A stretch of 64,000 nt of DNA from Isoetes taiwanensis. Taxonomy: Eukaryota > Streptophyta > Lycopodiopsida > Isoetales > Isoetaceae. The notes under the pieces are model-generated. The model was not told the DNA's origin. It did no database searches and saw nothing but the letters and a program-made list of their open reading frames with translations. This document shows, one piece after another, positions 1-64,000 of the stretch; position 1 is the stretch's first letter, and the number at the start of each line of letters is the position of its first letter. A program made the position numbers and the translations under genes. The stretch spans positions 8,059,161 to 8,123,160 of the forward strand of contig JAJEKV010000040.1 in NCBI GenBank assembly GCA_021234155.1. The letters run 5' to 3'.

Positions 1-1236
1 GGACTTGACATCTTTATTCAAGAATAATATGTATATCAATCTTTAGATATTTTCATAGAATTCCAAATACAAAACTTGATTGTCTCCTAACTTTGCTTGT
101 TATTCTTGCAAAGTTCGCTTCATACTCTTTGACAAGTTTCATTTACGCCATAATGTTCATGTCCCCAATAACTCAACGGAACAACGTTAGACTAGCAAAC
201 CCATCCAAATTGATGTGGCTCCTTTGGTTGTCGCTATGCCCTTAACTACATCTTGTTCTTCGATCCATCATGACTACAAATTATAAGCTAAGGATTCTTG
301 TCCTTAAGACACGTATTCAAACCACTAATAAAAAATATTTCAATAACCTAGGAAAAAAAAACATAATACACCCCTTTTGTTTCAAGGTTTGTTGAACCCC
401 AAGCAAAGTTCATTGCAAAGGATTCAAAGATAATACTTCTCATCTAGTATTAATATACCCTTATAATTCAATAATGTCTTACTCTTCCTATGATCCGAAA
501 CAATATATCTCTTACTCAAACTAAAGAAACAAAACAACAAGGTGTTAAATTTTTTTTTCCAATGTGGGATACCCATGCCTGGTATTCCTTCTTAGGCAGT
601 AATCAAAAAGCTTTCCTTTTTCCCTCCAAACCCTAATGAAGATACCGAAAAAGGTAATTTTAGGTTTTGGAAATCTTCCAGAAAGAAAAGGACGCTGCAA
701 AGATTTCGGACAGGCTTCAGGAGCAATTTTGGTTGTAGAAGAGGTAAGTCTGATCAAAATAGCTTCGGATTTGTAAGTAAAGTCGGCTTGGATTCAACAT
801 AGAACTATGAATTGATCATGAAACAAAGGTTTAGCAAACAACAGTTCGTGGCCGCCTCCTCTGCTCCAGATAAAATAATTTCATAGCAGTAGGGTTCAGT
901 ATCATGGCAAGTGCATTTTCATTCAATTCGAGATCTGTAATCTATCTTGCAATGTAATTCATCTTCCTACAGCAATTGATCCAGGTATTGTTGTGCGGGT
1001 CCGAATTTTGAGATTCTAACTCCTCAAGGCAGAGTCTTGTGATTTTTATTCGGCCAGTTACTGACAGATTTAACTTTCTATTAGCAGCATTGTAAATAAT
1101 AATACGTAATCTCACAAAGTAAGGTCAGCTTTGAATTTAAATCTTCCTAGATCAAACATTCAAGTCTCCGCTTCAACAACAATATTAGACTACTCAGGCT
1201 CCCAGAGAAATCGGGAAACCTTGCTCTGATACCACT
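1..1236 (-). mobile_element. Internal region of a non-autonomous copia-type LTR element, copy A (cut by window edge)
   Basis: This stretch matches 13,732-14,966 almost base for base, and the left part of the element lies outside the window. It ends at a primer-binding site next to the LTR at 1237, so the element reads on the minus strand. The only open frame of note is a 70-codon minus-strand ORF at 545-757, preserved in the second copy at 14,278-14,490; it resembles no gag or pol domain I know. No reverse transcriptase, integrase or protease motif is visible, so the element would need enzymes supplied in trans. The element type is inferred from the PBS, LTR and polypurine tract, not from coding sequence. 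Confidence 0.7.
1214..1234 (-). promoter_or_regulatory. Primer-binding site, initiator-Met tRNA type (copy A)
   Basis: Read on the minus strand, the site is TGGTATCAGAGCAAGG. Its first 12 bases are complementary to the 3' end of plant initiator tRNA-Met. It lies 2 bases from the LTR end (TATCA), as in copia-type elements, and it fixes the element's orientation. Confidence 0.8.
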
Positions 1237-1994
1237 TGATACGGATCTGGAGTTAGCCAGTAATAAAAATTAAACATGTAATAAAAACAGTAAATCATTA
1301 AAGATTCTAAAACCATACCTTTAGTCCAAAGCTCTCCAACCAATCGGCTTGTTCTAGAGCTAGTGATCTCCAGAGAAAGACTGAATTTTATGGGAAAGAA
1401 GGAAGGCTTGGGAAAAACCAATTAGCACTAAAGACTCTTCTTTAGCAATACTCAAATTCAAGGAAAGGCTATGGATTTGGGTTTCCACAACATCACTGAT
1501 CATCCAAGAGTTTTACAAATCTGGCTTGATTATCCTGCAAAGTAAACGGAATGGCTTTGATTAAAAAATCAGAATTGATCCAGAAGGGGCCGGTAATGGG
1601 TCAATGATGTCGGATCTGGGATTAGGATCACTGTAGCAATGTCCACAGCTACTGTAGCGGTCGCCAAGTGTCATTGTGCTATCCGTCAGATGCCCGCCTG
1701 TGATACCGTTGTTGCCAGATTGTTGATGCCCCACCTTCGTTGCTGTTGTTTCCCGCCCTCTTATAGGTGTAGAGAAAGCTGTCGCCCTTTTCTTAGAAAT
1801 AACCCTTGTTTCTATAAATGAGCATAAAGGCTTTCTAGCTTCTATTTTAAGCCTTGGCCCTTGTTCTTTTGGACGTGATCTTATTCTTAGACCCCTTATA
1901 CAATTAATTTACTTGGCTCAAGACTTAAGCGTTTTGGTCTTTTTTTCTCTTTCCTCACGCTCCACAACCTCGCCCCCGAAGGCATCACATATAT
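1237..1994 (-). repeat. 5' LTR of the copia-type element, copy A
   Basis: The LTR begins TGATACGG on the plus strand and runs to the degraded end near 1994, where copy B has ...CCATATCA. The TGATA/TATCA ends are the expected short inverted termini. It is about 758 bp, against 767 bp for the copy at 14,967-15,733. The right boundary is blurred because the last bases differ between copies. Confidence 0.7.
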
Positions 1995-3944
1995 CTTGTG
2001 GTTTGGGGACCTTCTCGCGAAATAAGTTTATTCCCCGAAGGAAGGATTAATACACTTTTCAGTTTGACAATATCAACTTTGAAAAGATGGAGGTTTGATG
2101 GTTTCCTTTATATAATGGCACCAGGATGACCAAATCTTGAGAAAGGGAAGAAATTGATAGTCTTGAGAAATGATGTAAATCTTTAAGAAAGATGATCGAG
2201 GCTTATCGGACTTGAGAAATAATGGAATTGATATGGTGCCTGGGGAGTGGTCTTGCATAATGTTTATTTATATGATCAAGTAAAGAGCCATCCAAGATGT
2301 TCAAGCCTTGATATTATCAAAGAGAGAGCTAAAAACAAACATTGGCCTTTATTTAAAAGCAAAAAAGGAAAAACAAAAAAGGAGTTGTTACCATAAATTG
2401 AAGGACAACTTTTGAGACATGATATCTCCCGCGATCACTTCCAGGAGATCGCCACCCCACTTGTTGGAAAGCGCTTGAAGTCCGGGGTTTCAGTGAGGGG
2501 CCGAATGTCCCAGATCCCTTACGATTTGAAAGTTATACGTGAAAGGTATAGGGTTCTAAGGCGACCGCGACAACTAGATCTCTTCTTTCTATGTTTGATG
2601 AAGAGCTTAGCCTTGCTCTTCTAGTATTTTGTTTCTCATTGATCATATCATTAGAAGAAGTTCCCAGAATAATTCAATGGTTGGTGGCTAGAAAGTTGTT
2701 TGTTCTTATACGCCTTAAGCGGATTAGCTTAACTTGGTGACGCTCTTCTAGTTGGTCCTATTGGGTGGTATATCTATAAATTGGGTGGTGTTTTAGTTTT
2801 CTAATAAGTTGATGAATTCCAAGGTGAAGAATGATCATTCAGAATAATTGGTATCAAAGCCCAGTTCAAAGACATTGAACCCGTGGACATTGAGACTTGC
2901 AATGAGTCGTGAAACTTACAGATTTTGAATTGACCGAGAAGCTGGATGTCTTCGCTTCAAGGCTTCTTAAGCACAGACGAGACTTTGAAGGAGTCCAAAT
3001 GCATGCCCAAATGACCGCCGCATAAGATCCCCGCCTAAATATATCCAAAGATGCCATGTTTTCCATGAAGCATCAAAGAAATATTTCGTTAGATTAGAAG
3101 CGCGGACCAAATATATCAGCTGGTCTTGTCAATTTGTCACGAATTTTCTATAGCAATTGTTCCTGTTTAAAGAAATTTATTTATGGATTCTTTACAGGTT
3201 TGGAATTGCGCAAAGATTGTGGCATCATTGAATCGACGGCCATTCTGAGAAGGAAATCTGGCCAGTAGTCGCCAAATGCCCTGGTCGGGTATACTTCATT
3301 GTCCTGTAATTGAATACGCAGCCCGATCCGAAAATTATTATAGAGATGGAATTAATAGCGAAGCATGTGACCTTTTATCAAAGAAGATAGTGAAATTCTG
3401 GCCGTAATTGTGGGCCGTGGCTGTTTTTTTAACAGCGAATTGACTAGAAATTGGTTGAAGTATGGAGATCCTGGTGGAATTTTGTTGTTTGAATGCTTAT
3501 AGTGAAGGTCGGCCGTTAAAAGAAAAGGTTGCTCACCTCAATCTAAATGGACAAACAAAATATTAGAACCTAGTTTTTGAAATTCTTCCTTGGGATTACG
3601 AAGCATGGATGTATACCAACATATGGTATAGTATAATGATGAAGTGTGCATCTAATCGGGCAAGGCTATGTCTACAAATAAAACATCTTTCAATTAAAAA
3701 ACATAATGACATTCCTCGAAAGGCAAAGGAATCCATGTGATGTTATAAATCACCATTCATTCCCTTTGCAAAATGAGAGGAATGAGTAAGTTAGAATTAC
3801 AACGAAGGAGGTTTATAACTTTTAGAGGATATTACTAGTTTTGTCAAATTTCCAGTAAGAACTTTGACTAAATGCTTATAGTCAGGGTTCTTAGAAGGAA
3901 ACACTGAAATGCAAATCACAAAAATAGCACTTTTAAGGATGCTA
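1995..3944. other. Duplicated host DNA, copy A, no gene recognised
   Basis: This stretch is co-linear with 15,734-17,699 of copy B but has many small indels. I find no frame open in both copies and no domain. Differences often sit at CAG or CTG in one copy, for example the stretch around 2990-3060 against 16,745-16,805. It may hold intronic or untranslated sequence of the neighbouring ADP-ribosyltransferase-like gene. Confidence 0.5.
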
Positions 3945-4577
3945 TTAAGATTATATGTATATTGTTTAATCTTTTATTGATTTTAATAATTTTTATAAGT
4001 TTTAATTATTATAAAAAAGTTTATTCAAAGAGTTGATGGTTCAAAGCATAAATTTATTTCCTGTGACAAGTTTCATCGGAATCTATTTAGAACTTCCTAG
4101 ATACATATTTTACAGAATATATAATTGCAAATTTCAAAGTAGATTCAACAAATTTAATATTTGGCAATCTAGATAATTTGTATATAAAACTCTGATGAAG
4201 CCTACTGCCGACTATTACTTAGGATTTTATAATTTGCAACCTTAGCACTTTTAAAATAAATATTCTAAGAAAAGTTTTATGTTGAAGTTTATTAAAATGA
4301 TAAATTCTAGATTAATGACCATTTTTTAAGATAGTTTATTATTGTTTGAAATACGATTTAATTGGGTTTTAAACAATTTTATTAGATTTACTTAATAATC
4401 TATTCAACCTAGGTACTTTAAACATTATTTTGAGAAGACAAACATTTAATCCATATAACTCTTTTGTATAGAATTTTGAATTTGGGGCTCATCGAGTGAA
4501 AGTTATGTTGTAATAAGTTTTATGCTTTAATAAAGTATAGATACTTTAATTTAAAGATCATTTCATGGGCTGGATAG
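3945..4577. repeat. AT-rich direct repeat A1
   Basis: This is a roughly 0.6-kb AT-rich repeat. It also occurs at 6331-7036, 17,700-18,300 and 20,205-20,915, and in diverged form at 26,785-27,378. A shared landmark is the block TTTTAATAATTTTTATAAG near its left end. Two copies flank each ADP-ribosyltransferase-like gene in direct orientation. I see no terminal inverted repeat and no coding frame. Confidence 0.75.
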
Positions 4578-5506
4578 TAAAGGACACCAATTAAATTACT
4601 AAGGAATAGATTATGATGAAGACGCTACGACAATAATGAAATCACAATTGGCGAGTCAGTAAGTGGAGGATTGTAAAAGGGTGCAGTGTGGAGGGGTGGA
4701 GGGGAGCGCACCAGTGGCCGCGGAACTCGGGAGTGGCCGCGAGGAAAGTGCAGGCGTGCAGTGCAAGTGGTAGGAAAGAGATAACTAATCGCGATTGCGT
4801 GTTGAAGAATGAGGAAGACGAGGTGGGTTGTGCTATCATCCTAAGGCCAACCCACCCCGTGGTTCTGGTGGCGAGAAATTAGTCGCTGAGTGAGGAGATC
4901 CGGGGAAATTAATAGAAAAAGTTGGCCATCGGGCCTGCTTCCTGAAAGGCATGCACCACTTCACAGTGCATTGTGAGTTTGAAACATGGCAATAAAAGAG
5001 CACGGCCATTAGATGCCTGCAGCCACTGGATTGCACCTGTATACACCCACACCAATGAAATTCCACATGGAGGCAAATATGTGTCTAACCTCAAGATACT
5101 ATTTATGAGCGGTTTTCCTTTACATTAACACAAGGGCCCCATGGGGTCTCGAATCCTATTGTCACTTGAGTTCATAGTGGATGGAGATTTTGTACGGTAA
5201 TAACTTCCTTATTTTGGTTCACCACCATTTGAAAGTAAAGTGGTTCAACAGCCCTGAAGTGTAGAATGGAAGAGGTTCCATACCCACATGCTGCGAGAAG
5301 CATAATCTTGGTCTCGGTGTGAGGCGATTCCCGCCATAGTCATAGACCAGGAAGGCTTCGCCTCGGCCAGGCACCCAAGCAGCGCGGGAAACGAGATAAC
5401 GGGCACCCAACAGCGCGGGCTCGCTCAAAAGGGCCGAAGTGGCTTGAGCTGATTCATTAGAGTTTTTTTCGAGAACCAGAGGAAGAGCCGCATTTAAAAT
5501 GAGTTG
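4578..5506 (+). pseudogene. Broken copy of the DUF3990-like ADP-ribosyltransferase gene (copy A)
   Basis: This is the counterpart of 18,269-19,331. The acidic start, the Gly-rich stretch (4640-4780), the TYTHTNE-like region near 5040 and the C-terminal segment at 5440-5506 can all be followed. Insertions and deletions break the frame throughout: no open frame spans the domain, and the bases coding for the FYVS motif are damaged. It is either a genuine pseudogene left after segmental duplication or an intact gene obscured by base-calling error; the enrichment of differences at CAG/CTG keeps the second possibility alive. Confidence 0.7.
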
Positions 5507-6330
5507 TGTGTCCAATGGTCACAGACTCATGATGTTTTTGAAAATTGCCGGCTCCACGCAGGTATATTGAGATTATGTGTCTTTCTCAGGCCTCTATGCG
5601 ATATTATTATGTGTTTTAGGTGGTCGATGATTTTGAAAGAAGGAATCCAAAGACCAGATTTAGATGCTTGGGTGTTTTTGCTCAAGGCATCCAGCGACTT
5701 GTTGAGTTTATGTGCTAGGAACGATATATGTAAATTTCGAAGATATTGATGGCTGCAGCGGTTTTCATCGGCCGTAAGATAATCTGCCCGTAGCTGGTAT
5801 TTGAGTTCATGGAATTGCTCGGTTGCTTCTGTGATAGATAGGCGTTATTGCTTCAAAGATCCGTGTCAAGTTCTTAACAGAGCCCTGCTTCAGTAGAAAC
5901 AACAACACTTAACTAATTATTTCAATAGTTCTATAATGTGCTAACTGATATGGTTTTCCATGTTATGCTGTTGCGATGCATTCTGCCACCCCATGAGTAG
6001 GGTTGTTCCCATCTCTAATAATCTGAAAGATGTGGTGGAAATCATGCCAGCTTGAAACCCCAAAATGCAGTCTGCATTTGCTCCAGAAAATGCGCTCACT
6101 CGGCGTGAAAAACCAATTCTAGGCACACATCCCATCTTTAGCTAATTTTATCGACCAGATTGACATGGATGTTATGGTATGTATTGCATTGTATGTCAAG
6201 ACTACATGACAGCAGTATACGACCTTTTAATCTTTCTTCTGGAAGCAAATGCTTTATCACTTCATCGCCATCGACATGTCCATTTCATTTTGGTAAGTGT
6301 TCTCGTGATCCATTTAGTACCTGGTATTTA
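5507..6330. other. Downstream flank of the pseudogene, duplicated, no gene
   Basis: Co-linear with 19,332-20,204. It contains no conserved open frame, and short ORFs here are not shared with copy B. It is probably 3' untranslated or intergenic sequence of the duplicated locus. Confidence 0.5.
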
Positions 6331-7036
6331 TGCATAAGATTATATGTATTGTTTAATTCATTGATTTTAATAATTTGAGCAAGTTTTAATTATAAAAGTT
6401 TATCTTTGATTAAAGTGTGGATAGTTAACAAAGCATACATTTATTTTCAGATTAAGTTTCACATTGAATCTATTTGAAATTAGATATTTTATGAATATAC
6501 TCAAATTTCAGTGACTGTGTACTATTACTCAGCAATCGTGTGACACCTGTATATAAAACCTGACAGTTTAATGTGTTTATCACAATGATGTCACTGGCTT
6601 GAGATCTTTTACAGAATTCTTTGTAGTAAACTCTAGCATGTTTTTCTAATTATTCAAGAAAAGTTTATAAGTAGTTCCAAGCTTTCAATAGTGAAATGAC
6701 ATTTTATATTTTATCAACCATTTTTAGATAGTTTGATAGACATAGGAAATATGTATTTCATTAAGTTTTCAATTAACTTAACGATTTTACTTAATAACTA
6801 TCCAACCCAGCTCCTCTTATAATTATTTTGAAAGCACAAGTCATTTAATCATACAAGGAATCTTTGTAGTTTTAACTGGGAAACAGTTTTATGAGTTGCT
6901 AGAAATAAGTTTTATGCTTTAATAGTTATATTATTTTGAATTGAAGATAAACCATGAACATAATAAAACCAACAGCTGAAAATATATACAATCGTGACGC
7001 GCATCCTGAAATCTATCTATTAGATTTGAAATGCAG
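6331..7036. repeat. AT-rich direct repeat A2
   Basis: Second AT-rich repeat of copy A, downstream of the pseudogene and in the same orientation as A1. It ends with a short segment (CAAATTTTGCTAAATATATT-like, near 7040) that is shared with 20,880-20,915 and with 33,815-33,855. Confidence 0.75.
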
Positions 7037-7335
7037 TTCAAAATTTTGCTAAATATATTAAAAGACCCGGCAAACCTATCGGGCTAATCCCACGAGGAAA
7101 GTCGGCTTGTTGTTTTGCCCCAAGTGTAGTCTCCTCACAGTGAGCTCCACCTGGCCGGCGGATTACACCTTGCAGCTTGCGCCATGTTAAGGTTGTTTTC
7201 GAATCGAGTCGTTGATGATCGATCAATCACGCATGGTATCGATGAAATTTGGGTGAAAAATGCCTTTGATTGTTGATAGGATTGGGGGAAAAACAATGCT
7301 ATGATCGCTGATAAATTGGGAGAAAACCACCTTAT
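7037..7335 (+). pseudogene. Degraded copy of the hydrophobic/VD-LGEN repeat ORF
   Basis: This matches 20,917-21,215, where a 123-codon frame is open. Here the frame is broken several times, although the phrases encoding the CLLIVDRIG-like and LGEN-like segments can be recognised (about 7245-7325). The segmental duplication ends near 7335; beyond it the two copies share nothing. Confidence 0.5.
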
Positions 7336-7344
7336 CAGCACACG

Positions 7345-8030
7345 CTCTTGGAAGCTATGTTGAAGCTAAGCAAGCATTGACATTGTTCTTAGCGAAACTG
7401 AACAAGTGGTTGGAATGCGATTATTGATTCCCATGTGAAGGTGGCGAGGGAAGATAATAACTAATTGTATTGTATTATACCTTTGGGTTAAACGGACATA
7501 TGCATTCACGAGCATATTTGAAGGGCTTGTGGTTGTATTAGAAGATTAGAGCGCAGGGTACATCCATGAGCATATTTATTAAGAGTGGGCTTCAGCTCAA
7601 CATTGATCACATATTCAAGAAAAATTGGGACTTATTCAGCGTTTTGAAACTATAGCGTTCCAACATGTGGCTCTACTTTCATTGTTTTACTTAGAAAATG
7701 CAAGGTATCATGGAATGTGATGATTATGGGATATGTTTAGCATAACAAGGGAGCGTTGCCTTTGGAATGCTTGAGAACATGCAACATGAGCATTTGTCGG
7801 ACAAAGTGACATCTTTAAATCTTTTCAAGATATGTAGCAGCATTGGTTTCCGAGGATCTGGAGGCGTTAATGGCCGATTATTGTTAGCTATTGTGGATTT
7901 GGAGTCTATTCCTATCTTGGCCAACCAGTTGATCGACTCTTTCTTTGCATATGGAACATTAAATAAAGCAAATGGAGCATTCCTCAAAGTTGTCTCACCA
8001 GCCATTGTATGTGTTTATTCAACTTATTAG
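7345..8030 (+). pseudogene. PPR (pentatricopeptide repeat) protein fragment, frameshifted
   Basis: Stitching of frames gives PLS-class PPR phrases: GYIHEHIY near 7560, then SWNVMIMGYV and HNKGALPLE near 7700-7760. The open stretch 7767-8030 continues with LENMQHEHLS, DKVTSLNLFKICSSIG and ANQLIDSFFAYGTLNKANGA. These match the usual order in a PPR unit (VSWN.MI.GY, then DKVTF...L..CSSIG, then A..LID..AK.G). Stops and frameshifts before 7767 make it non-functional as read. PPR proteins bind organelle RNA; this piece covers roughly two to four repeats with no start codon and no E/DYW tail. It begins exactly where the segmental duplication stops. Confidence 0.65.
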
Positions 8031-9543
8031 GTCCGCGAGTGTTTTAGTTGGCATATTTCATTACGGATGCAAAGCGGTTGAATTAGGTCTTTTGCAATTT
8101 TATTGCGGTAGAAAGTTTAGGTGGAAAATGTTTACTAATCAGCGACTTTTCATGTAATGACTAAGAGAACCATTGCGGCTATACCACTTCAAGAACAATT
8201 CCACTCTCTTTTCTCCCATGTTAAAATCTATCCCCACTTCTATGTTAAAAATCTATCCCCTACCTACATATTTAGAAAATAATTAGATCTAATATGCAAA
8301 AACAGACTTTTGTGATGGTCTGTTAGTGCTAATGGTCTGTTGTTCCCATATAACCGTTCGAGGATCATGCTTAGCTTTGCATATTTGATGGATGATGATA
8401 CATTAATGAAACATGAAGGCACCTAATGTTCATGCGGATCCATTGTGCTTAAATGGAGTTAAGTTATACGCATGCATTGTGCTAACAAAATCTATTAGGT
8501 TTTTACAAAATATTGTCCATATCTACAACTTTAACTCTTTTTATTATTTCATAGTGCAATAAAGGTCATTCCTACCATCAAACTGGAGGAGCATACTTTC
8601 AGCTGCTTATGTATTAATCTTAACATTAGAGATCTTATGTATTTAGAAATCCATAATGCACCGCTATCATTAATGTCGGTAACTTGCAAAATAACGATGG
8701 ACTATTTAGAATAAAAGGGGCGTCACGTGCGTTAAATGAGATTGACATGTACATTTTACAAGCGCCTTGACATCAAATCTTTATTTGAGCCTTAAGTAGT
8801 TGGAAAGTACAATTTTTGAAACTTACAAAGGGGTGCCTGCGCGCAAATCTTTATTTGAGCCTTAGCGGTTGGAAAGTATAATTTTGAAACTTACAAGTGG
8901 TGCCTGTTGCTGTAAACTTCGGCATGAATTCTGTATAGTATAAGTATAATTTCTTTTGCCGTTAAATGTTTTGTTGATGTATTTTGTTCCACAACTATAC
9001 CAACAACACATATAATGCAAGAGAGCGAATAAAACTAACGATACAGCCATGACCCACTTGTGTATCGACTAGAGGCCCAAGCTCGAGGGAGCGACAGCGT
9101 CGAGACCATAGGGAAAAACAGACTCCTTGGCCACCCCCCTTATGGCGCACTTCTTCCACAACTTCCTTTTTCCTTCATTTCCTTTGGTTGCACTTTTAAC
9201 TCTAACATTCAAGTCATCATACGCTTATCTAAGCCGACAATCAAGGAGTTGATGATGAATAGTCCACTACACAACCAACAACATTTGTATGAAAATGAGG
9301 ACTCATACTCATCTTCTTTCTCAACCTTTTTGTAACACTATGGTACGCCGGTTAATCTTTTTGTCCTCTCATATGCAAAGTGAATGCCCGTGCAAAAAAC
9401 TTCCCAATCTCTCCAACACAAACATCGGTTCTTTGGTAACATCTTACGTAGATGTTCATAAACTGATCCACAAATAGTGGATTCATTCGACTAGACTTAT
9501 AAATTTGCTTGGTACTCACCCGGTTTTACACCAAATATTTTGC
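8031..9543. other. Intergenic, no gene recognised
   Basis: Mostly AT-rich sequence with scattered short frames that resemble nothing known. The only structure I see is the 70-bp tandem repeat at 8774-8912. Confidence 0.5.
8774..8912. repeat. 70-bp tandem duplication
   Basis: Two copies of a unit starting CAAATCTTTATTTGAGCC begin at 8774 and 8844. Each ends in a GGTGCCTG phrase. They differ at a few bases. Confidence 0.85.
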
Positions 9544-9681
9544 TTATCTCATCTTGGCCACATGCGCTTTCTTACATCTGAAGAGGTCATGCCCTCGAAG
9601 ACAACCACCGGATGTGTCAAACATCCTCCTTGCTTCCTCTTCGTCTATGGTCACTTTAGGTTGAGTTTTCTTTGTTGCCAT
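9544..9681 (-). CDS. Small ORF or exon of 45 codons, unknown
   Basis: It has an ATG start and a TAA stop. The protein begins MATKKTQPKVTIDEEEARR and continues with a Cys/His-bearing basic stretch (CLRGHDLFRCKKAHVAKM). The composition is more protein-like than its surroundings, and the Cys-x4-His and Cys-x4-His spacing could suit a metal site, but I recognise no family. It is either a short exon of an unseen gene or a chance frame; nothing nearby decides this. Confidence 0.25.
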   Translation of the reverse strand: MATKKTQPKVTIDEEEARRMFDTSGGCLRGHDLFRCKKAHVAKMR

Positions 9682-10520
9682 TCTATCCCCGCACCGACTT
9701 TGAAATTATATATCCTTTGGAAGTTCTTCATTGTGTGCAAAAAAACTAAACCAATCCAAATCATAGCACTAAGTATCACGAATAGTACTAACTCTAAGAG
9801 CTTAGCAATGAACCTGCTACTTTTTTCCAAATAATTCTTGATTGCCCGTGAACACCAATTATCTTGGGCCTCTTTTACGCAAAATAGTAAATGCTTAGCA
9901 TGTCATGCTAAATAGCGATAACTCTTTCTAACTTAGCATTGAACTTCATCTTCTTAGCAACCGCTTAATAACAATTTGAGCACGCAAGTGTAGCACAAAA
10001 TTCGGCGTTCTTAATGTAACCTGCTACTTAGCAAATGTTGCTGCAAAACATAGCAAGTACTTTCGGTACTCGACAAACATAACTTCGGTGCTTTCGGCAC
10101 ATACTAACTAGCAAGTACTGCCTGCGAAACATAGTACCAATATAACCTGTTAGCATAATTTGCTAACTGATTGTCTGCACACATAGTACCAAATGCTAAA
10201 CTTCGTTAGCATCAACTCTTGAACTTACAACCATTACTAAAATTTGTACTTTCCCAACATACCAAGCCCAAAAATTCTCCACACACGGAATGCAATCCTC
10301 CACACCTACTACATTAACCTTTGTCTTTAATATATAAGCATGAAATATAATAGAATGAAACTATTTCCACATTATTTATCATTCCCAAAGATTTGTCAAC
10401 AAAGATTAGATGCTTACCACTAAAACAACTTTTCTTGAGTGCGGAAAATTGTTGGATGAGCAATTTGATCCGAGCTCTTTACAAAGCGAGGGTAATGGAT
10501 CTTGATTGTCTTGCAATCGA
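9682..10520. other. Intergenic with scattered TTAGCA/TGCTAA motifs
   Basis: Between about 9800 and 10,240 the words TTAGCA, TGCTAA, ACATAGTACC and AAACATAGCAAGTAC recur irregularly, as in a decayed minisatellite. No coding frame is supported. Confidence 0.4.
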
Positions 10521-10800
10521 TTGTTTAGAATGGTACAAATAACCCGAATTGATAATTCTTTGTTGTGGAAGCGGCCAAATCCACAAACAATTTACTCGGC
10601 GATTAACCAAGGGGAAATGGGATCTCGATTGGGGATTTTGTTGAATCTAATGGCCCAGCAATTGTTTAGAATGGTACAAATAATGGATTTTGATAATTCT
10701 TCTGTAGGGCGATGCAGTCAAACAATTTGATCCGGCCCGTTAACCAAAGCGATACGCAGGGGGATCTCGATGGGGGCGACTATGTTTTGAATCCGATCCA
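10521..10800. repeat. 151-bp imperfect tandem repeat
   Basis: The phrase TTGTTTAGAATGGTACAAAT starts at 10,521 and again at 10,672. Each is followed by GATAATTCTT, a TTAACCAA segment and a GGGATCTCGAT segment. A third partial unit is visible upstream near 10,455-10,500. Confidence 0.75.
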
Positions 10801-11080
10801 AGAAACTCAAAGAAAGTAGGAAAGGGGAAAGGTTAAACGGTTTAGGATCCCATGGGTGAGGGATTTAGTGCTAAAATAAAATTTAAAAATTCAGTTAAAC
10901 CCCCTTAATTAGCGCTATTATTTAGGGCTAAAAATGGCATCATTTATGCCACCCGTAGCGTGCGAGGACCCTGCTCAGATGCCACTGTTGCCAGATTATT
11001 GATGCCCCCCCTTCATTGCTGTTGTTCCCGCCATCTTGTAGAGTGTACAGAAAAGGTGTCGCCCCTGTTTTTAGAAATAA

Positions 11081-11393
11081 TGTCAAGGTTGCACCAAGAA
11101 AGGGAGAGAAGGGGATGCACACCAATATCCGAGAGCGCAAGCTCCCAAAACCAAGGCAAAATGGAATTGTATTAAACGTATGTATGAATACAAGATATAA
11201 AAAGGGGCAGCAAATAATAACTGCTCTCGTTACCAACCACACCTAATTATGCCGTAACTAATTAAGGCAAGTGGATGGGCTGGTGTAGGTGCTGATGAAG
11301 TGCTGATTCGGCACATAGTCAGCACCTATGTGCTGAGTGCTGTCAGTGCTGTCAAGCAGCAAGATGGTGATCTCGATATCATATATCTCGACA
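11081..11393 (-). repeat. 3' LTR of the small copia element
   Basis: TG...CA termini and 313 bp. The mismatches to the other LTR are strikingly patterned: TGCTG here is often TCTT there, and CAG here is CG there. Confidence 0.88.
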
Positions 11394-12439
11394 CTCCTCC
11401 TTGATGAGAGATCGCCATCTCCATGCTCAGCCTCCTCCTCCTGGAGATAAGATCTGAATCTTGGTTAAGACTCACTTAATCAGGTTCATCTGAAAAGCTC
11501 GCAAACCAAGTTTGCATGAAGAGATCAGCTCTATTCTCTCTGGTAGGTAAATAGACCTGTTGATCAACCACTGTATCAAGAACAGTAAGTTGAGAAGGAA
11601 AATGAAGTTTGTCTTTGATATCCATAATTGTTTTGCCAAGAGGAGGATGAAAATTGTTTCCATGCATATCCTCGATATAGGCAATAGAAGTATCAAAGCT
11701 GATTACTCTGTTAAGGCTTGTGGATTCAATAACCGCAAATGCAGCTACTCCAACAATGTTAGGTCAAAATTCTCCATGAAAATCAAACCTTAGTACCTTT
11801 GCTTGACCTTGATCAAGTGTTGCTAGAAGTAAAGAGTCAAAGCTGCTCCTCCTTGCTTTGGAATCATGATCATATATGATGCATATTCAACTCCTTCACA
11901 ATCAAGTGAATTAAGATCTCCTCCTTGAGCTGGAAGCTTGAGAAAAGAGTTGAGTGCCATAATAGGTCTTTGGAAGTATTGGAAGTCTTTGGGAAGTGTT
12001 GAATGTTTACGTAATCCGAGCAGAAAAAATCAGCCAGATCAAGTGTTAGAACACGGTGCCTCCTTGCATAAATTTGTCAAAGTGTCAAAAATGAATGCCA
12101 CTTGATGAAGTGTTGCTCGTTGCTGAAGATGGGGAGATGAAGGCCACATCAAGATATCCTAGCTCAATGGCGGAGGTATCTATTAATCCTTGCTTGGAAG
12201 GTCTTTGGAATATCGAGAAATTGGCATCCATTTATTGGGTGCTCTTGCATCGTCGATATCCGAGAAAGTAGAAGGATCTAAATCCACTACTTCATGCTTA
12301 ATAGGAAGAGATAATCTACTTGGATGTGTTTCTCCTCCTCATCGTGCTCATCCCCATTTAGGGTAGATTGAGTCTTTGAATGCCCTAGCTTTTTGCAAAG
12401 AGAGTGGCATGATCATCTTTACACATCTTGCCTCATCAT

Positions 12440-12985
12440 GATCTCCTCCTTAATAAGAGTGATTGCTTGATGGAAGTCCATTTCTTTGTCTTGCATGAAG
12501 CTTCTTTGCACAAAGAATCAAATGTATTGGGTAGTGACTTAAGGAAGAAAAATGGTTGCATCATTTGTGAGATCGATGCTCTTCTCCAAAAGCTTCAATC
12601 TGTTGGAAGGTGTACTTTATGTGATCTTTTGGTCATGCTTCTCAATGAGAGCATGCCACAAATCGTGGCTATTCTCTTCTTTGGAACTCATCAAGAATAG
12701 AGTCGATTAAGGAGAGCCCGATATATACCATCGCCTTGTCATCTTGGCGTTGCCAAGCATGCAAATCAACAATATTCTTGGCATCCGATCGGGTTCTTGG
12801 CCATTAACAAATCCCCAAACTCCTTCATCCTTGAGAATGAGAGTCATTCTTCTCTTCCATTCTTTGGAAACTGTGTCGTTAAAGATTTGAATCGGCGTGA
12901 CCGCCCGAGGGAAGGTAATCTGGTTGTAGCTTGCATCCTTCTCCATTCTGTGTTGATCTTGAATCAATCTCAGCACACCTAGTCT
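12440..12985 (-). pseudogene. Copia gag (UBN2-type) remnant
   Basis: Minus-strand frames give EWKRRMTLILKDEGVWGFVN (about 12,800-12,860), then VYIGLSLIDSILDEF and LWHALIEKHDQK (12,610-12,700), then DFHQAITLIKEEIMMRQD (12,440-12,490). This is the usual order of a copia gag polypeptide: W..rM..iL...g.W, a short helical segment, then the L..eE motif. Stops and frame changes separate the pieces. No CCHC knuckle is visible downstream. Confidence 0.7.
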
Positions 12986-12994
12986 TTGATACCA
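12980..12994 (-). promoter_or_regulatory. Primer-binding site of the small copia element
   Basis: On the minus strand it reads TGGTATCAAAGACTA, directly adjacent to the LTR at 12,995. The first eight bases match the initiator-Met type site. Confidence 0.75.
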
Positions 12995-13339
12995 TGTCAA
13001 GGTTGCACCAAGAAAGGGAAAGAAGGGGGTGCACACCAATATCCATGAAGCGCAAGCTCCCAAAACCAAAGGCAAAATGGAATTGTATTAAGCGTATGTA
13101 TGAATACAAGATATAAAAAGGCAGACAAATAATAAGCGCTCCGTTACCAACCACACCTAATTATCTTGGTAACTAATTAAGGCAAGTGGATGCCATAGCT
13201 AATTAAGGCAAGTGGATGGGCTGGTGTAGGTCTTGATGAAGTGTTGATTCGGCGCATAGTCGGCACCCTATGTCTTTGAAGTCTTTGTCGATCTTTGTCA
13301 AGCGACAAGATGGTGATCTCGATATCATATATCTCGACA
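12995..13339 (-). repeat. 5' LTR of the small copia element
   Basis: 345 bp, TG...CA termini. It contains a short internal duplication of GGCAAGTGGATG that the other LTR lacks. It is followed by the target duplication AATAA. Confidence 0.88.
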
Positions 13340-13536
13340 AATAACCCTTGTTTCTATAAATGAGCATAAAGGTTTTGAAGCTTTAATTTTAAGCCTTGGC
13401 CTTCTTCTTTTGGACGTTGGATCTTATTCTTAAACCTCTTATACAATTAATTTACTTGGCTCAAGATTTAAGCGTTTTGGTCTTTCTTTCTCTTTCTCAT
13501 GCTCTACAATCGCTCCCCAGAGGCACCACCATATCA

Positions 13537-14966
13537 ATTCCCCCCTTCCAAGATTGATCGTTCTTGATCAAGAAATTATATGGCAAATTAACATAACCAA
13601 GTCCATGGTTACAACCCTGATTGAATCCACAATCAATATTCAACTCCAACCCTTTAGGCTAAAAATTTCCAAGTGCAGCCCTTTAGGCTAAAGATTTCCA
13701 GTTCTATTAGGAATAGCCTCAATTCACTTAGAGGACTTGACATCTTTATTCAAGAATAATATGTATATCAATCTTTAGATATTTTCATAGAATTCCAAAT
13801 ACAAAAACTTGATTGTCTCCTAACTTTGCTTGTTATTCTTGCAAAGTTCGCTCATACTCTTTGACAAGTTTCATTTACGTCATAATGTTCATGTCCTGCA
13901 ATAACTCAACGAACAACGTTAGACTAGCAAACCCATCCAAATTGATGTGGCTCCTTTGGTTGGCTGCTTATGCCCTTAACTACATCTTGTTCTTCGATCC
14001 ATCATGACTACAAATTATAAGCTAAGGATTCTTGTCCTTAAGACACGTATTCAAACCACTAATAAAATATTTCAATAACCTAGGGAAAAAAAAAACATAA
14101 TACACCCCCTTGTTTCAAGGTTTGTTGAACCCCAAGCAAAGTTCATTGCAAAGGATTCAAAGATAATACTTCTCATCTAGTATTAATATACCCTTATAAT
14201 TCAATAATGTCTTACTCTTCCTATGATCCGAAACAATATATCTCTTACTCAAACTAAAGAAACAAAACAACAAGGTGTTAAATTTTTTTTTCCAATGTGG
14301 GATACCCATGCCTGGTATTCCTTCTTAGGCAGTAATCAAAAAGCTTTCCTTTTTCCCTCCAAACCCTAATGAAGATACCGAAAAAGGTAATTTTAGGTTT
14401 TGGAAATCTTCCAGAAAGAAAAGGACGCTGCAAAGATTTCGGACAGGCTTCAGGAGCAATTTTGGTTGTAGAAGAGGTAAGTCTGATCAAAATAGCTTCG
14501 GATTTGTAAGTAAAGTCGGCTTGGATTCAACATAGAACTATGAATTGATCATGAAACAAAGGTTTAGCAAACAACAGTTCGTGGCCGCCTCCTCTGCTCC
14601 AGATAAAATAATTTCATAGCAGTAGGGTTCAGTATCATGGCAAGTGCATTTTCATTCAATTCGAGATCTGTAATCTATCTTGCAATGTAATTCATCTTCC
14701 TACAGCAATTGATCCAGGTATTGTTGTGCGGGTCCGAATTTTGAGATTCTAACTCCTCAAGGCAGAGTCTTGTGATTTTTATTCGGCCAGTTACTGACAG
14801 ATTTAACTTTCTATTAGCAGCATTGTAAATAATAATACGTAATCTCACAAAGTAAGGTCAGCTTTGAATTTAAATCTTCCTAGATCAAACATTCAAGTCT
14901 CCGCTTCAACAACAATATTAGACTACTCAGGCTCCAGAGAAATCGAAACCTTGCTCTGATACCACT
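13537..14966 (-). mobile_element. Internal region of the copia-type element, copy B (complete)
   Basis: It is bounded on the left by a polypurine tract (minus strand GGAAGGGGGGAAT, 13,537-13,549, abutting the LTR) and on the right by the primer-binding site at 14,945-14,964. It is 1.43 kb with no recognisable gag or pol. It contains the same 70-codon minus ORF (14,278-14,490) as copy A. The structure is that of a TRIM/LARD-like non-autonomous LTR element. Confidence 0.7.
14945..14964 (-). promoter_or_regulatory. Primer-binding site, copy B
   Basis: TGGTATCAGAGCAAGG on the minus strand, two bases from the LTR at 14,967. Confidence 0.8.
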
Positions 14967-15733
14967 TGATACGGATCTGGAGTTAGCCAGTAATAAAAAA
15001 TTAAACATGTAATAAATCAACAGTAAATCATTAAAGATTCTAAAACCATACCTTTAGTCCAAAGCTCTCCAACCAATCGGCTTGTTCTAGAGCTAGTGAT
15101 CTCCAGAGAAAGACTGAATTTTATGGGAAAGAAGGAAGGCTTAGGGAAAAACCAATTAGCACTAAAGACTCTTCTTTAGCAATACTCAAATTCAAGGAAA
15201 GGCTATGGATTTGGGTTTCCACAACATCACTGAGATCATCCAAGAGTTTTACAAATCTGGCTTGGATTATCCTGCAAAGTAAACGGAATGGCTTTGATTA
15301 GAAAATCAGAATTGGATCCAGAAGGGGCCGGTAATGGGTCAATGATGTCGGATCTGGGATTAGGATCACTGTAGCAATGTCCACAGCTACTGTAGCGGTC
15401 GCCAAGTGTCATTGTGCTATCCGTCAGATGCTCCGCTCAGATGCCGTTGTTGCCAGATTGTTGATGCCCCACCTTCGTTGCTGTTGTTCCCGCCCTCTTA
15501 TAGAGTGTAGAGAAAAGCTGTCGCCCCTTTTCTTAGAAATAACGCTTGTTTCTATAAATGAGCATAAAGGCTTTGAAGCTTTGATTTTAAGCCTTGGCCT
15601 TGTTCTTTTGGACGGTGGATCTTATTCTTAGACCCCTTATACAATTAATTTACTTGGCTCAAGACTTAAGCGTTTTGGTCTTTCTTTCTCTTTCTCATGC
15701 TCCACAGCCGCTCCCCCGAGCATCACCATATCA
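14967..15733 (-). repeat. 5' LTR of the copia-type element, copy B
   Basis: 767 bp, from TGATACGG to CCATATCA (plus strand). It is the full-length reference for the LTRs at 1237 and 10,970. Confidence 0.8.
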
Positions 15734-17699
15734 ACTTGTGGTTTTTGGAGACCTTCTCAAGGAAATAAGTTTATTCCTGAGAAGGGAAGGACTAATACAC
15801 TTTTCAAAGGTTGATTAAATATCAACTTTGAAAATGGAGGTTTGATGGTTTCCTTTCAGATATAATGGCAATCGAGGATGACCAGTCTTGAGAAAGGAAG
15901 GAATTGATAGTCTTTGAGAAATGATGTAAATCTTTAAGAAAGATGATCGAGGGCGATCAGACTTGAGAAATAATGGAATTGATATGGTGCTCTGGGGAGT
16001 GGTCTTGCATAATGTTTATTGATATGATCAAGTAAAAGAGCCATCCAGTATGTTCAAGCCTTGATATTATCAAAGAGAGAGCTAAAAACAAACATTGGCC
16101 TTTATTTAAAAGCAAAAAGGAAAAACAAAAAGGAGTTGTTACCATAAATTGAAGGACAACTTTGAGACATGATATCTCTGCGATCACAACTCAGAGATCG
16201 GCGATCCTTACCTTGTTGGAAAGCGCTTGAAGTCCAGTTTCCAGATTGGGCTTAATTGTCCATAGATCCCTTACGATTTGAAAGTTATGCACAGAAAGGT
16301 GCATAGGGGTCTAAGGTGACTGCACAACTAGATCTGCTTCTTTCTATGTTTGATGAAGAGCTTAGCCTTGCTCTTCTAGTATTTTCTCTTGTTTCTTGCT
16401 TGATCATATCATTAGAAGAAGTTCCTGTAACACCAATGGTTGGTGGCTAGAAAGAGCTTGTTCTTATACAGTCTTGCGGATTAGCTTAACTTGGTGACGT
16501 CTCTTCTAGTTGGTCCGGTTGGGTGGTATATCGAGTACCCTGTGGTGTTTTGCTTTCTAATAAGTTGATGAATTTGCAGGAAGAACAGATCATTCGTAAC
16601 AATTGGTATCAAAGCCTAGGTTCAAAGACATTGGAACCCGTGGACATTGGAGACTTGCAATGAGTCAGGAAACTTACAGATTTTGAATTCGACTGAGAAG
16701 CGGATGCCCTGCTTCAAGGCTTTGCCACAGACGAGACTTTGAAGGAGTCCAGCCATGCCCAGCCACTGCTCAGATAAGATCCCCTGCTCAGCTATCCAGT
16801 ATGCCATAGCCGATGAAGATCAAAAGAAAGATTTGTTAGATTAGAAGTGGACCAGCGATAACAGTTTTGGGTCTTGCCGACTTGCCGACTTTCTATAGCA
16901 ATTGTTCCGAAGTCAGATTAGCCTTCCAAATGGAAAGCTTAAAGAAATTTGACAGATGGATTTTGCGAAGCCGGAAATTGCAGTATTGGCATCATTGGAA
17001 TCGACGGGCGGATTCTGCTTGAGAAGGTAAAATCGGCTTTGTAGCTCGTCAAATGCCTGGCTGGCATACTTGTCTCAGACTGGAATAGCTGAGCCTGATC
17101 CGAAATTATAGAGATGGAATTAATAGCTGAAGCATGACCTGCGGATCAAAGATAGTGCAACTGGCTGAAATTGGGCCAGAAGGTTTTTTTTAACAGGCCA
17201 GAATTGACTAGAAATTGGTTGAAGTATGGAGATCCTTGGTGGAATTTCAGTGCTTGGAATGCTTAGAAGGCTGTGCCGTTTAAAAAGAAAAGGTTGTCGA
17301 CCAATCTAAAATGGACAAACAAAATATTAGAATCTAGTTTTTGAAATTCTTCCTTGGGATTACGAAAGCATGGATGTATACCAACATATGGTATAGTATA
17401 AATGATGGCAGTACCACTGCAAGGCTATGTCTACAAATAAAACATCTTTCAATTAGAAACATAATGACATTCCTCAGAAAGGCAGTGAATCTATGTGATG
17501 CTATAAATCACCATTCATCTCCCTTGCAAATGAGAGGAATGGAGTAAGTTAGTAATTACATCAGAAGGGAGGTTTATAACGCCTTTAGAGGATACTAGTT
17601 TTGTCAAATTTCCAGAAGAACTTTGGACGAATGCGATAGTCAGGGGTTCTGTAGAAGGAAACACGGGAAATGCAAATCACAAAAATAGCACTTTAAGGA
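15734..17699. other. Duplicated host DNA, copy B, no gene recognised
   Basis: Co-linear with 1995-3944. No frame is open in both copies. It lies upstream of the ADP-ribosyltransferase-like gene and could hold its promoter, leader or an intron, but no exon is demonstrable. Confidence 0.5.
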
Positions 17700-18268
17700 T
17701 GCCATTAAGATTATATGTATATTGTTTAATCTTTATTGATTTTAATAATTTTTATAAGTTTTAATTATAAAAGTTTATCTTTAGATTAAAGTGTGATGGT
17801 TATCAAAGCATAAATTTATTTTCTAGATTAAGTTTCATTTGAATCTATTTAGAATTAGATATTTTATGAATATATAATTGCAAATTTCAGTGATTTAACA
17901 AATTTAATATTTGGCAATCGGGATAATTTGTATATAAAACTTGATGGCTTAATAAGCGATTGAGTTACTACGAGGATTTTATAATTTGCAAACTCTTAGC
18001 ACTTTTAAAAATATTCTAAGAAAAGTTTTATGTTGAAGTTTATTAAATGATAAATTATATATTTAATGACCATTTTTAAGATAGTTTATTATTGTTGAAA
18101 TACGTATTTAATTAAGTTTTTAACAATTTTATGATTTACTTTAATAATCTATTCAACCTAGGCCTTTCTTTAAATATTTTGAGAAGACAAACATTTTAAT
18201 CATATATAACTCTTTTGTATGAAATTTTAATTCTAAATAGATTGGAGTGAAAGTTGATATAGAAATAA
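17700..18268. repeat. AT-rich direct repeat B1
   Basis: Upstream member of the pair flanking the ADP-ribosyltransferase-like gene in copy B, closely similar to 20,205-20,810. The right end of the repeat runs into the open frame of the gene (to about 18,310), so the first exon may begin within or just after it. Confidence 0.8.
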
Positions 18269-19331
18269 GTTTTATGCTTTAATAGTTATGATACTTTTAA
18301 TTTAAAGATTACTTCTGTGTTGGATAGTAGTGACACCCAATTAAATTACTATGAAGATTATGAAGATGAAGATTACGACAATAATGAAATCACAATTGGC
18401 GTAGCTGGGGCAAGTGGAGGATTGGGAGTAGGGGGTGCAGGTGCAGGTGCAGGTGGGAGGGGTGGAGGGGGAGCAAGTGCAATTGCAGGTGGGACAAGTG
18501 GAACTCGGGGAGGGACAAGTGGAGGAGGCAGAGGCAGAGGCAGAGGCAGGTGCAAGTGGTGGAGGAGGTGAGGATAATCCACCTAGATTGGCAGTGTTGG
18601 AAGAACACAGGAAGACGAGGTGGGTTGTGCTATCATCCTATACAACTCCACCTCGTGGTTCTTATATGAGAAATAGTCGTTTGAGGAAAAGATCTGGGGA
18701 ATTTACTAGAAAAGTTGGCCATCGGCCTACATCTTTATACAGACCACTCACTTCTACAAAGTGCATTGTGAGTTTGTACCATGGCACGAGAGCATCGTCA
18801 TTAGGATTATTTGCAGCTAATGGGATTGCACCTGTATACACCCACACTAATGAGTTCCACATGGAGGCAGCTTTCTATGTGTCTAACTCAGTACAGTTTG
18901 CTTATGAGTTTCCTTTACATTACCATATCTCTATGGGGGTCTCTGATCCTATTGCTGTTCTAGAGTTCCAAGTGGACGTGGAGATTTTGCATGGTAATAA
19001 ATCTCCTTATTTTGGTTCACCACCATTTGAAGTAAAGTGGTTCAGCAGGCCTGATGTAGAATGGAAGAGGTTCTGTGCTACCCACATGCTCCCCCCTGCA
19101 GAGAAGCATAACCTTGGTCTTGGCATGGAGGCGCATTCCTATGACATAGTCATAGGACCCATATGCAAAGGCGTTCGTTCCGATGGTGAATCGGAAGCAG
19201 TGGGAATGAGATTGCCAGATAACGTGCACTTAACACAAGTGGCCTTCTGTTCAAAAAGGGCCAGGAAGTGGCTTGAGCTTGGATTCATTAGAGTTTTTCG
19301 AGAACGGAGGAAGAGCGACGAAATGAGCTAG
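18269..19331 (+). CDS. DUF3990-like ADP-ribosyltransferase-fold protein, one frameshift
   Basis: The first part (18,269 to about 18,540) encodes an acidic Tyr/Asp/Glu stretch and then a Gly/Ala/Ser/Arg-rich region. A one-base shift in the GGCAGA repeat near 18,540 moves the frame, which stays open to TAG at 19,331. The C-terminal domain shows LYHGT (18,774), AFYVSN (18,870), VLEFQVDV (18,957), SYDIVIGP (19,137) and a final TQVAFCSKRARKWLE (about 19,233-19,277). This spacing is that of DUF3990, a family of the ADP-ribosyltransferase fold with an H-Y-(E/Q) type active site (here His, Tyr and possibly Gln). Such enzymes move ADP-ribose from NAD to a target; activity and target are unknown here. 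No in-frame ATG precedes the Gly-rich part; the first ATG in the domain frame is 18,666, so an upstream exon is likely. The copy at 4578-5506 is broken. Confidence 0.65.
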
Positions 19332-20204
19332 GTGTCCAGTCATTAGCACTCCATGATGTTTCTTGAAAATTGCTTTGAGCCCACGTGTGCTATTGAGTTT
19401 ATGTGTTCTTTCAGTTCCTCTATGCGGATATTATGACATGTGTTTTAGGTGGCTGGATGATTTTGTTTAAGCACATCCAGCACCTGGATTTTAGATGCTT
19501 GGGTGTTTTTGTTTGAAGGCATCCAGCACTTGTTGAGTTTATGCTTAGAACGATATATGTAAATTTTGACTAGTGTATATTGGATAACAGTGCCTTCACT
19601 GCTGTGATAATTCAGTTCGTAAAGCTTATATTTGAGTTCATGGAATTTCAAGTGCTCGTGTTGCTGATATTGTATGTTGATGCTTCAGCATCCGTGTCAT
19701 TATTCTTAATGAGCCTGTTTTAGAAACAACAGCTAACTAATTATTTCAATAGTTCAATGTGCTAATCTCTGATATGGCTTTCTGTTATGCTAGTGTTTAA
19801 GATATCTGCCAGCCTATGAGAGTAGGGTTGTTCCATCTTTTTAATAACTATTCAAAGATGTGGAACTTGGCAACGTTTGGAGCTTGGAAACCTCAAAATG
19901 CAGGCCTGTATTTGTCGGTAAAATGCGTTCAATTTGGCAGAAAACTAATGTATGTATACACATCTGATTCTTGTGAAGTTAATTTTTATCAGACCTGATT
20001 GACATGGATGTTATGGTATGTATTGCATTGTATGTCAAGACTACAGAATATGCAATGTTTCATGCCATACAAAGCTGGATGACCTTTTTTTTTTAATCTT
20101 TCTTTCTGTGGAAGCAAATGCTTTATCAATTTACTGCTACTGCATTTATGTCCATTTCATTTTGGTGTTCTTTGCAGGATCCATTTAGTACTAACATGCA
20201 TAAG
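19332..20204. other. Downstream flank of the ART-like gene
   Basis: Co-linear with 5507-6330, with no conserved frame. It is likely 3' untranslated and intergenic DNA. A near-repeat of about 45 bp (GGATTTTAGATGCTTGGGTG and flanks, versus CATCCAGCAC phrases) occurs at 19,470-19,535. Confidence 0.45.
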
Positions 20205-20903
20205 ATTATATGTATTGTTTAATCTTTATTGATTTTAATAATTTTTATAAGTTTTAATTATAAAAGTTTATCTTTAGATTAAAGTGTGATGGTTATCAAA
20301 GCATACATTTATTTTCTAGATTAAGTTTCATTTGAATCTATTTAGAATTAGATATTTTATGAATATATAATTTCAAATTTCAGTGATTTCACAAAATTTA
20401 TTATTTGGCAATCAGGATAATTTGTATATAAAACTTGATAGCTTAATAAGCGATTGAGTTACTACGAGGATTTTATAATTTGCAAACTCTTAGCATGTTT
20501 AAAAATATTCTAAGAAAAGTTTTATGTTCAAGTTTATTAAATGACATTTTATATTTTAATAACCATTTTTTAGATAGTTTATTATTGTTGAAATATGTAT
20601 TTAATTAAGTTTTTAACAATTTAATGATTTACTTTAATAATCTATTCAACCTAGGCCTTTCTTTTAATATTTTGAAAAGACAAACATTTTAATCATATAT
20701 AACTCTTTTGTATGAAGTTTTAATTCTAAATAGATTGGAGTGAAAGTTGATATAGAAATAAGTTTTATGCTTTAATAGTTATGATACTTTTAATTTAAAG
20801 ATAAACTGATGAAATTATTAAAATCAACAAGAGCTGAAAAATATATATAATCGTATCATGGCATCCTTGAAATCTATCTATTAGATTTGAACAAGTTCAA
20901 ATT
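20205..20903. repeat. AT-rich direct repeat B2
   Basis: Downstream member of the pair. Its 3' end, running to the TATATATAATCGTATCATGG phrase near 20,845, represents the uninterrupted version of the site where the CACTA-like element inserted in the diverged copy at 27,378/33,784. Confidence 0.8.
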
Positions 20904-21275
20904 TTGCTAAATATATTAAAGACCGCAAACCTATTGGGCATAATCCTAATGAGGAAAGCTGGCTTGTTGTTTTTGCTCCCGGCGGTAGTTGATATTCCCC
21001 AAGAAAAAGAGTCTCCACCTGGGCGATGGATTACACCTTGTGTGCTTGCGGCTACAGTTAAGGGTTGTTTTGTAATTGGAGCTGTTTTGATGATTGGATC
21101 AATCACAGACAGGGTGATTGATAAACTTGGTGAAAAATGCCTCTTGATTGTTGATAGGATTGGGGAAAACAGCGTTATGATCGTTGATAAATTGGGAGAA
21201 AACAGTATGGTTGTAGATAGAATGGGTCAGAAGCTGCATTGGAGCCACTGGGCGGCTCGGGAGCCCAACCCTTAA
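20904..21275 (+). CDS. Hypothetical ORF or exon with a hydrophobic segment and decapeptide-like repeats
   Basis: Open for 123 codons. After a hydrophobic start it contains a possible membrane segment (CVLAATVKGCFVIGAVLMIG, about 21,040-21,100). It then has four related units of eight to ten residues built on (I/V)VD(K/R)(L/I)GE(N/K). I do not recognise a family. The start codon is uncertain and the piece may be an internal exon. The left two thirds lie in the segmental duplication, and the counterpart at 7037-7335 is broken. It sits on the same strand as the ART-like gene and 1.6 kb downstream, so it could be a separate gene or a later exon. Confidence 0.3.
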   Translation: MLNILKTANLLGIILMRKAGLLFLLPAVVDIPQEKESPPGRWITPCVLAATVKGCFVIGAVLMIGSITDRVIDKLGEKCLLIVDRIGENSVMIVDKLGENSMVVDRMGQKLHWSHWAAREPNP

Positions 21276-21744
21276 TCTCGGCTGGTGGTGCGATTCTGGC
21301 CTGTTGGGGTTTGGTAGATCGATCTAAGCTTACAATCTCTGTTTACAATCTCTGTTTGTCTATTGGTTTACATATCAATCTAAGCTTTCAATCTAAGCTG
21401 TTATCTAGACTGTTTACATATCAATCTAAGCTTTCAATCTCTGTTTGATCTGTTTATCTATTGCATGAGTAATGGCAGTGGGCATGTGATTATATTAGCT
21501 GCATTATTAGCTCTCCAGCCTAAGATGCATTCTGGGGGCGTGCGCGAGATGCACGCTGGCTGTTATGCTTTATCACAGAGAGCTTTGAATTATGGCTGCA
21601 TTAAGGGTCTTTGTATTCTAAAGGATTCATAAAGGATTCAGGGTTTGCATTAAGGGTCTGGATTATTACGGCTACATATTTTATGGGTCTGTTATGGCTT
21701 CCCAGATCGATGCATCCGGGGGGGCTCCGAGACCCACAGAGCTT

Positions 21745-21772
21745 GGATTTCTTGGATTAATCCAAGAAATCC
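21745..21772. repeat. 28-bp perfect palindrome
   Basis: The left arm GGATTTCTTGGATT is followed immediately by its exact complement, with no spacer. Confidence 0.9.
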
Positions 21773-21894
21773 TGCCGGTTAAGATGCCGCCAGATTTTAG
21801 AAAAGCCTTTTGGCCGCTAAATTCTAGAAAAGCCGCAGCAGTGTTGTTTAGGTACCCGTATTTTATGTTTATATACGTCTCGTACATTCCTCAC

Positions 21895-21998
21895 AGTACT
21901 ATACGTACTATACCTATAAGTTGACAGGTCAAATTGAGCTCTTGTTTTATTAATACCGTACTTAACATATTAATATGTATAGTACGTATGATACGTAC
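21895..21998. repeat. Inverted repeat rich in TACGTA
   Basis: The arm GTACTATACGTACTATAC (about 21,896-21,913) is complementary, with a small insertion, to the segment at 21,976-21,998. The arms are about 60 bp apart, as in a small foldback element. Confidence 0.55.
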
Positions 21999-22059
21999 CT
22001 TAAAACAAAACGTCCAAATGACATTATACCACAGTATAGATTAGAATTTCCTACAAAAA

Positions 22060-24166
22060 TGCCTTCTGACATTGGGATTTGGAGAGTTGTTTACTAGAGA
22101 TGTTATGAAGCTCCATTTTTCTGCTCGATCTACTGTGCTTTTTCAGGGAGAACCGTCGGCTGTGTTTCCTATTGGTAGAGGAGTTCGACAAGGATGTCCC
22201 CTTGCCCCATTATTGTTCATTATCGTGGCAGAGGTATTGTCCAGCTATTCTCTTCTGCTACTCAAGATGGCGTAATTCAGGGATTGACTATGGAGGATGG
22301 TTCTCAAGAAGTGTGTAATCAGTATGCCGATGATACATTTCTCTTTTTAGTGGCTGAGGATGATAATCTTCAGAATGCTAAGCTTTTACTGGACTCTTTC
22401 TGGGTCCCATAGGCCGATTGGTCTCAGTGGACGATAAAAAAACTATTCTATTCTATTCCCTGGCATCAGGGGTTCTTGTTGGGTGGCTAAAGTGCTCTGC
22501 TTTATGGACTTTGGATGTGGATGTTCCTCCCTGTGTTTACGAGTATCCATGGAAAGTGCTTCCTCAAGGAAGGCCACTAAACTCTTGGGCATTCCTGTAG
22601 GTATACATATCTCTACTTCAGATGCATGGGATGTTATAGTGGAAGGCCTGCGTAAGCATCTTTTTTGGTGGAATACAGCTAAGCTTTCTCTGGCAGGGCG
22701 GATAGTAGTTGCTAAAAGGTTCTCAGCAACACTCATGTGTATATGGCATCTGCTGTGCTTGCCTCGCAAACAAAGTTTCAAGAGGTTGTCGCAATTGTCC
22801 GTAACTTCATTTGGGCAGGTACTGAGACAGGTGTAGTTGTGAAGGTCGCTTGGTCCACATGTATCAAACCAAAATTTGCTGGCGGTCTAGGTATGATTGA
22901 CTTTCATTTACAGAGTAAAATTATGATATCTAAGTTCATTTGTCGCTACTTGGTGGGTATGATACATTCGCCTGGAATGAGATTGGTTGCGCAAGCACTT
23001 GGGCAGTGTATTCCTTTTGGGAAACCGGCACTTAGAGCAGTTCTTCCTTGGTGTCTCTTTTATCAGCTTCGTCCATATCCGAATGCTCCCCCCTTCTTGA
23101 AGGGACTGCTTGATTCTTGGGAGACAGTTCGTGTGCTATTTAAGATTAATCCAGGTGTATGTCCATAAGCATGTTCTCTGTGTTGGTGGATTCCTCTGGA
23201 TAACCGCATGCCTCTGTGTGCTACTGTACATCCATTGACCCAGCGGCGTTGGAGGCGTGCTGGTATTCTCACAGTTGGTGCTTGGTATGAGGCAGGACAC
23301 TTGTTGACTTGGGATGCTTTTCAGACTAAGTTTATGTTATCTCGATGGGACAGAGCTCTATGGCAAAAGTTGGCTGGCATTCTGCCAGACGCTCCTTCAC
23401 AATCAATTGATGTGCCTATTTGGATTGGTCCCCAAATTGTTCATGCACAACGTCTTGTGCATTCATTATATCAAAAGCTGGTTGATGTTGACATTGTCCC
23501 CCCTCGGACTGGTTGGCAGCTCCGCATTCCCCCTCAATGGAAGCGTATGTGGTCCTGGGTCTGGAATAAATTGCTGCATCCCAAAGTTTCTACCTTATGG
23601 TGGCAACTCCTTCACAGATGTCTGCGGGTTAATGTGCTGGTTCATAAGTTTTATCCCCGCATTTCAGAACTCTGTCCACTGTGTAAGCGGTAAGTTGAGA
23701 GTATCGAGCACTGCTTTTTTCTATGTGACCAAGTTCAGCCAGTTTGGTCATGGTTACTATCTCTTTTCCATGTGGTCTTGACTAGCCAGCAGGTGCTTCT
23801 CGCCATTTATCCTTCCACTTGGAACAGCTTGAAGCAGCAGGCTTTCCACTTGGCTTCAGGCTGGTTGTTGTGGTCTATTTGGAAAAGAAGGCGAATGTGT
23901 GTCTTCAAAGGCTTATCAATTAGTGTCGACCAACTTCTTCACGAGGCACAAGACAGATTGGTGAAGGCATACCTATGTTCTCAGCTTGCTCCTGAGAAAA
24001 AACGTTTGATTTTTGAGGAATATTTGAGTATCTTATCTTATGCTTAGACAGGTAGCTGCACTCAGTGGATTATCTTTGTCTACTGAGATTTTATTCCTGT
24101 CTTTGCATCTGTGTGTATTTCTTATGGAATATTGAATAACAGTTTGTCATCCTTCAAAAAACAAAC
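22060..24166 (+). pseudogene. 5'-truncated L1-type LINE: reverse transcriptase C-terminal half and zf-RVT
   Basis: Frames give GFGELFTRDV, then RGVRQGCPLAPLLFIIVAE (RT motif) at 22,070-22,235, and QYADDTFLFL (catalytic YADD) at 22,320. KLLGIPVG and KLSLAGRIVVAKR follow (22,585-22,720), then NFIWAG...GGLGMIDF (22,800-22,900). The zf-RVT-like end WNKLLHPKVSTLWWQLLHRC, then CPLCK...HCFFLC, spans 23,560-23,735. The last part is open to 24,047. At least three frame changes occur before 22,800, and one TAA (23,691) interrupts the zinc-finger region in an otherwise continuous frame. The ORF1 and endonuclease ends are absent. The 3' end is a short A-rich tail (CAAAAAACAAAC) near 24,166. It is a dead 5'-truncated insertion, the usual fate of LINEs. 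Confidence 0.9.
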
Positions 24167-25367
24167 ATATGAGAAACTTAATGAAGAAGATAACTAAGTT
24201 ATCCTTTACCACATTCCTTCAAGAATTAGGGTAAAATTTATGTTATTTAGATGCCTCCTCAGATATAAGATGATGTTGCTCACACAAAAAGGCAGTTATT
24301 GAAAAAAACATGTATAAAATTGGGCCATTGACACTTTAGATGGTGCTTGCACCTATTGATCATCTTTACAAAGAAGTTAACAAAATGTTGAGAATCGTCC
24401 ATTTTTACAAAGGAGTTAACAAAATAATTGAGAACTATGTATCTATGAATAATGTTTAGAATGCTGATAAAGCCTCATGTATGTCTTCGCAAAATACAAA
24501 AGTTGCACCAATTCTTGCTCAAAGATGTCAAAATGATAGTTGTGTACATAGCAATTGAAAGAAGAGATAAGTTCAATTTAATATGTGTTGTTTCTTGTTT
24601 CATGTCATGCCCAACCAGATATTAGAGTGGCGGATTTGCAAATGCCCTATTGTCCAAAAGCTTTGAAATTGTTAAACATAAATCATCCAGCATAACTCTT
24701 CTCTCTAGGTTCCTTAGCATATACCCAACTCGACATTAACGGAGCATAAATATCTATGGAGGTATCAAGTTGTTCAGGAGGGCCAATTCAACTAGAATAA
24801 ACCTGCTGAACTTTGACACTTCCAAAAAACCAGATGCCATTCCTATAGCCAAAAGCTCTGTTCGTGATACAAAATGAACGTTCTTGATAACAAAATGCTA
24901 GATGATAGAGCGGCAACTTGCAAATGCCTTACCAGGCTCGATTAAATCAGGACATGGTTATGCCTTTTGCATCCCTTGCTTGATATGCTAAAAGCCCTTC
25001 ATATGCTACTTGATATGTTTATCTGCAGACTGAGCAAGAAAGAGATGAAGGAGCGAAGAAGCTGACGAATTTTAGCTCCTTGCTTCGCCCTTCTGCCAGA
25101 TCTGCAAGCTTGATTTGCAACAGTGGATCTGAAGAACAGGGACCAATTTGCCGAGATATGGGCTTGGCTATGGCGACGAAGCAAAGCAGTGCCCCAACCC
25201 TAATACATCCAAACATTCTTTTTGGCACTAGGAACGGTGCCCAGCATTTGTAAATGATACATTGTAGTAATGAGAGAAGAGAGCATGAATAACCCAAAAG
25301 TACCCAATTGTTAATATGGGCATTGTTTCTCTTTCCTTTGCCTATAGCACTGCCCGCTTTTACCCTT
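24167..25367. other. Intergenic, no gene recognised
   Basis: AT-rich sequence. The phrase CATTTTTACAAAGGAGTTAA (24,397) nearly repeats a phrase 45 bases earlier (CATCTTTACAAAGAAGTTAA). Nothing else is supported. Confidence 0.45.
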
Positions 25368-26668
25368 TTTTCATTTCCATTTTCCTCATTTTCCCTACTT
25401 TTCTTTTTCTTTTTTCTTTTTTTTTTTTTCATTTTCGTTACACATTTCCTTCTTTTCTTTCCCTTTTTTTCCTTTATTTACACCCTTTTTAACTTTCCTT
25501 TTTCCTAATATACTATTTTCTGTCCCTTTCCCCACCTTTTCCCTCTTCCCCTTTTCGACGTGCTCTTTTTCCTTTCCTTCCAACTTTTTTCCTCTTTCCC
25601 AGACCCAACACATTTTTCTTCTTTGTTTTTTTCACACCTTTTTTCTCTTCCCTTTTTTTTTTCTCTTTCCCCTTTTCCATTCTCTTTTTTTGCTTCCCTT
25701 TTCTCATTCCTTCACCCTTTCCCTATTCCCCTTCTCCTCTTTTCCTCTTTCCCTCTTCCCCTTTTCCTCGTGCCCTTTTCCCAGGTTCCCTTTCACTCTT
25801 TCCCCCTCCCCTTTTCTTTTCCTTTTTTGACATGCCCGTTTTCCCTTCCCTTCTTCCTGTTCTTTTCCTGTTCCTCTTTTCCCTTTTTGGTCTTCCTTTT
25901 TCCTCCTCTCTCCACCCTTTCCCTCTTCCCCTTCCCCATCCCTTTCTCGTCGTGCCCTTTCCCCTTCCCTTTTCCCGTTCTTTCTCTTTTCCTCGTGCCA
26001 TTTTCCCCACCTTTAACCCTTTCTCCCTTCGCTTTTTTTATCCTTTCCCTTTCCCTTTTCCCTTGACATTTTTTTTCCCTTTATCTTTCCCTTTTCCTTT
26101 TCCCGTGCCATTTTTCCCTTTCCTCACCTTTTCACTCTTCTCCCTTTTCCTCATACTTTCCTTCGCTTCCTTTTTCCCCTTTCTTCACCATGTCCATCTA
26201 TCCCTTTTCCCGTGCCCTTTCCCCCTTTCATTTTTCCCTTTCTCTCTTCTCCCTTTTTCTTGTGCCTTTTTTACCCGGTTCCTTTTCCCCTTTCCCTCCC
26301 CTTTTCTTTTGCATTTTCCTTTACCCATGGCCTTTTTTGCTTCTTTTCTCCTCGCCCTTTTCCTATTTCCCTATTCCCTCCCCCCCCCCCCTCCCCAAGG
26401 GGCCTTCTTCCCCTTTCTCTCGTGCCTTTTTTCCCCTCCCTTTCCCCCTCCCTTTTACGTTTCTCTTTTCTTTGCTTTGTTTCCATGCTATTTTCCCCTT
26501 CCCTTTTCCTTTTTCCTCATCCTTTTCCTCATTCCCTTTCTCCATACCATTTTTCCCTTCCCTTTTCTCCTTTCTTTCCTTTTACCTTTTCCCCTTGCCT
26601 TTTTTCCTTTCACATTTTGAGTTTCCTCCTCCCTTTTCCCTTTCCCCTTTTCTTTTTCCCTTTCCCCT
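25368..26668. repeat. 1.3-kb polypyrimidine tract (C/T on the plus strand)
   Basis: Almost uninterrupted runs of TTTTCCC and CCTTTTC. Irregular interruptions such as CGTGCCCTTTTCCC and CGTGCCATTTTTCC recur near 25,770, 25,955, 25,995, 26,105, 26,212 and 26,424, suggesting a decayed minisatellite built on that unit. Long frames on both strands are composition artefacts (Phe/Pro/Ser on one strand, Lys/Glu/Arg/Gly on the other). Tracts like this can form triplex DNA. Confidence 0.95.
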
Positions 26669-26784
26669 TAAGAGATTGAAGTATGACCAATCACGGTGGT
26701 GGAAAGATGTACAATAAATCTCGGCCTTTAAATGCAATCAAATGATCTCATCCACTCAAATTAGAGCTTGATGCAACACGCTAT

Positions 26785-27378
26785 AACATTATAATATAAG
26801 ATAAGTTTATCTTTAAATTAAAACTATAATGGTTATCAAAGAATAAACTTGATTTCCAACTAATTTCTATTTGAATATATTTAGAATTAGACATTTCAAG
26901 GATATAAAAATTTTAATTTTTAGTGATTTAACAGATTCAAGATTTAGCAATCATGATAATTAAATGAAATCTGATGGTTTGATAAGCGATTGACTTAAAA
27001 CTATTATTAGACAATTTACAAACTTTTACACTTTTAAAAATACTTTAAGGGAAGTTTTAGGTTGAAATTAATTGAATGATATAAAGTTATCGATTTAATA
27101 ATAACTATTGAATAATTTATTATACTGACATTTAATCAATAATAAACTATTCATTATTTATTAAACATAAACGTAATCATTTAATTAATTTCAATCTAAA
27201 ATTTTCTCTAAATATTTAAAAAAAAAAAATAGCATTTTTATTATACAGGGTTATCTTATATGAAAATTTATTTCTAAATAGATGGAACCAAGAATTAGTT
27301 TAGAAAGCAACTTTAAACTTTAGTAAGTATCATATTTAATAAATTATTAAAATCAATAAGAGCTAAAAATACATATAA
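26785..27378. repeat. Diverged AT-rich repeat D, left part
   Basis: Homologous to 20,225-20,845 over its length (shared phrase ATCTATTTAGAATTAGA-like, near 26,875). It continues at 33,784-33,855 after the CACTA-like insertion. Confidence 0.7.
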
Positions 27379-28090
27379 CACAAGGCACCCAAAATTAAAA
27401 AACTACATGGTTTTTTCCTTGGTTATGACTAGAAAACCATTCTATAAAACCAATGGGTGTTTGTGGGTTGATATCATTAAAAACCATATGTGGCTAAACT
27501 AATGGGTTCTCTTGTTAGGTTTGTTAGGGTGGTATTATGGCATGGTAATCGCAGATGGCCTTTTAGTAGAGTTTGTGAAAGTGGTATTACATATTGGTAA
27601 ATGAATGTGGTATACTTATAGTGTTTAAGTGTACGGTTTGTCCATGTGATATAACATTATGGTTGTGGATGTGGTTTAATGTAGTGCTTGTTTCGGGTGA
27701 TTTTATAATGTGGTTGGCTATTGTGATTTTATAATGTGGTTGGCTATTGTAGTACTGCATGGCTAAATGTCATGGTAAAGCCAATGTGCACGGTTTTGTT
27801 TTGCATTAGCTATATGATTCTCATTTATAGACCAGTAATGGTATGCTGTTTGAAGCATTTCAAGTTTTTAAGTATAAGACTATTAAGGACCGTGGATGTT
27901 TTCTTATGCATACAAGTAATGGTCTGTTGTTTGAAGCATTTCAAATATAGAAGACTAAAACTATTAAGGACCGTGTATGGTTTCTTATGTATAAGGACCG
28001 TGTATGGTTTCTTATGTATAGTAGTACTTTTTACTGTGTATGGTTTCTTATGTATAGTAGTACTTTTTACTGTTAATTCACTTTATCTGT
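27379..28090. repeat. Left subterminal repeat region of the CACTA-like element
   Basis: Variants of TGTATGGTTTCTTATGTATA, GGTCTGTTGTTTGAAGCATT and AAACCAT recur, the densest block being 27,840-28,070. They mirror the AACCA(C/T)...ATAAAAAA words at the right end, as expected for transposase-binding subterminal arrays. Confidence 0.7.
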
Positions 28091-29982
28091 TTTCCTCAAT
28101 AGCCAAAAAAATAGGGAGCAAGGGGATTTGAACCCCAACCATTTCCGAAACTCATGAACAATGATCATTTTATTTCCCCAAATATGTAGAAAACTAATTT
28201 AGATCTAACATCTACAGCAAAGCAAAAGGTAAACATCTAGTATAGGAGGAAAGTGACGACCTTGCAATACTCACGTACTCACCTCTTGCATGTGGGAGAA
28301 AGAAATAAAGCACTTCCAGACAGAAAGTGATGACCTTTAAGTTTCCAAAAAGGCCCTCTAGCATGCAAGTATTGATCAGAATTAAGTTCTGTATTTAAAC
28401 AATTTACTGAATTTATAATTCTAGCAATGCAGACCGGACTTTTATATCCTTCTTAATCGAAGATGGACGCCATAGCCAGAACTTGATTCTCTGTTAAAAA
28501 ATAAGGGACAAAATATCTGTCAAATCAAAGGAATGGAAAAGGCAAAATGACAAATTGCTAAGAAATATTGGAATGCCACCATCATGCTTCCACTGCCCAC
28601 TCTTGGCACCATCATTATAGAGCAGTCTTCAAAACAAAGGAGTCCAAGCTTGGCAGAAATGAGAAGCCACAATCATGCCCCCGCTGCTGCTCTTGGCACT
28701 GCCATTTGCAATCCAAAGCTATCACTCAGACACAAACTACCATTGACACTTCCAAGATCACCAAGTACCTCTCCGTGCAAGCATCAAAGCTCCACTGTTG
28801 TTTCTGGTACTAAAATCAGCTTGCTGGTACATCCCAATTGTACATCTTTGTCTTTGAGACTTACATGAAAACAAAACTACTGAAGTTTACAACTGTTACA
28901 TGTTATAGTAACTAGAAGTCGGGTCATCCATACTGTTATAGTCACCAAATGTGTCAAAGAGTAAGAATCCAGCGAATGAAATTTGAGCAATACAAATGGT
29001 AATTGAATGGTAACAAGGAATGAGTGTATGTGCTGGAGTAAGCTCATGTAGTATTGGTAAGAGACAGTTGAGTGATAGAAAATATGAAGGCACATCTGAT
29101 ATAGACAACAAGAGAAGCACAAAAGCAGATCAAGGTAAGCAAGGCGTACTATACACAGAAGGAGCATAAATGGAAAAGATTGTATAACTTTAGAGGCCCA
29201 TAGGAGAAAAATGCCAGAATATTTTACCAGAGCATCATGGTTTCAAGAAACTAGCAGTAACTTCTAGAGGGATTGCTTCACTTCAGAGGTGACAAGTCAT
29301 CCAAATGATGAATGTGACTGCATTGCCATATCAAAATGCTTTCGAGAACCATAGAACACAAAGACTTGCACATTCTTTGTTTCAGACACAAGAATAGTGT
29401 GATCAAATAAGTTGGGCCTGACCCAAAGGTGCAAACATACACACCACATTGCACAAGATAGATAGGACCAGCATGTAGGGCCAAGAACTAGCCCCATAGA
29501 TAACTCCCAAATAAAGCATCCTTACATATTAGTCCGTCAGATCTTGCATTCCAAATGTAAATTAGCCACCCATGATAAATATGCCTCTTGATTTAGTGTT
29601 GATTTGTTTTGCAGCGATATGCCACCGCAATATCTTCAAAAGAAAAAAAAGATTTCTAGCAAATTACAATGTTGTTGAAGACAAAGCACATGAACTCATA
29701 TCCGATCAAAAGTAGCTTCAAAAGTAGGCGTCTTTAAGCATGGCCATAACCATGCCGGGGATCTTAATCTATTCTCATACTGCATTTGGTTCCCATTTGG
29801 CTAGATAAATATGAAAAGAGGAAGAGACAAGAGGAAGAAAATCAAGAAAAGATAGAGACCTGGAACAAATCACATGGGTCAACAAGAAAATCGAGAAAAG
29901 AAGCAATGGTCGTGGAGATATGTGAGTAGGAAGGAACTAGATCGTCTGTAATAACGAAACCTAGTCTTCTCACCAAAATTTC
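28091..29982. other. Interior of the CACTA-like element, no confident gene
   Basis: Short frames on both strands without family features. If the exon at about 30,240 belongs to a captured gene transcribed leftward, later exons could lie here. A minus-strand frame at 29,297-29,497 (LGPTCWSYLS...) is protein-like but unassigned. Confidence 0.35.
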
Positions 29983-30311
29983 TCAAGCAAAAATCGTTAC
30001 CTTCCAAAGTGGTCTCTTGGGTAAGGGAGGAGTCTCATGTTTGAAGATGAGGCTGAGGCGGCAGACGAGATGGAGAAGGTGAAGTAACCGCAGCTCCAAT
30101 ACCTGCGCAATGCAGAGTTGTGGCTTGAGCCTAACCGATGGAAATAGAGAAGGAGGGCGCCTCTTCCTCCATAGCCACAAGGAAAAGAGGAAAAATAAGA
30201 AGAAGAGCAGTTCACCTTCAGATCCGGCGCCGCCCTTCATCATGGAGACGATTTCCTCCCTCTGCCGCTGCCACCGTTGCACCAAAACATCAGAAAGAAA
30301 AACCCTAACCT
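29983..30311 (-). other. Host-like gene start: telo-box leader, ATG exon and second exon candidate
   Basis: On the minus strand a leader with AGGGTTTTTC and a GGTTAGGGTT telo-box (30,300-30,311) precedes ATGATG at about 30,244. A GC-rich start follows (MMKGGAGSE), then a good splice donor (GAAG|GTGAAC) near 30,216. A further GC-rich stretch runs from an acceptor-like GCGCAG (30,102) to the donor GGAAG|GTAACG (29,999). This is the look of a normal plant gene 5' end inside a transposon, so a captured fragment is the simplest reading. The product is not recognised, and the exon phases do not join cleanly as read. Confidence 0.4.
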
Positions 30312-31250
30312 AATACGAAAAAACGCTTAACCTATTGGCAAAATCGAAAATTACCCTACTACCATAACTATTTCCGTCATTTCCGCCTGGCTCTAGCTAA
30401 TTTTCCGTCCAAAAAAATTTCACCCGTTAGATTTCCGTGAAATCCAAAAATAAAAAAGGAAGGGGATCCGACTATTTTAATAATAAGGTGTTTATTTTAA
30501 TATTTTAACGGATGCTTACAATGGTTCCTCAGAATTTTCCGAACCCTAGTCTGTATAAATATTTTGCTTTAGTGCCATAAATAAAACACTTGGGTTACCT
30601 GAAAAGCCATCTGAATCGCCAAGCTTCCTACAGTTTAAATAGAACACCGAACAAAGCAAAATTAGGGGTAAAAATGACATGGGCTTGCCGGATGAATCTG
30701 AGAAAGATTGCCAGGATAGCATTGCGCCATAGCTACATCTATTCTTGCAAATAAAGGGCCAAAAGAACTGGGTCTCGAGGAAGCCTCACATGCAGATAAG
30801 GAGAGGCATGCCTTCGTGCAGGCCAGCGATCTAGAAAGCATCGAGCTTCCAAGTTGAATCTGGTTGAACAGGAAAATGCTTTACTTTAGGCGCCATAGCT
30901 ATGGCGCATCTGTTATCAAAAAAGTAAAAGACCGAAGCGTTAACGTTGGAGCCATTTAAGGAGACAGGTGTGCACATTCGAAATTGCCTTGCCTCCGAGC
31001 AGGCCCACAGTTGCCGTTGCATAGCATTTCCTGCTTCAAAATTTTTTTCATCGTTGGAAAGATGTGTCATAGATAGCTTAGTGACTCAAACTGCAATTTA
31101 TCCGTAATAAACAATAGGTCGAAATTACAAAGGCTCTACAGAATGGAAGCCTATTTTACAGAGCCGGTGGATTTGTTCAAGTTTTCAAGCTATTCTTATG
31201 GTTATTTATATTGTTCAAGCATCATTAGTCTGATCAATTCTAGCCTACAC

Positions 31251-31332
31251 TAAGAGCCAGTTCACATGCTTGTAAAGATAAGATAAGATAAGATGCTTGT
31301 AAAAGGGTTCACTGTATGTGAACCGGCTCTTA
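31251..31332. mobile_element. Tiny Tourist/Harbinger-like MITE, 82 bp
   Basis: The termini are TAAGAGCCAGTTCACATG and its near-perfect inverse (read inward, TAAGAGCCGGTTCACATA). The outer TAA/TTA could be the TWA target duplication of the PIF/Harbinger superfamily. The interior is a GATAA tandem run. Confidence 0.65.
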
Positions 31333-31559
31333 GGTTTAAGTATTCTTTTTCATGTATTTAAAAGTTAATCATTAGATTATAAACCAGTGAAATGTTAAAT
31401 ATACATAATAAGTACAACAACATATATAAATACATGCCCGAACTGCAGTTGTGCCCCAGTGAAATCAATGCAAGCATAAACCCATCAACAACTACTTCTA
31501 TAGCATGCTATTCATAACTGTAAGTACAAAATTCTGGATATGTTTAAGATTCGTGACCG

Positions 31560-31700
31560 GCCAAAAACTCCTCGTGAAGTATGGCTACGGACTTGTAGTT
31601 GGTCTAGTGGCCAACGCACCCCTTCCAAGTGCCAGAAATTCTTCTCAAAGTATGGCTATGGCCCTGCAGGAGATCTACTAACGGGGGGTTTGAACCCTGA
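31560..31700 (+). repeat. tRNA-like promoter pair, possible SINE remnant
   Basis: GGTCTAGTGG (31,601-31,610) fits the A-box consensus of RNA polymerase III. GGTTTGAACCC (31,687-31,697) fits the B-box with one mismatch. The 86-bp spacing is wider than normal; an internal repeat of AAGTATGGCTA(C/T)GG may account for it. No clear tail or target duplication. Confidence 0.35.
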
Positions 31701-33189
31701 TGAGACCAAGGTAGCATCAAATAAACAGGCATTGAAACATTTTATTTCTCCATCATATATATGAAACCCTGGGAGGGGGGTTTGCATAACATAGAGTGGG
31801 GGGCGGGGGTTGCATTATTCTATAAAGACCCCATGAAACTTTGTATTTCTCTATGGTAGAGGTATGCGTCCACCCATGTATGTGATGGTAGCTATGTGAG
31901 ATCATTATCGTTATTTGTTACATACAACATGGTGACCAACCTTCTTGATTGTGGCGTATAGACAAGGGGCATGCCCCAAGGCTAAATGGTCACTTGGTGG
32001 TTTTGTTTAGCTCTGTTTTGGCCTTCCTTTATCCCAAAATTATATATTATATTTGCTTTGATCAAGAGTGGCCTCCTCCTGCGCTTGCTTCTTCATTTAA
32101 ACTATTCAATTTGGCATATCAATATATTTTTAACTTAAATGGTTGAAAGATCCTAAAAATCGTTAAATGATGTGGTCTCAGCCTAAGTAAATATCTATAA
32201 CATGTTAACCTTGCTAGGTATGTTAGGCCTCAGCAGGTCTAAAATGTTTTCTTCAAGCCTTGCTAGGCCTTTTCAGAATTGACTAGACATCCAAAAGTCG
32301 TATTCTTGATAAAATCATAGATTATAAAATACCTTCAACCTATGAATTTGAGGAAAACATTTTCAGAGTGATTGAAAATTTCTTAGTAGTCTTAGCATTT
32401 GTTGAAGGTTTGGCCTCTTAAATAGAATTGAATCGAACTGTATTGGATTTTATCATCCATGAAGACCAAATGGCCTATGGAACCCAAACAAAGGAAAACA
32501 GGCTTATTGCTGTCCAAGATTAAAAACCCTTGTCTCGAAGGGTTTTCGAGGGAAAACCCTTAGCAGTAACAGGCTTGCTAACCAACTATACATTCGTAGA
32601 TGATTGTGTGACGATCGTGTCTCCAACAAGAATCCAAGCGAAGCTATCTATGTTTGGCATGCTCCTATATTGATATCAACATTAGAAAGCATCTATAGAT
32701 AATTCTAAATATGAAATTGGATGGATTGTATCTTGGAACCAAACTTGCTAAAGTATATGAATGCACTAACATTCAACTTATTATCTGCAGGTGTAAATGG
32801 ATCAACAAGGAAGGAATCCAAGCTAGGGGAACATATGCATCAAATGAAAATGTACTCGGATATTATATTTGACATTTTATAATGCATAATATGCATTGAA
32901 AAAGTAGTTGATTCTAATGTCTAAGCAATAAATGATCTTATATTAGTAAGTAGCGACTATAGTTTTAGAACACTGATAGAAGATCATGATATAGACCTCA
33001 GCTAGTTAATGTAAGAAGTGTGAATGTAAAACCACATATAGTTCTAGAAGACCACTATTATATTGCTTTTCTAAATATGCAAAACAATTTACAAGAGACC
33101 AAAAAATAATAAATTACAACAGATATGTTTTGTGCTTATTTCATGATATTTGAATAAGGTCAAAGTATTTCAAAAAAAACACAAAAAAT

Positions 33190-33780
33190 ACAAAAGACCA
33201 TATCTATAGTGGTTTGGTGGTTAATTATGATAATTGTTTTTGGGTGCCTTATGAGTAATCACTATAGATAGCCAAGTCCTCTTAGGCGAATATCTATGAG
33301 TAATTACCATGACAATTAACTTGGTATTGAAATTATAAAATAAACCACAACCATTTAATAACACACCGTGATATAAAAAACTAGCATGAATAACCACTAT
33401 GGCATTTAAGTTGGTATAAAAAAGCACGCCATAAAGTACTTCAACTTTGTGACAGTAGAAAATCAACATAAAGAACCATTGCCACATTAAAGTTGTGTTG
33501 AAAAACCATGCTACACAACTCTGTCGATTTAATAAACCATGTGACATTAGAAAACCAACATGAATGACCATTGTTGGTGCTAGAAACTATATAATAAAAC
33601 AATATCGGTTTTAATAAACCATGCTATAATAAAAAAGCAACATGAATAACCACGCACTAGTTATAAAAACCACTACGTTATGTGGTTTTTATTAGGAATA
33701 AAAATTTTGACATAAAAAACCACATCTATAGTGGTTTCCTAGTGATTTATTATAGTGGTTAATTTTTTGGGTGTCTTGTG
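33190..33780. repeat. Right subterminal repeat region of the CACTA-like element
   Basis: About a dozen variants of the form AACCA(C/T)...ACATTA..AAAACCA occur at roughly 40-60-bp intervals, ending in GGGTGTCTTGTG. The words are shared with the left end in inverse orientation. Confidence 0.7.
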
Positions 33781-33783
33781 TAA

Positions 33784-33855
33784 TATTATCATGGCACCCT
33801 TGAAGTACATTTATTAGATTTGAATAAGTCCAAATTTTGTTAAATATGTCATAAT
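33784..33855. repeat. Diverged AT-rich repeat D, right part
   Basis: Continues 26,785-27,378 beyond the CACTA-like insertion. ATCATGGCACCCTTGAAG here corresponds to ATCATGGCATCCTTGAAA near 20,855. Confidence 0.7.
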
Positions 33856-33999
33856 ATGTTTACCGTGTTTAAGGAGGTCTTTGAAGGGCCTAACGTAGAA
33901 GGACAAGCTAACGTAGAAGGACAAGTGGCTTTGAATTTCGACAAGATATTGCTGATGTAAATTAATAAGATTCCTTTTCTGTCAGAGATGGGCAACTTT

Positions 34000-35640
34000 C
34001 ATCCGTTTGGCATTATGATGGATCATACAAAATGAAGGCTATTATCAGTTGCCCTCATCCTAAGAAACTCAAGGATTTGCGCTTTCCTTCAATAAGTTTT
34101 TCCAAAGGGATATACTTTTTGTTTAAGATGCGGAAGCCGAGGAATTTGATTGTGATGCTAGTGAAAATACCATTGACCTCATGCTCAAGCAAGGCAGACA
34201 TCAATTAGGTTATGTTAAAATCATCGGAGCAAGGGTATAACACTTATAAAAAAGAATTGATTCCTCTGGTGCATGTATTAAAGAGATGGAAGCATTACTT
34301 CATGGGATCAAAGTTTATTGCCACTTTGATCTACAGAGCTTGAAACATATACAAACTAAAGACATTATCAATGCACGTCAATTGAAGCTCATTGATACTA
34401 TAAAGGATTTTGAAGGGTTGCATCTTGAGTACAAAAATGGGATGGAAACTTAAGTTGCCGATGCTTTAAGTAGAGTACACATTCATGACCATAGCAGGAA
34501 TTGTCGACTTGGAGACAATGAAAGTAGAATACAGAAATGATCGATCCTTCTTTTGTTGTTCCCTATGCACAAATTGAGAAAGATGGCATACAGGTCAAGA
34601 ATGATACAAGAATGTCGTGAAGTTCCATATTTCGGACATAGAGGCACTCAATCTACCTTGGCTATTGTGAAAAGACATCTTTATTGGCCTAATCTTGAGA
34701 GGGTTGCTAAGAAGTATGTAGAAGTTTGCGTGGTTTGCCAACAAACGAAAGCCTCTACTAGCACATGACTATGAACTTCATCCAAGGATTTCCTAAGTAC
34801 ACTCATAAGAATGACGAGATCTAGACAGTTGTAGACAAGTTGCACATGACTGAGAAACCTTGGAAGCACATGACTATGAACTTCATCCAAGGATTACCTA
34901 AGTACACTCATAAGAATGACGAGATCTGGACAGTTGTAGACACGTTGTCTAAACAGATTCATTTTCTTTCGTGAAAATCGAGCATGACAGCCTTTCAAGC
35001 AATCGATTTTGGTATGGTCTCATAAAGAACCTGGGTACAACTTTAAAGTTCTCCACATCCTATCACTCTGAGACGAATGGCCATACTGAAGTTGTGAACC
35101 GTGTTATTGAGGACATGTCCTGAGCCTATGTTGCAGAAAGCCAAAGTCAATGGGAAGAGTATCTTTATCTTCTGGAGTTTGCCTATAATAACACCATCCA
35201 TTCGGTTATACAGAGAAATCTCTTTGAAATGGTGTATAGATACTCTTTAGAATCTCCAATTACGAAGTTAGGAAGAGAAGTACTAGCTTCAGATGAAGTA
35301 ACGACGAACTTTGCAAACATCTTTGAAGAAGTATCCGAAAGAGCCAAGAGCTAATGATTTACCAACTTGTGAAGAAACAAAGGATTAATGGGTTTGGAGT
35401 ATCACCTTCCTAAGAAATGCCTACGGAAAATGGGTAATAAGTATATAAAACTGGCTCCTAGGTATTACGATCCATTTCAATTTGACAACAAAATAGAAAA
35501 GTAGAATTTCTCTTGAGACCTTGCAGAAAATGGAACATGCGAATTATTTCGACATCAAGGATGATGAGGAGGTGCTTGAACCGGAACAGATACTTATGCA
35601 CCAAGATAAGGAGACACGAACATCCTCCTATTGAAGGTAT
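34000..35640 (+). pseudogene. Ty3/gypsy pol fragment: end of RT, RNase H, integrase, decayed
   Basis: In order, the fragment shows: the end of RT (HPKKLKDLRF, 34,055); RNase H (F.CDAS at 34,150, YKKELIPLVHVLKRWKHYFM at about 34,248-34,305, VADALSR at 34,452); and the integrase zinc-binding domain (FGHRGTQSTLAI..RHLYWPNL, then CVVCQQTK, 34,630-34,755). The core start is MNFIQGLPKYTHKNDEIWTV, in which the usual catalytic Asp is Asn. It is followed by FSTSYHSETNGHTEVVNRVI (about 35,040-35,100), which holds the final Glu. Stops and frame changes occur between modules, and a segment of the core start is tandemly duplicated. A chromodomain-like end (EHPPIEG) may lie at 35,615. Protease, gag and the 5' LTR are absent. 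Confidence 0.85.
34761..34945. repeat. 105-bp tandem duplication inside the gypsy integrase
   Basis: The phrase GCACATGACTATGAACTTCA starts at 34,761 and 34,866, each followed by about 60 matching bases. The second copy continues into the integrase core; the first has a TAG where the second has TGG. Confidence 0.9.
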
Positions 35641-36600
35641 CTAGTGGGACCTTGCCTAGCGTGGCTACAAGGTTTCCTACTGTGGCTAGGTCTATTGCGT
35701 ATGGGCCGGGTATGGATCTGACACCTCCTGGGTCGCAGGATACGTGCCTATAGGGATGTCCTGGGCTCGATGGGTGCACCAGGGCGGCGGCCTATGGATT
35801 TGGGGGGTTTCAATTCGGGTACGGATGCAAGGTACGATCCTCTAGCCATCCATGAAAGCACCATGCTCTGGAAAGGATCCCTCCTTTCTGGGGAGATGTA
35901 ACCCGGAGTAGTCTCGTCGGGTGATTCCATGAGATTACATCTCCGGAAGGCTACAACCATCTCCTAGCATGATTCACCCTATCTGTAAAGTGTGCATAGG
36001 AGGGGCAGATGGAGTGGCCATTGTTCTTGCTAGCCAACGCCATTGTCATGAGTCCGTCTGTTGTAATACGGAGGCCCTAACTGTCAGTTGACCCCCTTGA
36101 GTCTGAGCCCAGGGTAGAATCCTCATTTATGGTGCATTTCCTATGTTATGTTGGTATTATGTCGTTGCTCGTATTGATGATGGATGAGCCACCCTTCATG
36201 GTGGCATATTATTTATTTGTATTGTTGCCAGGTGCTAATATATATGTACGCTTCCGCTACATAGGATTCCCATAGAAGGTGTGGGACGAATGAGACCTCC
36301 GTGTCCTTCACTCGGACGCTTGCCCATCACATGTGGTCCGAGTCAGACGGAGGGCCTTTTTATGGTGATGGAGACGCCACGGGAGGGGAATTTCCCATAT
36401 TTATACGATGGGAGCATCGTACAGGTTCGGGGAGCATCACATTAGAAGCATCATCTAAACAAGGGTACTAGGTCTCTACCCCACTTCCCAATACAAGAGG
36501 TGCAAACATGATCAACCCACATCATATATCCACATAACATGATAAATAATAAGAATAACATTTAATTTTAATCCACATTCATCTAATTTACAGTTAGGGT
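35641..36600. other. GC-richer non-coding stretch, possibly the 3' LTR of the gypsy element
   Basis: It lies directly downstream of the pol fragment. A hairpin-prone segment (CCTCCGTGTCC and its inverse GTCAGACGGAGG, 36,295-36,355) and a GGGAGCATCGTA/ACGATGGGAGCATC pair (36,405-36,435) are visible. Without a matching upstream LTR I cannot set limits. The phrase GCATACCCCACAAACGAGGA at 36,758 recurs at 44,717, so a dispersed repeat also ends nearby. Confidence 0.35.
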
Positions 36601-37539
36601 TCATTTTGGGGTTCATGAGCCAAATTGAGGGCTCTAGAATGGCTCTACTAGAGATACGAAATGTTAACTCATCTGGAATGCTAATTTCAGATGATCTATC
36701 AAGGTCTCTACTCCAAATACCTGCTCCAGAGGAACTTCCGCCCTAACTTGTGAGAGCATACCCCACAAACGAGGATCGCTATCTACGGTCCAAATTGAGG
36801 TATAACTCTTGAATATGCCCATCCAATAGCTCTCAATGCCTAAAGACATCCCTCGTATGAATTTGGACTCGTATAGCCAGCTATACCTTTTTATTGTATC
36901 ATCTATACAAGCTACTCTACTGTTGTGATTGAAAGCTAATATTACTGGCTTTCAACTACCATTGTATGGATTTCCCTAATTAATGAAAAAATGAAAAAAT
37001 CATCTCGTACCTTCAAAAAGAAAAAATGCACCCGTCATGTGCCCTTAAATTTACCAAATTGCTTAGATTCTTCCATGCTTTAGTTTTTCTTTTTTCTTTT
37101 TTTTCTTTTTTTATATGTGACGAGTGCATTTTGTACTTTCTATAACATGTGGCATGCACTGAGAATATTCGTATCCTAAATAACTTGGGATGTAATAGTC
37201 AAGACCCTTTGGGTAGTAGATATTTGCTTAAATGATATTGATTAAGGGACTTACATTCTTTGGAAGATAGTGCATTGCATTTGGTATGTTTGAAAATATT
37301 GGGCAAGCACCCCAATTAATGCTAGCCCAATTAATTTGGGAGCCAATGGTTTTGACCTTTGCTATGGTTCACTGTAAATGGTTTATTTAATTCATGTCAA
37401 CTTTTTTGTGGACTGTGTAATTTGGGCTTGTTTGGAATTCTCTCACTTTAGGGCAAAATGGTGTACACCAAAAAAGTGGCATGAGTGGCCAAGACTTCTT
37501 GCATTTGGTATTATTTCATGCTAAGCAGAGTCTCGTCTT
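36601..37539. other. Intergenic, no gene recognised
   Basis: Contains the dispersed-repeat phrase at 36,754-36,798 and a T/C-rich stretch at 37,080-37,115. No coding frame is supported. Confidence 0.4.
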
Positions 37540-37860
37540 ATATATGATAGCCTCCACTTCCGCTATGAAGGCTCCACTTCTGCATACGACAACCTCCACC
37601 TCTGCACTGGAACTAGGAAGAATGCAGTGGAATCTAAGGCTATGGAAGCGAGCAGTGGCAGTGCAATAATCCCTAGTAGCAGTGCAACTATCCCTGAGAG
37701 CAAGACCATTGACTGCAGTGAAAACAAGACTATAGATGAAGTGCAAGATGAAGATCCCAACAAAGCAAGTGGATTTATGGAGATTTCTGCCAATAAGGAA
37801 GCAGTGCAGCCACCTCAACAAGATCTGGAGACTGGCAACAAGGATCTGGATTCAGGTTGA
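37540..37860 (+). CDS. Hypothetical low-complexity exon (Ser/Thr/Glu-rich)
   Basis: One plus-strand frame is open from about 37,540 to the TGA at 37,858. The latter part reads SKAMEASSGSAIIPSSSATI and then acidic, Gln/Asp-rich residues. An in-frame ATG occurs at 37,642. The composition suits a disordered C-terminal tail. No domain and no neighbouring exon are recognised, so it may be chance. Confidence 0.25.
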   Translation: MYDSLHFRYEGSTSAYDNLHLCTGTRKNAVESKAMEASSGSAIIPSSSATIPESKTIDCSENKTIDEVQDEDPNKASGFMEISANKEAVQPPQQDLETGNKDLDSG

Positions 37861-38596
37861 ATTTATGAAAATTCAACTTCCCTTGCATATATTACATGCT
37901 ACATGCGTATACTGATGGAGCTGGTCTTCTAGATAAGAATGTAAACTGCAGTGATTTGAATTATCCTTGTAAACACTCTTTTAAGCTAGATATTAATCCA
38001 CAGGAATAAACTGTAGAATATGTCATTATTGGAAGTAGTGAAATATGCTTATCTATAAGCTGGTGTATTGCATGACGTGAGCAAGATCGTGGTTGTTGAC
38101 ATGATTATCGTATAGTGGTCTATGCTTATTATAATATTCTGAAGATTACATTAGGGCAAAATGGCTTAAAGAAAACCTAATGCATTTATCAGCAATAGTA
38201 ATCAGGCAGAGCGAAATCTGCAGTAGCAAATTTCATAACGAGGATTAAAAATCTTCATTTTCCTGTTTGCGTAGATTTTTTACTTCTAGTTTTAGATGTC
38301 TAGCTTTGGAGGGCAGAATAATTTTAGCTAGCCTAGAAATGGCTATGGCCTTCATTTGATTTATTTGCAATGTGGTACTCTTTAATGTATATGGGTTGTT
38401 GCCAAACTGACAGATGTTTGAACCATGTGGTACGTCATTAATTCCTAGCATTTTTGTTGTTCATTCTGGCCAATGTGATAGAGATGGAGGTTTGTAGCAG
38501 TTATGCAATGACGTTAAGTGATTATTGCTGGCATATACATTTAACTTCTTTGATAATACTGCGCACTGCAAAAGACTCGGGCTGTTAACTAAAAAG

Positions 38597-38715
38597 CCCG
38601 CCCAATTTTTGGATTACAAACACCGGCCCGCCTAAATTTTGAATTTAAAACGTCCGCCCGACCAAATTTGAAAATTTGAACGCCCGCACAAATTTGAATT
38701 TGGAGTTCTATAAAT
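38597..38715. repeat. About 30-bp minisatellite followed by a TATA-like box
   Basis: About three and a half units of CGCCCG(A/C)CCAAATTT...AAATTTGAA run from 38,597 to 38,705. They are followed at once by TATAAAT (38,709). This could be a promoter for sequence to the right, but no gene start is demonstrable. Confidence 0.5.
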
Positions 38716-39494
38716 GCCCGTCTTTGTTGCCGGTCACCCTCAAATGGTCCGACAACTGACGCCGACATCGCCATCTTAGGCATTTTCGTCTCCGCGTTGT
38801 TGTGTTGGCTGTCGCTTGCTTGTGCACTCATCTTTTCAGGTGCTTTGGTAGATCTTTTGTAAGGCATATGCATGTTGCTCGGCGAATACTCACTGGCAGG
38901 TGCTAGCAAGCTCGGATCTTTGAGCGCCCAACGATTCTAATAGTTTAGAGCAGCATTTTTAGTTGAACTTTTCTGGAGCCGTTCCAATCTTTTGCTTCAG
39001 CAGTTTCCATTGAAATGGACCTGAGCATCATCAAGTAAGTCTACTGCAGTTAGAGAACGTGCTGTATGTCTTACTTCAAAAATATATTCCGAATCTTAAC
39101 ATTTCATGACCTGGCTGCATGTTGCTCGCCTGAAACCCAAGAAAATTACCAGGCTTTTGCTATTGCTGCCAAGGCGCCGTTTGAGGAATGTTAATGGGGT
39201 GTTGTTGTTATACATATCTGCTCATATTTATATGTGTTTATCAATATGAGCAAGAATGCATAACATAGGCACCTCATTCATATCCTTCAATGGTGCAATG
39301 ACGCAATTTGTACCAATATTGGGTCTTATGGTGGTTTTGCATTTAGAGGATGTTAATGGGGGTGGCTTGTTATGTAGACCTGCTCCTATTGGCACATGTT
39401 TACCAATACGAGCAGGAATGCATAACATAGGCACCTCAAAAATATTCTCTCGGAAAGTGCTCATGCCACTATAAGCCCAATTCTCCAAATGGCG

Positions 39495-39634
39495 CCATTT
39501 GCTTCTAAATGGTTGTTTGAATCATAATGACGCCATTGCGCCATTTGGTGGTTGACCACCAAATGGCGCCATGGTGGCTCAAACCAATTTAAATGGCGCC
39601 ATTATGATTCAAACAGCCATTTAGAAGCAAATGG
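39495..39634. repeat. Nested inverted repeat built on ATGGCGCCAT
   Basis: The outer 43-bp arms (39,495-39,537 and 39,592-39,634) match at 41 positions. Inside lies a second palindrome with perfect 15-bp arms and a 2-base loop (39,538-39,569, arm GCGCCATTTGGTGGT). The palindromic word GGCGCC and its variants recur to about 39,860. Confidence 0.9.
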
Positions 39635-39926
39635 TTGGTGGTCAACAGCCACAACATGGATGTAAATGGCGTCGTGGCGCCATTTGGTGGCGGATGTTTC
39701 CACCCTGGAGTGTCATCTGAAGCAACTATCTGTGTAAATGGCACCATGGCGCCTTTTGGTTGCTATTATATAATTGTAGAGGTATAAATGGTGCCATGGC
39801 GCTTTGCCTTTCAAAAAGTCCCAGAAAAGACAAAAATTCTATAATGTGGCGCCATTTTTGTCCTTTTTTTTTTGGTATTTTTCTTGCATTTGATATGTTG
39901 TTCTGAATTTTTTTGTGTTAAATGCA

Positions 39927-40248
39927 GGTTCCAATTTCCTCTGTACAACCTGTTCGTTGGGAGGACAATTGTTGCTAGGGGCCACCTTTTGAAAAGAACA
40001 ACTCTTCATGGCAAGGATGTGGACCCAATGAATGTGGCAATAGAAGTGATCCGAAGTCAGTGGTTCCCCATGACACCTTGGCCACCATTGCGGGGGATAA
40101 TAACATTAGAGAAGCAGTAGGAACATTTATTGAGTGGCAAAAAAAGGATATAAAACATGTTGAGTGCCCCTCAAGTGAAGATACGTCTTGGGGAACATCC
40201 CTTCATTTGCCATCTTCAGAGGATTCATCTAGCAGCCCACCATCGTAG
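39927..40248 (+). CDS. Transposon-type protein exon, DUF8039-like
   Basis: It begins after a good acceptor (AAATGCAG|GT, 39,927) and reads FVGRTIVARGHLLKRTTLHG and PMNVAIEVIRS. After one frame change (about 40,070) it continues IAGDNNIREAVGTFIEWQKK DI. The pattern (VA.G.l...LHG, V.V..v, then I..AVG..i.W....I) is that of the small domain found in many plant CACTA-type transposon proteins and catalogued as DUF8039; the name is from memory. It continues into acidic Ser-rich sequence. It lies 300 bp after the nested inverted repeat and upstream of 40,880-41,557, so all three may be parts of one decayed element. Confidence 0.45.
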
Positions 40249-40879
40249 CCAGCCAGACATCAGTTTCACTACCCACTTTGGTGAATCAAGTAACACTGCA
40301 ACAGTGGAGGAGGATGAGATAGTAGAGGAGATTGATGCAGGAGAGAAACTAGATGCCCATCTTGGCCTCAAGATGTTCAAGCCTAAAGTTGAGACAGTCA
40401 ACTATTTCAGAACAGATCTACTTGGCTTGTCGTGCTACATTCTTCATTCCTGCATCAGGTCTAAATATTCCGAAGCAAACATAGTCTTTAGTGATCCTCA
40501 GGATGCTATAGACGATGAGTTCTTGGGGGTATCAAAGGTCGGGCTTACAGTAGATAAGATAATGGATTACAATGGGTAAGATAATGGATTCAATTGGGAA
40601 CCAAAATATGAGATCATGTCATGTTTGTGCAGAGAGGCCTCCGACTGCAAGTCTAATATCTTGGGAGAGTTGTGATGTTTTGCTTAGTGATGGTAGGACA
40701 GTTTCACAACTTAGAAGGTGAATGTCTGGAAGCTGATGTTGAGAAGCAATTCAAGAGGAAAAGGAAATATACATATTGAAGAGGGTCAGGAGGGAAGCAA
40801 AGAGGGATAGCAAGGAGGAGAGGATGTGTGCTTTTAAGTCAATCAAGAGTTCTCTAAAATCTACATGATGTAAGGAAGA

Positions 40880-41557
40880 TTGTATCAAAAAACTGAGCTG
40901 AGAACAAGTATGTGCCTTAAGAAAAGAATTTTATTCTCAATCAAGCAGGACAAGGATTACGCTTGTTTTTTATGTGTTGAGTGTAACTTATACAGGGCAG
41001 TCGAAGGCGAAAGTAGTGGTCTCTGGAGTGGAATGCTGTCAATTCACATGAAGGCGAAAGTAGTGGTCTCTGGAGTGGAATGCTGTCAATTCACATGGCG
41101 CGCAGCTTTAGGAGTTGTTCAATCTACATTTTATAATTGGAGGAAGAGGTTCGAGTTAGGTGGAAAACGGGCGGAGCATGGTAATATAGGCTCTAAGAAG
41201 CCTAGATCTGCGACACTAGCTACAGAAAGTGTGCTTGATAACTTCATTAGTGAGAATGTGAAGAGTATTCCACATAGAAGCAAAAAAAGAAAGGATGATA
41301 TAAGGGAGAATATTCGCAAACTTCCTTCCATCCTTAATAAGAAGAGCATACATAAGGAATTGGGTGCCGTGGTGGAAGAATTGACAGGAAAGAGTGTAAC
41401 CTTGCCCTCTTTTTACAATATTTGGAAGAAAGAGTTTCCAGATGTCAGCATAGCAAAAAATACAGCATTCTCCAAGTGTAACATATGTGTAGTCATCAAG
41501 CACATATTGGAAAGAACAAAAGACACAAGGGAGAGGCGCAACCTTTCAATTCAATGA
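40880..41557 (+). CDS. Transposon-associated protein, N-terminal half, unknown family
   Basis: One frame is open for 225 codons. The first 70 or so residues include a damaged region caused by a 47-bp tandem duplication. From about 41,125 the reading is regular: STFYNWRKRFELGGKRAEHG, a Lys/Arg-rich helix region, then LPSFYNIWKKEFPDVSI and FSKCNICVVIK. A helix-rich basic protein ending in a W..(E/H)FP.V.I...F.KC..C pattern resembles the start of large transposon proteins annotated DUF7869 in plants and animals; I give this as a tentative link. No catalytic core is visible downstream. Confidence 0.4.
   Translation: MYQKTELRTSMCLKKRILFSIKQDKDYACFLCVECNLYRAVEGESSGLWSGMLSIHMKAKVVVSGVECCQFTWRAALGVVQSTFYNWRKRFELGGKRAEHGNIGSKKPRSATLATESVLDNFISENVKSIPHRSKKRKDDIRENIRKLPSILNKKSIHKELGAVVEELTGKSVTLPSFYNIWKKEFPDVSIAKNTAFSKCNICVVIKHILERTKDTRERRNLSIQ
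41003..41096. repeat. 47-bp perfect tandem duplication
   Basis: The unit starting GAAGGCGAAAGTAGTGGTCT is at 41,003 and 41,050. The length is not a multiple of three, so one copy shifts the frame of the surrounding ORF. Confidence 0.95.
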
Positions 41558-44500
41558 CGGGCATATGTTGGAACAACGTTCCTGTAGGAGTCGATAGTGG
41601 CATTGGTGTGCATTATCACATCGTTCATCAGAAAGTCACCTTTGCATAATACATGACAAGATAGATCAGGTCAAAACACTCACACCAATATCTAGCATTA
41701 TAACAGGGGGTTTCTTTTGTATTTTTGTACGTTTTTTCTAAGGTTTTTATATGATTTCATGGATGTATTTGATGAGGTATACTAATTAGTATAGCTAGAG
41801 TGCGCATATGCTTAAATTAATTTTGATGCCTAATTCCAATGGTTTAGACCCATATGTCATATATTTCTTTATTATATTATTGTATTTTCTTGTAGTATCA
41901 TATTCTGCTCGACATGCAAGCCTCGAGGTAACCCATTTTAGGGTTATGTGTTGGGAACTTATTGGATTCCTTCAGCATCCGGCAGTGTCTCCAGAACAAC
42001 CGCACTAGTACAGGTGCCAGAACACAGGGATCTCCATCCCGCTAAACACCAAACTATGTTGGCTCCTTCTTGGCATCAGATCGGAACTCAGCACAGGGGA
42101 TTTTAGGTCGGAAGAGGGTATTTTGGGGTTTCTTTGTTTCTGTGCTTCTATGGTTTTCTCTCCATGACTCGATGGCAAAACATTGTTGGGTCTGTGGTAC
42201 CAGACTGGACCAGATTTTTAGCAAGGACCAGATTTGCATAATGAACTAGAGGGCCATGTTGATGCCATGGTTCCCCCAGGATTTGCTGCTCAACATCAAT
42301 CCCTCTTAGCTCCAGATCTTGCTGGCCATGTGAAGGAGACGTATATGCGTTGTTTTTGCAATGTGTTTTTTTTCAGAGTAAGAGTTTCTTGTCATTTGCA
42401 TCCAGCTATCCTTCTTTTATCTACGTTATATGGTTTTACTAAAGGTAGACATATGAAACGAAAGGTTTCTAACATGATGTAAAATTTGCAGGGATATAGT
42501 GTCCCAACTTATTGGCTAGTAAGGGCTACAATACAAAGGAAATATAGCCTAAACATACAAAATGAATGTTTGTTCTTGAATGCATTGATAACAAGAAGAA
42601 TGCAGATACAAAATCCTATAAGTTCCTTGCCTATCTGTCTAGAGAAGAGAATATCAAGTTCTAGTTTCAGCAATTATAAAAGATTTCGAAGCCCTGCTGC
42701 ATGTAAGCACTTGGATGACTGTTGGCTTCTTGTTCCTTCGTATTGAATGCATACTATTTGAAGTTTTTGAAAGCACTTTCCCTTTATACTGTTATTAATT
42801 TATAAACACTAAGTAGGTGGGTGTACAAGTCAATGTATAACAGTGGCTATCTTAAATGAAGTAAGGTTTTGAGGTGGCCGTACTACCTCAGAAATGGGAA
42901 AAAAATTTCCACGGCAAAGAGAAGGATGAGTTCAGGGCACATTTGGGATTCATAAATGATAATGTGAGTGGTGCAAGCTGAACACACCAGGTATGTGGTA
43001 TTACCGAGAAATACAATGCTCTATGATGCTTCAGAAATATGGTCAATTTATTTTGCAATGCGAACGAAAGCGCTGGATTGCAAACATATGATTCAGAGCA
43101 TAAAGCCAGAAAATTCATTGTGAAACTCTAATCTTACTAACAGGATTAGGCGGGAAAAAGAGTTTTCAATATCATTATTGATAATGTCATATATTTAGAC
43201 AATTTGCAGTTTCTTAACCACGACCTCTTAGGTTTACAATTTCTCATCAGGTGAAATAAACTCAATGCTTGGGATCTGGTATTTAGATGTTGCAGTTTCA
43301 AGTATTTGGGAACCTTGACAGCATAAAAAGGATATTCTGTCTACATTACTAAGTTCGTGGGATAGCATTAAGCATTTTAACACAGAGGAATCTTGTTTTC
43401 TCAAGCTATGGGTTGGAACTTGGCCTGCTGGTGCTGGTCCACTCTTCAAAGACCACCTGATGGATGGAAAACATCAAACGGATTTTTATACGTAGTTTCT
43501 ATTGATGTTTACTTTGATAGGCCGCGGACCATACCGCATCCATTTTAATGAGCGCGCCTGATCTGTTGGAGTTAATCATTTAGAAACTAGGAACCAATTG
43601 TGTGAAGCAGGAGACTGCAATTGAGGTCTTACTGGAGGATATCTTTCGTTTTGTGCAAGTTGTCAGCAGAACAGTAGCTTTCGAAATTACCAGACTTGCA
43701 GGTTGCCGCAGTTGAAGATGTTCTCTTGTTGCAAGCGGTTCAGAGAAACATGAATCAATAGTTGAAGGATAGAAAGGGAGGTTGAAAATCCAATCCTATC
43801 CACATACACATCATCAGAGCAGTCTTTGAAATGATGGTAAGAAATTTTTATTGCAACTTTCATAGGAGCTAATAAATTTCTTGTACGCTTTGGACCACAG
43901 GCATTTTCATAAAAGTTTTGTGCTGCCCAATCCAGAGACATCTTTGGGTTGTTCTTATTCATTCTTCAAGCTTGATGAGGCTTCTAAGGCACAGAAAATC
44001 TGATTGTAATGTCTCCTCCCATTTGTGTGTGAAGGGACAATTCCAGTTGCAAGTAAACCTTTCCAGAACATTATCCCATTGAAGCGCCATAGGTTTGATT
44101 GTTTCATATATTAAAAAACTACTTATATGGTGTATTAGATTAGAATATTTGGTTGCAGCCCAATGGCGATGGCTGGAAAATATATTTTGACATTTGTTAA
44201 AACTATGGATTATACATATATACATACTTGGTTCCAATTTTGTTGTGCTTCATATTTACATTTCAGAATAGGAAGCCTTCTCATTTCAAGTGGCTCTTCT
44301 AGCAAATTGGGACTAAAAGCACAAGCCCCAAGTAATGGCAAATGTCGTTGCCATTAGTTTTATTAAACTGCTGTTCATACGAGTAGGTTGTTTAACGATT
44401 TAGGCCCTTAAAGTTTATCTATGTTTGCTTTTGTTAGGGCCCGAAGGGCCCAAATTTTTTTTTAATATAACAATCAACACACAACTACCATTAACATTAT

Positions 44501-45795
44501 TAACACAAACCATTGTATTTTACACATTTAAATTAAAATCCCCCTTAAACCCCCTTTGGTTTGGGTACATATTCACATGGGGGGTTACGTAGGGCAGCGA
44601 GAGCCCCGAAAATATATTTTCAATACATGTATAAAATTAACACCATTAAGTACATTCCCTTAAACCTTATAGTATTTTGCAAACCTTAATATATAGTATA
44701 TAAAAACTTGTACATGCATACCCCACAAACGAGGATCGCTATGTATGGTCCAGATCTTGGAATAAAAGTCTGTTTGGAGAGAGGACCACTTAAAGAGCAG
44801 CTTGACGGGTGCATTGACACATGGTCATGATGGACAGGCGTATGGCCATTTCTCTCTTGATCTTTGGAAAGATGACTCAAACTTTCATGTTGGATCACTT
44901 TCTATCTTGAGTTACCGGACGATTACAACTGTGGTGATCTGTATGGAAGCAGAACCATAGATTGCAAATTGATGCAAGCCGTAAAAGACACTCGACCACT
45001 GCAGCATAAGCTAGCGCAGACGCAAGAGATGATGCCCTCATCTTCTAGTGCCAACTTAGAAGGCTTCAATCCTCTTCCTCGAAATCTCTACTTGCAGTTG
45101 GATATGCATCAGGTCAAAATAAAAATAGATACGTGTTCTTGTACCTCTCTTACTTGACATGGCTTAAGGTATTCGATGAGATTCAGGTTGGCTTCATGAT
45201 GGTTGGGCACACTCATGAGATATCGATGCATTATTTGGGAACTTTTCGATGTTAATGAGTTCATCAGATGCTCTAACTTTGTTTGAGTTGCTTTAAATGT
45301 TTAGCAAATGCAATGCAAAGTCTCCTATTCCATATTTTGTGGATGAAGTTCTTGATTGGAAAAGGAATATATCCCTAATAAAGGCCAATGTCTAACAGGC
45401 CATACCGACCTATTACTATTCAGATTTAAAATGGATGGGAAATGGCCCATTATGCAATATAAGATGCGGCCAACCCATAAAGAGTGAATTCCAGAAAAAA
45501 AGAATTAGAATGTGGAAGGAGAATGAAAATGGTGAGCCAACGTAGCTAACGTTACCAACAGGGGTGCCTAAAAATATCCCTCCAAGAAAGACATTAAAAG
45601 ATCTCCCTGGCCTGGCAGACAGCATCAGCAAGTACGTAGCATTATGGAACTCCTTCTGCAAAAATAAAAAAGAGAGTGTGTTTGCACGACAGTACAAAGA
45701 TTCTTTTATGTTTGGAAGATGTATCTTCAGGATGACCTTAAAATGATAACTTTTGGTTGCGTACAAGGCAAGAACCTCTACAAGCTGCCTTCACT
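41558..45795. other. Intergenic, no gene recognised
   Basis: Several protein-like minus and plus frames of 60-116 codons occur but none shows a family motif, a conserved neighbour or good splice context. The phrase GCATACCCCACAAACGAGGA at 44,717 repeats one at 36,758. A GGGCCCGAAGGGCCC palindrome lies at 44,439. Confidence 0.35.
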
Positions 45796-47480
45796 CACTA
45801 CAAAAACGTTGCCCTGTTACGACGTCTATTACGACGTCCAGACGTCGTTTGAACGTCGATGAACGACGCCAAAAAGTCGATAAACGACGCCTATAACGAC
45901 GTTTGCACGTCGTTATACGACGCGGACGCGTCGCTATACGCGTCGCAATGGCGTCGTCTTAAAGCGACGACGTAACGTCGTTCAACGATGCCATGTACAC
46001 GTGGCTGCCACGCGGCCGGGCGGCCTGCGCGGCGTCGGCGAGCGGGTTGCTGACGTGGCAGCCACGTGTTTGACGTCGTTTAACGACGTCACGTACACGT
46101 GGAAGCCACGCGGACGGGCGGCCAGCGCGGCGTTGCCAGCGCCGTTGCTGATGTGGCAGCCACGTACACGTCGTCGTTTAACGACGTCGTAGAAGAGCGC
46201 CATGTAAGCAACGTCGTTTAACGACGTTGCTTACGTGTATTAAAAAAATAAAAAAAAAAATTAATTTTTTTTTAATAAATTGAAAAAAATAATAATAATA
46301 CATTTATTATGAATGAAGTTAATACATTTAATATTAAAGCCTATAAAATGAATTTAACCAATAAAGAAATATAAGATTTTAACGTCATTAAATGATGTCG
46401 CTTAAATATATTAAAAAAATACAAAAATAAATGAAGCCCCAATTTTTTTAGCTAAATACATTAATCAATAAATTAAGCTAAATACATTAATCAATACATT
46501 AAGCATATTGAAAATTAAATGCTTACCTGGAATACGTACAAGATGGCAAAGTTGTTTTGCACAAACAACGCATTTTGTTAGGAGTGTACATGCAAAACAA
46601 TAAATTCAATTATTAGTAAAATATTAGTATAAATAAACAACTTAAAGGAAAAAAAATATGGAAAAGCAATGGGGGATGGGTGGTTTCAATGACGTCCCCT
46701 TCTTGGATAACAATTTAACCTAAGTAAAGCATTAGTATTTTATTAGCGTGGAAGAGGTGCCAAGTTATTTTGCAAGAACAACACATTTTGCTAGGAGTGT
46801 ACATGCAAAACAAAAAATTCAATGATTAGAAAGAAATAGTATAAAAAAACTAATAAGGAAAAATTTTGGAAAGAAGAAGGGTCTCATCTTTTAACGACGT
46901 CTTCTTAGATGGGAAAAAAATTAGAAGAAGAATGGAAGAATTCCGAAGAAGAAAAGGCTAAGAAGAAGAGGAGGAACCCGAAAATGGGGAGGAAGAATAC
47001 GAACAAGATGAAGCGCAAGAGGAGGATTAAGAGTAAGAATTTGAATAAGAGGAGGAAGAAGTAGTATAAGAGGAGGAAGAATCGAAGAAGAAGATGACAA
47101 AGGGAATGGAAGAATATGTATGGAAGAAGGATGCAAGAATGGAAGAAGAAGAATGAAGGTTGAAGGAAGAACAAACAACAAATACAAAAAGCCCTAAATC
47201 TACCCAAAAACAAGTTTAGATTCAAAAAACGAGTTGGTTGATCCGTGCACATACCTTATGAAGCTTGTCTTACACTTAGAATAGACCTCAAAGTAGATCC
47301 GCGCCGAAAATCGCCTCAAAAAACGCTTCTGCATAAGCTTTGCTTGCTCGAAAATAAGCGGCGGGATTACCGCCTGTTTTCGATTTAAATCACAGGTCGT
47401 CGTTTAACGACGTCGTGACGTCGTTAAACGACGACACAAAACGTTGTTGAACGACGTTTGTAACGACGTTTTTGTTTTTT
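45796..47480. mobile_element. Small non-autonomous CACTA transposon with ACGACGTCGT subterminal repeats
   Basis: The left terminus is CACTACAAAAACG, the canonical CACTA start. Dense, mostly palindromic words follow (ACGACGTC, GTCGTTTAACGACGTC), from 45,820 to 46,225 and again at 47,397-47,490. The right end retains AACGACGTTTTTGT near 47,474, but the final TAGTG is lost, so the boundary is approximate. The interior is an AT-rich block and a purine-rich block (46,915-47,170) with no credible protein. The left flank is ACT; the target duplication cannot be confirmed. Confidence 0.7.
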
Positions 47481-48205
47481 ACGACGACCAAAAAAAAAAA
47501 AAAATGAATAGTATAGAATAACACTTGATACATGGGTTTATTTAACTGGATAGGGGTTTATTTGACTTGTTACACCCGTTAAAGTTATGAAATATACCAC
47601 CATGAGAATGTTCAATGTTTTGTGGTACATCCTTGAGCTATGAGGTATATAATACGATGATGATAACTAGTAATACCTTACCTGCTATGATAACTAATAC
47701 CTTACCAACACGCAAAGATGTAGTTTATCTTAAAATTTTATTTTGTTAGATTTAAAAAGGTTAGGTTTCCACCAATAGTATATGTAGCTACGTGTTCGTT
47801 TGTTACGACGACATCTGCCTTATATATATTCTTATAAGGGGCTGCCTGGCTTGAATCGTGGCCGTTGAAGGATCGTTCTGGCCATTGGTTTGTGCTGACG
47901 TGGCGAATCGGACGGGTGAGGTGCATCGTAGGGGATGGCGCTGTGACGAACTGGCTTGGGATGCCCCTGCTTCCGGCCATGGATGTTCTTCACCCAGCCG
48001 CTGCTCCAGGATCGGTTGAAGAGGAAATCGCTGGTTACAGGAGTCCTTTCAAGAAGCAGTCTATGTTTTCCCTTCGGGCAGCACATGAGCATGAGTTTAA
48101 AGCGCCGTTAAATCCGTGAGTAGCTAAGGCCAAAACGGATTTCTGTGATAGAAATGATGGTAGTGAATGCGCGAATAGGAGCTCTATGCCCTAATCTTTG
48201 AAGAA
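47481..48205. other. Mostly non-coding; possible exon at 47,865-48,119
   Basis: A plus-strand frame at 47,865-48,119 (84 codons) is protein-like, with PGSVEEEIAGYRSPFKKQSM, but unassigned. The left part shares the phrase TGTAGTTTATCT and about 50 preceding bases with 51,430-51,480. Confidence 0.25.
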
Positions 48206-48460
48206 ATGGCTCTGGCTCCGGCCATGAATATTCTTCACATTGGGATTGATTGGCGACATTCTTGCCGGATCTTCGTGAGTGTTGTTCGGATGCCACTGTT
48301 TTTGCTTGAAATCGAGCATCACGGAAGGATTATAAGAGCTATGCGAGATATTTTTTACTTTCCTTGCCCTTCCGAAGCAAAGATACGATGGCGAGAGATA
48401 ATTGAAGCTCGTGGGCTTAAAAGCTGTCCGAACCATCTCGGTTCTGCCCAAACAAGGTAA
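48206..48460 (+). CDS. Hypothetical first exon with a GT-AG donor
   Basis: It starts at ATG 48,206 and runs 84 codons to an ACAAG|GTAAGC donor at about 48,458. It includes EAKIRWREIIEARGLKSCPN. A start codon, a steady frame and a consensus donor favour a real exon, but I recognise no domain and cannot follow later exons in the AT-rich sequence to the right. Confidence 0.3.
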   Translation: MALAPAMNILHIGIDWRHSCRIFVSVVRMPLFLLEIEHHGRIIRAMRDIFYFPCPSEAKIRWREIIEARGLKSCPNHLGSAQTR

Positions 48461-51400
48461 GCCTTTTGTTTGAGTGTAATCTAAAGCTTCAATTTAGAAC
48501 CTAGTTTAGGTGTGCTAATTAGCACAGCAATCAATAACTTCGGTCAAAAAAAAGCTCAGAGCTTTAGGGCCAAGATATATGCTTGCATACGGTTTACCTT
48601 CTGTTTTGGTGATAAATATGATACTTTTTAAAGCCTTTTAAACCTCTATGAAACTGTAATTCTGATAATCACGGTATCCTTAGCATCTCATTCTAAAGCT
48701 AATCTGCCGGATCGTTGAGAGCATGGCAAAGACACACTTTGGGTTGTACCTGCAGGGACATCTTGCATTAATGACATAGCAAAGACCATCAATATTTCAT
48801 AGAATGGCTCGTTTCTCGGCATGCTATCTCATGCAAATTTGTTCTTGATTGCCTCGGGAATTCAATGTGATAAAAAGCGGCGAAGCCATAGATATTGTAT
48901 GGTAAACCCGGAGATACTATGTTTGGAGTTCTAAATGGTGTGAATCGATCATGTAGGCCTTACATAGCTATATATAAGCAATCGGTTTCCACGCCGCGAA
49001 ATTTGCAGATGTGGATTTGAAGGTAGATCTTCAATATGTCTGGTAAACGTAAAGTTGGTTCTTGCATTTGTAAGCTATGTTCCAACTAATTTTTAGTAAA
49101 TATCTTCTTGCAGGGTACTTCAGATAGGTTAGGAATGATTGTAGCTTCCATTCTGAGGTATAATAGCAATTGTTTCTTTGTAGGTCTTTGCAACTTTGAA
49201 AGCTCCTTGCTCTGTTGAAATATACGCTTTTGGTTTGAAGAGCTTCTCATGGACTTCATGTTGTGGTCTGTGGTCTTTGAATTTATTCAAAATGTTTTCA
49301 CAGAACCTATTTTGCAAATTCTGCGGTTTGATATGGTAATAGCAGTAAGTGCAGCCATTTTTCCTGCTATTTAGAAGGCCATAGTAAATCCACATCTAGA
49401 GGCATAATAGCAAAAATATTACCGAGCATTTTGGACCAGCTCATTTATGTGGCTCATGTACTTTGATTTATTTCACTCATTTGTGTTATGAATTTGGAAA
49501 ACATGTACCTAGCAGTTTTTATAAGGCATCAAAGGAAGCTTTGCATTGCTGGATCTAATTTTGAGCAGCGCGATCACGCTCCAGAAAGAATATCAATGAG
49601 TTTATGGGGCATGACCAACAGTAATCCTTCTGGTTTTAATTGTAAGTCTTTCTAATGTCATACCAAATTGCGTAAGGATGAAGGGCATATTTCGCAGCTT
49701 CTCTGAACCAGACGAGGTACCTTTTTTTTTTAAATATGTTGTGATTATGAAGAAATATGTAGTAGTTGACCCTGGTCGTGGTAATGACAAAGAATCTGAG
49801 TTTGATGTGCAAACAACCTGAGTTAGACCTGAGTTAAATTGTCTTGATGCTCAACACCTTCAGGGCAAATGCAGAATAGAGATCCAGCAAACGTGGAGCA
49901 CGTTTAACTCAATGAGCACAGAATGTTAGAAAAAGAGCAATCCATGCAAGGGAGTTGCTCAGGAGGATCTATTAGAGTGAATTGTTCTTAGATAAAATGG
50001 AATATGATGTTAACTGTAGCATTCCTCCTAGATCAAGAAAGAAAAGCATTATCTCTACCTAACAAGACAGAGTATAGTTTTGATCAGAGTATAGTGATGA
50101 GAAGAAGCATAAGGGCCAACCATATGCTTTTGTGCTTGCACTCAGTGTTTTTAGCTTTTTAGCCGATCTTGCAGTTATGGCTTCGGGTGTGTGCAAAAAT
50201 ATGGACATGTTCTAATTTGTGTGGTTAGATTCCAGTCAAACTTGAATGCCCAACACGTTCCTAATAGTTTTCAAGCTCACATTGGCATGGTTGCTCCAGG
50301 AACCATCTTAGACAATGACAATTTAAAAATAAAAATAAAAATAAAGAAGCATCCAATATCATATATTGCAGAAAAATGAAAGCTATTTTATGTGGTTTAA
50401 CTTGCATAGTTCTCCATCTATTAACAAGGGTTATCATTGTAACATAATAATTATCTTTGCTTGGAGGGAATATTGAAGGGAAAACAAAAAGGGTTGAATG
50501 TTAGCAATAGTCACGTTTATAGCTTCTATAAGAGCAACAAGGAGGCTATGGTTGTAGCCCTACTTTCAATGATTGGTATATCTAAACAAATGGCTTGTGT
50601 TAACCATAATTGATCAAATCATAATTGGTGCATTGAACTTTAATATGCATGCTCTAACTGGTACATTCTGGCATTTTAAACGTAAAATGGATGCCAATAT
50701 ATAAAGACCAACTCTTATCATTGCAATCTTACACATTGCAACCTTAAAGTTTTTAGAAGTTAAGTAAATGTGGTTAGCTAGTCAACTCTAGACATGCTTG
50801 ACTCCGAGACACTATCCATCACCAACTTAGTACTCTTTGGGCTTGCCCCTTACCATGCACGAGGCATAACTTAATCGCATTTATCCTCAGACGTTACACG
50901 TACACTATTTCAATTTAAGCATTACTACCTCCATACATAGTCCTAACAATAAATAAACTCCAAAGACCTATATAAATACGATTGGACCACCAATCATCAT
51001 AATCCTAAATTTCTAGTTAAGGTTAATCGAGCAAATAAACGTTGTTGCCACCTGCACACTCTTGGCTCTATCCATGTGGCAACCCAAACTTCGCCACCCA
51101 CCTGCCCCCAATTGATTTTGTGGCTCATACCAACCACACGATTTACATACTTACAACCTAGGATCTAGCAATCGATAAAGAAATTACTTTGTTAACTTTG
51201 TATTTTTCACTTAGATATGCAACAATGTGAACCCCCGACTTTTCCAACCCAGGACCTAACAATGTGTACTAGCAATTGCTTTATTGCCTTTGCTTCACAC
51301 AAATGACGCTTAAAATAAAAAAAGGCACATCGTTTTATTTGTTATGTATGACGCTGAGCTTGTGCCTACCCCCATTTGCACCACCCCATCGGTGCGTAAC

Positions 51401-51490
51401 TTGTATATATATATTTTTTTAATTTTGTCCCCTGCTATGAGAACTAATACCCTACCAACATGCGAAGATGTAGTTTATCTCAACATGCCT
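48461..51490. other. Intron-like or intergenic sequence, no gene recognised
   Basis: AT-rich with short unremarkable frames. If 48,206-48,460 is an exon, this may be its intron. A short (AAAAT)n run lies at 50,325-50,345. Confidence 0.4.
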
Positions 51491-52612
51491 GTATGTTGGC
51501 GATGACTTAGGAAGCTAGCTGACAAAAAATCAGAATTTAAGTCCGTACTATGCATTAATTCTGAATTCTGAATGTCTTGCTCTCTTGCAAAAGCGAGCCT
51601 TGACTTCTAAGCGCCTGGCGGGAGGAGTACGGGTCAAACTCCATTCCGTCGGTTCCCCTTGCTTCAGCGTTCTCAAGCTGCATGTGATGCCCCGTCCCAA
51701 GTGCAAAAGACCAAAAGTCGGCACCCAAAACGCAAACCACCGCTGGAACACGGCAACTCATAGGGTTTACGTTTGGCGGCTCTATCCTTGTCGGTTCGAC
51801 TAGGACCTTGCGCCCGTGTCTTGGCGTAGGGGGTGTTGGCCTTGAACCACGGACCCTAAAACCACCCGGGGCGGCTTGCCCCAAAAGTCCTCTCCGAGAG
51901 GCCACAGCGACGGACGGGCAACTTCCCTCTCCGGGAACCGTGATGCTGTCTCGCCAATGGACTCATAACGTTGACATTGCCCTAGGGACCAAGTTTTGTG
52001 GCGAAGCCCACCCCTTCGAAGAAGCGCCAAACTAACTCATGTGCAACACACTTTCGTAGTCAATTGGCCTAGGAGGTGGGCTGCTGAATCTTTTACATGT
52101 AGAGGCGTAAGTGTTTCTTTCTTTTGCAAAAACTGACCATGTAACTTGGTCCCTAGGGTAATTTTGGCATTCGGACGATGTGGCAAAGTCGAATCGCCAT
52201 TTCGAACCTCCGCGGTGTCCGACGACAAAACACTTTGGTTTCTACTGTCGCCCGGGGGCGCTTCAGCGGTTTGATATGTTCTCGGACCGGATGTTAGATT
52301 TTTTGGACCTTCTCGAGCCAGGTTCCTTGAACAAAGGATTCAGCGATTGGGATCACGGGAACCAAGATCCGGGAGTGTGGTCTTTAGCGTCACGCCCCAG
52401 TGGGGCTACCGAGAAAAGCTGCCTCGGGGAAGCTTTTGGGGCTCGCCTCACGGGGTTCCGGACTCTCCCCTCTAATGAGGAGGCCTTGCAAGGTCCTGGC
52501 CTTGTTTGATTTGGGCAAGTGTGCCATTTCGGTGCCTTAACAACAAGCTGCGGGGCCGTTCTAATGCAAACTATTTGATCTAAACCTTATCAAAATTTTT
52601 TGAAATTGGCAC
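51491..52612. repeat. Dispersed repeat unit, first copy (uninterrupted)
   Basis: A 1,122-bp unit. Its first 340 bp are repeated at 52,613-52,954 and its next 380 bp (about 51,828-52,215) at 63,336-63,725. The second copy is therefore a tandem partner split by the hAT element. At 51,820-51,827 the unit carries the single CTTGGCGT that is duplicated around the hAT insertion. I see no credible protein in it; its own class is unknown. Confidence 0.85.
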
Positions 52613-52954
52613 GTATGTTGGCGATGACTTAGGAAGCTAGGTGACAAAAAATCAGAATTTAAGTCCGTTACTATGCATTAATTACATTTCACGAATGTCT
52701 TGCTTCTGCAAAAGCGGGCCTTGACTTCTAAAAGCGCCACAACGGGGAGAGTCTGAGTCCAAACTCCATTCCGTCGGTTCCCCTTGCCCGGCGTTCTCAA
52801 CTGCATGTGATGCGGCCATGTCTTAAGTGCAAAAGACCAAAGGCTTCGGCACCCAAAAGCCAAACCACGCTGGGAACACGGCAACTCATAGGGTTTTACG
52901 TTTTGTGGAGGCTCTATCCTTGTCGGTCGACTAGGACCTTAGTAGTCTTGGCGT
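52613..52954. repeat. Dispersed repeat unit, second copy, left part
   Basis: Matches 51,491-51,827 and ends in CTTGGCGT (52,947-52,954), the left 8-bp target duplication of the hAT element. Confidence 0.85.
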
Positions 52955-53069
52955 CGGGGATAGGTTCAATGCGTATCGTTTTATATGCAATGCATTATTT
53001 TTTTTTAGTTTGTCTGGCACAAATTTGGCGTTTAATGGGTCAAAATCTGACTAAAAATTTCCGGCGTCG

Positions 53070-53300
53070 GAAAAATTTGGCGTAAGCGAAAACAAAAACT
53101 GTTTAAACTCTGAAGTTTCTTTTAACGTAAAAAGCGAAAGCGGTCGTTTTAAACTACAGCTTGACAAAAAGTTTCAGCGTAAAGCGAAAATCAACTGTTT
53201 AAACTTCTGAAAAAATCTTCAGCGTAAAGCGAAAGAGTTGGTTTAAACTACTGTGAAATTTTTAAACCGCCGTGGTTAAGCATTGTTTAAACTACGGCGA
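53070..53300. promoter_or_regulatory. Left subterminal repeats of the hAT element
   Basis: About four variants of GCGTAA(A)GCGAAA (near 53,079, 53,126, 53,178 and 53,221) alternate with about five GTTTAAAC-type words (53,101, 53,137-53,146, 53,193, 53,241 and 53,284). They resemble the right-end motif and are likely transposase-binding sites. Confidence 0.7.
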
Positions 53301-53672
53301 TAAACTTCTTTGAAACTTTGCAAAGCATATTTGGGCGTTTTGCCAAGGGAAAAAAACTTTTATGCCAGCTGTTTGGCCTATTTTGTGCATGGTGAAATAT
53401 TATATATAAGAAAAATGTGTTTAGCTCTAGAATTAAGCCTCGAGCGTTGACTACCAGTCGAGTCCACATACTCCTTGGGGAAGCGGTCACCTTTGAGGTG
53501 TGGGTTTTGCGTCCGGGGCGGCGGGAATTGTGAAGTGAGATTCCTCCTTCCACGAGTTTTTCCGACAGGTTCCTACCACGTTCCTTAGAGACCTATAGGT
53601 TCCTCGTCCTTCACTCCTTACGTTGAGCGGGGCGTCGATGTAACATATCGTGAGTGAGCTTGCTCGCTTCAT

Positions 53673-53681
53673 TATATATAG
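53673..53681 (+). promoter_or_regulatory. TATA-box candidate for the hAT transposase
   Basis: TATATATAG, followed about 85 bp later by the first usable ATG (53,767). The position is right for a plant core promoter. Confidence 0.5.
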
Positions 53682-53766
53682 ACGTCGGCCTTTAGTTCCG
53701 GACGATTAAGGAGTCTTTACCCACTAGCATACCGGGCAGAGACGGTAATTTTAGATAGCGGCGGGG

Positions 53767-56337
53767 ATGGCGGCTAGTCATGCATCTACATCAGGCCACT
53801 GGCCAATATGCATCTACATCGGCAGCCCGGCGGTCATGCATCATCGTCTAGGGGTGCGCGGCCATCAGCAGTCGGCATGCGGAGAGCCCGCGGGGTTGGA
53901 ACAAAGACGCGGAAGAATTATATGTCGAAATCTTGGGGGTCGAAAGAGAGGTCCCGAAAGGGGATTTGTGAAGGAATTTGGTCGAGAATGAGTGGCAATG
54001 CGTATTTTGTGGGTACATCGTCAATAAATGGATCCGCGACAAGAATACAAGCTCATCTTTTACGGGATCCTAAAATTGGGGTGCAAACATATGCGGCATC
54101 TGCTGACATACGACAAGATGCACTTGAAGTGTTAGGGTCGAAAAAAAGAATAGCGGCCGAAGAACACGACCAAAGGGATAGCCAAGGACCTTCACCATGC
54201 CAAGAAGAAGAGATCAATTACACCACCCCTCTGCGGCGCCAATGTACCAACCGAGGGTGGACTAGGGTCGATAGGAGGGGTTAAGTCTGGCCCGAAAAAA
54301 GAATGGCGAGACAATTGAGATAGTGGAAAGACGGACTAAACAAAGAGGGTTGACCGATTGCTTAACATCGAAAGCAACCGAAGAAGGCGCGCAATTGAAG
54401 GTTGTAGAGGCATTTTATATGTCGGGTTGTCTCCACATATTTTGGAGCACAAAGCAATGAAAAGAAGTCTTCGAGGAAGTTGCCAAAGCGGGGGCGGCTT
54501 TTTAGATTGCCTTCATACAAACATGCCAATAACAAAATGGTGGATGAAATACTGCGGAAAAAATGGTCGAGAGGGTGGAAATGAAGTTAAGTCGTGTTAC
54601 TGAAGCCAGGCCAGCCTCACTAGTGACTGATGGTTGGAGCAATGTAAACAAGGACCATCTTATAAATTTCATGATCGTGTATCCGGGGCGGCGTCTTGAA
54701 AACCGTAGAAACCAAAAGCCGACCAAGTCACGGGGAGATTGGATTTTCAAAAAACAAAGGCTGTGATAGAGGGTTTTGGGCCGAAGAGAATATTTCAGGT
54801 CGTAATGGACAACGCGTCTAATTGTGAATTAGCGGGATTGCACGCGACCAGCTGCCAATGCCATTGCCTGAACTTATTGTTGAAGAACTGGTTTTCACAG
54901 CACACTTGGTTCAAAGATCCCATTCAAAAGGCCCGTCGTCTCGTGAAATTCATCACAAAGAAGCCGGCAATTTACGCCATATACAAGTCATTGCGTCAGA
55001 AGGCCCTAGCACTCATGAATCGAGCCGGACTTCGGTTTGGTTCCAATTACATTTGTCTTGAAAGAGTGCTTAGGTGTCGCGACTCGATTATCTCGACCTT
55101 CAACCATACAGAGTTCTTTGAATGGGAGAGGAGGCAGAAGGGAAAAAATGCTTCAAAACACCGGCAGCAAGCTGCCACCCTTCGAGAAGTGCTTGGGCGG
55201 GAGACATTTTGGAGAGGCGTAAAGAATGTTGTCAAGTGCATGCAACCTGTTTGTCATGCCATCAAAACCCTTGATTCTTCGAAGGCAAGCACTGGAAAGG
55301 TCTGGAGGTGCTGGCACTCCATTCAATCCTTTCTACAGCGTGATGGCCCCAATGCACCCTTTGACAATGCTAAGCGCGCAGCACTGCTTAGAGACTTTAA
55401 TGAACGATGGAAGAAGTCCTACAATGATCTTCATGGCGCCGCACATGCTTTGGACCCACACAACCACAATATGGACCAGCATACAGATAAAGAAGTGATG
55501 GGTTCATTGAAGAAGGTGGCAAAAATGTTTTACCCCAACAGCTCGGACTACAAAATTTTCATTGCCGAGTTAACTGAATACTAGAACTTCAGTCGAAGGT
55601 GGGCAGATGAAGAGCTTCACGATGCACTGGAGAGTCACAAGAAGGAACCAAATATGGAATCTTATGCATGGTGGCAAGCCCGTGGACAGGTTACCGATAC
55701 GTTACAGGCCCTTGCAATGACTATCCTCTCCTTGGTATCCTCCAATAGTGCAAGTGAGAGGAACTGGAGTGCTTATAAGTACATACATAGTGTGACACGA
55801 AATCGCCTCTTGCATAAGAAGGCTGACAAACTTGTATATAACTTCTCAAATTGGCGGCTCTTGAATCGCAACAGTGGTGCAGCCGTAGTTGATAAGCTAC
55901 AGTTTCCTTTTATGGATGCAGATTCTGAAGTGGAAGAGGACAACTTCGAAGACAGTGAGGACGAGTTGCTTGCTGTAAATGCTGCTAACCATGTTGATGA
56001 GGACATTCAACGTACCCATTTTGTCGATGCCGAGGATGATTTAGACAAGAACATGTTCTCGGATGACTCAAACGACAGCGAAGATACAGAAGAGGAGTCT
56101 GATACAGAAAGGCCAGGTCTAAATAATACAGGAGATCTGCTTGAGGACTTAATAGTACGTGAGCCAGCGGACTCTCCAATGCCAATGACCCAGACAAATA
56201 GGCAACGTGTCAGAAGAAACACGACTCGAGGACGTTGCAGCAGTAAGGGAAAGGGCCAAAGGAGGTTGAACCTAGGCCATCATGCAGAAGAGGAAGGAAG
56301 CCCAGATGATGAAACTGATGAAGACGATGATGTCTAG
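53767..56337 (+). pseudogene. hAT transposase (BED finger, DUF659, RNase H-like, hAT dimerisation), frameshifted
   Basis: It starts at ATG 53,767 near a TATA box. A BED-type finger is split by a frame change: WQCVFCG (53,993) in one frame, GSATRIQAHL (54,026) in the next. The DUF659 region shows SLVTDGWSNVNKDHLINFMI (54,617) and FQVVMDNASNCELAG, then a CHCLNLLLK motif (54,794-54,890). From 54,739 one frame stays open to 56,337 apart from one TAG at 55,582. The C-terminal hAT dimerisation domain has SNSASERNWSAYKYIHS, then NRLLHKKADKLVYNF (55,742-55,850). A long acidic tail ends the protein (55,915-56,335). About four interruptions are present, mostly before 54,740. The enzyme would cut and rejoin the element ends in the nucleus; as read it is inactive, but decay is light and some breaks may be sequence errors. 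Confidence 0.9.
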
Positions 56338-56339
56338 AA

Positions 56340-58428
56340 AGATGATGTGATGAGTACCCTCAGTCTATCTATTGTAACCGTTTATGAGGATGTTCAAACT
56401 ATTGTAACCATTTTGGCACTATGAATAACAAGTAAAGTTTTTTGTTACAAGTATTTGTCTTCTATATATCTCGTCACCCTGTTTTATGTTTCTTTCATGT
56501 ACGATGTTTCTTTCATGTATCATCATGGTTCACGTAACTTCGGTCCATGTTTCATTCATGCGTAACATCAGTCAACCTAAGTGCCTAGAGAAACCTCGCA
56601 CCCGCCAAAGGGATTGACTTCCGTTGACGCTTGCCTCTTCGCATGCCACAGAATCTTGCTGATGAGAAGTAATTTACGCATGCCAAGGGGTCAAACGGCA
56701 ACGGATCAGTCGATACGACTTTGACGGACACGAGATTTCACAAGGTACATGATCTACATCCTCCCAACCACTCGTCAATCACTAATCTCAAATGAACCCA
56801 CAGAATTGCAAGCAACCACTAGGCTGATATCATCCGCTGCCACAATAAAAATAGAGTACTCAAAAACCTTGTTACCTCAACCTCTAGAACGAACGACTTT
56901 TGCTCCGACCCCCATTGTGAGCCTCTTTGTGTAATATAACCTAGGAAAGTGACTAAGCTACATTGACACAGAGAGACTACACAAGAGAGTCAGAGCAAAG
57001 CTCGCTCTTTCTAGAGGAGGTAACAAGAATTTCGAGAAGTCTATATTGTTTGCAGCGAACAATATCAAGCTTTGGTGAGTTGACGACCATTCAAGAGGGT
57101 CACGCTCAAGGTGTTTACTCTCTTTTTCGATGTTCTGTTTATATATATCAAAAGTGTCCCCTAAAATGGCGGCGATCTCATACCGAGGGGCACTTTAGAT
57201 ACAATAAGCGGGACAAGCAAAAGAGACTAAGCCCGACCGGGATGGAAGAGACTAAGCCAGGGATGAAAGAGACATGAGTACAAACATCGAGACTTCCCAA
57301 ACCTTGCTTTAGCCCCTCTTTGAACAATGGAACTTAGCATGTAAACTAAGCTACATTGCCCAAAGAGGAGGGGAAAAAAGTGGGAAGTCTCGATGCTTGA
57401 ACTCATCAATCCTGAACATCTAATTAACCCACATATTGTTATCTTGTTTTATGTCCGGACTTACCCCTCTAAGACACAGGTCCAAGCATCGAGGGCGTCC
57501 CAGTCTTTGCTTTCACCCGCCTCTTATGGACAATGGAACTTAGCATGTAAACTAAGCTACATTGCCCAAAGAGGCGGGGGAAAGAAAAACGGGGAAGTCT
57601 CAAGCTTGAACTCATCAATCACTAACATCTAATGAACCCACGTAATCGCAAAGCAACTACTAGGCCTTATATCCTCCGTGGCCACAATAAAAATAGAGTA
57701 CTCAAAACCTTGTAACCTCCTCTAGAATCGAGCGATTTCTGCTCCGACCCCCATTTTATACGCGTCTTAGGTGTAATATAACCTAGCAAAGTATCTAAGA
57801 TACATTGACACAGAGACACGCAAAAGAGAGTCAGAGCAAAGCTCGCTCCTTCTAAAGGAGGTAACAAGAATTTCGAGAAGTCTATATTGTTTGCCATGGA
57901 GAATATAAAGCCTGGTGACCTGACAACCATTCAAGAGGGTCGCGATCTAATTCAGGCTTACTCCCTTTTCGAGTTTCCTGCTTGATGTATCTAAATCGCC
58001 ACCTAAAATTTCGAGAAGTCTATATTGTTTGCCATGGAGAATATAAAGCCTGGTGACCTGACAACCATTCAAGAGGGTCGCGATCTAATTCAGGCTTACT
58101 CCCTTTTCGAGTTTCCTGCTTGATGTATCTAAATCGCCACCTAAAATGAGTGAGCGACCTCATCCTAGGGGGCAATTTAGATACATCAAACAGGACAAAC
58201 AAAAGCGACTAAGCCTGACATGAGGTCCAGATGTCAAATAGGTTGCGTGTGCAGATGTTTTGACTCACTCACATACTTACTTTACTTAACTATAATACAA
58301 ACAACTCAATGCGGCAACCCAACCTCCAAAATTTTATTAAGACAAAGAAATCCTCGTCAACGAACGTTGGTTCATTCATGTGCATCTGAGATCTTAGGGA
58401 AAAATATCAAAAAATAAATGTAGATAGC
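56340..58428. repeat. Spacer of tandem, foldback-bearing units between transposase and cargo
   Basis: Two related blocks about 840 bp apart (56,740-57,250 and 57,585-58,220) share the phrases CACAATAAAAATAGAGTACT and AAGAATTTCGAGAAGTCTAT. Between and within them are foldbacks: arms of about 45 bp at 57,274-57,320 and 57,363-57,406, a similar pair at 57,480-57,610, and 26-bp arms at 58,115-58,140 and 58,171-58,197. No protein is supported. Confidence 0.75.
57871..58146. repeat. 138-bp perfect tandem duplication
   Basis: The unit starting TTTCGAGAAGTCTATATTGT occurs at 57,871-58,008 and 58,009-58,146 without visible differences. It is therefore either very recent or an assembly duplication. 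Confidence 0.95.
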
Positions 58429-58801
58429 TCATGGGTTTAAGTACTCGTCTGCATCCAAGTTCACACCTTCGTCACCTGCTGGCCCAGGAGCGGGCGGCAG
58501 GTACTGATTAATGTCTGGTACCTCTTCACCTTCACGCGGTTCTTCTACCCCCCTCCAAAGGTCCATTTCACATTGGGATTGGAACGCATGAGCCATTCCA
58601 TCCCTCCTGCGCGAGCAACCCGAGGTGGCAAGGGAGGCATCGCGATTGCAGATTGAGCATTGCATCTTTGGCGCTCGGTATAATATATCCATAATCTGGC
58701 TGGAATGAACCTACGCCCATCATCAATCCAACAAGCACCTCAAATGCGGGCGATGTCCACACCCTAAGGCATACCAACCAACTTGGGTTAGATTGTCGCA
58801 C
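58429..58801 (-). CDS. Cargo ORF fragment, C-terminal, unknown
   Basis: Two overlapping minus frames joined by one shift read SPAFEVLVGLMMGVGS, then FQSQCEMDLWRGVEEPREGE and an acidic Pro-rich tail ending DADEYLNP. The smooth protein-like tail to a stop codon argues for a real C-terminus. It could belong to the coiled-coil ORF to its right (same strand) after an intron. No family recognised. Confidence 0.35.
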
Positions 58802-59443
58802 ACACTTGACAATATCTAAAGTCCCCTTCTTTTACATCGTCCCCACTTGACTTTCATATAGGTATTTATTCGAGGGAGGTATGCAATACCCTACTCCTTG
58901 GAGACTCTAAGGGGATCAGAATCTAAGACTCTTGATATTGTGCATGTGCTCATTGTCTACTCTCAACGCCCGCATTTTCCCTACCCAAAGGCTGCAAGTT
59001 GATTCTTAGTGTCTAATAATTCTGCAGACCATCTTGTCATGAGCATTTGCCACGATCTTTTAAGCAAATTTTCCTCGGCCAGTGAGGTTTCGACTTCTTT
59101 CATTCTCTAACCGAGCCTTGGCTCTACCTCATCTGTCCCTTTGCACTCTGGCGCAAACCCGCCACATCTAAAAGTTTTATGGCATCTTGAAGCGGATAGG
59201 TTATAGTCACTGGCTCATCACCAAGGCTTTGCCAGAATCATCATGACTTCACTCTCTTCTGCTACCACTTTGCTTCCTTGTTTCCACTTTCTCTTGGCAT
59301 AATTTACGGGCTCCCTCTCACAATCTCATAGTACACTTGCTTGGCAAGCGTCTTCTTTGGTTAGAGTGGTTTTATCATTGTTCCTTTCACTTGCACCCAC
59401 TCTCCAAAGCTTTAGCTCGGGACTTGAGGGGATCTTGCGGTCG

Positions 59444-59870
59444 TTATGCCTTATACTTACACCGCTCTCCTGCTTGGCGGTCGGCGTCAAAGTGTTTGGC
59501 GTCTAAATTGGCCTCGATATCCTCATAATCTGCTCCATGTGGGCAACAACCTGGGCCCATGCCACATGCAACTCCATGCACCTCTGTAATTGTGACACCT
59601 TCTTTCTTGGCCACTTCTGCCATTGCCCTCAACCTTAACAACTCTTTTTGCACGGCTTCATTCATTCTAGCATGTTCCTCTCTTTTACAGATCATTGTGC
59701 CTAACCTCGACAATGTAGGTAGAAGGGAATTCAAATCCATCCGGTCCAGGAGTTCTCAAAGTGTCCGGCATAGAGAAGTCTCCTCCATGCGCGGTTTCAT
59801 CAGCCCCTTCTCTCATGTGCTGATGAGAAGAGCTCGGTTGCCGATGAGACAAACTGGGTCGTTGAGACAT
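59444..59870 (-). CDS. Cargo ORF 2: Ser/His-rich start and coiled coil, one frameshift
   Basis: ATG at 59,870 opens MSQRPSLSHRQPSSSHQHMR and continues to about 59,735. There a one-base shift leads to LNSLLPTLSRLGTMICKREE, then NEAVQKELLRLRAMAEVAKK (about 59,600-59,660), a clear amphipathic helix with coiled-coil spacing. A Cys/Gly segment and an acidic end (YEDIEANLDAKHFD) follow, to a stop at 59,444. I know no family with this layout. It is co-oriented with the kinase-like gene 260 bp upstream, so the two could be co-expressed or even one split gene. As transposon cargo it might be a partner or DNA-binding co-factor; that is inference. Confidence 0.45.
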
Positions 59871-60127
59871 TCTTAAGTGTTTGGCACTAGGTAGTTGTGA
59901 GTTCGTTTTCTTGCGGATAAGCTTTACATTAACTGCGCGAAATAAAAAACAACTCAATATGACTTATAAATTATAAAAAAAAAAAAAATAAGTGCAACAA
60001 AAATAAATACATAAGAATGCCAAAGATGTTTTATTGAATGTATTTAAAGCAATTGTTCATTGATTATTTTTTTTGGTTGCATACAAGAGAGCTCATAAAT
60101 GGCACGCTAAGCGTGACTTGGTCCGGC

Positions 60128-61705
60128 TTAATTCGCGCCGTCGCCCCTAACCCAACTTGAGGAATCCAATCTGATTACGTTTGGGGTCTTGTGCAATGTG
60201 TTGGAGAGCAATTCCGGTGTGCTCGCATGGTGTTCGATGGTCGGGTTCCGGATCAAACTTACGTGCCTTATCTCATTATTGGGGATTCGACCGCGATTAG
60301 CTTCAAATAATCGCACATGTTTCGAAACCTCTGGCTTTGTTCATTGGTACCCATACTCTCCAAGAAAGAGTGCTTGCGTGCAAAATCAGCAAGGTAATAG
60401 ATAAAGTAGGCTGCCCCTAAGAGATCGAAGTCTACCCTTGCAGGCACCGTCTTAGTTCCATCTCTTTTTGGACCCCAATACAAATCATCATGCATGTATG
60501 GATAGGCAAGCCTTTCATCAATGGCCTTTTTGCAGCAGACATCCATGCCTTTGTATGCCCACCGCTTCACTTCCAGCGGCTGCGCCCTATTAGGCGTTCT
60601 TCTCCCCAATCACATATACCAATATAAAATGACACGGGGGTCCGTGCATCCTCTCTCTTTCCCAAATTCAAAATGAAGCAAGACATTGCCCGGGTGTAAG
60701 TCCATGTGTAGATGGTGCTCTTTATGAAGCTTAAGCAAGCCGCTTAAAAACGACATAGTTAGATCACCCACTCTTTGAGCAACATATAACTCCTGCTTTC
60801 TTCGTTGCTCAAGCTTATGGACATCAACCTCGACAGTAGGCTTACACCCTAATCTCTTAAATGCATGCCTGGCAAACTCATTATCTCCATGATGCACAAA
60901 AAGAGATGCACAAGAACCCCCATTCCAGTAGGGAAATATCAACCCTGTTCTTTCCAACCCAGTTGTACGACCAATGCAGCGTATGATAGAGCCATGTCTA
61001 ACCTGCATTTGTGATTCCCTCATGTTTTTCATCATGGCCTTTACTATCACATCAGGTCTGGCCGTACCTAACCGCACATCCTCATTCTGAAATTTAACAC
61101 AATAGGGTTCATCTTTAAGAAAACTAGAACCCAAGATATTGCATTTGAACACCGTTCCATATGTTCCTGAACCAATTCTGGTCCTGTTCATTATTTGAGA
61201 GGAATCCACCATATAGTCTTGGCATCTGCCCTTTTTCTTGCTTCCCACTCTTTATCAGTCTCACCAGGACGCTTGGCTCTAATAGTCTGTGCCAACACTT
61301 TCTTAACTAGGTGAGGGGGTTGATGGGTTTCTTTCTAAGCTTCGATTAAGTCCAAGCCGTGTTCCATTCCACAGCCTTATCTTTTAAAGACTCTCTCAAG
61401 CGGGGACTAGTTAGATTTGCCACTGCATGAATCATATTTCCAGTTGCACGGGATACATTGCCATCTATCCAAGCATACCTTTCAGAAGGAGTCTTTTCAG
61501 GTTCTACGTCTATCATTCGAGGCCCAAAAGCTCTCTCAGCGTCTCTCATGAGACTTGAGTGGAAGTCTAGCCATCCTTCATCCATTGTAGTAATCAACTC
61601 TAACTTTCGGATGGGGTGGCGGCTATATATTAAGCTCACGAGCCAATTCATTAAAACAGTCTTAAGGAGGACCATGGTGTTGGGGTCTTGATCTTTTCTC
61701 TGCAT
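60128..61705 (-). CDS. Protein-kinase-like cargo gene of the hAT element, frameshifted
   Basis: ATG at 61,705 opens a 119-codon helical N-terminal region with no known domain. The frame then shifts through EWEARKRADAKTIWW (about 61,215) into the kinase domain. There one sees the Gly-rich loop IGSGTYGTVFKC (61,176-61,141), YCVKF with the ATP-anchoring Lys (61,095), the catalytic loop HMDLHPGN (60,708-60,685) and, after one missing base, DWG in place of DFG (60,603). The C-lobe follows (VKRWAYKGMDVCC, FDLLGAAYFIYYLADF), and after another shift a tail ends near 60,128. ATP-binding and catalytic residues survive, so the ancestor was probably an active Ser/Thr or Tyr kinase rather than a pseudokinase. 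At least three frameshifts exist as read. No introns are needed. It lies between the transposase and the right TIR, opposite in strand, hence cargo rather than host DNA. Confidence 0.75.
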
Positions 61706-61733
61706 CTTAGTAGAGGACTTCGACCTCTGGGTT

Positions 61734-61840
61734 CATGTGAGGCTCTGCTTCCACCCTAGGTCCTTCTTTAGGGCTCATGTGAGGCTCAAAGCTTCTACCC
61801 TAGGTCCTTCTTTAGGGCTCATGTGAGGCTCTGGCATTCT
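61734..61840. repeat. 42-44-bp tandem repeat upstream of the kinase gene
   Basis: CATGTGAGGCTC begins at 61,734, 61,776 and 61,820, with CCCTAGGTCCTTCTTTAGGG between. It lies 30-130 bp upstream of the kinase ATG and may fall in its promoter or leader. Confidence 0.85.
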
Positions 61841-62943
61841 AGTCTAAGCCCGTCTAACTCTTGTGGATTCATAGCGACTTTAGAAGAAACGTGTATAGAT
61901 AGCGATATGCCAACTGTAGCAAAGCAGCAACAATACCTACAAGTCTGGGGGAAAAAAAAAACCCACTTTAGTGAGTGTCAATAATGTCGAAATAGTTCAT
62001 TAAGATTCTAGTAAACTACTAAGTTTCAAGCTTGACAGTTGTAGGCACCCTACTGAGTTTAACAAGTTTTCTCATTCTCTTCAACAAGTTTAACTTATGA
62101 TCTGACCCAGCTACTGACTCCATTAGGAAACTCCCTGGCGGCACTCAACTGAACATATTGCATAAGACCACCTAGCAAAGTCACGAATATTTAATGAAAT
62201 ATACGCCACTCCCTATATTAGTGTTGGACTTTCGTCAACCACACCGTCAGAAAATAGGGTATATCTCATTAAATATTCTTCTGACCTTCCATAAGAGTAC
62301 AACACCCACCTTTTAGCACCGCGTGACCGAAGCCAACAAGCGGCAGGTGAGGGCTATACACCTAAATGGGAGGTTGACCCTAGCAATCCTCGACATCAGC
62401 AATGACACCCACCCTCGGCATGGCACAATTCAATGTGGCACGCCAGGCGAGGGTCACTGCCTCAGCCAAGGATCACTCCGAACTAAAACCTAGTCTCTCT
62501 TAAAGTACTCCCTACCCTCACTGCTACTGTTGTCGATGAAAGGGTAGGCAACCAAATTAAAGGGTAGGCAATTCTTTTATTTTTATTTTTATTTTTATTT
62601 CATTATTTTTTTTCCTTTTTTTATTATTTCTGTTCTATTGTTTTTTTTTTCTTTTTTTTTTCATTATTTTTTTCACAAAAATCAGTCTGGATTCGACCAT
62701 AGAACGAGACGCTCACCATCGTCACGCCCCTCAATGGAGGGGGGCAACAGGCGAGGGCCTCACTATGGAGGAACCCTAGACCTACAATAAAAAAACAACA
62801 AAAAACTAACTAGGTTTGTCTAAAAACTAAGAAAAAATGAAAAAAAAGGGAAAAGGGGCACAGGTTGTGAAGGAGGGCGCAGGTGGTTTACCTTTTTCTG
62901 CGCAAAAACAAAAAGAATGCGCCTCCGTATATATATAGAAAAG
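61841..62943. other. Cargo-side non-coding DNA of the hAT element
   Basis: No gene is seen. A foldback with 20-bp arms at 62,186-62,205 and 62,259-62,279 (arm GAATATTTAATGAAATATAC, one mismatch) and a T-rich run at 62,575-62,670 are the only structures. Confidence 0.5.
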
Positions 62944-63209
62944 TTCGCGTAAGCGAAAACTACTATTTCGCTTACGCGAAACCCGCTTCGCGTAAGCGAA
63001 ACTTATAAAACAGCTTACGCGAACGAAAAAAAATTTCGCGTAAGCGAAACCTTCTATTTCGCTTACGCGAAAAAAGTTTCGCGTAAGCGAAACTTAAGAC
63101 TTCGCTTACGCGAAGTCGGGGAGGCGGTTCGCGTAAGCGAAAAATAAACTTTCGCTTACGCGAAAAAATGTTCGCGTAAGCGAAACAGAAGGTTTCGCTT
63201 ACGCGAAAA
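62944..63209. promoter_or_regulatory. Right subterminal array: 12 alternating copies of TTCGCGTAAGCGAA
   Basis: Six copies read TTCGCGTAAGCGAA and six (one shortened) the reverse complement TTCGCTTACGCGAA, in strict alternation, about 22 bp apart. Each copy is itself a near-palindrome (TTCGC / GCGAA around a 4-base centre). The array sits 120 bp inside the right TIR, where transposases of hAT elements bind. Weaker versions lie at the left end. Confidence 0.9.
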
Positions 63210-63327
63210 TTTTTTTTTTCCGGCCGGCGAGTATTAAATACGAAAATACGTATTTTCCCTAAAAATACGTATTTTTGGACTTTATACGTCTGAAAAAATA
63301 ATTTCATACGTACAGAACCTATCCCTG

Positions 63328-63730
63328 CTTGACGTAGAGGGGGAATATTGACGCCAGAGCAAGGACCCTAAAAACCACCCGGAAGCAGCTTGCCCCAAAA
63401 GTCCTCTCCCGAAGGCCTTGGCGACGGACGGGCAACTTCCCCTCTCCGGAACCGTGATCTGTCTCTGCCAATGGACTCATAACGTCGACATTGCCCTAGG
63501 GACCAAGTTTTGTAGCCAGAAGCCCACCCCTTCTCGAAGAAGCGCCAAACTATCTCATGTGCAACACACTCGTAGTCAATTGGCCTAGGAGGTGGCTGCT
63601 GAATACTGCAATGTAGGGCGTAAGTGTTTCTTTCTTTTGCAAAACTGACCGTGTAACTTGGTCCCTAGGGTAATTTTGGCATTCCGGACGATGTGGCGAA
63701 GTCGAATCGCCATTTCGGAGCCTCCGCAAT
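63328..63730. repeat. Dispersed repeat unit, second copy, right part
   Basis: It begins with the right target duplication CTTGACGT and continues co-linear with 51,828-52,215 to about 63,725. After that the two copies diverge. Confidence 0.85.
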
Positions 63731-64000
63731 GTATAGCAACAAAACCATAGCCGGTATAGTGCGACACAGCGTAATTCTGTTAACAGACTTAATGCACATG
63801 ACATTAGGACAACGTTGTTAACAGTTATAATGGAGATGACATTTGGGCATTTGGGTATAATCGAAACAATGGGAGCGAATCGTGAACCAAAATGAGAGAG
63901 CAAATAATTGAAAAAAGAAAAAAAAAAAACGGACCCCTTTGATCTTGAGGATATTTGCCGACTTCAAGGATCGTATGAAATGAACTGGAAATCTCTAAAC
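63731..64000. other. Window end, no gene recognised
   Basis: A short stretch without recognisable features apart from an A-rich run at 63,910-63,930. Confidence 0.4.

Follow-up and report, generated by a model that had tools for sequence, protein, structure and literature searches.

The hAT superfamily includes Ac, Tam3 and hobo, together with plant elements whose transposases carry the DUF659 and Dimer_Tnp_hAT domains. To our knowledge, hAT elements code for a transposase alone, one gene between two short repeats, and are regarded as minimal. The element described here is like them in its 8-bp target-site duplication, its short terminal inverted repeats (TIRs) starting CAGGG, its Dimer_Tnp_hAT and DUF659 domains and its subterminal repeats; it differs from them in adding two conserved genes for predicted protein-modifying enzymes on the opposite strand.

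By analogy, we regard the Ulp1-carrying KIU elements as the nearest precedent in kind; they appear in a review from 2026 on how plant transposons capture genes (PMC13317346), according to which their VANDAL/VANC relatives counteract the silencing of their own family. The likeness is that, in both cases, a DNA transposon of plants has long conserved, beside its other genes, one that encodes an enzyme of protein modification. There are differences: KIU and VANDAL are Mutator-like, non-TIR elements, with a SUMO-protease domain, whereas the present element is a hAT with TIRs, a kinase and a RING-type protein. A Pfam scan of six pieces (two kinase, one RING and three transposase) found no Ulp1 or MuDR-type transposase domain, and the words “kinase” and “hAT” are absent from the text of the review. 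Among the matches listed in a literature search covering titles and abstract openings, mostly outside the subscription literature, there was no report of a hAT element with a kinase or RING gene. An accessory kinase–RING pair would, on our reading, be new for a hAT element.

The window, that is, the whole stretch of 64,000 nucleotides of Isoetes taiwanensis DNA that was analysed, contains one such element of 10.37 kb at 52955-63327. Its left 13-bp TIR (CGGGGATAGGTTC, 52955-52967, forward strand) has one mismatch to CAGGGATAGGTTC, the repeat found at both ends of two other copies, c1075 and c1031, and the right TIR (GAACCTATCCCTG, 63315-63327, reverse strand) is by sequence match the complement of CAGGGATAGGTTC. 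The flanking 8-bp duplications, CTTGGCGT at 52947-52954 and CTTGACGT at 63328-63335, agree at 7 of 8 positions. An empty target site is preserved in a neighbouring tandem copy without the element (51491-52231): the flanks at 52613-52959 and 63360-63745 are homologous to the adjoining 51491-51832 and 51848-52231, respectively. The target-site duplications are perfect (8/8) in both c1075 (ACTTTTGT) and c1031 (CTTCCTCA), while c1010, a copy with a more distant kinase (family 2, see below), has both TIRs, with one left mismatch as in the window, and flanks without a matching duplication. The right ends of two further copies, c490 and c907b, were not found within the DNA fetched.

The hAT transposase gene (53808-56337, forward strand) is broken in the window; its C-terminal dimerisation domain (55654-56337) matches PF05699 at E 8.2e-8 and is followed by an acidic tail rich in Ser, Asp and Glu, and DUF659 reaches merely E 0.019, below cut-off, in this broken copy. 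The transposase of c1031 matches both PF04937 (DUF659; E 7.6e-27) and PF05699 (E 2.1e-9). Three of the four hAT features tested were found, namely the 8-bp duplication, the short TIRs and the transposase with its C-terminal dimerisation domain. For a BED-type finger, a CVFCGY...H motif can be picked out by eye in c1075 and c1010, and the c1075 piece has no such Pfam match at E 0.1.

The two other genes lie on the reverse strand and converge on the transposase. Between the coding parts is a non-coding middle (56770-58223) with direct and inverted repeats, in which we also observed an exact 138-bp tandem duplication (57869-58006 and 58007-58144). Near the right end is a subterminal array of inverted palindromic TTCGCGTAAGCGAAA repeats (62939-63216), with similar arrays near both ends of c1075; related repeats were seen near the left end of the window element at 53071-53308. 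These arrays and their left-end relatives are likely candidates for subterminal transposase-binding sites.

The protein-kinase gene occupies 60110-61967 on the reverse strand and corresponds to an open frame of 621 aa in c1075; the longest readable piece in the window is an open reading frame of 200 aa at 60610-61212, which matches Pfam PF00069 at E 2.6e-8. This lies above the gathering score, so the kinase signal is not a chance match. An earlier note made from the letters of the window had placed the kinase wholly inside the TIRs, on the strand opposite the transposase and without introns, and in all three respects it was right: the gene lies within 52955-63327, the transposase reads in the other direction, and intact copies elsewhere can be read without any intron. 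The motifs it had named are all on the reverse strand, as claimed (IGSGTYGTV at 61176-61150, the lysine of YCVK at about 61095, HMDLHPGN at 60708-60685 and DWG at 60611-60603), except that the DWG falls in another frame. Nor is the kinase one open gene in the window: aligned to the 621 codons of the c1075 frame, it shows 50 mismatches along with 29 indels, of which 27 break the frame.

Open kinase frames of 621, 550, 574 and 596 aa are found in c1075, c1031, c1010 and a fourth copy, c908, respectively. The note had further argued from retained catalytic residues, and these are indeed kept across the family: the Lys, the HxD Asp and the Asn in 40/40 copies, the Asp of DWG in 36/40, its Gly in 38/40 and the probable aC Glu in 38/40, most of the 40 copies in these counts having been picked by protein similarity and long frames. 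The Gly-rich loop, Lys, HxD Asp, Asn and DxG Asp of eukaryotic protein kinases (PF00069/PF07714) are thus mostly or always present, and all nine members of set A1 match both profiles at E <=0.01. The element kinase differs from these kinases in having HMD for HRD and DWG for DFG, and in lacking a close structural relative; it is atypical in these motifs, with Pfam scores of 28-48 bits. A phmmer search at E 1e-3 found no close solved structure, and a profile search against structures gave weak matches to RAF, DYRK3 and similar kinases, the best at E 0.002. The N-terminal half, about 220 residues, is conserved, and its one Pfam match is below threshold (TFIIF_beta, E 0.0059). By profile and catalytic residues the protein is classed in the protein-kinase superfamily, with predicted phosphotransfer activity. 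A viral or prokaryotic origin was considered and set aside, one scan each of IMG/VR and of GTDB genomes, which weak relatives could escape, having returned no relative.

A second accessory gene, absent from the earlier note, sits between those for the transposase and the kinase and encodes a RING-type protein (58432-59765, reverse strand). It corresponds to a 448-aa frame in c1075, relative to which the window copy has 70 mismatches and 43 indels, 42 of them frame-breaking. The c1075 protein scores 23.7 bits with PF00097 (cut-off 21) and 25.4 bits with PF13639 (cut-off 27.3), and the other RING models in Pfam stay below their own cut-offs. It shares with RING-finger proteins (PF13639, PF00097) the common pattern Cys-x2-Cys ... 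Cys-x-His-x2-His-x2-Cys ... Cys, with seven zinc ligands, each of them present in at least 19 of the 20 copies. It departs from the eight classical ligands at the last position, which is not Cys: an Asp stands four residues past the last Cys in 18/20 copies. On the strength of the PF00097 match in c1075, we class the protein as a putative E3 ligase.

All three genes are therefore frame-broken in the window, and the 27 frame-breaking indels in the kinase and 42 in the RING gene, counted against c1075, imply that this copy is either dead or badly assembled. Some of the indels may be assembly errors, because the Isoetes taiwanensis assembly (1658.30 Mb in 204 scaffolds and 909 unplaced contigs) was built from nanopore reads with Illumina reads and optical maps, according to its description (PMC8566536). 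Simple homopolymer error does not account for most of them, since only 5/23 single-base indels in the window kinase fall within runs of >=3.

We searched the whole genome (1,658,258,908 bases in 1110 contigs) for each of the three genes. The 200-aa kinase piece has at least 150 matches, the window's own included (the best 150 of 1199 candidates were scored), which disposes both of the one-off capture that the earlier note had entertained and of a kinase confined to the window copy. Among the matches listed, identity to the window piece separates two kinase families, family 1 at about 76-98% and family 2 at about 59-73%. The transposase C-terminus gave at least 149 matches from 144 scored of 1716 candidates; five that were second pieces of loci already listed were dropped, leaving 144 for the linkage count. 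For the RING end, the best 150 of 803 candidates were scored, again a lower bound. The kinase frames of c1075 and c1031 lie inside TIR-bounded elements of about 10.3 and 9.1 kb, respectively, and no copy that was read across its three genes retains every one of them unbroken.

The arrangement seen in the window recurs throughout the genome. Among the matches listed, 55/150 kinases have a convergent transposase 2-30 kb downstream, compared with 2 on the wrong strand and 1 in the upstream control, and 66/150 have a RING gene 0.5-25 kb downstream on the same strand, compared with 0 on the wrong strand and 2 in the control. Either partner is found for 89/150 kinases, both for 32/150 and neither for 61/150 among these matches. 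Counted from the transposase, again among the matches listed, 90/144 have a kinase or RING gene in the expected orientation within 30 kb (55/144 a kinase), as do 15 of the best 20. At nine transposase loci the downstream DNA was read directly, and remains of the kinase and/or the RING gene were present at 9/9, in the expected place and on the expected strand, in line with the suggestion of the earlier note that the kinase might be conserved cargo. Four of these loci had been found via the kinase (the window, c1075, c1031 and c1010), two came from linked pairs (c490 and c907b), and the other three (L065, L066 and L067) belong to the five of the best 20 transposases that lacked a listed kinase or RING gene within 30 kb. 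L065 has RING remains in the 6 kb read, L066 the N-terminal part of a kinase and then the right TIR, and L067 remains of both genes. The element thus regularly includes the kinase and RING genes, at a fixed place and in a fixed orientation.

Eight kinases were drawn at random from the 61 without a listed partner, and five of them have RING remains directly downstream; the other three (L069, L071 and L075) have none in the 2.8 kb read. A further copy, c908, is a solo kinase with an intact frame and its own upstream DNA, and with no hAT or RING DNA nearby. Together with the three copies lacking RING remains, it establishes that solo kinases exist. That c908 is a processed retrocopy was ruled out by eye, as the upstream DNA is kept and there is no A-tail at the edge.

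Selection was estimated for the kinase on a 187-codon core from 35 of 38 loci, the window being counted among the 38; the window, L015 and L027 were left out as having no single frame that covers the core. Dividing mean pairwise dN by mean dS gives 0.159 for the 17 copies of family 1 and 0.150 for the 18 of family 2, the loci (37 for the kinase, most with long frames) having been picked by protein similarity and frame, which biases dN downward. The earlier note had proposed, as the mark of a true component, that most copies keep the kinase with dN/dS well below 1, and this is what the copies examined display. As an internal guard against the bias from the choice of loci, we contrasted variants present in at least two copies, which probably spread through transposition or duplication, with singletons. 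For the kinase, N/S per site is 0.110 and 0.111 by family for shared variants vs 0.410 and 0.249 for singletons; for the RING gene the values are 0.197 and 0.184 vs 0.351 and 0.241, and for the transposase 0.050 and 0.023 vs 0.364 and 0.348. One transposase requires care: mean dN within the family-2 group is 0.039 without c1010 and 0.088 with it, and we suspect that the long transposase branch of c1010 is due to frame breaks.

As judged from these substitution patterns, all three genes are under purifying selection while the element spreads, and the contrast fits a history in which the three proteins are constrained during spread and relaxed after insertion. We are therefore highly confident that the kinase and RING genes are a selected standing component of this hAT element.

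The accessory genes have not shared the history of the transposase. When one kinase family is compared with the other, 255/306 kinase pairs and 71/72 RING pairs are at synonymous saturation, whereas the transposases of the two groups have a mean dS of 0.46 without c1010 and 0.50 with it. Of the cross-family pairs of elements with measurements for kinase and transposase alike, 20/20 have a saturated kinase dS, and their transposase dS lies between 0.37 and 0.61. The RING gene follows its kinase: in the 56 kinase–RING pairs, 29/31 family-1 kinases have a RING gene of at least 82% identity and 22/25 family-2 kinases have one of 62-74%. Transposase identity to the query is alike in the two groups, with means of 89.1 vs 88.8% (24 and 18 pairs, respectively). 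In the transposase tree, the node uniting the 11 family-1 carriers has a support of 0.29, and with midpoint rooting on the long c1010 branch the nesting of family-1 carriers among family-2 carriers varies with the root; on its own, this tree does not establish an exchange.

These comparisons strongly indicate that the kinase gene moves together with the RING gene, and that exchange or homogenisation has affected one half of the element and not the other. The saturated dS of the kinase and RING genes against a transposase dS of about 0.5 points to exchange between backbones, and the simplest reading is either that recombination brought an old kinase–RING pair onto a different hAT backbone or that gene conversion homogenised the transposase half, which would yield an equal mismatch in dS. 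A lower synonymous rate in the transposase may by itself produce the difference, and it would need to be lower several-fold. That the two genes form a two-enzyme signalling module of the element's own, an interchangeable accessory or counter-silencing cassette that moves whole from one transposon backbone to another and is adapted to targets in the host, not to the transposase, is an idea to which we would give somewhat less than an even chance.

The explanation we favour, with some confidence, is that the window contains a decayed member of a presumably autonomous hAT family, present in many copies of about 9-10.4 kb and built of three genes, with an intronless kinase frame of 550-621 aa and a RING-type protein of about 448 aa, in which the kinase–RING pair would serve as an accessory module for counter-silencing or licensing that acts on host proteins. 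Basic patches resembling nuclear signals, seen by eye in the kinase (RKRSRPQQ) and in the RING protein (TKRVKL), lead us to expect both proteins in the nucleus. There, the kinase would phosphorylate host proteins that silence the element or limit its transposition, and the RING protein would ubiquitinate those proteins or scaffold their modification. As the two genes are maintained together, they may act in one pathway, with phosphorylation feeding ubiquitination; candidate targets are silencing or replication-licensing factors. Granted that the module is a selected standing component, we put the odds that it is mainly host-directed at about even. We rank host proteins above the transposase as targets on the ground that the pair does not share the transposase's history.

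The leading alternative, which we hold to be possible though rather unlikely, is self-regulation, in which the kinase and RING protein target the transposase of the element itself: phosphorylation of its acidic tail would lead to turnover or licensing of the protein, setting the dose and timing of transposition. A kinase with a RING protein is the pattern of a phosphorylation-triggered degradation pair, which the two genes resemble; all three genes are kept together, and the tail of the transposase is rich in acidic Ser/Thr sites (by eye, in the L051 frame). The differing histories of the pair and the transposase argue mildly against tight co-adaptation, a point weakened in turn by the transposase proteins of the two groups still sharing about 90% identity.

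Much less probable, in our estimate, is that a host kinase, with or without the RING gene, was captured and is merely copied, the low dN/dS being left over from host selection before capture. Gene capture by plant transposons is common, as stated in the review cited above (PMC13317346), and many copies are broken, with 13/37 kinase loci having one frame across query residues 110-500 and 24/37 having none. Against this, the low N/S (0.11) is found for variants segregating among copies within each family, that is, for changes that arose after capture, and the two cassette lineages still keep their catalytic residues at synonymous saturation. Least credible of all is that the constraint is an artefact of ranking by protein similarity and choosing long open frames: the 37 kinase loci are mostly long-framed and three unframed loci were dropped from the 38, but singletons, which were subject to that choice of loci as well, give 0.25-0.41 vs 0.11 for shared variants in both kinase families, and the RING and transposase pieces, chosen more for linkage and completeness and read across frame breaks, show a like contrast.

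From the signs of selection on all three genes, it would seem that the element supplies signalling enzymes of its own to aid its spread. If the kinase and RING-type genes are indeed selected, a DNA transposon can carry its own signalling module, comparable to viral accessory genes. The long-standing question of how protein modification lets abundant DNA transposons escape host control, or turn it to their use, then becomes testable in a non-flowering land plant. More practically, counts of the lycophyte kinome and of lycophyte RING proteins may take in transposon genes.

Several further observations were made on individual copies. In L065, a short element, roughly 2.2 kb long and ending in the TIRs of the family (about 1596-3805 of the reverse complement), is nested in a larger copy, with flanks matching at 7/8 positions by eye; it is a probable non-autonomous derivative of the three-gene hAT family. 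The kinase cores of L016 and L017, on contigs C1044 and C1030, have no synonymous difference, which suggests a recent transposition or duplication. Adjoining c1031, L011 (about 260-4103) has open reading frames resembling those of a LINE-type retrotransposon (reverse transcriptase and endonuclease, by eye).

A third kinase subclade, with an open frame of 604-619 aa, was found at two loci (L076+L046+L071+L077 at G000:C941:1557900-1570600, and L078+L045+L079 at C1081:5865600-5875562), at a dS of about 0.7-1.0 from the other family-2 kinases. Neither locus has a RING or transposase match, and merely scraps of other hAT-element DNA lie upstream. At the C941 locus, a piece resembling a PPR gene (by eye) lies upstream of the kinase, and about 240 bp downstream, on the same strand, is an intact open reading frame of 1417 aa that by eye resembles a Helitron Rep/helicase; at C1081, the closest relative of this frame among the matches listed is about 190 kb away. 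The kinase may thus also be carried by a Helitron.
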